A stretch of DNA of 46,872 bases from Dehalococcoidales bacterium (GTDB lineage: Bacteria; Chloroflexota; Dehalococcoidia; Dehalococcoidales; UBA5760). Location: assembly GCA_021161775.1 (NCBI GenBank), contig JAGGZY010000050.1:1-46872 (forward strand), read 5' to 3'. The notes below the pieces were generated by a model, which was not told the DNA's origin, searched no databases, and saw only the letters and a program-made list of their open reading frames with translations. Positions 1-46,872 of the stretch are shown here, in pieces (position 1 is the stretch's first letter; the number at the start of each line of letters is the position of its first letter). Position numbers and translations under genes: made by a program.

Positions 1-2514
1 CCCCTCACTACAATCGTGGCTGGCACTTACCAGTCCCTTACCGGTGGCTATACTCAGCCGGTCCATTAGTTGTTTAGCCAGCTTGGGGTTTACCTTAGGC
101 ACCCGGTTGCCGATAGCACCATAGGTCCTGAAATATTCCGACCCCCCTAGCTCATCCCAGGTAGTGCCTACAATATAGATTAGGTTCCCGGCTTTCTTGA
201 AGTCCATCGAGATGGCGTTAGTTACCTTCTCCATAACCCCCACCGCCGAGATAAGCAGGGTATGGGGGATAGAGGTAACCCTGCCCTGTTCCTCAAACTC
301 GTTATACATACTGTCCTTGCCCGAGATAAACGGGGTTTCATAGACGATGGACATATCGTAGCAGGCTTGAGCTGCCCTCACCAGAGCGCCGAGGATATCG
401 GGCTGGCGAACATTGCCCCAGCAGAAGTTATCCAGTAGTGCCACCCGGGAGAGGTTACCCCCCACAGCGATAATCTGCCTTAGGGCTTCGTCAATTGCCG
501 ACGCCGCCATCCAGTAGGGGTCAATATCCCCATATCGGGGGTTGATGCCGTTAGCCACGATAGCTCCTCTATCCGAGTCCAGTATTGGTCGGATGATAGC
601 AGCATCACCGGGACCATCATTGTCTTTGCCGACCAGCGGCTTAAGCACACTGCCTCCCTGAACCTCGTGGTCATACTGGCGGATGACCCATTCCTTGCTA
701 CACACATTTAGCGAACCTAGAATCTGGCATAGCGGCTTAGCTAGGTTCCGGGGACAACTGAAGTCAGGCTCAGCGTGTTTTGGCGGTATCCATTCAGCCT
801 CTCGGGTTATTTGAGGGTAGCCATCGTGGAGGAATTCCATCTCCAGGTTGCCTACCGGATTCCCCTGATAAAATAGTTTAAGCTGCTTATCACTGGTGAA
901 TCTACCGATAACTGCAGACGTAACATTCTCGCTGGCTAATAGTTCTTGTAGCTCGTCAATATGCGATGGGGGGACAGCCAGTAACATCCTTTCCTGAGAT
1001 TCGGATATCCATATTTCGCTATAGGAGAGCCCTTGATACTTCAGCGGAACCTTGTCCAGATAGACTTCTACTCCGGTATCTTTTCCCATCTCTCCGACGG
1101 CTGAGGAGAGCCCCCCACCTCCACAGTCGGTGATTCGGGAGTAGAGTCCTCGGTCTCTGGCCTGGAGCAGGATATCAATTACCTTTTTCTCCACAATAGG
1201 GTTACCAATCTGTACTGCGCTAAAGGAACCGCTGCTGGACTGGTCGGTGAGCTGTTCCGAGGCAAAGGTAACCCCATGGATGCCGTCACGCCCAGTTTTA
1301 CCTCCTACTACTACTACCATATCCCCGGGTTGTTGCTTTCCTGCCTTCGCCATTTGCCGAGGCATCAGCCCTAGGGTGCCGCAGAAGACGAGGGGATTAG
1401 CCAGATAGCGGTCATCAAACAGCACTGCCCCGTTGGAGGTGGGTATCCCTAGCCGGTTACCATAATCGGCGACCCCGGCGCGGACCCCCTGGAAGATACG
1501 ACGGGGATGGAGAACCCCGGAGGGTAACTTTTCATAGGGGAAATCAGGGGAGGCAAAGCAGAAAACATCGGTATTCAGTATGGGTTTAGCGCCCCCTCCG
1601 GTGCCTAAGGGGTCGCGAACTACCCCCCCTATCCCGGTGGCAGCGCCTCCGTAGGGTTCAATCGCCGAGGGGTGATTGTGGGTCTCTACCTTGAAACACA
1701 GCGCCCACTGCTCGTCAAAGGCAATCACCCCAGCATTATCCTCAAAAACCGACAGGCACCACGGTTTAGCCAGCTCTTGGGTGGCTCTAAAAATGGTATG
1801 CTTAATTAGGTTATCGATGGTTTTATTACCCCAGTTGACCTTAGCCTTAAATGTTTTGTGAACACAATGCTCCGACCAGGTTTGAGCCAGGGTTTCCAGC
1901 TCAACATCGGTAGGGTTTCGCCCCTGCCGCTGGAAATAGGCGGTAACTGCCCTTAGCTCATCATCACTGAACCCGAACTGCTGACCAGCCTGGCTAAGCG
2001 CTACCTCGTTTAGGCTGAATCTATAGCGCGGGTTTTCAAGAAAGACAGCTGGTTCCTGTTTAACTACATGCTGAATGATAGGGTTTACCAGTAGCCTGGT
2101 AGCTATCGCCTCAAGCTGTGATTTATCCAGTTGCCCCCAAATAAGGTATCGGGTGGCGGTTTTAATGGCTCTGACACCTATCCCCAAGTCACTGAGGGCT
2201 TTAATAATGGTGGTCTCAATGGGGTCGGTAACCCCGGCATTATAGGTAACCTCGACCGTATGATAATCTCCGCTGATGATTCCTTCGTCGGAGAAATTTT
2301 GGTCATATTGGTACTGCTGGGTTACTGGGTCGGCGAGAAGGTCGCCGCAGATAAGGTCTAGCTTAGCGGGGGTTAGCTCAGCATCTAGCCAGTAGATGTC
2401 CACCACCCGAACCTTGGTAACCGAATCTATCCCCAGGTCAGTTATTGCCTTGACCAGACCCTCGCCTCGGGCATCAGGTAGCGATTCTTTTAGCCGAATC
2501 TCAATTCTATGCAT
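1..2514 (-). CDS. purL: Phosphoribosylformylglycinamidine synthase, PurL with N-terminal tandem PurS-like domains (partial, runs off left edge)
   Basis: Own translation of the minus strand from ATG 2514: MHRIEIRLKESLPDARGEGL... then ...LAQTWSEHCVHKTFKAKVNW..., VETHNHPSAIEPYGGAATGIGGVVRDPLGTGGGAKP, TDCGGGGLSSAVGEMG. Open to position 1; missing from the ORF track because it has no stop in the window. Confidence 0.95.
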   Translation of the reverse strand, partial: MHRIEIRLKESLPDARGEGLVKAITDLGIDSVTKVRVVDIYWLDAELTPAKLDLICGDLLADPVTQQYQYDQNFSDEGIISGDYHTVEVTYNAGVTDPIETTIIKALSDLGIGVRAIKTATRYLIWGQLDKSQLEAIATRLLVNPIIQHVVKQEPAVFLENPRYRFSLNEVALSQAGQQFGFSDDELRAVTAYFQRQGRNPTDVELETLAQTWSEHCVHKTFKAKVNWGNKTIDNLIKHTIFRATQELAKPWCLSVFEDNAGVIAFDEQWALCFKVETHNHPSAIEPYGGAATGIGGVVRDPLGTGGGAKPILNTDVFCFASPDFPYEKLPSGVLHPRRIFQGVRAGVADYGNRLGIPTSNGAVLFDDRYLANPLVFCGTLGLMPRQMAKAGKQQPGDMVVVVGGKTGRDGIHGVTFASEQLTDQSSSGSFSAVQIGNPIVEKKVIDILLQARDRGLYSRITDCGGGGLSSAVGEMGKDTGVEVYLDKVPLKYQGLSYSEIWISESQERMLLAVPPSHIDELQELLASENVTSAVIGRFTSDKQLKLFYQGNPVGNLEMEFLHDGYPQITREAEWIPPKHAEPDFSCPRNLAKPLCQILGSLNVCSKEWVIRQYDHEVQGGSVLKPLVGKDNDGPGDAAIIRPILDSDRGAIVANGINPRYGDIDPYWMAASAIDEALRQIIAVGGNLSRVALLDNFCWGNVRQPDILGALVRAAQACYDMSIVYETPFISGKDSMYNEFEEQGRVTSIPHTLLISAVGVMEKVTNAISMDFKKAGNLIYIVGTTWDELGGSEYFRTYGAIGNRVPKVNPKLAKQLMDRLSIATGKGLVSASHDCSEG

Positions 2515-2563
2515 CAGCCTATTTCAATCCTATAGATTAGCTTATCCGGCTTGCCGAAAGTCT

Positions 2564-2585
2564 TAGAGGGGCTAACGCCCCTCTA
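2564..2585. terminator. Stem-loop between yqeY-like gene and purL
   Basis: TAGAGGGG-CTAACG-CCCCTCTA perfect 8-bp stem; no strong T tract. Confidence 0.4.
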
Positions 2586-2625
2586 TCTAATTATATAGTA
2601 GCTTCCTGAATCTTTACCCCACATA

Positions 2626-3075
2626 CTATGAACTCAGTAACTCGGTAACGATGCTATTTATCTCGCTGCCATCGGCTCTTCCCTTAAGCTGGGGGATAAT
2701 CCGGGACATCACCTTCCCCTTATCCCGGGGGCCCTGAGCACCGACTTCCTCGATTACCTTACGAACCTGGGTAACGACATCCTCCCGGCCTAACGGCTCG
2801 GGCAGATATCCCTGAAGGATAGCCAGCTCGGTTTCCTCTTTGGCTACCAGGTCGTGGCGGTCTCCCTGCTTAAAGGCATCAATACTTTCGTGATGTTGCT
2901 TAACCCCCTTGGCAATAATCCCCAGAATATCGGCATCACTCAGGGTTGCCCGCTTAGCAATCTCCACATTATGGATGGCCGCCAGTAGCATACGTAACAC
3001 AGAACGTTTGGTCTCATCCCTGGCTTTCATGGCTTGCTTGAGGTCATCGGTTAACTTCTGTTTGAGTTCAGTCAC
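2626..3075 (-). CDS. GatB/YqeY domain-containing protein
   Basis: MTELKQKLTDDLKQAMKARDETKRSVLRMLLAAIHNVEIAK...GKVMSRIIPQLKGRADGSEINSIV is typical of the YqeY family. Confidence 0.92.
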   Translation of the reverse strand: MTELKQKLTDDLKQAMKARDETKRSVLRMLLAAIHNVEIAKRATLSDADILGIIAKGVKQHHESIDAFKQGDRHDLVAKEETELAILQGYLPEPLGREDVVTQVRKVIEEVGAQGPRDKGKVMSRIIPQLKGRADGSEINSIVTELLSS

Positions 3076-3208
3076 CTTAATTACTCCTACCCGGATAAAT
3101 CTATTTTAATTGGCTCGGGCTACCCTGTCAAGGAATCCTGGCGTTATTAGGCGGGGCGAGGACTGGTTAGTTCTTGCCATTTGGCTAAGATTTCCGAATT
3201 ATGTTCTA

Positions 3209-3237
3209 TTGACATTTGCCATTTGGCGAATTATAAT
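3209..3237 (+). promoter_or_regulatory. Consensus sigma70-type promoter for XRE gene, with palindrome in spacer
   Basis: TTGACA 3209-3214, 17-bp spacer, TATAAT 3232-3237; GCCATTTGGC palindrome at 3218-3227 inside the spacer and a second copy at 3176-3185. Confidence 0.85.
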
Positions 3238-3243
3238 GTCATT

Positions 3244-3648
3244 ATGGATAGTGGTAAAATACTCAGTTTAGGTGAGATAATCAGACAACAGCGGCTCATG
3301 ATGTCGCTGACTCAGGGGGAATTAGCCAAGAAGTCGGGGGTATCCCCATCGCATTTGGGCCGCATCGAGAAGGGAGAGCGTTTCCCTTCCGCCCGTATCC
3401 TGCGCCGGATTGCGGGACCGCTAGGTTTTGATGAGAATGAGTTATTTGCTCTGGCGGGTTATCTGTCATCCCCTTCCCCGGGTATTGCTGAGGAGGGGGC
3501 TTCCTATGTGGGGGGTGGACGACTTGACCCTTATGTTGGTAAAGTATTATCACAGGAACCAGTTGAGGTGCAGCGGGCAGTAATTGGCGTCCTTAGTCTG
3601 CTAAAGGGTATTGCCAAGGGCATACCTCAGGAGCGGCTTAAAGACTGA
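3244..3648 (+). CDS. XRE-family helix-turn-helix transcriptional regulator
   Basis: LGEIIRQQRLMMSLTQGELAKKSGVSPSHLGRIEKGERFPSARILRRIAGPLG. Start re-placed to ATG 3244 (track start 3181 lies upstream of the promoter). Confidence 0.9.
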   Translation: MDSGKILSLGEIIRQQRLMMSLTQGELAKKSGVSPSHLGRIEKGERFPSARILRRIAGPLGFDENELFALAGYLSSPSPGIAEEGASYVGGGRLDPYVGKVLSQEPVEVQRAVIGVLSLLKGIAKGIPQERLKD

Positions 3649-3691
3649 CTACCAGTGGCTTGAGTTATGTCTCTCGGGCTAGGGAGAGAAG

Positions 3692-4381
3692 ATGAAGATT
3701 CTGATTATTGAGGATGACTCGGAGATTGTGGAGGCAGTTTCACTGTGTTTTCAACTGCGTTGGAGTGGGGCTACCGTAATCTCAGCGACTCAGGGGGCTA
3801 AGGGGCTGGACCTGGTTGAAACTGAGACCCCCGATCTGGTTGTTCTGGATATAGGACTCCCCGATATGGACGGCTTTAAGGTTCTCCGTGAGATACGGCA
3901 GTTCTCTCAAGTGCCGGTGATAATGCTGACGGTGAGGGGTGAGGATACTGATGTAGCTAAGGGGCTGGAGCTGGGGGCTGATGACTATATAACCAAGCCC
4001 TTCAGTCATATTGAACTGCTGGCTCGGGTACAGGCAGTGTTGCGTCGTGCCCAGGGGGTGTCAGTTACCGGTGATGAGCGTCCCTTTGTTAGTGGTAAGC
4101 TCTCGGTTGATTTCGCCAGTAGGACGGTCAAGATAAATGGCCAGCCGATAAAGCTTACTTTTACCGAATACCGGCTACTCTACTATCTCATCAAGAATGA
4201 GGGGCGACTGCTTACTCACGAGAATCTGTTAAATAAGGTGTGGGGCGAGGGTTATACTGAAGCCAGAGACCTACTCCGGGTGCATATTCAGCACCTGAGG
4301 CAGAAATTAGGGGATAGCGCTGAATCCCCGAAGATTATCGTTACCGAGCACGGGATGGGCTATAAATTCGTCCGACCTTGA
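3692..4381 (+). CDS. OmpR/PhoB-family response regulator
   Basis: REC domain (DLVVLDIGLPDMDGFKVLREIR, LGADDYITKPFSHIELLARV) plus winged-helix C-terminus (LTFTEYRLLYYLIKNEGRLLTHENLLNKVWG...VHIQHLRQKL). Confidence 0.96.
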   Translation: MKILIIEDDSEIVEAVSLCFQLRWSGATVISATQGAKGLDLVETETPDLVVLDIGLPDMDGFKVLREIRQFSQVPVIMLTVRGEDTDVAKGLELGADDYITKPFSHIELLARVQAVLRRAQGVSVTGDERPFVSGKLSVDFASRTVKINGQPIKLTFTEYRLLYYLIKNEGRLLTHENLLNKVWGEGYTEARDLLRVHIQHLRQKLGDSAESPKIIVTEHGMGYKFVRP

Positions 4382-4403
4382 GTCCCTGCTGGTGATTTCC
4401 TCC

Positions 4404-4446
4404 GTTTTTATGAAATCTTCACAGAATCTTTACGGAATATTTATTA
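4404..4446 (+). promoter_or_regulatory. Four 11-bp-spaced direct repeats (PhoB/OmpR-type box), copy A
   Basis: TTTTTAT-gaaa-TCTTCAC-agaa-TCTTTAC-ggaa-TATTTAT; the repeat A residues fall at 4410, 4421, 4432, 4443. Confidence 0.75.
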
Positions 4447-4516
4447 TTTTTATGCCTGCCTTTATACCTGTCTGTTAGATTTAAGCTATAGGATTACTAA
4501 TCGGAGGAATTAGGAA

Positions 4517-5335
4517 ATGGAAAAAATTACAGTTGTTATCTCGGATTGGCAGGTATTCTTCAGGGAAGGGATACACTTCATCCTTTCCAGCGAAGATGAT
4601 ATTGAGGTCATTGGTGAAGCTACCACCAATGAGGAAACTCTGGCTCTCATTGAAGCTGACCCGCCAGCGGTGGCTATTCTAGATATGGGGCATAGCGATG
4701 TCAGTGGTGTTGAGGCAACGCGGCGGATTAAGCGAAACTTCCCCTCAGTAGGGGTAATTTTAATTATTGATGATTATGATGAGGAACAGCTTTTCTTAGC
4801 CGCCAGGGGTGGGGTGAATGCCTACATAACCAAGGAGTCTAGCCCTGATGAGCTGGTTAGTGCTGTTAGGGAGGTAACTCAGGGTAACTGCCCGATAAGT
4901 AAGGTTCTGCTCATTCCTGATATAGCTTCCCGGGTGCTTGATGAATTCCGGGAATTTCCGTTGATGGAAGGGCAGATGAGTAGCCTGCTAGCTCGCCTGT
5001 CGCCAATGGAGAACGAGCTGCTGCATCATCTCACTCAGGGAGCTTCGTCTCAGCAGGTCGCCCAGGTGCTAGATATCGCCGAGCCGGATATTCTCCATCA
5101 CCTCGGAATTATTCTGTCTAAGCTGGTAACTAACCGTCGTAACCTGGAGATGATTGAAACTGCCCAGAGCAGCCTGCGTCCTATCTCCGGGGTGAGTAAG
5201 CCCACTATGGGGTATATAACCAGGGATGAGTTTGCCAGCTTCAAACAGGATTTGATAGCGCGTCTGGAGACCTTTATCAGTCGAATTGAGATGAGTGCCG
5301 GTGGGTTAGCGGGGAGTCGGAATGATAAAGAATAG
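4517..5335 (+). CDS. NarL/FixJ-like response regulator with degenerate LuxR-type output region
   Basis: REC domain (AILDMGHSDVSGVEATRRIKRNFP, LAARGGVNAYITKESSPDELVSAV) followed by a LuxR-like segment (LSPMENELLHHLTQGASSQQVAQVLDIAEPDILHHLGIILSKL). Confidence 0.88.
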   Translation: MEKITVVISDWQVFFREGIHFILSSEDDIEVIGEATTNEETLALIEADPPAVAILDMGHSDVSGVEATRRIKRNFPSVGVILIIDDYDEEQLFLAARGGVNAYITKESSPDELVSAVREVTQGNCPISKVLLIPDIASRVLDEFREFPLMEGQMSSLLARLSPMENELLHHLTQGASSQQVAQVLDIAEPDILHHLGIILSKLVTNRRNLEMIETAQSSLRPISGVSKPTMGYITRDEFASFKQDLIARLETFISRIEMSAGGLAGSRNDKE

Positions 5336-5383
5336 CTAGCCAGCCGAGCCGATAAAGGAGCAACCGGGAATAGTCCATTTCCT

Positions 5384-5412
5384 CCCTCCCCCATCAAGGG
5401 GGAGGGTTTTTT
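5384..5412 (+). terminator. Rho-independent terminator
   Basis: CCCTCCCCC-ATCAA-GGGGGAGGG followed by TTTTTT. Confidence 0.92.
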
Positions 5413-5581
5413 ATGGCTAATTGTTTCCCCGATGACTCTCGGGGACTAGAAGATTTTTCTAGAATAGAGACACTTCCTAAGCGAAATACCATAAAGTATC
5501 CTTAACCCAACAAAACTTCACTATTAAGGTGAGTCTAGAGCAGATTGAGCCGTGATGCTTTTAGGGAAGGGGGTGTGGTAG

Positions 5582-5743
5582 ATGGATAACCAGAGGATGA
5601 GGGTGATGTGTGCCTGGTGTGGTCGGGATATGGGGGCAAAGGATGGGCGGGGTATCACTGGGGTGTCTCATGGCTTGTGTGAACAGTGCCGGCGTAGGTT
5701 AGAGCTGAGTATGAGGGGTAAACTGCCCTCCAATTCTTTATGA
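5582..5743 (+). CDS. Small 53-aa double-CxxC zinc-binding-like protein
   Basis: Own translation: MDNQRMRVMCAWCGRDMGAKDGRGITGVSHGLCEQCRRRLELSMRGKLPSNSL*; two CxxC knuckles. Not in the ORF track. Confidence 0.6.
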   Translation: MDNQRMRVMCAWCGRDMGAKDGRGITGVSHGLCEQCRRRLELSMRGKLPSNSL

Positions 5744-5776
5744 AATCCTCATAGAATCTTTACGGAATATTTATCA
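5734..5776 (+). promoter_or_regulatory. Four 11-bp-spaced direct repeats, copy B
   Basis: TCTTTAT-gaaa-TCCTCAT-agaa-TCTTTAC-ggaa-TATTTAT; A residues at 5740, 5751, 5762, 5773; nearly identical to copy A for about 75 bp. Confidence 0.75.
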
Positions 5777-5849
5777 TTTTTATGCCTGCCTTTATGCTTG
5801 TTTGTTAGATTTAGGTGGTAAGACTAAAGGGGGTTAAGGAAGCATAGGA

Positions 5850-5933
5850 ATGAATCAGGAAGGAACAACCCCTAAAATTAACGAAATTTTAACGCTAATT
5901 TTAGGGGTGATTAATATCGGCACCTTAAGATGA
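5850..5933 (+). CDS. Putative 27-aa hydrophobic microprotein
   Basis: Own translation: MNQEGTTPKINEILTLILGVINIGTLR*; lies between copy-B promoter and signal peptidase gene. Confidence 0.3.
   Translation: MNQEGTTPKINEILTLILGVINIGTLR
5868..5908. repeat. Perfect 13-bp-arm inverted repeat
   Basis: ACCCCTAAAATTA (5868-5880) ... TAATTTTAGGGGT (5896-5908), 15-nt loop. Confidence 0.85.
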
Positions 5934-5963
5934 GAATAGGAATTAGATGATGAGGTTTGGACA

Positions 5964-6764
5964 ATGAAAAAGGTGGCTACTCGGATAACTTTAATAGTGC
6001 TCCTGGTTATTATTGGGGGTTTTGCTTTTCTGAAACTCTCGCCCAACTACAACATATACCTGGTAAGAAGCGAGAGTATGACCCCTAACCTCAATATGGG
6101 GGATATGGTAATTACTGGCCCTGTCAATGGGCTAATAGGGGGAGAGGTGAAACCGGGAGCAGTTGTAACCTACCAGAGGGAAAAGGGACTGGTTACCCAT
6201 CGGGTGTTGTCAATTAATGGAGATACCCTGGTAACCAAGGGGGATGCCGTTGAGGACCCCGACCCTTGGTCGGTTTCCATGTCGGATATCAGGGGTGTCT
6301 ATCTGTTTCGGCTGCCTTCGATAGGTTACGTATCGAATTTCATTAAGACTAAAACCGGCTGGTTATTATTGATAGTGGCACCATCGGCGGTGCTTTTCGG
6401 ACTGCTAATTAGAAGCATTCTCAAGGAGGTGCGGAAGAAGGCTCAAGATGGGGCTCAGGGGGTGGGGATAGTAACTGCCGAAGCGACTAAGTCAGATGAA
6501 ACCACCCCGCAACCGATTGCGCCCACCGGAGGTTCTGGTAAGGAGGTGGCTTACCCCGCGGCTAGGATGGACAGTTCGGAGATGGTAGCTCAGGGGTTAG
6601 TGATGCTTATCCGGGATATGGTTAAAGATTTACGGAGTAGTCCTGATGTAGTAGCTCAGCAGAAAGGAACCGTGGCTCCAGGTACAGCAGAAGTGGATGA
6701 AACTACGAAGCATCTGGTGGCTGCAATTAAAACTGCGGTAGCTGAACTACGAGGCGGTTATTAA
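5964..6764 (+). CDS. Signal peptidase I, SipW/ER type
   Basis: SESMTPNLNMGDMVIT, VTHRVLSINGDTLVTKGDAVEDPDPWSV with Ser/His-type motifs and flanking TM helices. Confidence 0.9.
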   Translation: MKKVATRITLIVLLVIIGGFAFLKLSPNYNIYLVRSESMTPNLNMGDMVITGPVNGLIGGEVKPGAVVTYQREKGLVTHRVLSINGDTLVTKGDAVEDPDPWSVSMSDIRGVYLFRLPSIGYVSNFIKTKTGWLLLIVAPSAVLFGLLIRSILKEVRKKAQDGAQGVGIVTAEATKSDETTPQPIAPTGGSGKEVAYPAARMDSSEMVAQGLVMLIRDMVKDLRSSPDVVAQQKGTVAPGTAEVDETTKHLVAAIKTAVAELRGGY

Positions 6765-6885
6765 ATATCAGCTTTAAATAAAGGAGGTGATGACAGTCAT
6801 AACAGAGAATTAGAGAAACTACGCAGCGGGTTGTTAGCTCTTAGGTAACTAACGAACAAAAAACAAAAAATAAAAGGAGAAAGAA

Positions 6886-7506
6886 ATGAACAAAAAGATA
6901 ATGGGATTAGCGGTGGCGGCAGCCCTGGTAGTAGGGCTGGTAGGTAGCGGCACCTGGGCATACTTCTCGGACACGGAGCAGAGCACGGACAACAGTCTTT
7001 GTGCTGGAACCCTAGACCTCAACATTGACGGTGGTAACACTGCCAGTAACACCTTCTCGGTAACCGATGTTGCCCCTGGTGACAGTGGTAACGGTAACAA
7101 TGTGCTGGCTAATGTAGGTAGCCTGAATGGTGAGCTGGATGTTGAGTTTTCAGCGATTACCAACACTGGTGGAACCAGTGGTGAGTATGGGGATGGTAGT
7201 GGAGACCTGGGTGGAGTAGCTGAGATAGCGGTGTATCTGGATGTTGACCAGAGTGGTACTTGGACGGATGGAGACATTGGGCTTAAGTCTGATGGTACTA
7301 CCTACAATCATCCAACAGCTCTGGACTACGACACTATCGACAACTATGACAGTGAGAGCTGGGATGCGGTTGAGACAATGGCGGCATCAGCGGCTGATGA
7401 CTTTGTGGCTCTGTGGCGAGTGCCTACTTCAGCGGGGAACAATATTCAGGGTGATTGCGTAAGCTTTGATGTTACCTTCATTCTGGAACAAGCCGACGCT
7501 GACTAG
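6886..7506 (+). CDS. TasA/camelysin-like protein with SipW-type signal peptide
   Basis: MNKKIMGLAVAAALVVGLVGSGTWAYFSDTEQSTDNSLCAGTLDLNIDGG; good RBS (AAAAGGAGAAAG). Confidence 0.85.
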   Translation: MNKKIMGLAVAAALVVGLVGSGTWAYFSDTEQSTDNSLCAGTLDLNIDGGNTASNTFSVTDVAPGDSGNGNNVLANVGSLNGELDVEFSAITNTGGTSGEYGDGSGDLGGVAEIAVYLDVDQSGTWTDGDIGLKSDGTTYNHPTALDYDTIDNYDSESWDAVETMAASAADDFVALWRVPTSAGNNIQGDCVSFDVTFILEQADAD

Positions 7507-7610
7507 TAGTTGGTGAGAGCAGAACTAACGGTTAAAGTTTATCGGGGGCTGGGGCCTGGATAAGCCTCAGTCCCCGGGGACAAAAAATCATTGATAAATA
7601 GGTAAAGGAG

Positions 7611-8624
7611 GTGCCGATAATGAAGAAAGCCCTGCTTCTGCTAGGGGTAATTCTAGGCTCACTACTGAGTGTAGTGGGCACTGGCACCTATGCCTATTTA
7701 AGCGATACCGAAATCTCGGTGAATAACAGTTTGACAGCCTGGGTGGAAGAGACAGCTAAGTTCTTTGTCACCGACGATAGTAGCTGTCCGGATAAGGTGT
7801 TTAAGTATGACGAATCAGGTACCTTTGTGAGTACTTTTGACCTTCCCGCGGGTGATATGAAGCCTTACGGGATGGCGGTGGTGGATAATGATGTTTATGT
7901 CCTTACCCGAAAGGATAAGCAGGTGTATCACTACACCAGCTCCGGGGAACTGGTGGAGATTTCTCGGGTATTACGAGATTCTGCCGGGGGTGGGCTGTGC
8001 CATCCTTCGGGTCTGGCAGTTGATGGTAATGATATGTGGCTGGTAGAGGAAAGTGGCAGCCTGTGTCGCTACTCGCTATCAGCAGCATTCCCCGATGACG
8101 GTAATCCCCTTAATGCGGCTCAGGAGATTAGCCTTTACTATATTAATGACGATGCCAGTGGCTTAGCTATTGATGATAATTATCTCTATGTATTGGATGG
8201 CTGGTTTAAGCGGTTCTTTAAGTATCCTCGCGCTGGATATCCTAAAGGTATCCCTCAGGAAATCCTCTCCATAGAGTCGGAACTAGAAGGGTCCCAGCAG
8301 CCGATGGTAAATCTGAATAAGACAGACTCCGAGACAGGGTTCGTAGAAAGACTCGCTCCTCAGCAGGTGGACCCTCAAAAGTCAGCGGTAAAGAAATTTG
8401 CCAAGCTGGGGTTGGTCTCCAGGGAGTTAAGGCAGGTCAACGGGAAAAAGCTGGGTCAGCCTACCGGGGCAATGTTGGATGATAGCTCAATGTGGGTGGT
8501 AGATAAAACTAAGGTGAAGGTATTTGAGTATGATGTGAGCCAGTTGTTCTCGGGGTTTGGCAGAATAAACGCTGAATGGGAATTCGACCTTGAGCATGAT
8601 AATCATAAACCGGAGGGTATCTAA
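7611..8624 (+). CDS. Secreted beta-propeller-like protein with SipW-type signal peptide
   Basis: MKKALLLLGVILGSLLSVVGTGTYAYLSDTEISVNNS then repeated propeller-like blades (PYGMAVVDNDVYVLTRKDKQVYHY, PSGLAVDGNDMWLVEESG, ASGLAIDDNYLYVLDGWFKRFFKY). Confidence 0.75.
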   Translation: MPIMKKALLLLGVILGSLLSVVGTGTYAYLSDTEISVNNSLTAWVEETAKFFVTDDSSCPDKVFKYDESGTFVSTFDLPAGDMKPYGMAVVDNDVYVLTRKDKQVYHYTSSGELVEISRVLRDSAGGGLCHPSGLAVDGNDMWLVEESGSLCRYSLSAAFPDDGNPLNAAQEISLYYINDDASGLAIDDNYLYVLDGWFKRFFKYPRAGYPKGIPQEILSIESELEGSQQPMVNLNKTDSETGFVERLAPQQVDPQKSAVKKFAKLGLVSRELRQVNGKKLGQPTGAMLDDSSMWVVDKTKVKVFEYDVSQLFSGFGRINAEWEFDLEHDNHKPEGI

Positions 8625-8648
8625 ATTTGGGATAGATATTAAACGATT

Positions 8649-9755
8649 ATGACTGGAGTAAAGAAGAAAAAATTAACCAGGCGGATGCCGGGATGGTTGA
8701 TGATAACCCTGCTGGTAGCTGTTGGGGCTGGAGCGGCAGCCGGTATCATTTTCGCCGGTGATATTGCTGGTGAGATACCGGTAGCGGTAAGCCCGGCGCT
8801 CGCCATTCGGGAGGCTAGCTGGTATGGTGCTGGGGTACTGCCTTCAGTAGTGCCGATTACGATACACGACATCGGGGTTAGTGCCCCTGACCGTGAGTTG
8901 GCTCAGGTTAATGATAATGGCACCGAGTTTGGTGCTGCTGCCGAGATAAACAGCGGTGACCAGATTGCCCTTAAGCTGTATATTGAGAATCATAGTGACC
9001 AGGCAATGCCGGGTAAGCTGGAGCTGGCGGCTCCTTCAGGATTGACCCTGGAGGTCTATGCCCCGGCGGTCTCCGTTATTAAGCAAGTAACTCGCCTTAA
9101 GGCAGATAGCTGGATGTTTACTATTCCGGGGAACACTACCGGCATAGGAGCGAATTTCGTCACTGTGGTTATTGCGGCTAACGATACCCTGACCTCCTTT
9201 TCGACTATTTCGGGTAAATTAACCCCCTTTACCGGTCACGCTGGTTTCAGCGGGAGCAGCTTGGACCTAGACCTTAATATTGATGGTGGGGATGTGGCAG
9301 TAACCACCTTCTCAGCGTCCAATATGGTCCCCGGTGACAGTGGCTATGGTCGCAGTGAGCTGTCCAATGTGGGAACACTGGACGGGGTGCTGGATGTTGC
9401 CTTTTCGGCGATTACCAATACTGGCGGAACCAGTGGTGAGTATGGGGATGGTAGTGGAGACCTGGGTGGAGTTGCCGAGATAGCGGTATATCTGGATGTT
9501 GACCAGAGTGGCGATTGGACGGCAGGCGATATTGGGCTTAAGTCTGATGGTACTACCTACAGTCACCCGACGGCTCTTAACTACGATACTATCAATAGTT
9601 ATGACAGAGAGAGCTGGGATGATGTTGAACCGTTGCTAGTAGCCGCAGCGGATGACTTTGTGGCTCTGTGGCGGGTGCCTACCTCAGTGGGGAATGACAT
9701 TCAGGGTGACTGTGTAAGCTTCGATGTTACCTTCACCCTGAGACAGTCGCCTTAG
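8649..9755 (+). CDS. Membrane-anchored protein with C-terminal TasA-like domain
   Basis: N-terminal TM (GWLMITLLVAVGAGAAAGIIFAGD) and C-terminal LDLDLNIDGGDVAVTTFSASNMVPGDSG... paralogous to the 6886-7506 product. Confidence 0.75.
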   Translation: MTGVKKKKLTRRMPGWLMITLLVAVGAGAAAGIIFAGDIAGEIPVAVSPALAIREASWYGAGVLPSVVPITIHDIGVSAPDRELAQVNDNGTEFGAAAEINSGDQIALKLYIENHSDQAMPGKLELAAPSGLTLEVYAPAVSVIKQVTRLKADSWMFTIPGNTTGIGANFVTVVIAANDTLTSFSTISGKLTPFTGHAGFSGSSLDLDLNIDGGDVAVTTFSASNMVPGDSGYGRSELSNVGTLDGVLDVAFSAITNTGGTSGEYGDGSGDLGGVAEIAVYLDVDQSGDWTAGDIGLKSDGTTYSHPTALNYDTINSYDRESWDDVEPLLVAAADDFVALWRVPTSVGNDIQGDCVSFDVTFTLRQSP

Positions 9756-9768
9756 ATTTGGTAATTCC

Positions 9769-9981
9769 TCAGCTAAATACGGCGGTGATTACTGCCTCTT
9801 TCGGATTATGCTCATCAAAGAAGGTAACCACCAGCTTCCTCCCCGGGGTCATTGCCGACTCCGGCAGGTTTCTGGCTACAGTAATATCCTCCAGATAAGC
9901 CTGGTGGCTGCCAGTTAACTGAATGGTTGCCTTATAATCAGTAGCGTTGAATCTCTTCAGTGTCGCTTTGCTTAGTCTCAT
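9769..9981 (-). CDS. Small hypothetical protein of the phage module
   Basis: 70 aa, overlaps the stop region of the 9978-11996 gene. Confidence 0.6.
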   Translation of the reverse strand: MRLSKATLKRFNATDYKATIQLTGSHQAYLEDITVARNLPESAMTPGRKLVVTFFDEHNPKEAVITAVFS

Positions 9982-11996
9982 CTGACCCTCCTTATACTCT
10001 TCCCAGGGCTAGCCTCGCCTCGTATTTTCCACGGCGGGGGTGATAAACCAAATCCAGCCCGAGGACCCTCCTTATTCTCACCATTAAGCCCGGCGCGGCT
10101 ATCGGTCAGTTCAATAACATCGTATAGCTGCTGACCGCAGTTGGGTGGGGTGTGGATAATACCCCCGCTGGAGGCTATCTCGGCTTGTCTTAGATATACC
10201 TCTCCTCGTTGCTGAGCTTGGGACACGCCGTTGATATTCCGGTCCTCAAGCTGGCGTAATCTATCATAGAGTCGGTTTATCTCATCCCAAGAGAAGGAGT
10301 CAACTATCATCGGCTTATCGTTTACCGGGTCATAGCCCTCGACCTGAACCCGATTAAGCTCCCAGCCCCCCTTTAGGTATCTCCCTTCAACTATGGGGTG
10401 GGATGAGCCATAGGAGTAAACCGAGTTGTCATTGGGGAGGGGGTTTACCACATAGGCTTTACTGCCCTCAATAAATATTACATCGGGGACGAAGGAGAGC
10501 AGCTTGCTGATGACAGCGTCTCCTCGGCTCCCCGGGGGAATGGTAAAATCGGGATAGTAGCTATCCAGAACCGATGACTGGGATTTAATCTCCAGCTTCA
10601 GTCCACATCTTGCCAGCACTAGAGCCAGGATGTCCTTGACACTCATCTCATCGGAGTCTTTATTCCAGCGGAACTGACAGCGGGCGCGCCAGTGTTTAAT
10701 CAGGCTCCAGCCGTCGGAGGCATATAGAATCAGACTGGCGATACCCCCGGCGCTGGTATGCTCACTGGCATCAATCCAGAACTCGGCGCCCGGGCTAACC
10801 TCGTTGCCCCCGGAGGTAACATAGCCGGGGCTGAACTGAAGCTCACTGCCGAGAGCTAGAGCTTTAAGGGAGCCTTCTCCCGGTGAGGAGTACTGCCCGT
10901 CGCTGTTATTTAGCTCAACCGTCAGCCAGCTCTCTCTTTGGCTGAGCTCCTGTCTTACCCTTAATATATCGGCGGTTAGATCGAGGCTCTCGGCGGTGAG
11001 CTTTGCTCTCCATACCCCGCTGGGGTTGGCTAGCCAGTCGTAGTTACCGTGATAGGCGATGGCTAGCCCGTACTCACTGGATAGGTTAAATGGCACCGGC
11101 TCATGCCACCGATTATCAGCGAAATCGGTGTCGGGGATAGTATATGACCAGAAGGGGCGGCTATAGGCTTCGGTGCCGCTAAATTTCTCGATAAAGAAAC
11201 CACGGTAGACATCGGGTTTAGCCAGAAAGGCGTGATGATACTCAAAGCCGCTGTCCGACGGTGCTGAAGCCAGCGGAGTTAGCTCTGACCAACTACCGGT
11301 GGGGCTCGCTCCACCATCACCATAGATGAGGGACCATAGTTTGAAGTTGCCGGCGGTGTCCTTACCGGTAATAAACAGATTCCAGTCGCCATCATAGACG
11401 GTTGCCACCCCGGACAGGTCACCGGTGGTCTTATCCCAGGCGATTTTATTCTGCCAGCTACCGTTTAGATACTGCTTAACATAGAGAGTGCTTTGGTCAG
11501 CGAAAAATAGCGCCAGAGAGCCGTTGGGCTGGTAGGCGGCGGTGATACCATAGATAGCTGATGTCGGGGAATAGTCGATAAGCTCGGGGGACCCCCAGCT
11601 AGCGCCGTAGTCGGTGCTTTTTGACTGGTAAATCTGCCGGGTTCTTTTTATCCAGAAGATGCTGACCTCAGCCCCCAGCGAGCAGCTGGTGGTAGTGACG
11701 ACATCATACTGATTGTGATATACCCACTGGCTAAAGTCTGCCCCCGGGCCGGGGTTAACCACCCGTTGTCGATAAAGCTTTCGGGAGTCGGCAGGTGGGG
11801 TAACCCTTACCCTGATGAGAGAGCCATCACCGGGGATAGTCAGGCTATGAAAATAGTCTGCCTCAGTGCCGGCATACAGCCTTTCCCAGTTTAAGCGGGT
11901 AATATTAGCCAGCCGACTTTTGGCTTTGATATTGACATAGGGGGTATAACTGGCTTCCTGTTGGGCGGTGAGTAGTGATGGTGATAGGCTTCTCAA
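9978..11996 (-). CDS. Phage structural/receptor-binding-like protein with propeller-like N-terminal region
   Basis: 672 aa; sialidase/propeller-like WSxP/YDGDWNLFI repeats and a C-terminal hub-like segment (SWDEINRLYDRLRQLEDRNINGVSQAQQRGEVYLRQAEIASSGG); position after phage head genes. Confidence 0.6.
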   Translation of the reverse strand: MRSLSPSLLTAQQEASYTPYVNIKAKSRLANITRLNWERLYAGTEADYFHSLTIPGDGSLIRVRVTPPADSRKLYRQRVVNPGPGADFSQWVYHNQYDVVTTTSCSLGAEVSIFWIKRTRQIYQSKSTDYGASWGSPELIDYSPTSAIYGITAAYQPNGSLALFFADQSTLYVKQYLNGSWQNKIAWDKTTGDLSGVATVYDGDWNLFITGKDTAGNFKLWSLIYGDGGASPTGSWSELTPLASAPSDSGFEYHHAFLAKPDVYRGFFIEKFSGTEAYSRPFWSYTIPDTDFADNRWHEPVPFNLSSEYGLAIAYHGNYDWLANPSGVWRAKLTAESLDLTADILRVRQELSQRESWLTVELNNSDGQYSSPGEGSLKALALGSELQFSPGYVTSGGNEVSPGAEFWIDASEHTSAGGIASLILYASDGWSLIKHWRARCQFRWNKDSDEMSVKDILALVLARCGLKLEIKSQSSVLDSYYPDFTIPPGSRGDAVISKLLSFVPDVIFIEGSKAYVVNPLPNDNSVYSYGSSHPIVEGRYLKGGWELNRVQVEGYDPVNDKPMIVDSFSWDEINRLYDRLRQLEDRNINGVSQAQQRGEVYLRQAEIASSGGIIHTPPNCGQQLYDVIELTDSRAGLNGENKEGPRAGFGLSPPPWKIRGEASPGKSIRRVR

Positions 11997-12009
11997 ATTA
12001 AACCTCCTT

Positions 12010-12204
12010 TCAGCTCCCTGTCTGCCCTGGCACCCAGGGCGTTCCCCAGAAAAGATGTCCTAGCAGGATACCGAGGGCAACGCTTAGCATAATCCAGATA
12101 AGTGGCTGACGGTGGTAGCAGTCCCGGATAATATAGGTCCAGGGGCGGCCGCCTACCCGGGACCACAGGGCTTTGTACAATTGAGAGAGTCGAGCTCGCT
12201 TCAT
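12010..12204 (-). CDS. Small single-TM phage-module protein
   Basis: PLIWIMLSVALGILLGHLFWG TM helix; start overlaps the upstream stop (TAATG). Confidence 0.55.
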   Translation of the reverse strand: MKRARLSQLYKALWSRVGGRPWTYIIRDCYHRQPLIWIMLSVALGILLGHLFWGTPWVPGQTGS

Positions 12205-12395
12205 TACTTCTCCTTAAACCGTTTAATTGCCCTCTCGCCGAAGTATTCGATAATGACGGCACTGATTAGCCAGCTAAGCGGTTGGGGAATTACTACCCCC
12301 TTCATTACACAAAAGCCATAAATGATGCATCCCCAGACGATAATAAATGGCCTGACGATGCTTTTTACAAACGTTATTCGCTCGTTTAGGGTCAA
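12204..12395 (-). CDS. Holin-like small two-TM protein
   Basis: MTLNERITFVKSIVRPFIIVWGCIIYGFCVMKGVVIPQPLSWLISAVIIEYFGERAIKRFKEK: two hydrophobic segments and a basic tail. Confidence 0.5.
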   Translation of the reverse strand: MTLNERITFVKSIVRPFIIVWGCIIYGFCVMKGVVIPQPLSWLISAVIIEYFGERAIKRFKEK

Positions 12396-12413
12396 TTTTC
12401 CCGCCTCTCCTGG

Positions 12414-13004
12414 TTAATCGATAAACAGCTGATGATCTCTGAGCTGTTGCCTTCGTCCCAACCGCTTCAGGCTATCCCTGAAGGCGGTGAGTCTTTCTTC
12501 CCCCCAGCTTCGGTACTGGTCGGCGGTCATCTCTCCCCCGACATTTACCCGGTTAATGCTGGCGACAGCCTGGCTGATAACCGCGTAGCCGCAGGCCCCG
12601 GTAACTACTAAATCCTCATACTTAGTGGGGACAGTAGAACTGTTAGTGTCAATAGTGTGGAGCACTCCGTAGTAGATACGGCAGTTAGTGCCGTTGGGGG
12701 TATCGCCACTGATTATAACCAGGACATCCCCCCAGATAGAGAAACGCTGGTACTGGGTGGGGAAGGCACCCAGGGGGTATTCTACGGCTTGAACCATAAT
12801 CCGCTCAGTCAGACTGGAGATATCCACGGCTCGGGAGGTGCTTATGGTGGGTAGTATAGCCTCGGCGGGTAGGGGGGTTCTCTCCGATAGTTCCCTCAAG
12901 GCGTGGTTAATATGTCGGGTTAGTTCATCATCTGACCACTGGTAGGGGGTAATCTCATCCTTAAGGTTGTTCCTGACCATGGTTATCATCTCCGATAGAT
13001 TCAC
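12414..13004 (-). CDS. Phage head-tail adaptor/connector-like protein
   Basis: MNLSEMITMVRNNLKDEITPYQWSDDELTRHINHALRELSERTP..., typical adaptor-like opening; overlaps neighbouring gene. Confidence 0.6.
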   Translation of the reverse strand: MNLSEMITMVRNNLKDEITPYQWSDDELTRHINHALRELSERTPLPAEAILPTISTSRAVDISSLTERIMVQAVEYPLGAFPTQYQRFSIWGDVLVIISGDTPNGTNCRIYYGVLHTIDTNSSTVPTKYEDLVVTGACGYAVISQAVASINRVNVGGEMTADQYRSWGEERLTAFRDSLKRLGRRQQLRDHQLFID

Positions 13005-14062
13005 TGCTTTACCTCCTTAGACGGCATTCCGGTTTTCCCGGTGCCTTTGGGCAGTTTCATATCGCTGGTGCCGGCTCGGGCGGCGATTTTAGCCCTGAGT
13101 CGGTCTAAACCCAGGCTGGCTTCACCAGCCACGATTAGGCTTAGTAGGGCAGCGATAGCCTCACTCCTGTAACTGCTGTCGGCGACCAGGGAGAATCGGG
13201 ATAAACTGGCTATATCCAGGCTTGAACCAACATCAATAAGGGGTATTTCTCGGCTTAATAGCTCCTCAATATCGCTACCAGCTTCGGCTAAGGTAATACC
13301 CCGGTTCTTCAAACTCTCTACCCCCGCCTTTAGAGGAATGTTGCCCGTAGTCCAGAGAGCCCCGTGAATTATGCCGTCATTATGATTATCTGTCTCATCA
13401 TAGGCAGTAGAACCCGAGCCTTCATTCATTAACCATAAGCCTACCGTATTAGCATCCTTAGGGAATTGCCTACCCACTCCATTATTCCAGTTAGCGGCTA
13501 TTTCAGCGGGGGTTCTGGGCGTGTCAGAGATACGAACCTGAGAAATGAGGCCGTTGACCGTATAGCCAGTGCTCCCAATATACCAATGTCCAGAATGTAT
13601 CAAGTCGGTGTTATCTCTCTCCACAGTAGATTTTAGAAATCCATTTAGATACAACCTTGCTTTATCGTGGTCGTAAGTAGATGCAAAATACACCCATTGG
13701 TTCTTGAGTAAATCATTCTCATAAATTCTTGGACGAGGCGCACTCCCTTGTGTAGTCGTTATCTTCCATTCTAAGTCGGTGTTATATTTAGAGTAGAATA
13801 AGACATTTCTATCGTCATTTGTCCAAACAAAACGCATATAATCCTTTGACATTTCTGATGGCAAATAGGGAATTTTTACCCACACCTCAATCGTAATCGC
13901 ATCAGTGATGTCCAAAGAGGGGTTATTGCCACAATCTATATAGTCATCTACCCCATCAAAGCTAAGGGCAGAACCATAGCCTTCTCTAACTATGAGGTCT
14001 CGGTCGAGAATTGCCTCTATCCCCTCACTTCCGCTATCGCTGGTTTGTATATCAGTACTCAT
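13001..14062 (-). CDS. Phage-module protein with inserted LamG/concanavalin-like domain
   Basis: ALSFDGVDDYIDCGNNPSLDITDAITIEVWVKI...WVYFASTYDHDKARLYLNGF...GLWLMNEGSGSTAYDETDNHNDGIIHGA is LamG-like; flanks carry short repeats (GIEAILDRDLIV / DIEELLSREIPL). Confidence 0.75.
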   Translation of the reverse strand: MSTDIQTSDSGSEGIEAILDRDLIVREGYGSALSFDGVDDYIDCGNNPSLDITDAITIEVWVKIPYLPSEMSKDYMRFVWTNDDRNVLFYSKYNTDLEWKITTTQGSAPRPRIYENDLLKNQWVYFASTYDHDKARLYLNGFLKSTVERDNTDLIHSGHWYIGSTGYTVNGLISQVRISDTPRTPAEIAANWNNGVGRQFPKDANTVGLWLMNEGSGSTAYDETDNHNDGIIHGALWTTGNIPLKAGVESLKNRGITLAEAGSDIEELLSREIPLIDVGSSLDIASLSRFSLVADSSYRSEAIAALLSLIVAGEASLGLDRLRAKIAARAGTSDMKLPKGTGKTGMPSKEVKQ

Positions 14063-14115
14063 CGTTTTCTTCCCTCGTCCCCGGGGGTAGTCAAAGCTAC
14101 CCCCGGTTAGGATTC

Positions 14116-14631
14116 TCAGCTTAGGGTTATGGATACCTCCAAGGTCCAGGTACCTGAGGTTTTGGTGCCCAAATTCTCTACCTTACGGTTGAGACAGATA
14201 GAGCTAGTTGATTGTTTGACCACCCATTCGTTCCAGGTATAGTTGGCGTCATCTGAGCCAAAGCTGGCTTTAAAGGTTGCCTGCTGTGATGTTGATGTGG
14301 GGTAGTTGGCCTCCATACCCTTATAGGTTTTGTTAGTTGCGGCTTGCAGGTCGGTTTGGGTAGCCTCGGCGGCGGTGCTACTGTCACCGACCCCGATTTG
14401 AGCGTGGGGGTTATCGTAGATATGGTCGGCCCCAGAGACTACCCCGGTAATAAGGTCCCACATCTCGTCAATTCCGGAGTTTAGCAGGCAGTTGTGTTCC
14501 CCCTCTATCACCTCATAGGGCTCAAACTGCTGGTGAAACTCGCCCTCCCGGCTCTGGTAAGGCTTAATGTCCTCGTGATATTTGCTGAGCCGATAGTGGC
14601 AATACCAGTTGGCGTGTTCTCTATTTTCCAT
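14116..14631 (-). CDS. Phage-module structural protein, hypothetical
   Basis: 171 aa directly downstream of capsid gene; IGVGDSSTAAEATQTDLQ and WTLEVSITLS C-terminus. Confidence 0.6.
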   Translation of the reverse strand: MENREHANWYCHYRLSKYHEDIKPYQSREGEFHQQFEPYEVIEGEHNCLLNSGIDEMWDLITGVVSGADHIYDNPHAQIGVGDSSTAAEATQTDLQAATNKTYKGMEANYPTSTSQQATFKASFGSDDANYTWNEWVVKQSTSSICLNRKVENLGTKTSGTWTLEVSITLS

Positions 14632-14652
14632 TCTTTCATCTCCTGTGTCGAG

Positions 14653-15576
14653 TTAATCGGTAATCCCGATTAGGGCGGCTGCCTTAATCGCGGAGAATAG
14701 GGCCAGTGAGCAATACCACTTAATTCGAGTTCGGGAGGCGTCCTTGGTTTCCAGTGAGCCGATAGGCTCTACCTGCAGGTATCCTGGACTGGTTAAGCCA
14801 CAGAGGGCTCCTTCTCCGAACTGGACGGCATAAATGGTGGAGCAACTGCCGCCGGTGGTAGCTGTCTCTAGGCTGGAATCGAGGGTATGGGTATCCAGAA
14901 TCCAGTCATTGACTCCGACGGGAATACTGTCCCATAACTGGACAAAGTTACCGAAGCTGTCTTTTTCGGTTACCATCATTCCTGAGCCTGAGGCTCGGAC
15001 GAGGTTATTAATCTTCCTCCGGGTGCGGCGGCTCATCAGGAGTATATCGGGTTTACCCCCCTTTACGGCGTCAATAAGCTCATCTAGCTTATCCAGGGTG
15101 AGAGTAGCTCCGGTAGCCCCCATCGCGATTACCTGACTGCTTGCGGTGGTGGTATCAATTAGCTTCCTAAGGCCATCAAACTGCTTGGCATTGACGGCGG
15201 GGTCTCCATAGATAACCGTCTCCTCGAATTTGTCCTTGAGTGCCTTTGCCTTAAGTTCAATGACCGCCGCTTCCAGGTCCTGGATATTAGAGCGGGTTGC
15301 CTTGAGGAAATTATCAATATCGGCGTCACCGCCCATAATCTTTAGGGTAGTGGTTACCTGTTCAAAGGTTGGGGTTGACTCGTTCCAGGGGTCGCCAACA
15401 TCGTAGAAATCAATCGAGGGCAGGGTGTTCTCCTGGTTATAGGTTAATCCATTACCCACAATCTCAATAAAGGGGAGTTTCTGCAGTATCGGTGAGTTCT
15501 TGATGATGGTTTCCACGACTCCCTGAAGGAGCATATTATTAGATAGTTTGGATGCCTCGTTTAGTGTTAGTGCCAT
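14653..15576 (-). CDS. Phage major capsid protein
   Basis: MALTLNEASKLSNNMLLQGVVETIIKNSPILQKLPFIEIVGNGLTYNQEN..., HK97-type-like opening; sits between scaffold and adaptor genes. Confidence 0.8.
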   Translation of the reverse strand: MALTLNEASKLSNNMLLQGVVETIIKNSPILQKLPFIEIVGNGLTYNQENTLPSIDFYDVGDPWNESTPTFEQVTTTLKIMGGDADIDNFLKATRSNIQDLEAAVIELKAKALKDKFEETVIYGDPAVNAKQFDGLRKLIDTTTASSQVIAMGATGATLTLDKLDELIDAVKGGKPDILLMSRRTRRKINNLVRASGSGMMVTEKDSFGNFVQLWDSIPVGVNDWILDTHTLDSSLETATTGGSCSTIYAVQFGEGALCGLTSPGYLQVEPIGSLETKDASRTRIKWYCSLALFSAIKAAALIGITD

Positions 15577-16047
15577 TTATTTATCACCTCCTATGGCGTA
15601 TCGAATCTTCTGTCGTGGTGACAGGGATGAGTGGTCAAGTGGTGTTCGTGGTGGAGCCCCGGCAGGAATCCGGGTAGCTTGAATTTCAGTCTCCAGGCTC
15701 TGTCTCACTTGGCTAATCATGCCTTTAGCCTGCCTCAGTGACTCGTTGATAGCCGGGATGCTGTCGCCGGTGATAAGCTCCGCTGGCACCTCAGGGTTGG
15801 TCTGCATTACCATTGTTCGGTAGTTGACTAACGCCTCGCCTAGGGAATTATCTGCCGTCTTGAGTTTTTCGGTTGACTCGGTGAGCCTCTGTTCCAACTC
15901 AGTAATGTGGCTATTGGCTTGGGTCAGCTCCTCATTCTGCTGAGCTACCTGGCCCTCAAGCTTGGCAATTTGGGATGCCAGGCTCTCTTCAGTCTCGGTA
16001 TTTTCAGGAACTGGGTCTTGATGTTGCTTTATCTTGTCATCGGTCAA
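15577..16047 (-). CDS. Phage scaffolding-like coiled-coil protein
   Basis: Glu/Gln-rich coiled coil (IAKLEGQVAQQNEELTQANSHITELEQRLTES) between portal and capsid. Confidence 0.7.
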   Translation of the reverse strand: MTDDKIKQHQDPVPENTETEESLASQIAKLEGQVAQQNEELTQANSHITELEQRLTESTEKLKTADNSLGEALVNYRTMVMQTNPEVPAELITGDSIPAINESLRQAKGMISQVRQSLETEIQATRIPAGAPPRTPLDHSSLSPRQKIRYAIGGDK

Positions 16048-16085
16048 TGGTCGTCCTCCTCTAGGTTATTTTCTAATACCCGCAG

Positions 16086-17453
16086 CTAGGATTGGTTAGC
16101 TCTCCCTCTCGCTTCATTCCGAGCCGGTTTGGTATTAAGCTCCTTGTTCATGCTGAGGATAATCTGGCGTTCCTCAAGCCAGCGGTTAAATTCTGCCTCA
16201 GGGTCTTTAACCCCGACCTCATCCATAGCGCGTCGTCTGGAGTGGACACCGTTCTGAATCAAGGTCTGCTCGTTGGCTACTAGCCGCTCCTTGTCCTGGG
16301 GCAGGAGCGGTCCCCAGACTACTCGCAGATGGTTATTACCGAAGTTCTCATGATGGTATTTTTCGAGGAGTTTGAGGATTAGCCGGTTTCGCTGGTTGTA
16401 GGCGGCACTGCGGATAAGACGCTTCCGTTTTACCTTCTGTAGCAGGGGCTGAAGCTCAAGCTCAAGGGCTACCCCGGACAGGTTCTTCTCGGTACCACCG
16501 AAAGCAGAGCGGGGTGACTCTGAGATGTCATGCAGGGTCCGATAGAGCAGGTTGAGGTAATCGATATGTAGCCCGACACCACCCCCTTGAAGCAGGTCTA
16601 GCAGATAGGCTTTAGCATCCTCAGGTATATTCCAGACTGCCCCTGGCTTAACCGCGATATCCTCAGATTCCTCGATGTTCTCCAGTACGGCGATAGGGTT
16701 ACCCGATAGCTCTAGTATTCTTGATAGCTGGCTCATTGCCCGGTTAAACTCACGCTGGGGCGGTATTAGCTGGCGCAAATCCGACATTCCCCAGAATTTT
16801 TTAGGCTCCCTCAGATTAGGATAGATAATAAACGGGATAAATCCGTAGGGATTAGGCTTACTGGTTACCAGATTGTTATCTATCCAGAGCTCAAACCCCT
16901 CGGTGGTCCATAACTCGGTAATCTCAGCGGTTTTCCCCTTGGGGGTTACCTTATACAGGATTTCGGTTTCGTCTGAGGTCAGCCGATATTTAGAGGCGAC
17001 CCGCCATAGTCTGGAGGTGTCGTCCCCCACCCACCAGGTGTGGATGCCCTGGATATCGGGGGCAGTAATCCTGACCCGTTTGGTCGCCGCGTCCCAGATA
17101 ACCTTAAAGCAGGCATCTCCCAGGAGGGCACAGTCAATCTCGGTCTCAAAATCAAGTTGTTCTAGATTGTTGTCTTCGTATACCTGGTATAATGCCTGCT
17201 CAGCCCGCTGCGCCCTGGCTCTAGCCTCATCGGAGTCATCGATGGGGTCAACAGCAAAGGTTACTCCTGACATCAGATATGAGGTAAGCTTATCGATAAT
17301 TACCTTGGCATAGTTAAAGACCAGGCGTTTCTCACCTCGCCGGGGATAACCCTCCCACTGCTGACCGTGGTAGAAATCAAGCAGTTCCTGATAACCCTTG
17401 AGCCGACTCAGGTCGTGGTGATTTAGCTGTGCTGGAGTAAAACCTTCATTCAT
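16086..17453 (-). CDS. Phage portal protein (SPP1-type-like)
   Basis: LLDFYHGQQWEGYPRRGEKRLVFNYAKVIIDKLTSYLMSGVTFAVD...LRQLIPPQREFNRAMSQLSRILELSGNPIAVLE. Confidence 0.88.
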   Translation of the reverse strand: MNEGFTPAQLNHHDLSRLKGYQELLDFYHGQQWEGYPRRGEKRLVFNYAKVIIDKLTSYLMSGVTFAVDPIDDSDEARARAQRAEQALYQVYEDNNLEQLDFETEIDCALLGDACFKVIWDAATKRVRITAPDIQGIHTWWVGDDTSRLWRVASKYRLTSDETEILYKVTPKGKTAEITELWTTEGFELWIDNNLVTSKPNPYGFIPFIIYPNLREPKKFWGMSDLRQLIPPQREFNRAMSQLSRILELSGNPIAVLENIEESEDIAVKPGAVWNIPEDAKAYLLDLLQGGGVGLHIDYLNLLYRTLHDISESPRSAFGGTEKNLSGVALELELQPLLQKVKRKRLIRSAAYNQRNRLILKLLEKYHHENFGNNHLRVVWGPLLPQDKERLVANEQTLIQNGVHSRRRAMDEVGVKDPEAEFNRWLEERQIILSMNKELNTKPARNEARGRANQS

Positions 17454-17733
17454 GGCTAACCTTCTTTAATGCCCTCTGCACAGTTCGTTGACTAACGCCA
17501 AACAGTAGGGCTAGCTCCTTTATTTTTCTTCCCTTGACATATAGCTCTAATATTTCCCTATCCCGCAGCTTTCTAAGGTAGCGTTGCTTACCTCCGGGCT
17601 CGTCATAGATACACCTCTCGAAAGGGCAGTTGAGACAGGAATTGGCGAACTCACAACCGTTATCATGGTAGTGGCAATACTCTGGCGGTAGGTCTAGTTC
17701 ATCGGAGCTCACTATCAAATCCTTAGTTCTCAT
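17446..17733 (-). CDS. Cys-rich helix-turn-helix protein co-translated with portal
   Basis: MRTKDLIVSSDELDLPPEYCHYHDNGCEFANSCLNCPFERC...ILELYVKGRKIKELALLFGVSQRTVQRALKKVSHE; stop overlaps portal start (ATGAATGA). Start re-placed from 17802 to ATG 17733. Confidence 0.7.
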   Translation of the reverse strand: MRTKDLIVSSDELDLPPEYCHYHDNGCEFANSCLNCPFERCIYDEPGGKQRYLRKLRDREILELYVKGRKIKELALLFGVSQRTVQRALKKVSHE

Positions 17734-17770
17734 ATCTATCTCACCCGAAGGGATGGTCAGGATGTTAGAA

Positions 17771-17786
17771 TAGCACATATGTTCTA
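17771..17786. promoter_or_regulatory. LexA-like near-palindrome, head operon
   Basis: TAGCACATATGTTCTA, 7/8 arm match; on minus strand it lies between TTGATT and TATTCT. Confidence 0.6.
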
Positions 17787-17834
17787 ATATAATCAATAGC
17801 ATTTTGTCATCATCTTAGGGGATGGCTATCGGCA

Positions 17835-17877
17835 TTCTTTATAAAATCTTCACGCCATCTTTAGGTAATCTTTATTG
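17835..17877 (+). promoter_or_regulatory. Four 11-bp-spaced direct repeats, copy C
   Basis: TCTTTAT-aaaa-TCTTCAC-gcca-TCTTTAG-gtaa-TCTTTAT; A residues at 17841, 17852, 17863, 17874. Confidence 0.75.
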
Positions 17878-17935
17878 TTTTTATACCGGTCTTTATAGCC
17901 GTGGATTATCTTAGAGAAAGAAAGGAGATAGTGAG

Positions 17936-18034
17936 ATGGTAAGAAAGATAATTAATGCCCCCCTTCCGATTAGGTTGCTGATCTCGATTGGTGCCGGGAT
18001 TACCGCCGCCTTCATAAGTTATCTGCTGGGTTAG
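17936..18034 (+). CDS. Putative 32-aa single-TM microprotein
   Basis: Own translation: MVRKIINAPLPIRLLISIGAGITAAFISYLLG*; RBS AAAGGAG upstream; directly downstream of copy C. Confidence 0.5.
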   Translation: MVRKIINAPLPIRLLISIGAGITAAFISYLLG

Positions 18035-18217
18035 GCTGACTATACCTCGGAGCCTACTCCATAAAATCTTAAGGGTATGGTTAGCCTTAATCCCAAGGAG
18101 TCAGAATCCCTCTCGGTCGGCTGTCATTCCAGATTGCTAGTAATTGTTGACACCAGTAGCCGTTTTATGTTATTAATGCTTTAATAAAGTGATATTCATT
18201 GTGTAGCGTGAGGGATT

Positions 18218-18445
18218 ATGGCACCTTTGGAGGATTATCTTAATGTGATAGAGGCGGCTCGCCGTCTTTCGGTTCATCCTGAGACCGTAAAACGATTATG
18301 TCGGCAGGGAGACCTAAAGGCAACTAAAATCCACAATACCTGGCTTATCCGGCGGACTGTTCTCAAGGATTTCGCGGTTAGCTATGTTCCTCGACGTGGT
18401 GCTAGAAAGAAATTAATAAAGGCAGAAAGACAAAGAGAAGATTAA
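18218..18445 (+). CDS. Excisionase/MerR-like helix-turn-helix protein
   Basis: LNVIEAARRLSVHPETVKRLCRQGDLKATKIHNTWLIRRTVLKDF. Confidence 0.85.
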   Translation: MAPLEDYLNVIEAARRLSVHPETVKRLCRQGDLKATKIHNTWLIRRTVLKDFAVSYVPRRGARKKLIKAERQRED

Positions 18446-18490
18446 ATCTATCCTTCTCGTAGGTAAGAGCCTAAAGAGGGCATAGCCCAG

Positions 18491-20035
18491 GTGAAAAATA
18501 GTAGAATCCTTGGTAGTTTAGCGACTGTTGGTAGCCTAGTGTTGTTGATATCCTTCATGCTGCCTACCCCGGCTTTAGCGGCGCCGGTAGTTACCCTGTC
18601 TCCCAGTTCCGGCTCACCGGGAACCAGGATTACTGTAACCGGGACAAACTTCGAATCCTATCTGAATGATACTGTTTCTATCTTCTTTGGCGGTGAGAAA
18701 ATCGATACTCTGGTGGTTACTGAGGGCGGGGCTTTCACCACCAGTTTTGATGTTCCGGATAATGTCTCGCCGGGCAAGGTTTATGTTACTGTTAGGGACG
18801 AGCGGAGTAGTCAGCTGGGTGATAGAATACCCTTTGTTGTTCTGGAGCCTAAAATTGAGTTAAGCCCAGCTTATGGTATCGTGGGCACTACGGTAAATGT
18901 CAGTGGCAAGGGCTTTTACGCTGGGGAGGCGGTAGCCCTTCATTACTATCGGGGTAGTAGTCGGGCTAGTCTAGGTACGGAGATAGCCAGTTCCTCCGGG
19001 GAGTTTAGTGGTACCTTCGTCATTCCTGAAAGCATGGTGGGGGAGCATAAAATTATGGCTAAGGACTCCCGGAGTGGCTTGGCGGAGGCTGAGTTTAAAG
19101 TGGTCCCTTCGCTTACCATCGGCTCATCATCAGGAGCTATTGGGGATAAGATAATGATGAGCGGTGCCGGTTTTGGTAATGAGGATGTCGGCATTTATCT
19201 TAATGATGTTCCGGTGGCAATAGGCACTACTGACCAGTATGGAGGCTTTAAGGCTACCTTTAATATCCCGGTGATGGAGTCGGGTATTTATGATATTAAG
19301 GCTGAGGACAATGATCAAAACATAGCCAGGGTAAAATTCACCGTAGTCGCCCAGGCTAGCCTTAGCCAGTCCACCGGTGCGGTTGGTATGCCGCTCACCG
19401 TTAGTGGTATTGGGTTCGCCGGGGCTAGGTCAATTACGGTTATCTATGATGACAGAGATGTAGCTACAGCAGTAACCGATAATAATGGGGTCTTTCAGAC
19501 TACTTTTAATGTTCCAGCTAGCCTTAGTGGTGGTCATATTATAACTATTAGTGACGGGGTGAGTACCATAAAGTGTTCCTTCACTATGGAAGCCGAGCCG
19601 CCGCCGGTGGTGGAATTACTATTACCCGAAGATGGAACCAAAATCAAAGCGAGTAAAGAAGGGATTAATTTTGACTGGGAGGATGTTAGCGACCCCAGTG
19701 GGGTAACTTATACCCTTCAGGTGGCAAATAAAGGCAGTTTCTCTTCATCTTCTATCGTGCTGGAAGAGGCCGGGCTTACTGATTCTGAGTTCAGTGTTGC
19801 TGAGGAGGGGGGGCTGGGTCCCAGCAGTAAAGAAGCCCCCCATTACTGGAGGGTAAGGGCTACCGATGGTGCCTCTAATGAGGGTGATTGGACAGAGGCA
19901 AGGTCTTTCTACATTAGCTCTTCGTTCACCCTACCGGGTAAGGCTAAGAATGCGTTAATCGGGGTTGGTGTCGGGGCAGCGGTTTTCTTTGGTTTCTGGT
20001 TGGGACGAAGAACTGCCTATTCCCGACGGGTATAA
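18491..20035 (+). CDS. Secreted multi-TIG/IPT-repeat surface protein with C-terminal TM anchor
   Basis: Signal peptide; repeated LSPSSGSPGTRITVTGTNF / LSPAYGIVGTTVNVSGKGF / TGAVGMPLTVSGIGF; FnIII-like YWRVRATDG; C-terminal GVGVGAAVFFGFWLGRRTAYSRRV. Confidence 0.85.
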   Translation: MKNSRILGSLATVGSLVLLISFMLPTPALAAPVVTLSPSSGSPGTRITVTGTNFESYLNDTVSIFFGGEKIDTLVVTEGGAFTTSFDVPDNVSPGKVYVTVRDERSSQLGDRIPFVVLEPKIELSPAYGIVGTTVNVSGKGFYAGEAVALHYYRGSSRASLGTEIASSSGEFSGTFVIPESMVGEHKIMAKDSRSGLAEAEFKVVPSLTIGSSSGAIGDKIMMSGAGFGNEDVGIYLNDVPVAIGTTDQYGGFKATFNIPVMESGIYDIKAEDNDQNIARVKFTVVAQASLSQSTGAVGMPLTVSGIGFAGARSITVIYDDRDVATAVTDNNGVFQTTFNVPASLSGGHIITISDGVSTIKCSFTMEAEPPPVVELLLPEDGTKIKASKEGINFDWEDVSDPSGVTYTLQVANKGSFSSSSIVLEEAGLTDSEFSVAEEGGLGPSSKEAPHYWRVRATDGASNEGDWTEARSFYISSSFTLPGKAKNALIGVGVGAAVFFGFWLGRRTAYSRRV

Positions 20036-20154
20036 TGGTGTAAGTCGATAGGTAAATCGGTTACAATGATAGGAAAGACCCCCTGTAAAAATAGTTTATT
20101 TTCCTTTATAATGTAATCTCGTAGGCTAAGGAAATAGAGAAGGCAGGTTTATAA

Positions 20155-21843
20155 GTGAAGCGTACTAAGATTTTTCAGATACTGACCCTGACAGCGGCTC
20201 TGTCGCTCTTTATTATGGCTATTCCGGCGGCACCGGCACTGGCTGCGGAGAGTATTAATCTCTCCCCGAGTAGTGGTGAGATTGATGAGAGTGTTACTAT
20301 TACTGGCGCTGGTTTCAATGATACTAAAATAGCTGCCACTATCTATTTCTCCAGTAATGATGCTGATGTCGGTGATGAGATTGATGATGAGGTTACTGCC
20401 TATGAGCTGATAAGAACCAGGACAATAAGTCCTAGTGGGACAATAAGCTATACCTTTCATGTGCCCTCAGCGCTTACCGACGGTGATGATGAGGAAGATG
20501 TAATCGGTGGTGATTACTTTGTCTATGTTACCTATGAGGGGGAGGATGAGATACAGGCAGTTGAAGACTTCACCGTAAGGGGTATTACCCTGAGTGATGA
20601 AGAGGGCCCGGTGGGTAGTGAGGTGGGTATCACCGCGATTGGCTTTACCAAGAATAAGTACTTTGATATTGAGTATGCTGGTGATGACCTGGATAGTGAT
20701 TATATTGTGCACAGCGAAGGACAGACCAGCCGCTATGATGGGAAGACCGACCGGCATGGTGAGATTGCTGAAGGGGATTGTATTATCAGCATTCCCGAGA
20801 GCGTTGCTGGTGAGCATACCATAGTAGTTAAGGATAGGTCTAACAAGGAGGCTTCGGCTATCTTTTTTGTTATCCCACAGGTGACTACGGATGTTACCTC
20901 AGGGGTAGTTGGTGATAGTATTGCGATTACCGGTACCGGCTTCGGAAGCAGTTTAGAGGTGGCGATTACCTTTAATAATGTTGCTGTAGCTAGCGATGAG
21001 ACTGATAGCAACGGTGGTTTCAGTACCATCTTTACCGTGCCTGATGTATCAGATGGTAGCTATAATATTAAGGCGAAGGATGAGGATAATAATCATGCTA
21101 CGGTTGAATTTACCGTAGAGACTAGTATTACTGCCAGTATCAGCCCGGCTACCTCTCAGGCGTCGCCGGGGCATGTTGGCTCTCATATAATGGTTACCGG
21201 AACCGGGTTTGGGGACTGGGAGTCAGTTACTATCAAGTATGATAATATCGCTATCGCTACGGCTATAGTGGATGCTAACGGAGCGATTAATACTACCTTT
21301 GATATCCCGGCTAGTCAGGCGGGTAATCATGTTATTTCTATTGCTGATGCTGATGGCACCAATATAGTAACCGCCGGCTCCTTCGTTATGGAGTCAGCGG
21401 CGCCAGCTGTACCGGAGCTGCTATCGCCGGAGGATGATGGTCAGGCTGAGGCACTGGCATCCTTTGATTGGGGGAGTGTTAGTGACCCCAGTGGGGTAAC
21501 TTATACCCTTCAGGTGGCAAATAAAGACAGCTTCTCCTCGTCTTCTATTCTCCTTGAGAAGACCGGGCTTGCCGATTCTGAGTACACTATCACCAGGGAG
21601 GCCGATGCCTTGGAGCCAACTGAGGAGAATAAGCCTTATTACTGGAGGGTGAAGGCTATCGATGGCACCTCTAGCGAGAGTGATTGGTCCACTGCCGGCT
21701 CATTTTATATTGCGACAGTAGCTCCGGGTCACGGACTGCCGGGTAAGTCTAGTAAGCTGATCCATCTGTGGTGGGGATTAGGGGCGACCGCCGCTGGTTT
21801 CATTGGCTATTATGTCGGCAAAAAAAGGAGCTATTACTATTAA
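20155..21843 (+). CDS. Secreted multi-TIG/IPT-repeat surface protein (paralogue)
   Basis: LSPSSGEIDESVTITGAGF, TSGVVGDSIAITGTGF, PGHVGSHIMVTGTGF; C-terminal GLGATAAGFIGYYVGKKRSYYY. Confidence 0.85.
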   Translation: MKRTKIFQILTLTAALSLFIMAIPAAPALAAESINLSPSSGEIDESVTITGAGFNDTKIAATIYFSSNDADVGDEIDDEVTAYELIRTRTISPSGTISYTFHVPSALTDGDDEEDVIGGDYFVYVTYEGEDEIQAVEDFTVRGITLSDEEGPVGSEVGITAIGFTKNKYFDIEYAGDDLDSDYIVHSEGQTSRYDGKTDRHGEIAEGDCIISIPESVAGEHTIVVKDRSNKEASAIFFVIPQVTTDVTSGVVGDSIAITGTGFGSSLEVAITFNNVAVASDETDSNGGFSTIFTVPDVSDGSYNIKAKDEDNNHATVEFTVETSITASISPATSQASPGHVGSHIMVTGTGFGDWESVTIKYDNIAIATAIVDANGAINTTFDIPASQAGNHVISIADADGTNIVTAGSFVMESAAPAVPELLSPEDDGQAEALASFDWGSVSDPSGVTYTLQVANKDSFSSSSILLEKTGLADSEYTITREADALEPTEENKPYYWRVKAIDGTSSESDWSTAGSFYIATVAPGHGLPGKSSKLIHLWWGLGATAAGFIGYYVGKKRSYYY

Positions 21844-21930
21844 TTAGCTTCTCCGGGCGCTCCGTGGTGAGTGTGGGGTGGTAGTTTTAACCAGCAGTGC
21901 CAAGGCTTATTATCTGGTTGGGGTGATGCT
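21803..21930. repeat. Left copy of imperfect duplication flanking acs cassette
   Basis: GGCTATTATGTCGGCAAAAAAAGGAGCTA...CGTGGTGAGTGTGGGGTGGTAGTTTTAACCAGCAGTGCCAAGGC, then TATCTGGTTGGGGTG, matches 24713-24812 and 24862 onward. Confidence 0.8.
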
Positions 21931-21982
21931 GTCTCTTCTTGAAAATTTGTCTCCTCGGCATTTTATTTCCCAGCAAAGGGCG

Positions 21983-22010
21983 TTGACAGAGCGCTTCCTT
22001 AGATGATACA
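21983..22010 (+). promoter_or_regulatory. Possible promoter of acs cassette
   Basis: TTGACA at 21983-21988 and GATACA at 22005-22010, 16-bp spacer. Confidence 0.4.
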
Positions 22011-22088
22011 CTTTGCTTGCGAGATCAACAAAAACACTGTTTACTGAGGCGGCTTGATAGAGCCTGTCTTGAGGAAAATTGAAGGAGT

Positions 22089-24062
22089 TTGAACTTGGAA
22101 AAGCCGACAACTATCACCTCTATGATGGCAGAGGGAAAAGTCATCAACCCACCCGAGAAGCTCAGCAAAGAGGCCTACATCAAGAGCATGGCCGAATACA
22201 AGGAGATCTACCAACAGTCCATTGCTGACCCCGAAGCGTTCTGGGGGAAAATGGCGGAGCAGCTGGACTGGTTCAAGAAATGGGACAGGGTAGCGGTGGA
22301 CAATTTCAAAGAGGGCAAGCACGAGTGGTTCGTGGGTGGCAAGCTCAATGTCAGCTACAACTGCCTGGACAGGCACCTCAATAGCTGGAGAAAAAACAAG
22401 GCGGCGCTGGTCTGGGAGGGAGACATCGGCGACAGCAAGACCCTCACTTACCAGGAGCTGTATCATCAGGTAAGTAAATTCGCTAATGTCCTCAAAAAGC
22501 ATGGGGTAAAGAAGGGTGACAGAGTTACTGTCTATCTACCTATGATTCTGGAGCTGCCCATCGCTATGCTAGCCTGTGCCCGTATCGGTGCCATTCACAA
22601 CGTCGTTTTCGGTGGCTTTAGTGCCGATGCTCTACGAGACAGAATGCTGGACTGCGACTCCACGTTTCTCATATGCTCCGATGGTTACTATCGCAGCGGA
22701 AAGGTAATCAAGAGTAAAGTTAATGCCGACCAGGCACTTAAGAACTGCCCTAAGGTAAAGGATGTCATTGTGGTAAGGCGGGCAGGCAACAGCATAGATA
22801 TAAAGGAGGGGCGTGATCACTGGTGGCATGATGAGATAAATGATGAGGACATCGCGCCGACCTGTGAACCGGAGGCTATGGATTCCGAGGACCCGCTTTT
22901 CATCCTGTACACCAGCGGCAGCACCGGAAAACCCAAGGGGGTGCTCCATACTCAAGCCGGCTATCTCCTCTATGCCTATCAGACAACCAAGTGGATATTT
23001 GATATAAAGGATGACGACACTTACTGGTGCACCGCAGACATTGGCTGGGTGACTGGCCACAGCTACATCGTGTACGGCCCTCTAGCTCTGGGAACAACTA
23101 GCCTGATGTTCGAGGGTGTGCCCAGCTACCCCCACCCCGACAGATTCTGGGAAATCGTGGAGAAATATAGGGTCAACATCTTCTACACTGCTCCTACTGC
23201 CATCCGAGCCATAATGAGAGAGGGGGATAGGTGGCCGAACAAGCGTGACCTGAGCAGTCTGCGTATTCTGGGAACAGTCGGTGAGCCAATCAACCCTGAT
23301 GTCTGGATGTGGTATTACAGCGTAATCGGGCATAATAATTGCCCGGTTGTCGATACCTGGTGGCAGACAGAGACTGGCGGTATTGTAATTACTCCGCTGC
23401 CTGGTGCTGGGCCCCTTAAACCGGGGTCAGCCTCATTGCCCTTCCCTGGCATCTTGCCGGCGGTGCTGAGAGAAAACGGTACTGAAGCCGACACTAACGA
23501 GGGCGGTTACCTGGTAATCAAGAAGCCCTGGCCCGGATTGATGCGGGGAGTCTACGGTGATCCGAAGAGGTTTAAAGAAACCTATTTCACCCGGTTCCCC
23601 GGCGTATATACCGCCGGAGATGGAGCTAGAGTAGATGAAGATGGCTATTACTGGTTGATGGGCCGCATAGACGATGTTATCAATGTCTCGGGCCACCGTA
23701 TAGGAACCGCTGAGGTTGAGAGTGCTCTGGTATCCCATGAACTGGTGGCAGAGGCTGCCGTTGTCGGTATGCCTCACGACATCAAGGGGCAGGGAATATA
23801 TGCCTTCGTTACCCTGAAGACCGGCGTGGAGAAGAATGATGCCCTAAAGAAGGAGCTGGTTACTCATGTCCGCAAGGAGATTGGCCCCATAGCTGCCCCA
23901 GATAAGATTCAATTTGCTGACGGCCTACCCAAGACCAGAAGTGGCAAGATTATGAGACGGATACTAACCAAGATTGCCGCTGGTAAGACCAGCGAGATGG
24001 GCGATACCAGCACCCTGGCTGACCCATCAGTGGTTACCACTCTGGTGGAGGGGAGTCGATAA
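22089..24062 (+). CDS. acs: AMP-forming acetyl-CoA synthetase
   Basis: [86 protein letters not shown] start with AAGGAG upstream. Confidence 0.96.
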
Positions 24063-24117
24063 AAAACGGTAGCCCCCGGTAATAATTCACTAATCAATAA
24101 ATGGAGGTTATTTCAGC

Positions 24118-24681
24118 GTGTCAAAAGATGATGTAGTATGGGCAAACCCAGGTGCTCTAGGATTAGCTGGCTTCGGTTTTAATACTATTCTGTTGAATAT
24201 ACATAATGTTGGTTTGATGCCCAACACTATGCCCCTGATTTGGGGGTTCTTCTGGGGGGGGATGGCTCAGGTTATCGCTGGAATAATCGATGCTCGGCGA
24301 GGAGACACCTTTGGCTTGACTGCATTCACATCCTACGGTGTTTTCTGGATAGGTCTTGCCTTCGCTTTCTTCCTGCAATGGAGGGGTCTGGTCACCATTG
24401 ATAATGCCAGCATGGCCTGGACGATGGTAGTCTGGGGCATATTCACCGGCTACATGACAGCTGGCACTGTGAAAATATCCAAGATACATATAATTATATT
24501 TGCTTCGCTAACACTACTCTTTGGTCTGCTGGCAGCACACTTCTTTGGTGTTTTACCAGCCCATGTTGCCGGAGGAGTGGGGATATTCGTCGGTGGTTCA
24601 GCAGTTTATGCCTCAGCAGCAATAATCATGAACGACAAATACGGACGCTGGGTACTCCCTATCGGGCTGGCTAAGAAGTAG
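24118..24681 (+). CDS. Acetate uptake transporter, GPR1/FUN34/YaaH (SatP) family
   Basis: WANPGALGLAGFGFNTILLNIHNVGL, FFWGGMAQVIAGIIDARRGDTFGLTAFTSYGVFWIGLA; GTG start. Confidence 0.93.
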   Translation: MSKDDVVWANPGALGLAGFGFNTILLNIHNVGLMPNTMPLIWGFFWGGMAQVIAGIIDARRGDTFGLTAFTSYGVFWIGLAFAFFLQWRGLVTIDNASMAWTMVVWGIFTGYMTAGTVKISKIHIIIFASLTLLFGLLAAHFFGVLPAHVAGGVGIFVGGSAVYASAAIIMNDKYGRWVLPIGLAKK

Positions 24682-24712
24682 CAATAACCGGCTGGAAACC
24701 GTTGTTATCAGA

Positions 24713-24812
24713 GGCTATTATGTCGGCGAAAAGGAAGCTAATTAATAGTAATTAGCTTCCTTTGGCGTTTCGTGGTGAGTATTGGGTGGCGGCTTTAACC
24801 AGCAGTGCCAGG
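24713..24812. repeat. Right copy of imperfect duplication flanking acs cassette
   Basis: GGCTATTATGTCGGCGAAAAGGAAGCTAATTAATAGTAATTAGCTTCCTTTGGCGTTTCGTGGTGAGTATTGGGTGGCGGCTTTAACCAGCAGTGCCAGGC. Confidence 0.8.
24730..24763. terminator. Perfect 15-bp-arm inverted repeat, likely bidirectional terminator
   Basis: AAAGGAAGCTAATTA-ATAG-TAATTAGCTTCCTTT; overlaps the terL stop codon. Confidence 0.75.
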
Positions 24813-26122
24813 CTCATCAGGAAATCGTCGTGTCCCTGGATAGGGTCAACACCAAAGCTCATTGTCTGGTTGGGGTGGTACTGGCTTTTCGCCCTCTCCA
24901 TCTCCCGCCAGAACTCCTGCTCCTCTGCTGAGCTATCCCCGGCGTACATTTTCAGTCGGCCCGAGTTAATCGCTGCCAGCAGGTTAAAACCGAGGGCTGA
25001 TTTTGACTGCGCTGTGAAGGTAAACGGCAACACCTTTGAACCCAGGGCTTGCCTGAGGAACGAGCTTACCGGTTGGCCCATCCCGGTAGCATCAACTACT
25101 ATCTTGCGACAGTGCCAGATATTTTTCAGAATGTCAATCAGCTGGGGATAAAGCTCGCTATATTTCTTCCCTGTCCACCAGTAGTGCTCCACAATATTAA
25201 TCGTGGGTTGCTTAATCAGCTCACTACAGCTGGAAAAGTTCAGTTCCCCGATAGTAACTACCGTAGCATCCCGACTGGATTGGGCTTTTCCTTCCTCAGT
25301 CTCCCCGGCAAGGTCAATACCGGCGAGGTAAATCTTGCCTGATTCAGGCTGGTGTTGCCGGGGATGCCGTCCGCTTAGCTGAGCCAGCTGCTGGTGGTTG
25401 AGGTAACCCCCGCCGCTATGGACAGGTAACAGTCGGTATTGGGTGAGGAAAAGGGGGTGGTTCTCCCCCAGCCGCTGACGCTCGGCATTAACATAACTCA
25501 GGTAATCAGGGTTATATTTGGCTACTGCCTGCCAGTCATAGCGGAAGTGACGCCTAATGCCGTCTTTTCTCTCCAGTTCCAGATTGGAATTCTTTATCTC
25601 TTCCAGCAAGGTTGAGCTATCCCAGGTGGTTCCGTAGTGAACGGTGGTAACATTGCTGGTAGCTCCCATCGGCTTGAACTCTTTATTATATTTTTCCCGA
25701 CTGACGTCCTGGGACTCGTCTATCTCGAGCAGTATATGTGCGGTGTTGCCGACTACATTGGCGGACTTATCTGCCGATAGAAAGATAGCCCTGGTATTTC
25801 CTAGCCTGATGATATAGCCCAGCTCGCTTACCCATAGTCCGTTAAAACCGGCGTCATTGAGTCGGTCCTTGAGCCTCATTATGGAGATAACGGTCTGTGG
25901 CTTAAAGGTGGGGGAGCACTTGATTAGATTTTGGGGCTTGGTCATATACAGGGTAAGAAGTAGCAGTTCCAGCTGAGCCGAGAGCTCATTCTTGCCCCCC
26001 TGTCGGGCAATCTCTACGGAGAAGGTGAGCCCCTTCCTGCTGAAGATACTGTCGAGTATCGCCAGCGCCACCTCTTTTTGATAGGGCCTGAGTCGGTTGA
26101 TTGAAGATGAGGGGTTAGTCAC
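24752..26122 (-). CDS. Phage terminase large subunit
   Basis: Walker A-like ARQGGKNE, Walker B-like HILLEIDESQD, nuclease-type YLAGIDLAGE / KIVVDATGMGQP / DDFLMSLALL. Start re-placed to GTG 26122 (VTNPSSSINRLRPYQ). Confidence 0.9.
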   Translation of the reverse strand: MTNPSSSINRLRPYQKEVALAILDSIFSRKGLTFSVEIARQGGKNELSAQLELLLLTLYMTKPQNLIKCSPTFKPQTVISIMRLKDRLNDAGFNGLWVSELGYIIRLGNTRAIFLSADKSANVVGNTAHILLEIDESQDVSREKYNKEFKPMGATSNVTTVHYGTTWDSSTLLEEIKNSNLELERKDGIRRHFRYDWQAVAKYNPDYLSYVNAERQRLGENHPLFLTQYRLLPVHSGGGYLNHQQLAQLSGRHPRQHQPESGKIYLAGIDLAGETEEGKAQSSRDATVVTIGELNFSSCSELIKQPTINIVEHYWWTGKKYSELYPQLIDILKNIWHCRKIVVDATGMGQPVSSFLRQALGSKVLPFTFTAQSKSALGFNLLAAINSGRLKMYAGDSSAEEQEFWREMERAKSQYHPNQTMSFGVDPIQGHDDFLMSLALLVKAATQYSPRNAKGS

Positions 26123-26132
26123 TATTTGCCTG

Positions 26133-26501
26133 CTATTTGATAATATTAGTCCCGATACCGAGCCCCAGTGGCAGGGCAATATCCCTGAGGACGTTACCTA
26201 CTGCCTCCTTGAGCCCCTTCTTATCGTTCTTACTGATGTTGTACCTCGTCCCCACCAGTCGGGACAGGGTAGTGATTGCCTGCATAATGAGATTGATGTT
26301 ATCCGGGTCGTGGGTGATGAGGGACTTTATCTTGACCCTCAGCAGGGCAATTTCATCATCAATACCCTCTACCTTGGTGGCTAACTCAAAGTCTCGTTGT
26401 TCGGTTTCGTCAAGGACCTTGGAGTAAAAGCCGTGCTTTCTGGCGTACTGATTACCCTTGGGAGCGCCCCGTTTATTCTCGGTTTTAATGGTTGACTTCA
26501 T
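26133..26501 (-). CDS. Putative terminase small-subunit-like protein
   Basis: MKSTIKTENKRGAPKGNQYARKHGFYSKVLDETE..., phage-type opening, immediately upstream of terL. Start re-placed from 26540 to 26501. Confidence 0.6.
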   Translation of the reverse strand: MKSTIKTENKRGAPKGNQYARKHGFYSKVLDETEQRDFELATKVEGIDDEIALLRVKIKSLITHDPDNINLIMQAITTLSRLVGTRYNISKNDKKGLKEAVGNVLRDIALPLGLGIGTNIIK

Positions 26502-26542
26502 CTTGGTGCTGACTCCTGAACTGGCTAGCTGGAATTTCATAA

Positions 26543-26558
26543 TAGCACAAATGTTCTA
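26543..26558. promoter_or_regulatory. LexA-like near-palindrome, terminase operon
   Basis: TAGCACAAATGTTCTA; 15/16 identical to 17771-17786. Confidence 0.6.
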
Positions 26559-26646
26559 GGCAATCTAGCCGGGTTTGTCATATTTTGTCGAGACTGGCTA
26601 AATTGATATTGTGGCACGGTCATTATAGAATGGGGTGGAGTTAGTG

Positions 26647-27342
26647 ATGGGAGTTACCAAGCAGTTATATCAGTTGCAGGAGGTAGATTCAGGGCTGGAG
26701 TCTGGGACGCAGGCGCTAAGTCAGATAATCAGTCGTCTTGGGGAGAATCAGGCGGTGAGCAATGCCCGTAGTAAGCTGGCTTCGGAACAGCAGGGATTGG
26801 AAGAGTTAAAACATCAGCAACATTCCTTGGAGTGGGAGATAGATGATGTTGTTGCCAAGCTAATTACCGCTGAGGAGGAGCTATACAGTGGGCGTATAGC
26901 TAACCCTAAAGAGCTGGCTAATCTTCAGCGTGAGATTGATGGGCTTAAGCTTAAGCGTTGCCAGCTAGAGGATAAGGTGCTGGAGGTAATGGAGCAGGTT
27001 GAGACGAACTCAGCTACGGTTAGTCGTCTGACCAATGAACTGGAAACACTGGAGGAGGACTGGCGGAGCCAACAACAGCAGCTTGCTGCGGATAGGGAGC
27101 GGCTAGAGGCTACTCTGTCTGAGCTTAAACATAAGCGGGAGCTACTGTCGGCGGGGATTGTGTCTCAAGCAGTTGAGCTATACGATGAGCTTAAGAGGCA
27201 GAAGGGAACCGCGGTGGCTAAGGTAGAGCAGGGGATATGTCAGGGCTGTCGGATATCACTATCAGGAGCGGAGCTACAGCGAGCCAGGGGAGACCGTTTA
27301 AGTCAGTGCAGTAACTGCGGGCGTATCCTGTTTCTGGAGTGA
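26647..27342 (+). CDS. C4-type zinc-ribbon coiled-coil protein (DUF164-like)
   Basis: Long coiled coil followed by CQGCRISLS...CSNCGRILFLE. Start re-placed to ATG 26647. Confidence 0.88.
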   Translation: MGVTKQLYQLQEVDSGLESGTQALSQIISRLGENQAVSNARSKLASEQQGLEELKHQQHSLEWEIDDVVAKLITAEEELYSGRIANPKELANLQREIDGLKLKRCQLEDKVLEVMEQVETNSATVSRLTNELETLEEDWRSQQQQLAADRERLEATLSELKHKRELLSAGIVSQAVELYDELKRQKGTAVAKVEQGICQGCRISLSGAELQRARGDRLSQCSNCGRILFLE

Positions 27343-27372
27343 AACCACCAGATTGATAATTTTAGGGGGTAG

Positions 27373-27783
27373 ATGAAGCTAACCAGGGTGATAATCCACG
27401 CTGATGGTGCCTCGCGGGGTAACCCGGGGCTGGCGGCTATCGGAGCGACGCTAAAGGATGAGGGGGGGCGGGTTCTGGCAGCTATTTCGCAGCGGATTGG
27501 GCGAGCGACCAATAATCAGGCGGAATACCAAGCGCTAATTGCCGCTCTGGAAAAGGCTATCAGTCTGGGAGCTAGTGAGGTTGATATATATTTAGACTCG
27601 GAACTGGTCGTCAGACAGCTAACTGGTCGGTATCGGGTGAAGAGTGTGGTACTTAAGCCGCTGTACCGACAGGTAAAGGGGTTACAGGGCCAGTTGGTGG
27701 GATTTACTATTACCCACATCCCCCGTCAGCAGAATGCCGAGGCAGATAATCTGGCGAATTTAGCCTTCACAGGACCTGGTTGA
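27373..27783 (+). CDS. Ribonuclease H-like (RNase HI family)
   Basis: IIHADGASRGNPGLAAIGATL, NNQAEYQALIAALEKA, DSELVVRQLTG, RQQNAEADNLANLA. Confidence 0.93.
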   Translation: MKLTRVIIHADGASRGNPGLAAIGATLKDEGGRVLAAISQRIGRATNNQAEYQALIAALEKAISLGASEVDIYLDSELVVRQLTGRYRVKSVVLKPLYRQVKGLQGQLVGFTITHIPRQQNAEADNLANLAFTGPG

Positions 27784-27816
27784 CTTTGATGCCCTCGGCA
27801 TTTAGTATAAAAATAG

Positions 27817-28170
27817 GTCAAGTAGACCGGGTGACCGCCCGCCTCAGGTGGGAGGAAAGTCCGAGCTCCACCGGGCAGGATGCTGGGTAACGCCCAGGGG
27901 GGGTGACCCTACGGCTAGTGCCACAGAAACATACCGCCTGGCGGTTAAGTCGGGTAAGGGTGAAATGGTGAGGTAAGAGCTTACCAGCGGCCGGGTGACC
28001 GGTCGGCTGGGTAAACCCCATCCGGAGCAAGACCAAACAGAGGGACCCAAGGACGCCCGGCCTGTCCCCGGGTAGGTCGCTTGACCCTGGTGGTAACGCC
28101 AGGGCTAGATAGATGGTCACCGCTTCGATTATTCGGAGTACAGAACTCGGCTTACAGGTCTACTTGGCCC
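27817..28170 (+). ncRNA. rnpB: RNase P RNA, bacterial class A
   Basis: GAGGAAAGTCCGAGCTCC, CCACAGAAACATACCGCC, GGGTAAGGGTGAAATGGTGAGGTAAGAGCTTACCAG, AGACCAAACAGAGGG, TAGATAGATGGTCACCG, ACAGAACTCGGCTTACAG; terminal helix AAGTAGACC/GGTCTACTT. Confidence 0.96.
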
Positions 28171-28228
28171 AGTTAGTCGTCCCTTACCGTGACCAAAGGT
28201 GGTATAATTTTGGGTTGATCTTACAATT

Positions 28229-30346
28229 ATGAAGGAGAGGTTAAAGTTGGGCGAAACAAATTTTGAGTATCTGTTTAAACCAAGGTCAGTAGCAGTTATC
28301 GGGGCGTCTAACAAGGAAGGTAAGATTGGTTATTCGGTGCTTAAGGGTCTGATTTCAGGGAATTACCAGGGTAAAATTTACCCGGTTAATGTTAATGAAT
28401 CCGAGGTTCAGGGCCTAAAAGCCTATAAATCTATTTCGGATGTCCCCGATGATAACATTGATATTGCCGTGTTTGCCATCCCGGCGAAGTTCTGTATTAA
28501 GGTGGCTGAGGAGTGTGGCCAGAAGGGGGTGAGGTTTGGCGCTGTAATTACCTCTGGTTTTAGTGAAGTAGGTAATGTGGAAGCCGAAAGAGGGCTTGTC
28601 GAGGTAGCGAATAGGTACGGCATGAGGATTATTGGGCCTAACATCATGGGGGTACTTAGCAATCCGGTGAAGTGTAATGCCTCTTTTTGCCCGGTGTTAC
28701 CCTATCCGGGGAAGATAGCCCTTATCTCTCAGAGTGGTGCCATGGCGGTAGCCGCAGATATGAAGGCCTGGCTGGAGAAAATCGGCTTTTCCTATCTAAT
28801 CAGTGTCGGTAATATGGCTGATGTTCAGTTTGATGAGTTAATTGATTATCTGGATACCGACCCTGATGTTGATGCTATTAGTCTGTATATTGAAGGGTTG
28901 AAGGATGGTCGTAATTTTATGAAGGCGGCGAGGCGTTGTCGCAAGCCTATTGTGGCGCTAAAGGGGGGGGTGTCGGCTCGAGGCGTTCAGGCGGCGGCGT
29001 CGCATACTGGCTCCCTTGCCGGTATTGGTAAGGTGTTTGAGGCGGCTATCAAACAGTGTGGGATACTCAAAGCGGACAATCTCGATATGCTGTTCGCTCG
29101 TTCCAAGGCATTAGCTGCTCAGCCAGCTCCATCGGGGGACAATATTCTTATCATTACTAACGGGGGTGGGGTTGGGGTGCTCGCTACTGATGCCTTGGAG
29201 TTATACGGGATTCCGTTAAAGGCAGCTCCGGAGGATGTCCAGCAGGAGATGAGGAAGTATATGCCCTCCTTCGGCAGTCTGGGTAATCCAATAGATATGA
29301 CCGGGATGGCAGCAGCTCAGACCTATGGTGATGCCGTAAGAGCGGCCTTGGAACAGGATTGGGTAGATGCGCTAATAGTGCTTTATTCCCAACCAGCGAC
29401 AACCGACCCGGTAGAGATATTTGATGCGGTGGCTCAGGCGATTGAGGATTCTAAAGTTACCACTAAGCCAGTGGTCGTTGGTTTGGTGGGTGGAAAACGA
29501 TGTAATGAGGCAGTAGTTAAGCTCACCCAGCAGGGTATCCCGTCTTATGACAGTGTGGAGGTAGCCGCCAACGCTATGGCCGCCCTGTGTGAGTTTACCC
29601 GGTTTGAGCAATTCCAGAACGCCGAATTTGTTCCCTATACTGATGTCGATAAGGATACGGTCAGGAAGCTCATTGACCATGTAAGGGCTGAGGGAAAAGG
29701 GGCGCTCAATGAGCTGGAGTCAAAGGAGGCGATGGCGGCTTATGGATTAGATGTGGTGACTACCCGTCTAGCCAAAACCGAAGATGAGGCAGTGAAGCTG
29801 GCGGGCCAAATTGGCTATCCGGTGGTTATGAAGATAGTCTCTCCCGATATTCTACATAAGAGCGATGCTGATGGAGTAAAGGTGGGCATAAAGGATGAAG
29901 CGAAGCTCAGGGCGACCTATAGTGAGATTATACAGAATGCCAGAAGATACAATTCCACGGCTGAAATTCTGGGTATCGCTATCCAGGAGATGGCGCCGGT
30001 AGGTACTGAGGTTATCGTTGGTTCGACGACCGATTCTGCCTTTGGGCCGGTGATGATGTTTGGCTTGGGGGGTATTTTTGTCGAGGTGCTAAAGGATGTT
30101 GTCTTCCGGGTAGCTCCAGTAAGCCAAGAGACTGCCCTGAAGATGATGGAGGAGATTAAATCCTATCCCATACTGACTGGAATTCGTGGAGAATCTCCCA
30201 GAGATGTAGCGGTGATGGCGGAGATGATAAGCCGGATGAGCCAGTTGGTATATGATTTCGATGAAATTAAGGAATCAGATGCTAATCCCATTTTCCTATA
30301 CCAGAAGGGCGGTAAGATAGTTGATGCCCGCATTATCCTGAAGTAA
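28229..30346 (+). CDS. ADP-forming acetate/acyl-CoA synthetase (fused alpha-beta)
   Basis: FEYLFKPRSVAVIGASNKEGKIGYSVLKGL, GKIALISQSGAMAVA, AAASHTGSLAG; C-terminal ATP-grasp (VGYPVVMKIVSPDILHKSDADGVKVG-type, EMAPVGTEVIVG). Confidence 0.95.
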   Translation: MKERLKLGETNFEYLFKPRSVAVIGASNKEGKIGYSVLKGLISGNYQGKIYPVNVNESEVQGLKAYKSISDVPDDNIDIAVFAIPAKFCIKVAEECGQKGVRFGAVITSGFSEVGNVEAERGLVEVANRYGMRIIGPNIMGVLSNPVKCNASFCPVLPYPGKIALISQSGAMAVAADMKAWLEKIGFSYLISVGNMADVQFDELIDYLDTDPDVDAISLYIEGLKDGRNFMKAARRCRKPIVALKGGVSARGVQAAASHTGSLAGIGKVFEAAIKQCGILKADNLDMLFARSKALAAQPAPSGDNILIITNGGGVGVLATDALELYGIPLKAAPEDVQQEMRKYMPSFGSLGNPIDMTGMAAAQTYGDAVRAALEQDWVDALIVLYSQPATTDPVEIFDAVAQAIEDSKVTTKPVVVGLVGGKRCNEAVVKLTQQGIPSYDSVEVAANAMAALCEFTRFEQFQNAEFVPYTDVDKDTVRKLIDHVRAEGKGALNELESKEAMAAYGLDVVTTRLAKTEDEAVKLAGQIGYPVVMKIVSPDILHKSDADGVKVGIKDEAKLRATYSEIIQNARRYNSTAEILGIAIQEMAPVGTEVIVGSTTDSAFGPVMMFGLGGIFVEVLKDVVFRVAPVSQETALKMMEEIKSYPILTGIRGESPRDVAVMAEMISRMSQLVYDFDEIKESDANPIFLYQKGGKIVDARIILK

Positions 30347-30359
30347 TCGCTATATAATT

Positions 30360-31138
30360 TTAAACTTTAGGAGCTATGGGGTCAGTAATAGCTTCGCTGT
30401 CGTCCCACTGGGTAACCTGGGTTGTCCAGAGGTGACTTAATGTTGTTTTCAGGATAGCCTGGCGTGGTTCAGGTATGGTAAGTAGTAGCTTTAGCTGGCG
30501 GCGGTCAAACTGGTGGAGGAAGGGACATCGTTTCTGGAAATGGCTGATGGTGGTTCGAGCGCCTCCATATACTATGTAGTCCAGTGTCTTTGCCTGAGGC
30601 TCAAGTTGCTGGCGGGCATGATTACATACCCGAATAAAGAAGGCTTCTATCTGCTTGTCGCGGTGTCGCGCGAAGCGCCGCTCTGAGGAACCGCCCTGAC
30701 GGTGGCGAGAGTGGATAAGACCGGTGCCGACCTTACTGGTGATGAGTTTTTCCCCTTCACTGATGCCGATAGCGTAGGCGCCCAGTCGTATCAACACCAG
30801 GGCTATCCGAAGATTGCTCTGGAGCTGGTGGCATACCGGCTGGGTATCGTAGCCGTGGGTCAAATATTTTTCGGTAACGGGAAACGGGGGCAGTATCAGG
30901 TACCCTCGTGACTGCCCCCAGAAGAGAACACCCCGGTCGCTGAGGTAGCGGTAGTCTGAGCTAAATCGGCAGCGATAGCTGGGGCGTTAACCACTTTAGC
31001 TATCCAGCTCTGGCTATCTGGAGTAGATAGCCCTGAGGGCAGATATAGGGTTACGGCATCTTCTGGGGTTGATTCCAGTTTGTCTAGAAGTTCCAGCATC
31101 CCTGAGCGACTAAGTGAAAAGTGCCTTGATATCAACAT
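30360..31138 (-). pseudogene. VLRF1/eRF1-like release-factor-family gene split by a -1 frameshift near 30930-30940
   Basis: ORF 30896-31138 and the frame covering about 30360-30986 read as one protein: WIAKVVNAPAIAADL... then GVLFWGQSRGYLILPPFPVTEKYLTHGYDTQP...LGAYAIGISEGEKLITSKVGTGLIHSRHRQGGSSERRFARHRDKQ. Confidence 0.6.
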
Positions 31139-31141
31139 AAA

Positions 31142-33502
31142 CTATAGCCTGACAATAGTAACGCCGTCGCCTCCCTCCCCCCTCTCCCCGGGGCGGAAGG
31201 ATTTAACCAGGGGGTGAGACGTCAGAGAATCCCTGACGATGCTACGCACCGTACCGGTAGCCATACCGTGAACAATACAGATCTCACCCAGGTTAGCCAG
31301 TGAGGCATTATTAAGGTAGCTATCCAGCGCCGGGGCTACCTCATCGGCTCGCTTACCTCGCAGGTCGAGCTTAGCTGACACCACTTGCCTAGTTATCTGT
31401 CGGGTTATCGGTGTAGGTTTGGCAGCTTCGCTAAGGGTAGGGGTTATCTTTTCTATCCGGTTGAGGCTAAGGCTAAACCGGGTTGATCCCGATTGAACCT
31501 CAACCTCGCCGGTTGTCTCTGATACTGTAAGCACCTTTACCTGAAGGCCAGCTTCCTTGAGCCAGACGATGTCCCCGACCTTAATCGACTTGCTTATCTC
31601 TTTGGTTTCTACATCTTTTACATCTGGTTTGGGCTTCCAGGCTTGGCTATTTAGCTTTTCCCGCACTACCTCAAGCGCTCTTCGGGTTTGCTCTACCCTC
31701 TCCCGTGATTTCTGCTGGCGTAGCTCGGCGGCCGCCTGTCGGATTTCCTGCTGTAACTGGGATGCCTCACGCGCAATCTCGTCCCGGGTCTGTTGAATGA
31801 CCTGCTGTCTCTCGATAGATAGCTGGTGGAGCTCAGCACTCAGCTCGGCATTATGTTTCTCGGCTTGGGACTTTCCTTTTTCCAACTCACCGCGCAGGGT
31901 CTCCAGTTTTTTCTTCTCCTCAGCAAGGTCAGTAATCAGGGTGGCTAGCTTTCTGGTATCGGTAGTTATCATTTCTCTAGCGCCGGTGATAATCTCGGGG
32001 GGAAGTCCAAGACGAGCGGCGGTCGCTAGGGCATTACTACCCCCGGGAATGCCCACCGTTAGGTGATAGGTCGGGGTTAAGGTCGCGGCGTCGAAATCGA
32101 GGGAGGCATTCTGGAGTCCCGGGGTAATGTGGGCGAATGCCTTTAGCTCACCATAGTGGGTAGTGGCGATGGTCATTATTCCTCGCTGGCGAAAATAGTT
32201 CAGGGTAGAGCAAGCCAGGGCAGAACCCTCGGCGGGGTCGGTGCTGGTGCCCAGTTCATCGAGAAGCACCAGACTTTCGGGGGTGGCATTTCCGGTGATG
32301 TGGATAATGTTACCAGTGTGCCAGCTAAAGGTGGACAGGGTTTGCTCAATGCTCTGTTCATCACCAATATCGGCGAAGATATTGTCAAAGACCGGCAGGC
32401 AGCTATCGGGTGATGCCGGGATAGGCAGTCCTGCCTGAGTCATCAGACTGAGTAAGCCGATGGTCTTCAGAGTAACCGTTTTACCACCGGTATTAGGCCC
32501 GGTGATGACCAGAATGGAGAAATCCCGACCTATCTCTACTGACAGGGGTACTGCTTGATTGCCGAGCAGGGGGTGTCGGGCGTGGATAAGCTTAAGCACC
32601 CTAGCCTGACTCCCCGGAGCAATCAGGCTGACTTCAGTGGCGTTTACCTGTCGGGCATATTTTGCCTTGGCTAGAGCTAGGTCTAGTGTGGCGCTGAGGG
32701 CGATGTTAGCCGAGATTTCTGCCTGTTGGTCACCAACCTTGCCGCTGAGGGCGCAGAGTATCCGGTCTATTTCGTGCTTTTCTTCCGTAATTAGCTGGCG
32801 AAGCTCGTTGCCCAGCTCTACTACTTCCCACGGCTCAACAAATACCGTTGCCCCGGTGTTAGATACATCATGGATGATGCCAGTTATCTCTTTGCGGGCT
32901 GCTGACTTAATCGGGATAACATACCTGCCTTCCCGCTCGGTAATAACTGGTTCCTGAATAGCCTGCCGTGCCAGTGCTGACCGGATAATGGTATCCATAC
33001 GGTGGAGTAGCTGGTGGCGTTGTTCCCTGAGCTGATGCCGGATGCTGGTTAGTTTAGCTGAGGCTGAATCCAGTAGTTCGCCATCAGGGGCGATACATTT
33101 GGCAATAGCTCTTTCCAGCTGGGGCAGTTGGCTAATACCACCAGCAATATCCCAGAGCCGGGGGAGTTCAGTACTAAACTGGCTAAGGTTATGGCGTAAC
33201 TGACGGGTGGCGGCTAGGGTTTGTTGAATCTTGACCAAGACTGGCGGCTCAAGGGTCTTGCCCCGTCCCGCGGTATTTACTGCCTCCCGAATATCAGTGA
33301 TGCTACCAATGGAGAAGTCGGCTTCCCGTGCCAGTAGGTAACGTGCCTCCGCCGATTGGTTGAGTAGTAGCAGGATAGATTCGTAGTCGGAGATAGGCTG
33401 AAGGTTGGTAGCTAACTCATGACTGGCGGAGAAAGAGGTAAACCCGGCGATTATCTCCTGTATCCGGCTAAACTCCAGTATTTCCTGACCCTTATTATCC
33501 AC
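31142..33502 (-). CDS. mutS2: Endonuclease/ribosome-rescue factor MutS2 (RqcU)
   Basis: VITGPNTGGKTVTLKTIGLLSLMTQAGLPIPA, LLDELGTSTDPAEGSALACSTL, C-terminal Smr domain (LDLRGKRADEVAPALDSYLNNASLANLGEICIVHGMATGTVR). Confidence 0.96.
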   Translation of the reverse strand: MDNKGQEILEFSRIQEIIAGFTSFSASHELATNLQPISDYESILLLLNQSAEARYLLAREADFSIGSITDIREAVNTAGRGKTLEPPVLVKIQQTLAATRQLRHNLSQFSTELPRLWDIAGGISQLPQLERAIAKCIAPDGELLDSASAKLTSIRHQLREQRHQLLHRMDTIIRSALARQAIQEPVITEREGRYVIPIKSAARKEITGIIHDVSNTGATVFVEPWEVVELGNELRQLITEEKHEIDRILCALSGKVGDQQAEISANIALSATLDLALAKAKYARQVNATEVSLIAPGSQARVLKLIHARHPLLGNQAVPLSVEIGRDFSILVITGPNTGGKTVTLKTIGLLSLMTQAGLPIPASPDSCLPVFDNIFADIGDEQSIEQTLSTFSWHTGNIIHITGNATPESLVLLDELGTSTDPAEGSALACSTLNYFRQRGIMTIATTHYGELKAFAHITPGLQNASLDFDAATLTPTYHLTVGIPGGSNALATAARLGLPPEIITGAREMITTDTRKLATLITDLAEEKKKLETLRGELEKGKSQAEKHNAELSAELHQLSIERQQVIQQTRDEIAREASQLQQEIRQAAAELRQQKSRERVEQTRRALEVVREKLNSQAWKPKPDVKDVETKEISKSIKVGDIVWLKEAGLQVKVLTVSETTGEVEVQSGSTRFSLSLNRIEKITPTLSEAAKPTPITRQITRQVVSAKLDLRGKRADEVAPALDSYLNNASLANLGEICIVHGMATGTVRSIVRDSLTSHPLVKSFRPGERGEGGDGVTIVRL

Positions 33503-33645
33503 GAAACCCCTCAGGCTTACCAGTATATCGTATTATATTGTATCACCAAAGGTGGCTAAGCTGAACCGGATTAATGTTGCTCATTAGATTAGCCTCGGTT
33601 ATAATTTTAGTTAGGCAGCGACCGGTCTGGTGGTGAAATACCTTA

Positions 33646-34815
33646 GTGAGAGTGAAAGCAATGTCAAAAACGGTAAGAATTATGCTAGCGACCCTGTTGG
33701 TGAGTGTGCTAACGCTGGTCTTGGGGATGGGTTGTTCATCTAGCCCGTCTTCAGATTTGGGTATCGTAAACGAGGCGTGGGAGATAATCTTTCGAGACTA
33801 TGTAGACGGGGATAGCCTTGATGCCAATGCCCTGCAGCAGGGGGCAATCCGGGGGATGGTAAAGGCACTGGATGACCCTTATACAGCCTATCTGGACCCC
33901 GATATCTGTAAATTCAGTATGAGTAACCTGCAGGGGAAGTTTGAGGGTATTGGGGCTCATGTGGCGGTTAAGGATGAGCAGGTTATCATTGTTGCCCCTA
34001 TCCCCGGTTCGCCAGCGGCTAAGGCGGGTATCCGGGCGGGGGATAAAATCCTTGAGGTTGATGGCAAGTCTACTGCCGAGTTGAGCCTGGCTGAGGTAGT
34101 GCTTCTAGTGCGTGGCCCCAAAGGGACCCCGGTAAACTTGCTGGTTCTCCATGAAGGGGATACTGAGCCGGAGGAGATTGAAATTATCCGTGCCGAGATT
34201 AAATTGGAAAGCGTTCATTTTGAGATGAAGGGGGACATCGCTTATATCAATATTACCCACTTTTCAGCCCGGACTAATGAGGAGCTAGACCCTGTATTGG
34301 ATAGCGCCGTTAAGCGGGGGGCGACCGGCATTATCCTCGACCTGCGTCGCAATCCCGGTGGCTTGCTGACAGCGGTGGTTGATGTTGTTAGCCACTTCTT
34401 GAAGGAAGGGGTAGTCACCACGATGGTGGACAATCAGGGGGAGCAGACCATCCTCTCGGTTAAGCCTCAGAAGACGACTACTGACCTGCCGATAGTAGTG
34501 CTGGTAGATAGCTTTAGTGCCAGCGGTAGCGAGGTGCTGTCGGGGACACTACAGGATTATCACCGAGCTACCATTGCTGGTAGTAAGACCTTTGGCAAGG
34601 GTAGTGTTGATATCCTGCGGCATCTCTCTGACGGCTCAGGATTATATATTACCACCGGTCGCTGGTTGACCCCCGATGGTCATCTCATTGAGGGCAAGGG
34701 TATTGAGCCTGACTATGAGCTTGAGCTTGAAGGCGAGGCTGCTATCCAGTGGGCAATAGATTATCTCAAAAGTGGTAAGCAGGTAAAGCTTCGGGATGCT
34801 GTAGCGTCGGGCTAA
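33646..34815 (+). CDS. S41-family C-terminal processing peptidase
   Basis: PDZ (GIGAHVAVKDEQVIIVAPIPGSPAAKAGIRAGDKI) and catalytic LVDSFSASGSEVLSGTLQDYHRATIAGSKTFGKGSV. Confidence 0.95.
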   Translation: MRVKAMSKTVRIMLATLLVSVLTLVLGMGCSSSPSSDLGIVNEAWEIIFRDYVDGDSLDANALQQGAIRGMVKALDDPYTAYLDPDICKFSMSNLQGKFEGIGAHVAVKDEQVIIVAPIPGSPAAKAGIRAGDKILEVDGKSTAELSLAEVVLLVRGPKGTPVNLLVLHEGDTEPEEIEIIRAEIKLESVHFEMKGDIAYINITHFSARTNEELDPVLDSAVKRGATGIILDLRRNPGGLLTAVVDVVSHFLKEGVVTTMVDNQGEQTILSVKPQKTTTDLPIVVLVDSFSASGSEVLSGTLQDYHRATIAGSKTFGKGSVDILRHLSDGSGLYITTGRWLTPDGHLIEGKGIEPDYELELEGEAAIQWAIDYLKSGKQVKLRDAVASG

Positions 34816-34816
34816 G

Positions 34817-36196
34817 TTAGAGGCGCTTAACCATATAGTTTCCCCGTAGGGAATAGCCAAACTCGGTGCGGTAGTACTCTCTAGCCCCGACCCCACTGAG
34901 GATGATTATCTGGGGCGTCTGAAATTCCTCTTTAGCGATACGCTCGGCTTCGCTGAGTAGTGCTTTGCCTAAGCCCTTATGCTGGGCTGAATCGGGGTCT
35001 TGCTGATTGAGGGAGACCTCGTGACCGAATACATGTAGCTCCCTGATTAAGGCTAGCCTGCCCTGAAATTCTCGTTCCAGATTAGCTGGTGGCAGGGATT
35101 GAATCCTCAGTCGTAATAGCCCGAACAGGGTTTCTCGCTTATCCTCAACGGATAGAAAAATCTCACTGCCTCCTGAAGCCACATAGTCCATTCTCACTAT
35201 ATGGGGGGTACCTATCTCCCAGCCATCGCGCCTCCGGTGGCCATATTCCCGACACCGGATACACCTACATTCCTTACCCTGCTCTCGAAGGCGTCGTTTA
35301 GCTACATCCCGTAGTGAGTCCCTGGGACCCCCGGTAATATATTGCGCTGGGATATCCCGCAATACCCGGGAGATTCGGACATATTTGGGGACAATGGATT
35401 TAATGTCACTAATCAGATTAATCATCACTTCATCGGGGTAGGGTTGATAGCGTCCCTCCTGGCGCCATCTCTCCAGCTCGGTACCTTCTATCACCATCGT
35501 GGGGTACAGTTTTAAGCCATCCGGTCTGAACTGGGGGTCGCTAAATAGCCTCTTGGATAGCTCAAGGTCCCTTTCCGGGGTTGAGCCGGGTAGCCCTGGC
35601 ATCCAGTGATAGTATACCTTAAAGCTGTGCTCCTTAAGCCGTCGGGTGGCGCTAACCACATCGGCTACCTGATGTCCCCTTTTGATTAGGTGGTAAATTC
35701 CATCATCTATTGTCTGGACGCCGAGTTCTACCCGGGTGGTGCCGAATTCCAGCATTCTATCTATATCTTCCTGTCGGCACCAGTCGGGACGGGTCTCGAT
35801 ACACACCCCGATACAGCGATGGGTGGCGGTTTCATTGATTTTCTTGGCTTCTTCTAGGCTAGCTGATGGCTCGCCATTTAGGGCATCAAAGCAATCCTTG
35901 ACGAACTGATATTGATAGTCTATGGGGGTGGAGAGGACGGTGCCCCCCATTATTATCAGCTCAATCTTGTCGGTGGGGTGTCCCATATCGGAGAACATCT
36001 TTAGTCTTAACTGAACCTGTCTCCCAGCATCATAATCGCATCTTATTGCCCTGAGTACCGCGGGTGAGGTTGGGGTGTAACTCTGGGGTATGTTAGGGTA
36101 GGTGGGACAGCAGATACAGTGCCCTGGGCATTTCATCGGCTGGGTCATCACTGCCAGGGGGGTAACCCCGGAGATTGTTCGGGTGAGTTTCTTCAT
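34817..36196 (-). CDS. elp3: Elp3-type tRNA U34 carboxymethyl-modifying radical SAM/GNAT enzyme
   Basis: CPGHCICCPTYPNIPQSYTPTSPAVLRA, GGTVLSTPIDYQYQFVKDCFDALNG, CIETRPDWC, TRVELGVQTIDDGIYHLIKRGHQVADV, C-terminal GNAT (HKGLGKALLSEAERIA). Confidence 0.93.
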   Translation of the reverse strand: MKKLTRTISGVTPLAVMTQPMKCPGHCICCPTYPNIPQSYTPTSPAVLRAIRCDYDAGRQVQLRLKMFSDMGHPTDKIELIIMGGTVLSTPIDYQYQFVKDCFDALNGEPSASLEEAKKINETATHRCIGVCIETRPDWCRQEDIDRMLEFGTTRVELGVQTIDDGIYHLIKRGHQVADVVSATRRLKEHSFKVYYHWMPGLPGSTPERDLELSKRLFSDPQFRPDGLKLYPTMVIEGTELERWRQEGRYQPYPDEVMINLISDIKSIVPKYVRISRVLRDIPAQYITGGPRDSLRDVAKRRLREQGKECRCIRCREYGHRRRDGWEIGTPHIVRMDYVASGGSEIFLSVEDKRETLFGLLRLRIQSLPPANLEREFQGRLALIRELHVFGHEVSLNQQDPDSAQHKGLGKALLSEAERIAKEEFQTPQIIILSGVGAREYYRTEFGYSLRGNYMVKRL

Positions 36197-36230
36197 AGTA
36201 TACTTACTATCAGTGTAGCAGATTAGGCTT

Positions 36231-36878
36231 ATGGCAACAAACCGAGATGTATTTAATCGGATAGCCCCGGGGTGGTATAACTTCAGACACTGGTCTATCT
36301 TTGGCAGAGAGCTAGAGGAGCTGGCACGGCGGTGGCAGGGGGGGCGGTTGCTTAACCTTGGCTGTGCTCACGGGGCTGATTTCTTACCCTTGGGTGAAGG
36401 CTTTAAGTTATACGGGGTGGATAGCTCCTCGGAGATGCTAAAATTTGCTCGGAGATACGCCCGAAAGTTTAACCTTACCCCTAATCTGTTACTGGCTGAT
36501 GTCAGCTTACTCCCCTTTGATGACCGATCCTTTGATTGGGTAATCTCGGTAGCCACCTACCATCACCTGAGGAGGAAACAGCAACGGGCCGCTCTTGATG
36601 AGCTGTGGCGGGTGCTGAAACCGGGGGGAGAAGTCTTCATTACGGTGTGGAATCGCTGGCAACGGCGCTTCTGGTTTAAGCCCAAGGAGGTAGCTATACC
36701 TTGGCGGACAGGTGATGAGACGCTCTGGCGTTACTATTATCTGTTCTCCTACCCTGAGCTGGAGAATTTGGTGAGGAGTGCTGGCTTCAGGGTGTTAAGA
36801 GCCTTCCCCGAAAGCTCTTACTGCTACCGGTTTCGGTTCTGGTCGCGGAATATATGCCTGCTGGTAGGGAAGCCTTAA
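36231..36878 (+). CDS. Class I SAM-dependent methyltransferase, Trm9/ALKBH8-like
   Basis: LLNLGCAHGADFLPLGEGFKLYGVDSSSEM, FDWVISVATYHHLRRKQQRAALDELWRVLKPGGEVFITVW, IPWRTGDETLWRYYYLFSYPELENLVRSAGF. Confidence 0.75.
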   Translation: MATNRDVFNRIAPGWYNFRHWSIFGRELEELARRWQGGRLLNLGCAHGADFLPLGEGFKLYGVDSSSEMLKFARRYARKFNLTPNLLLADVSLLPFDDRSFDWVISVATYHHLRRKQQRAALDELWRVLKPGGEVFITVWNRWQRRFWFKPKEVAIPWRTGDETLWRYYYLFSYPELENLVRSAGFRVLRAFPESSYCYRFRFWSRNICLLVGKP

Positions 36879-36954
36879 ATAGAATAACTTTACATATTGC
36901 CCATAATTTGGTTTAATTAGCTAAATATCAACAGTTAAGGCGAGGAATTAGCAT

Positions 36955-37440
36955 ATGTTTGAATCTTGTGATCTTGGTGCTGACAACAGTCAGTGGTCAA
37001 CGATAATACCGCTAATTGTGCTGGTAGTATTGAGCATTGTAATGAGGCGGCGTAAATCGGAGAAAACCCCTCAGGAGATAGCCTCCAGTCTGTTCTCGGA
37101 CATCAATAACAATCAGCGGATTGTGGAGGGGTTCAGTTTCCAGGGGCGGCCTAAGAAGCTTCAGCTAGGTAGTTGGCAGCGCAATAACGCTAAAATAGAT
37201 TTTTTAGAGCCTTCGTTACGTAGTAGTTTAGCCAGTACCTTTAGGCTATCCGAGGATTTTAATATGCAGATAGAGTCAGCTAAAACCTATCGATCCAGCA
37301 GCTATCTTGAGGGCATCAGTGTGGATAAGTTGAAAAGGTCAATGGAGGAGAGCAAACAGGGTCTGGAGGACTGGCTCAAGTCAAATATGCAACAGACAGG
37401 CCCCGATGCTGGACATCGTGGTTGTATGTTTGGCGGCTGA
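36955..37440 (+). CDS. Hypothetical single-TM protein
   Basis: 161-aa ORF; TM WSTIIPLIVLVVLSIVMRRRK. Confidence 0.6.
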   Translation: MFESCDLGADNSQWSTIIPLIVLVVLSIVMRRRKSEKTPQEIASSLFSDINNNQRIVEGFSFQGRPKKLQLGSWQRNNAKIDFLEPSLRSSLASTFRLSEDFNMQIESAKTYRSSSYLEGISVDKLKRSMEESKQGLEDWLKSNMQQTGPDAGHRGCMFGG

Positions 37441-37441
37441 G

Positions 37442-38191
37442 CTAGGAAGGCATTCCTCCGTCAATGCCAATAACCTGTCCGGTGATGTAGCTGGCTCGGT
37501 CACTGACTAAGAAAGCAACTAGCTCGGCGACCTCTTCCGGTTTGCCGTAGCGCTTTACAGCGAGCATCTGAAGTAAGGCTTCTTTGTGCTCTTGAGGTAG
37601 TTTATCTGTCATCGGAGTGACAATAAACCCTGGAGCAATAGCGTTAGCGGTGATATTAAGCGAGCCGACTTCCTTGGCGATGCTCTTGGTAAAGACGATG
37701 ATGGCGGCTTTAGAAGCGGCGTAGTTGGTTTGACCAACATTGCCAATTCGCCCGGCGATAGAAGACATACTGATGATACGTCCCCAGCGCTGTTTCATCA
37801 TTGAGCGCAGGGCAAACTTGGTGCAGGCGTAGGTTCCCCTCAGGTTGGTATCAATTACATCGTCCCAGGCTTTATCCGACATCTTGAGTAACAGGGTGTC
37901 CCGGTTGATGCCAGCATTGTTGACCAGGATATCAATCTTTTCCCACTTGTCGGTTATTTCTTGCACCATAGTCTTCACTGCTTGGCTATCCCTGACATCG
38001 GCTCCCAGAGCTATTGCTTCCCCTCCCCCATTGGTGATTGCATCAACTACGCTAGCGGCGCCAAGCTCGCTTGATAGGTAATTAACGACTACCTTGCTCC
38101 CCAGACTGGCGAGCTTTAAGGCTACTGCCTCACCAATACCACTCGAAGCACCAGTAACCAGTGATACCTTACCGGCTAATTCTGCTTCCAT
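37442..38191 (-). CDS. fabG: 3-oxoacyl-ACP reductase
   Basis: KVSLVTGASSGIGEAVALKLASLGSKVVVNY, NNAGINRDTLLLKM, YAASKAAIIVFTKSIAKEVG. Confidence 0.94.
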   Translation of the reverse strand: MEAELAGKVSLVTGASSGIGEAVALKLASLGSKVVVNYLSSELGAASVVDAITNGGGEAIALGADVRDSQAVKTMVQEITDKWEKIDILVNNAGINRDTLLLKMSDKAWDDVIDTNLRGTYACTKFALRSMMKQRWGRIISMSSIAGRIGNVGQTNYAASKAAIIVFTKSIAKEVGSLNITANAIAPGFIVTPMTDKLPQEHKEALLQMLAVKRYGKPEEVAELVAFLVSDRASYITGQVIGIDGGMPS

Positions 38192-38195
38192 TTTA

Positions 38196-39422
38196 TTAAT
38201 CCTTAAATCGTTTGAGTATCAGACAACAATTCTGTCCCCCGAAGCCAAAGCTGTCTTTCAGACAAATATCTAGCTTCGCCTCGCGAGCCACATTGGGTAC
38301 GTAATCCAGGTCGCACTCCGGGTCGGGGGTTTCGTAGTGTATCGTCGGGGGGATGAGTCCGTGATTTATGGCTAATACCACGGCGATAGACTCCACTAGC
38401 CCTCCGGCGGTTATCAGGTGACCAAACATCGACTTGGATGAGCTTACCGGGATTTTATAAGCCTGGTCTCCAAAGGTCAGCTTGATGGCTTTGGTTTCAC
38501 AGACATCGTTCAGCTTGGTGCTGGTGCCGTGGGCATTGATGTAATCAACCTCATCCGGTCTCACCCCGGCATTCCGAAGGGCATTCTTCATAGCGATAGT
38601 TTCTGTCTTAGCCTGAGGGGCAGATACATCGAAGGCATCGTAGGACCAACCAGTTCCAGCTACCTCAGCTAGGATTGGGGCTCCGCGTTGCTTAGCGTGC
38701 TCGTAGCTCTCCAGTACTAAGGCTCCGGCGCCCTCTCCGTAGATGAAGCCATCACGATTGAGGTCGAAGGGACGACAAGCTGTCTCCGGGTCGGGGTTCT
38801 TGCTCAGAGCGCCCAGCACCCCCATAGAGGCAACGGTCATTTCGTCCAGTGAAGTATCCGAGGCAACGGCGGCCATCACATCGGCATAGCCCAGACGAAT
38901 GTAATTTACGGCATTAGCGATAACGTCAGCGCCGCTGGCACAAAGGCTGTTGACGCTGATACAGGGGCCGTTGAATCCGTACAGCAGTCCTACCTGCAGG
39001 GAGATGATACTGGGAGCCCCCTTGGTGAAGAACAGAGGGTCAGCCCTTCTAGGACCTCGCCGCTGAAGTACCTTCCACCCTTCAACAATGGTCATGTTTT
39101 CCTGCATACAGGCACTGACGATACCAACTCGCTCCGGTTTCTCCTTACTCATATCTAACCCGGAGGCTTCTATAGCCTCTTTGGCGGCTGGGAGAGCCAT
39201 GTGAATCGTTCGCTGAGTACGCTCCATCGTTTTTATATCCATATATTTGGCAGGGTCAAAGTCCTTTACCTCAGCGCTCACCTTCACCGGGAATTCGGTA
39301 GCGTCGAATTTTTGAATAAGACCAACCCCCGATTTGCCTGATGCCAAATTGGTCCAGAGCTCGTCTATGGTTAGACCTAGTGGACAAATAACACCCATTC
39401 CAGTAACTACTACTCGTTGCAT
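38196..39422 (-). CDS. fabF: Beta-ketoacyl-ACP synthase II
   Basis: RVVVTGMGVICPLGLTIDELW, CISVNSLCASGADVIANAVNYIRLGYADVM, NAHGTSTKLND, KSMFGHLITAGGLVE. Confidence 0.95.
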   Translation of the reverse strand: MQRVVVTGMGVICPLGLTIDELWTNLASGKSGVGLIQKFDATEFPVKVSAEVKDFDPAKYMDIKTMERTQRTIHMALPAAKEAIEASGLDMSKEKPERVGIVSACMQENMTIVEGWKVLQRRGPRRADPLFFTKGAPSIISLQVGLLYGFNGPCISVNSLCASGADVIANAVNYIRLGYADVMAAVASDTSLDEMTVASMGVLGALSKNPDPETACRPFDLNRDGFIYGEGAGALVLESYEHAKQRGAPILAEVAGTGWSYDAFDVSAPQAKTETIAMKNALRNAGVRPDEVDYINAHGTSTKLNDVCETKAIKLTFGDQAYKIPVSSSKSMFGHLITAGGLVESIAVVLAINHGLIPPTIHYETPDPECDLDYVPNVAREAKLDICLKDSFGFGGQNCCLILKRFKD

Positions 39423-39596
39423 AACTAATTTTTTCCTCCTTTATTCACAACAACGAAACAAACCAACACCCCCCCACTGACAGCAACTATCTGTCCTTCT
39501 GTCAAGGTTTCCTCACCGCTTACCGCTGGCTTTGGGTTAGTGCGGTAGTGGCTCTTGGTTCTTTCAGTTTTAGGTGCCTCTCTGAGCCGTTAAACA

Positions 39597-39839
39597 TTAC
39601 TTCTTCTTGGCTACCTGAGCCTCAACATAGCTAACGAAGTCACCGAAGTTTTTAAACTTCTGAGCGTCTTCATCAGGAATCTCAATACCAAATTCATCTT
39701 CTAGGGCTACCAGTACCTGGACCATATCCAGGGAATCAGCCTTCATATCCTGAAAACTAGCGTTAGGGGTAAGGGTTTCTCGGTCACAATGGACAATCTT
39801 AACGACAATATCTTTGATGGTTTCTTCAGTACTAGCCAT
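39597..39839 (-). CDS. acpP: Acyl carrier protein
   Basis: FQDMKADSLDMVQVLVALEDEFGIEIPDEDAQKFKNFGDFVSYVE (DSL attachment site). Confidence 0.96.
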   Translation of the reverse strand: MASTEETIKDIVVKIVHCDRETLTPNASFQDMKADSLDMVQVLVALEDEFGIEIPDEDAQKFKNFGDFVSYVEAQVAKKK

Positions 39840-39850
39840 TAATAACTCCT

Positions 39851-40873
39851 TTATAGATTGATATGTTGTTTAATCTCAGCTAACTTGGCTTTCAAGCAGC
39901 CTACTACATCCTTCTCCACGATTAGCTTGGCTTGCCCCAGTTTGTCGGTTACATTGGGAGCCAGACTATTGCCGTGCATCTTAATCACCACTCCATTAAG
40001 CCCCCAAATGAGTCCACCACCGGCACTATCAGGTAACGCCAATGACGATATCAGGCTCTTCATCTTTCCCTTAAGGAGATTGGATAGGAGCGGATAACTT
40101 TTCGTCTTACTGGTGAAAAAACCCTTCATGACTTCAACCGCGCCCTCACTAAGCTTGAAGAGACAGTTACCAGTAAAGGCGTCACAGATAATGACATTAG
40201 CCTGTCCGCTAAGGATGCCGTCACCTTCCACATTACCGATGAAGTTTAGCCCGCTCTTTTCGAGGAGGGGGTAGGCTTCTCGGGTCAGTTGGTTTCCCTT
40301 GGTTGATTCTTTACCGATGTTCAGTAAGGCTACCGTGGGGTTGGGAATGTCGAGAAAAAGCTTGGCGTAGACAGTTCCGATGATAGCGAAGTTTAGCAGA
40401 TACTGGGGCTTACAGTCCGTATTTACCCCGAGGTCAAATACCGCGGTCTTGGGGGCAACCCCCGCTAGAACACCACCGATTACAGGGCGGTCAATCCCGT
40501 CTATCATCCCCAGAAACTGCATCGCGCTGGTAACCAGAGAGCCAGTAGCCGTAGCTCCAATCAGGGCATCGGCTTCTCCGTCCCTCACCAACTTGGTGGC
40601 TACCGCTATCGAGCAGTTGGGCCTGCGGCGGATGGTCAGCGCCGGGTTCTCTTCTTCCTTGATGAAGTCGTCAGAGTGTACTAGTCGAATTGGTAATCCC
40701 GAGGTATTATGTTTGGCTAATTCTGGCTTAATGAGGTCACTGGGTCCGACTAGTATGGGCTCTATATCGTCTTTTCTGGCAGCGTCTACAGCCCCTTTGA
40801 CTATCTCTCCGGGGGCATTATCACCGCCCATAGCATCTACCGCTATTCTCACCCTCGGCTTGCCCTTGGCCAT
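39851..40873 (-). CDS. plsX: Phosphate acyltransferase PlsX
   Basis: RIAVDAMGGDNAPGEIVKGAVDAA, NIGKESTKGNQLTREAYPLLEKSGLNFIGNVEG. Confidence 0.95.
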   Translation of the reverse strand: MAKGKPRVRIAVDAMGGDNAPGEIVKGAVDAARKDDIEPILVGPSDLIKPELAKHNTSGLPIRLVHSDDFIKEEENPALTIRRRPNCSIAVATKLVRDGEADALIGATATGSLVTSAMQFLGMIDGIDRPVIGGVLAGVAPKTAVFDLGVNTDCKPQYLLNFAIIGTVYAKLFLDIPNPTVALLNIGKESTKGNQLTREAYPLLEKSGLNFIGNVEGDGILSGQANVIICDAFTGNCLFKLSEGAVEVMKGFFTSKTKSYPLLSNLLKGKMKSLISSLALPDSAGGGLIWGLNGVVIKMHGNSLAPNVTDKLGQAKLIVEKDVVGCLKAKLAEIKQHINL

Positions 40874-40905
40874 AAAAGGTCTCCTTGGCCTCCTTCCTCA
40901 TCGGA

Positions 40906-41331
40906 TTAGTGAAGTTTAACTGTGGCTCGGCCGTTAATTATTATCTCTCCCTTTTGATTGCAGCACTCCAGGCTACAATTTACCTGTGGAATACCATCCT
41001 TATCCTCGATGGAATCAATCTGGCCACTAGTGGTTATGGTATCCTGAGGGCGGGCCGCTGACTTGAAGCGTACCGCAAGCTTACCCTCCTCTAGCCAGCA
41101 GCTACCAAAGGCTTGGGTCATCATCTCTGATAGATAGGCTAGAACTAGCATACCATGGGCGATAGTCCCCCCCAGCGGGGTTTTAGCGGCGAAGGTCTCA
41201 TCAACATGAATAGGATTAAAATCGCCACTTGCCTCCGCATATCGGTTAATATCCTGTTGAGTGATATGCTTTATTACCGAAGGTAAGCTATCCCCCTGAT
41301 GGATATCCGAGAGTCTAGGTTTTTCTAACAA
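40906..41331 (-). CDS. MaoC-like (R)-hydratase/dehydratase, catalytic (HadB-like)
   Basis: ASGDFNPIHVDETFAAKTPLGGTIAHGMLVLAYLS hydratase-2 motif. Confidence 0.88.
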   Translation of the reverse strand: MLEKPRLSDIHQGDSLPSVIKHITQQDINRYAEASGDFNPIHVDETFAAKTPLGGTIAHGMLVLAYLSEMMTQAFGSCWLEEGKLAVRFKSAARPQDTITTSGQIDSIEDKDGIPQVNCSLECCNQKGEIIINGRATVKLH

Positions 41332-41354
41332 GACAGGTATTCCTCTCCTGAATT

Positions 41355-41777
41355 CTAGCTTGGCACGGCTATGGTGGCTTTCCCGGTCAACACCTTTTCT
41401 TGGTCTTGGTCCAGAGCCTTAATTTCGAGGGTTATCAGATTTAGCCTGCCTCGCTCCAGTTTGTTGGCTACCTTGCCACTACAACTTATGGTGGTTCCGA
41501 TGGGTACCAACTTGAGAAATTCAAACTCCTGGGACGCATGTATTGACCCCGGAGGTACCACAAATGACTGCGACGTTGCCGTCATGGCACAAGCCGCTAT
41601 AGCCAGGGGAGGAACAATCCCCATTGTTAGGAAGTCATGTTGTTCACCAACCGCTTCCACATATTTAGAAACAACTAACCCGTCCAGCTCATAGCGAGAC
41701 GGCGGAAATTCATAACCTACTGGCACCTGTTTTAAACTCACCGAAGAGTGGTTAGTATCTTTATCTTCCATCGGCAA
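41355..41777 (-). CDS. MaoC-fold dehydratase partner (HadA-like)
   Basis: VGYEFPPSRYELDGLVVSKYVEAVGEQHDFL...VPPLAIAACAMTATSQSFVVPPGSIHASQEFEFLKLVPIGTTISCSGKV; adjacent to the catalytic MaoC gene. Confidence 0.75.
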   Translation of the reverse strand: MPMEDKDTNHSSVSLKQVPVGYEFPPSRYELDGLVVSKYVEAVGEQHDFLTMGIVPPLAIAACAMTATSQSFVVPPGSIHASQEFEFLKLVPIGTTISCSGKVANKLERGRLNLITLEIKALDQDQEKVLTGKATIAVPS

Positions 41778-41885
41778 ATCCTAACTAACAATAAGGTTTT
41801 CTAAAAACCCTAGCTGGGAAAGACTACTGTAAATATAGACTACCTCTAGTATTGATGTCAAGTGTTCTGGCTATTTAGGATAGCT

Positions 41886-42518
41886 CTAGCTGCCCCATTT
41901 CTGGGAGTGAACTTGCTTCAGCTGGGCTAGGTGTGACTGAAATGGTGCCGCTAGGATATCTTCAGAGGACATCACCAGGGCATCCTCTTTATTGTCGCGG
42001 TAATAGCCACGACGTTGACCTATTGGGGTAAAGCCATACTCGCGGTAGAGGTTCTGGGCGATAGTGTTGGATATCCGTACCTCCAGGGTGAGAATGCGGG
42101 CATTCAGGGCAATAGCGATATCAATTATGGATATCAGTAGGAGTTCTCCTATCCCCTGTCGGCGGTAGCTGCTTCGCACCGCCAGGTTGGTTATGTTGGC
42201 TTCATCAGCCATTACCCAGCAGCCAGCGAAACCGACAATATATTGAGGGGTAACTGGGGGTAGGCTAAGGGCAGGGCTAAAAAACTGCTTTAGCCGGGAA
42301 ACGAGGCTGGGGGGCTGCTTCTTTGGGGTAACGGCTGTCTGGTCTTCAGTTAAGGTCTTGCCTTGCTGGACGGCAACAATGTAATTAGCTATCCGGATTT
42401 GTAGCTCGCGCTGGTAGTTAGCCGGGGGTAGCATAGTGGGGAAAGCCTCATGGTCGATATCGGTAACCTGAGCAATATCCTCGCTACGCATCGGGCGCAC
42501 ATAATAGGGATAGGGCAA
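41886..42518 (-). CDS. RimI-like ribosomal-protein-alanine N-acetyltransferase
   Basis: IVGFAGCWVMADEANITNLAVRSSYRRQGIGELLLISIIDIAIALNARILTLEVRISNTIAQNLYREYGFTPIGQRRGYY. Confidence 0.88.
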   Translation of the reverse strand: MPYPYYVRPMRSEDIAQVTDIDHEAFPTMLPPANYQRELQIRIANYIVAVQQGKTLTEDQTAVTPKKQPPSLVSRLKQFFSPALSLPPVTPQYIVGFAGCWVMADEANITNLAVRSSYRRQGIGELLLISIIDIAIALNARILTLEVRISNTIAQNLYREYGFTPIGQRRGYYRDNKEDALVMSSEDILAAPFQSHLAQLKQVHSQKWGS

Positions 42519-42662
42519 GTTTTTACTCTCCAGATCTAGTTTCGGGAGCTATTGTAACACATCCCTTTGACCAGTAATAGCTATCTTTTTCACATCTCAT
42601 TCGTTATAATTTGTGCATCGGATAACACCGCAGTTACCGGTTAGATAGTAGGGGGTTATCGG

Positions 42663-43205
42663 GTGCAGGATGAGGAGAATCTGGTGCGGAGGGCGCAACA
42701 GCACGATGAGGAAGCTTTCGCCCAGTTATATGAGGAGTATTTCGATAAGATTTATCGCTATATAGCCATCAGAATAGGAGACAGGATGGAGGCTGAGGAT
42801 ATGACCCAGCAGGTCTTTCTTAAGGCTATTCGGGCAATTGCTTCCTTCCGCTGGAGGGGTTTTCCTTTCTCTAGCTGGTTGTTTCGTATTGCCCACAACC
42901 AGGTGGTTGACCATCTGAGAAAGAAAGCCCGACGGGCTACGGCTTTCCTGGATGAGTCGCTACTGGCGGCTGATGATGACCCACAATTAATCGTTGGTCA
43001 GAAGTTAGATGCCGAGAGATTGGCCCTGGCGACCCAGCAACTAACCTCTGCCCAGCAGGAGGTAATTTCGCTTCGTTTTGCTGGCGGACTGACGGTGGCT
43101 CAAGCGGCTAAGATTATCGGCAAGAGTGAAGGAGCGGTAAAATCACTACAGCATAATGCTATAGTTGCTCTGCGTAAAATACTGCTTGGTGTGATTGATA
43201 GATGA
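42663..43205 (+). CDS. ECF-type RNA polymerase sigma factor
   Basis: FAQLYEEYFDKIYRYIAIRIGDRMEAEDMTQQVFLKAIRAI, region 4 LTSAQQEVISLRFAGGLTVAQAAKIIGKSEGAVKSLQHNAI. Confidence 0.94.
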   Translation: MQDEENLVRRAQQHDEEAFAQLYEEYFDKIYRYIAIRIGDRMEAEDMTQQVFLKAIRAIASFRWRGFPFSSWLFRIAHNQVVDHLRKKARRATAFLDESLLAADDDPQLIVGQKLDAERLALATQQLTSAQQEVISLRFAGGLTVAQAAKIIGKSEGAVKSLQHNAIVALRKILLGVIDR

Positions 43206-44074
43206 AGAATAATCGTGAGTTGGAAAATATCCTTGATGACTGTCTGCAGAGACTGGCTGAGGGTGAGTCGGTAGAGCAGTGTCTTAAGCGTTACCCCGAG
43301 CAGACTAGCCAGTTGGGGCCGCTGTTAGGAGTGGCTCAGGCAGTAGGTGAGGCTTCGGCTATCCAGCCTCGTCCTGAGTTCAGGTCGCGAGCTAGGTATG
43401 AATTCCGTGCTGCGCTTAAGGTGGGGGGAAAGCGAGCTCCCCTTAGATTCCGGCCGCGGTGGGTAATTGCCTTAATGACGGCTAGCATCCTTCTGCTGGT
43501 GGGGGGAGGCACTGCCGTTGCTGCCAGCAACAGTATGCCGGATGAGCCTCTCTATTCGGTTAAGCTGGCTACCGAGCGAATGCAGCTTGCCTTCACCCCT
43601 TCCGATATCGGTAAGGTGAAGCTGTCGGCAATGCTGGCTGATAGGAGGGTGGCGGAGATAATCTGTATGGCTGACAAGGGTGATATCTGGCGGGTGGAGA
43701 TTACTACCCGGCGTCTGGGCCGGCACTTAACTGCCCTGACGCAGATGGTCTCAACCCAGCAGATAAGCGAGCCCTCAAAAGCGCTAACGGTGCCAGCACC
43801 TAAGGATAAGGAAGATACCGGTGTGGTTCCTGAAGAGGCGCTAACCAAGGGACCAGCAGCTTTATCCCCGGGGAAGGTGAAGAAGGCTAAAGGCTTTATT
43901 AAGGCTGGTGACCGGATTAGACTGAGGGTTATGTTATATACCTATGCCACTAATGACCCTGCTGCTCTCCGGGCGGCGCTAGATAGAGTCCCGGCCCCTG
44001 TAAAACCTGCCCTGCGTCGAGCAATTGGGGTATCAGTAGCTGGTTACCGGAGAACTCTGGCCGCTTTAGATTAG
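43202..44074 (+). CDS. DUF5667-like membrane protein, probable anti-sigma factor
   Basis: Start overlaps sigma stop (ATGA); TM WVIALMTASILLLVGGGTAVAASNSMPDEPLYSVKLATERMQLAFT. Confidence 0.8.
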   Translation: MKNNRELENILDDCLQRLAEGESVEQCLKRYPEQTSQLGPLLGVAQAVGEASAIQPRPEFRSRARYEFRAALKVGGKRAPLRFRPRWVIALMTASILLLVGGGTAVAASNSMPDEPLYSVKLATERMQLAFTPSDIGKVKLSAMLADRRVAEIICMADKGDIWRVEITTRRLGRHLTALTQMVSTQQISEPSKALTVPAPKDKEDTGVVPEEALTKGPAALSPGKVKKAKGFIKAGDRIRLRVMLYTYATNDPAALRAALDRVPAPVKPALRRAIGVSVAGYRRTLAALD

Positions 44075-44172
44075 CTACCGATTTGGGGTTTGCTGAGTTA
44101 TTCCCACCGCAACTAAATGATAATCTATCCGTTATAATTTGGGAAAGCCAGAATTTTTATAAGGAGTAGGTA

Positions 44173-44964
44173 ATGAAGATGAACAAGAAGTGGCTGGTGG
44201 CAATAGGTCTGGTAGCAGTAATACCCATAGTTACCCTATGTGGCTGTGGTTATCGGGCGGATGGACCGGGGTTAGGTAGTTTGCCGGCCTCGCTGCAGGT
44301 CAGTCTGGATAGTCAGCAGCAGGGGATTGAGGTTACCGGCCAAGGCAAGACTACGGCGGTTCCTGATGTGGCTAACCTGAGCTTAGGTGTTGAGGCTCAG
44401 GAGGTAACAGTAGCTGAGGCTCAGGCTGAGGCATCGGCGGCGATGGATAGAGTGATGGCGGCGCTGACCAGCGGTGGCGTGGCAGAAAAGGATATCAAGA
44501 CGCGGTATTTTAACATTCGTCAGAGAACCCGGTGGAATGATGAAACTGGTGAAGAGATTATCGTTGGCTACCGGGTAACCAATACGGTAACCGCTAAGAT
44601 AAGGGATATAGACAAGGTAGGTTCCATTATTGATGCCGTGGCTGTGGCTGGGGGGGACCTTATCCGTATTAATAATATCAGTTTTTCTATCGATGACCCA
44701 TCGGTTTACTATAAAGAGGTCAGGGAGAAGGCAATGGCGGATGCTAATGCCAAGGCTGAGCAACTGGCTAGCCTCGGCGGGGTCAAGCTGGGTAAACCTC
44801 TCTATATCTCGGAGGGTGCTTCGTCCTTTATCCCTAAAGGGGTGAGGATGGAAATGGCTGGGGGGGCTCCGGTACCGGCTCCAGTCCCGTCTCCACCGCC
44901 GATTAGTGCTGGTGAGATGGAGATTAGCCTTACCGTTAAGGTAACCTATGCCATTTTGAACTAA
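44173..44964 (+). CDS. SIMPL-domain (DUF541) lipoprotein-like secreted protein
   Basis: Signal peptide; ITVTGQGK-type start IEVTGQGKTTAVPDVANLSLGVEAQEVTVAEAQAEASAAMDRVMAAL. Confidence 0.88.
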   Translation: MKMNKKWLVAIGLVAVIPIVTLCGCGYRADGPGLGSLPASLQVSLDSQQQGIEVTGQGKTTAVPDVANLSLGVEAQEVTVAEAQAEASAAMDRVMAALTSGGVAEKDIKTRYFNIRQRTRWNDETGEEIIVGYRVTNTVTAKIRDIDKVGSIIDAVAVAGGDLIRINNISFSIDDPSVYYKEVREKAMADANAKAEQLASLGGVKLGKPLYISEGASSFIPKGVRMEMAGGAPVPAPVPSPPPISAGEMEISLTVKVTYAILN

Positions 44965-44994
44965 AAAGAAATTAAATTACGAGAGAAGGGTAAA

Positions 44995-45666
44995 ATGAAG
45001 AAAATTGGGAAGATAGCAGGAGTGGTAGCCCTCAGTCTGAGTTTGATATTGGGGATAGCCCTGCCGGCACTGGCGGCTTCGGGGGGACCACCTCCTGAGG
45101 GTAATATGCTACCCAAGGTGTTGACCGGCAAGGTAGTTAGCCTGGATGAAGGTGAAGCCTTCCTGGTAATTCAGTCCCGGGGACAGGAAATTACCCTGGC
45201 GGTTAACGATGATACGCAGTACTTTGAAGCCCCGCTACCGCGGCGGGTCATCGGTTTAGCCGGGCGAGTAAATAGGCTAGCGCCGAGACTGCGAAGGCAG
45301 GTAGGGCGGGGGTTAGTGAAGCGACTTCGCCCCCTGGGTGAAGAGGTTGGCTTTGATGATATTACCGTGGGGGACCGCGTAGTAGTGCAAGCCGTACCGG
45401 CAGCAGATAGTCTGGTGGCGAAACGGGTATTGATTGTTGAGCCAGTTACCTGTAAGCATCTTTCAGGTACGGTTGCTGGTATCTCCACGGCAGATAGGAC
45501 ACTCGTTATTGCCCCGGCTGATGGCAGTAGCCAGATTACCTTAAGCTATGATGACCATACCCGTTTTGTCCTGCGAGGGACTACTGGGCTAGCGATAGGG
45601 CAGTTAGTTAGGGTTGTTCATGATGAGGAACTCGTAGCTAAGGTGGTATCTGTCTCGGTGGAGTAA
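44995..45666 (+). CDS. Secreted DUF5666-like protein
   Basis: Signal peptide IAGVVALSLSLILGIALPALAASG; LTGKVVSLDEGEAFLVIQSRGQEITLAVNDDTQY repeats. Confidence 0.65.
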   Translation: MKKIGKIAGVVALSLSLILGIALPALAASGGPPPEGNMLPKVLTGKVVSLDEGEAFLVIQSRGQEITLAVNDDTQYFEAPLPRRVIGLAGRVNRLAPRLRRQVGRGLVKRLRPLGEEVGFDDITVGDRVVVQAVPAADSLVAKRVLIVEPVTCKHLSGTVAGISTADRTLVIAPADGSSQITLSYDDHTRFVLRGTTGLAIGQLVRVVHDEELVAKVVSVSVE

Positions 45667-45740
45667 TCTGGCTTCATAAACGGTCTGAAAAGTAGGGGGA
45701 ATCTCCTCATTAAGGGGTTCCCCTTATGCTATCCCTGATT

Positions 45741-46763
45741 TTAGTGCAAGGTTGGCTGAGGTGGTTTACCTTTGGTGTAAGCTAAACCGAGGTGCTGGTA
45801 GGCTCGTGGGGTGGCTATCCTGCCGCGGGGGGTTCGCTCCAGAAATCCCAACTGTAAAAGATAAGGCTCGTAGATGTCCATAATGGTATCGGCTTCCTCA
45901 CTGATGGAGGCAGCGATGGTATCCAGTCCGACTGGTCCTCCGTTAAACTTGTCGATAATGGTGTGGAGCAGTTTATGGTCAATCTCATCCAGTCCAATAG
46001 GGTCGACCTCAAGTTTACCTAGGGCTTCAATGGCGATGGATTGGGTAATGGTACCATCCGACATTACCTGAGTGTAGTCTCTAACCCGTTTCAGCAGTCG
46101 GTTAGCTACTCGTGGGGTACCTCTAGCTCGGCGGGCAATTTCCTCCAGTCCCTTGTCCTCAGCAGTTACCCTAAGGATACGAGCCGAGCGTCTGAGGATT
46201 AGTTGGATAGCTGTTTCGTCATAGAAATCAAGCCGATAAATCGCCCCAAAGCGGTCGCGGAGGGGGGGGCTGAGCAGGGCGAAACGGGTGGTAGCGCCGA
46301 TAAGGGTAAAATCGGGTAGCTTTATCCGTAGGTTTCTGGCGCCGGGTCCTTTGCCGATAATAATATCCAGAGCAAAGTCTTCCATCGTCGGGTATAATAT
46401 CTCTTCTACTGCCCGATTAAGACGGTGGATTTCATCAATGAAGAGAACATCCTGACGATGGAGGTTGGTCAGAATGGCGGCTAGTTCTCCGCTGCGCTCT
46501 ATAGCGGGGCCGGAAGTAATCTTAATGTTAACCCCCATCTCGGTGGCGATGATATAAGACAGGGTGGTTTTGCCTAGCCCAGGGGGGCCATAGAGTAATA
46601 TATGGTCTAGAGCCTCTCCCCGACCTTTGGCGGCAGTGATAGCAATGTTCAGGTTATCCTTAATCCTGTCCTGCCCCACGAAGTGAGAAAGACTGCGTGG
46701 CCTGAGGTTGGTATCAAGAGAGACGTCATCGTTGGTTGGCTTGCCAGATACAATACGGTCTAT
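45741..46763 (-). CDS. ruvB: Holliday junction branch-migration ATPase RuvB
   Basis: [64 protein letters not shown]-terminal extension [34 protein letters not shown] continues above the track start; probable start ATA 46763. Confidence 0.9.
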
Positions 46764-46872
46764 TTTTCGTTCCTTCCCTAGATTGATGAACGACCCTATT
46801 ATACCCCATCGCTACATACGTTCACTTTTAGGGGAGAAGCCACCTTTGGTTAAACGGGGGCCTTCTACAAAA

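Follow-up and report, generated by a model that had tools for sequence, protein, structure and literature searches.

Operators of the OmpR/PhoB family consist of direct half-sites in tandem, with a spacing close to one helical turn. In the Pho-box layout, 11-bp direct repeats stand 10 bp before the -10, and the OmpR operators of ompF and ompC place several tandem dimer sites 5′ of one promoter. The fibre systems of Bacillus, in which a dedicated SipW-type peptidase lies beside a camelysin/TasA-type substrate, are under Bacillus biofilm regulators. For KdpE, the operator of E. coli kdpFABC reads TTTATA-N5-TTTACA (PMC3264566, PDB 4kny), and one of the arginines through which the protein contacts DNA is reported to be conserved only in KdpE orthologues (PMC3264566).

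The window analysed here, a 46,872-nt stretch of DNA from a Dehalococcoidales bacterium, holds three promoters that carry the same array of TTTAY half-sites. We estimate a probability of about 0.75 that this element is the operator-promoter of a Dehalococcoidales two-component regulon, in which the OmpR-family response regulator RR1 (3692..4381, + strand) would bind and activate the gene of a second response regulator, RR2 (4517..5335, + strand), together with surface and secretion genes. The regulon described is new, but of a familiar kind; a search of the open-access literature found no description of it.

The likeness to KdpE involves both the DNA and the protein. The half-site is TTTA(T/C) in each system and the 11-bp repeat consists of a 6-bp half-site and a 5-bp spacer, so that the TTTAYA-N5-TTTAYA pair is recovered here except that the sixth base is mostly G, not A. 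The contact residues R193, H198, R200 and T215 (the wing Thr) of KdpE correspond to R196, H201, R203 and T218 of RR1, which has the Arg reported to be conserved only among KdpE orthologues. The systems differ in that kdpFABC has two half-sites and the present array six, and in their targets, no kdp gene having been recognised among the downstream genes read at element sites. The RR1 locus also has no KdpD-type kinase, and the kinase of about 240 aa found in relatives has no evident sensor region. With 183 bits for a KdpE equivalog cut-off of 325 and 182 bits for a PhoB cut-off of 296, RR1 misses both family thresholds and is therefore filed as neither. The array shares with ompF and ompC the multiple tandem sites before one promoter, whereas its half-sites are nearly uniform and an identical array type stands at several promoters. 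With the Bacillus fibre systems the locus shares the peptidase-substrate pairing; it differs in its OmpR-type array and in falling below the NCBIfam TasA and Bacillus SipW cut-offs.

The array and its copies in the genome

All three copies in the window lie on the + strand: copy A (4401..4481) is the promoter of RR2, copy B (5731..5811) that of a SipW-type/camelysin operon, and copy C is at 17832..17912. The original prediction had described four exact units, spaced by 11 bp, in each of these promoters. All 12 adenines by which it placed them are correct (4410, 4421, 4432 and 4443 in A; 5740, 5751, 5762 and 5773 in B; 17841, 17852, 17863 and 17874 in C), and four units at that spacing are present. 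The array is longer, however, with two further half-sites 3′ whose A residues are at 4452 and 4464 (A), 5782 and 5794 (B), and 17883 and 17895 (C), making six TTTAY half-sites spaced by 11, 11, 11, 9 and 12 bp. Exactness holds only for copy C, where the 7-mer T[CT]TT[CT]A[CTG] fits 4/4 units; unit 4 of copy A is TATTTAT and unit 2 of copy B is TCCTCAT. The copies, said to align over about 75 bp, do so over about 80 bp, with identities of 69/80 (A/B), 58/80 (A/C) and 55/80 (B/C). An extended -10 follows the array, TGTTAGATT in copies A (4473-4481) and B (5803-5811) and TGTTATATT in a fourth copy, D; the corresponding region of copy C, GATTATCTT, is weaker. In copies A, B and D the last half-site is 10 bp from the -10 hexamer.

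The OmpR-family geometry that had been proposed for these repeats is borne out by the self-similarity of the profile, which is 0.52 and 0.505 at lags of 11 and 22 bp and 0.25-0.36 at the remaining lags, and by the invariant columns described below; at other periods (8-15 bp) no three-unit chain occurs anywhere in the window. With up to 3 mismatches, the 4x11 pattern matched three times in the window, compared with 0.00 matches in 100 dinucleotide shuffles. When the whole genome (934 kb, 98.9% complete) was searched in the same way, as the original prediction had suggested, there were 4 matches and 0 for a reversed-pattern control. These are the four full copies, A, B and C in the window and D on another contig (C54:17146-17222); a partial fifth array lies at C1:1564-1614 on the - strand. 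A profile derived from relatives, with copy A left out, scored 86, 80 and 62 for copies B, A and C, whereas the same profile gave a background of -91 ± 16 in the window and a reverse-strand maximum of -18.5. Chance similarity is ruled out by the pattern searches with their shuffled and reversed controls and by the profile scores against background.

Conservation of the element in Dehalococcoidales

When the pattern search was run on 156 genomes of the order, 34 of them held about 50 sites in total, compared with 2 for the reversed control; many of the sites lie immediately 5′ of RR2 orthologues and, where the genes are linked, 3′ of RR1 orthologues. Orthologues of RR2 are present in 38 of these genomes, of RR1 in 37 and of both in 36, with a score gap to paralogues. 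The repeats, whose absence from orthologous promoters the original prediction had offered as evidence against itself, are present in relatives: among the 37 stretches compared upstream of RR2, one from the window and 36 from relatives, nearly all carry the array. One stretch (L093) is broken by a run of N, three (L104, L106 and L109) fit the profile poorly and still contain TTTA boxes, and in G111 RR2 is cut at a contig end, its promoter lying outside the comparison. Over 33 RR2 promoters from many families, 18 columns are invariant. In four genomes (G030, G031, G075 and G138) the RR1 and RR2 matches are on separate contigs and the array is found at RR2, which indicates that it is part of the RR2 promoter rather than of the end of RR1.

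A sequence-only profile built from the 33 RR2 promoters was run on all 156 genomes with a cut-off of E<1e-6. It matched in the 38 genomes with RR2, in G084, which has RR1, and in G050, G089, G100 and G137, the first three of these being incomplete members of RR1-bearing genera. The element thus occurs in 37/37 genomes with RR1 and 6/119 without (p=6e-30, phylogeny being modelled only as far as a count by genus, which gives 23/23 against 3/62, p=7.5e-18). Array-bearing genomes in which an RR1 orthologue was not found include G047 (90% complete; RR2 and two arrays), G074 and G137, and because many assemblies are fragmented such absences are weak evidence for single genomes. Outside the order, the sole strong match among 393 genomes sampled from the class (G360, E=7e-9) lies 5′ of a small membrane protein that, as we read it, is similar to the DUF5658 proteins which follow sites within the order. 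The array shared by three promoters of the window recurs beside the same regulator pair in dozens of related genomes. Very probably, therefore, it serves as operator in a real, undescribed control circuit that governs cell-surface proteins; the circuit would be of OmpR/KdpE-like type rather than a phosphate switch.

Candidate regulators of the array

The most likely binder is RR1, a linked OmpR-family regulator with an intact receiver and winged helix (Pfam Response_reg and Trans_reg_C), whose closest solved relative is KdpE (4kny). Its Asp53 is kept in 31/31 aligned orthologues, its recognition helix ARDLLRVHIQHLRQKLGD is nearly invariant, and its C-domain has a mean majority frequency of 84%. 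The original prediction had named this neighbour as the probable regulator and called it PhoB-like; the OmpR-type assignment is supported, and the PhoB-like label is not, given the score noted above. As a member of the OmpR/PhoB superfamily with KdpE-like DNA-contact residues, RR1 would bind head-to-tail, with up to three dimers on the six half-sites and the last pair placed over the -35 position; an extended -10 of the form TGnTARATT lies 10 bp further on. Because that pair would cover the -35 position, RR1 would activate promoters that lack a -35 box, both the -10 and the mode of activation being read from sequence. The core target would be RR2, a NarL-type partner usually without a phospho-acceptor; the other targets here would be the SipW-type signal peptidase, camelysin/TasA-like and related secreted proteins and a 32-aa peptide, and the regulon would also take in small membrane proteins. 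Several observations count against this model: half-sites 4, 5 and 6 are spaced by 9 and 12 bp, not 11; the -10 of copy C is poor; RR2 tracks the element as well as RR1 does; G047, G074 and G137 carry the array and no RR1 orthologue was found in them; and a further regulator of the present genome (C22b) likewise has the KdpE-type Arg and His.

Since both regulators track the element about equally well, co-occurrence does not choose between them, and RR2, itself of NarL/LuxR type, might bind the array and autoregulate with RR1 merely a neighbour. The element is found with RR2 in 38/38 genomes and the RR2 gene is always adjacent, an agreement that is in part by construction because the profile was trained on RR2 promoters; this does not apply to its agreement with RR1 or to sites at other genes. 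Against binding by RR2, its HTH is variable, averaging 57% majority frequency, while 18 columns of the boxes are invariant, and six direct half-sites at 11 bp are the geometry of the OmpR family. Its phospho-acceptor Asp, kept in the window protein and in one other sequence, is lost in 36/38 aligned sequences (N 22, S 12, G 1, A 1). The 11-bp geometry, the invariant helix and the KdpE-type half-site and contact residues favour RR1 over RR2 as the candidate binder, and we regard binding by RR2 as unlikely.

Another of the six OmpR-type regulators in this genome could occupy the arrays, alone or with RR1, either the product of C54:7165-7857, 55% identical to RR1, which belongs to a kinase-regulator pair about 9 kb upstream of copy D, or the KdpE-like C22b with its KdpE-type Arg and His. 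This is improbable, as the element follows RR1 orthologues in 37/37 genomes and the recognition helix of the C54 protein differs (NVKKYVYRLR).

The conserved first gene of the locus encodes an XRE-type HTH protein (3241..3648, + strand), and in relatives the histidine kinase of about 240 aa lies between it and RR1. The kinase is absent here (window 3648-3692), which makes RR1 an orphan regulator at the locus. A genome-wide search for an RR1 kinase found only relatives of at most 43% identity, the closest being the C54 kinase at 43%; as the best relative, it may be a putative source of cross-phosphorylation of RR1.

A phosphate-starvation regulon, as the original prediction implied, is very improbable. 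The 11-bp direct repeats 10 bp before the -10 do recall the Pho-box layout, the two sharing OmpR-family repeats and a last pair that replaces the -35. The half-site, however, is the KdpE-like TTTAY and not the TGTCA of Pho boxes, RR1 is below the PhoB cut-off, and the downstream genes read include none recognised as pst or pho. The genome has a PhoB-like regulator-kinase-pstS-like locus on contig C19, so named from its sequence, and no array is present there (best profile score about -20). The idea that the arrays play no part in regulation and are mobile DNA or recent duplicates can be set aside: copies A and B are similar and two G047 sites are nearly copies of one another, but beyond the element the A and B flanks fail to align, matching only at background level (10/60 and 14/60), the same columns are invariant across 33 promoters from distant families, and the sites are correctly oriented before the starts of recurrent gene families.

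Candidate target genes and the setting of the locus

Downstream genes were read at 88 sites, each assigned to the nearest ORF, and recurrent families begin within about 150 nt of the element. They comprise RR2; S26 signal peptidases in 6 genomes, this one among them, with peptidase promoters read at L088, L032, L095, L176 and L090; a protein of about 97 aa, present in 15 genomes, whose N-terminal part includes a hydrophobic segment; a 114-aa protein (11 genomes), followed in several cases by a GH3-like gene; a 33-40-aa protein (9 genomes); and DUF5658 membrane proteins, secreted proteins and a few more response regulators. A motif, Y[VI][TS][RK]xEFxxF, is common to the RR2 C-terminus, the array-controlled 114-aa family and several C54 proteins, and in a search of 2991 frames all matches listed below E=1 came from those three groups; it may be a contact module. 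At two further loci, L244 (G128) and L220 (G072), sites lie 5′ of two related secreted proteins. The one in G128 has a caspase-like sequence, and its site, a weak one (E=5e-4), is directly behind a distant RR1 homologue.

Within this genome, copy A precedes RR2 and copy B precedes the SipW-type (archaeal-type) signal peptidase (5964..6764, + strand; TIGR02228, 72 bits against a cut-off of 52), whose operon includes a camelysin/TasA-like protein with a SipW-dependent-type signal peptide (6886..7506, + strand; Pfam PF12389, TIGR04088). Copy D precedes a secreted protein of unknown family and the partial copy on C1 a camelysin-family protein. The targets in this genome thus point to a single function, represented on separate contigs by a SipW-type peptidase and proteins of the camelysin family. 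The SipW operon has a long leader, which contains a 16-bp inverted repeat (5868-5908) with two TTAACG words 11 bp apart within it. A structured RNA in this leader was considered and rejected, with no Rfam match nearby and a fold only weakly better than shuffles (z=-1.56).

The first ORF after copy C, 24 nt from it and with a good ribosome-binding site, encodes 32 aa with one hydrophobic segment (17936..18034, + strand), and the TIG gene starts about 580 bp beyond, behind another HTH ORF. No terminator was found between the 32-aa ORF and the TIG gene, and for that reason read-through from copy C into TIG is possible. The HTH-TIG pair of a relative (G111) is preceded by TTGACA-17-TATAAT and no array. 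The proposal that RR2, the SipW/fibre operon and the TIG surface-protein cluster form one regulon is supported for the first two, whose promoters both carry arrays, and is weak for the TIG cluster.

In a genome of the same genus (G003), the XRE gene is followed after about 500 bp by a phage-like block, and RR1, RR2, the peptidase and the fibre genes are all absent. Because RR1-RR2 sits between XRE and the phage-like block in many other families, loss of the locus in the genus is a simpler reading than gain in the present genome. In the window this head/packaging block occupies 9978-17802 and 24752-26179 on the - strand and encodes a major capsid protein (phrog_212, E=4e-72), an SPP1-type portal, an SU10-type adaptor, and late-activator-like and terminase-like proteins. 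The capsid gene is present in 84/156 genomes of the order, complete ones included, is nearly always single, and is 70-85% identical in most full-length matches; a literature search on the block found nothing. It looks like a domesticated, possibly gene-transfer-agent-like module. At about 19 loci, genes of the block lie 3′ of RR2. The element-RR2 unit stands beside the capsid/portal/adaptor module, and so, in several genomes, does the element-peptidase unit. That RR1 and RR2 form a switch coupling surface-fibre secretion to this domesticated phage-head cluster is nevertheless doubtful. A second island in the genome (L011, C54:5335-18313) ends with copy D; it contains a kinase-regulator pair paralogous to that of the window and several secreted proteins that resemble one another in their N-terminal anchors.

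The order has been little studied, and most of what is known of it comes from metagenome assemblies; these results define an operator for it, point to a likely regulator and supply a short list of targets. They also correct the label attached to the sites, which match the KdpE half-site and not the Pho box, and they expose an unusual regulator pair in which the receiver of one partner, RR2, is usually without a phospho-acceptor.
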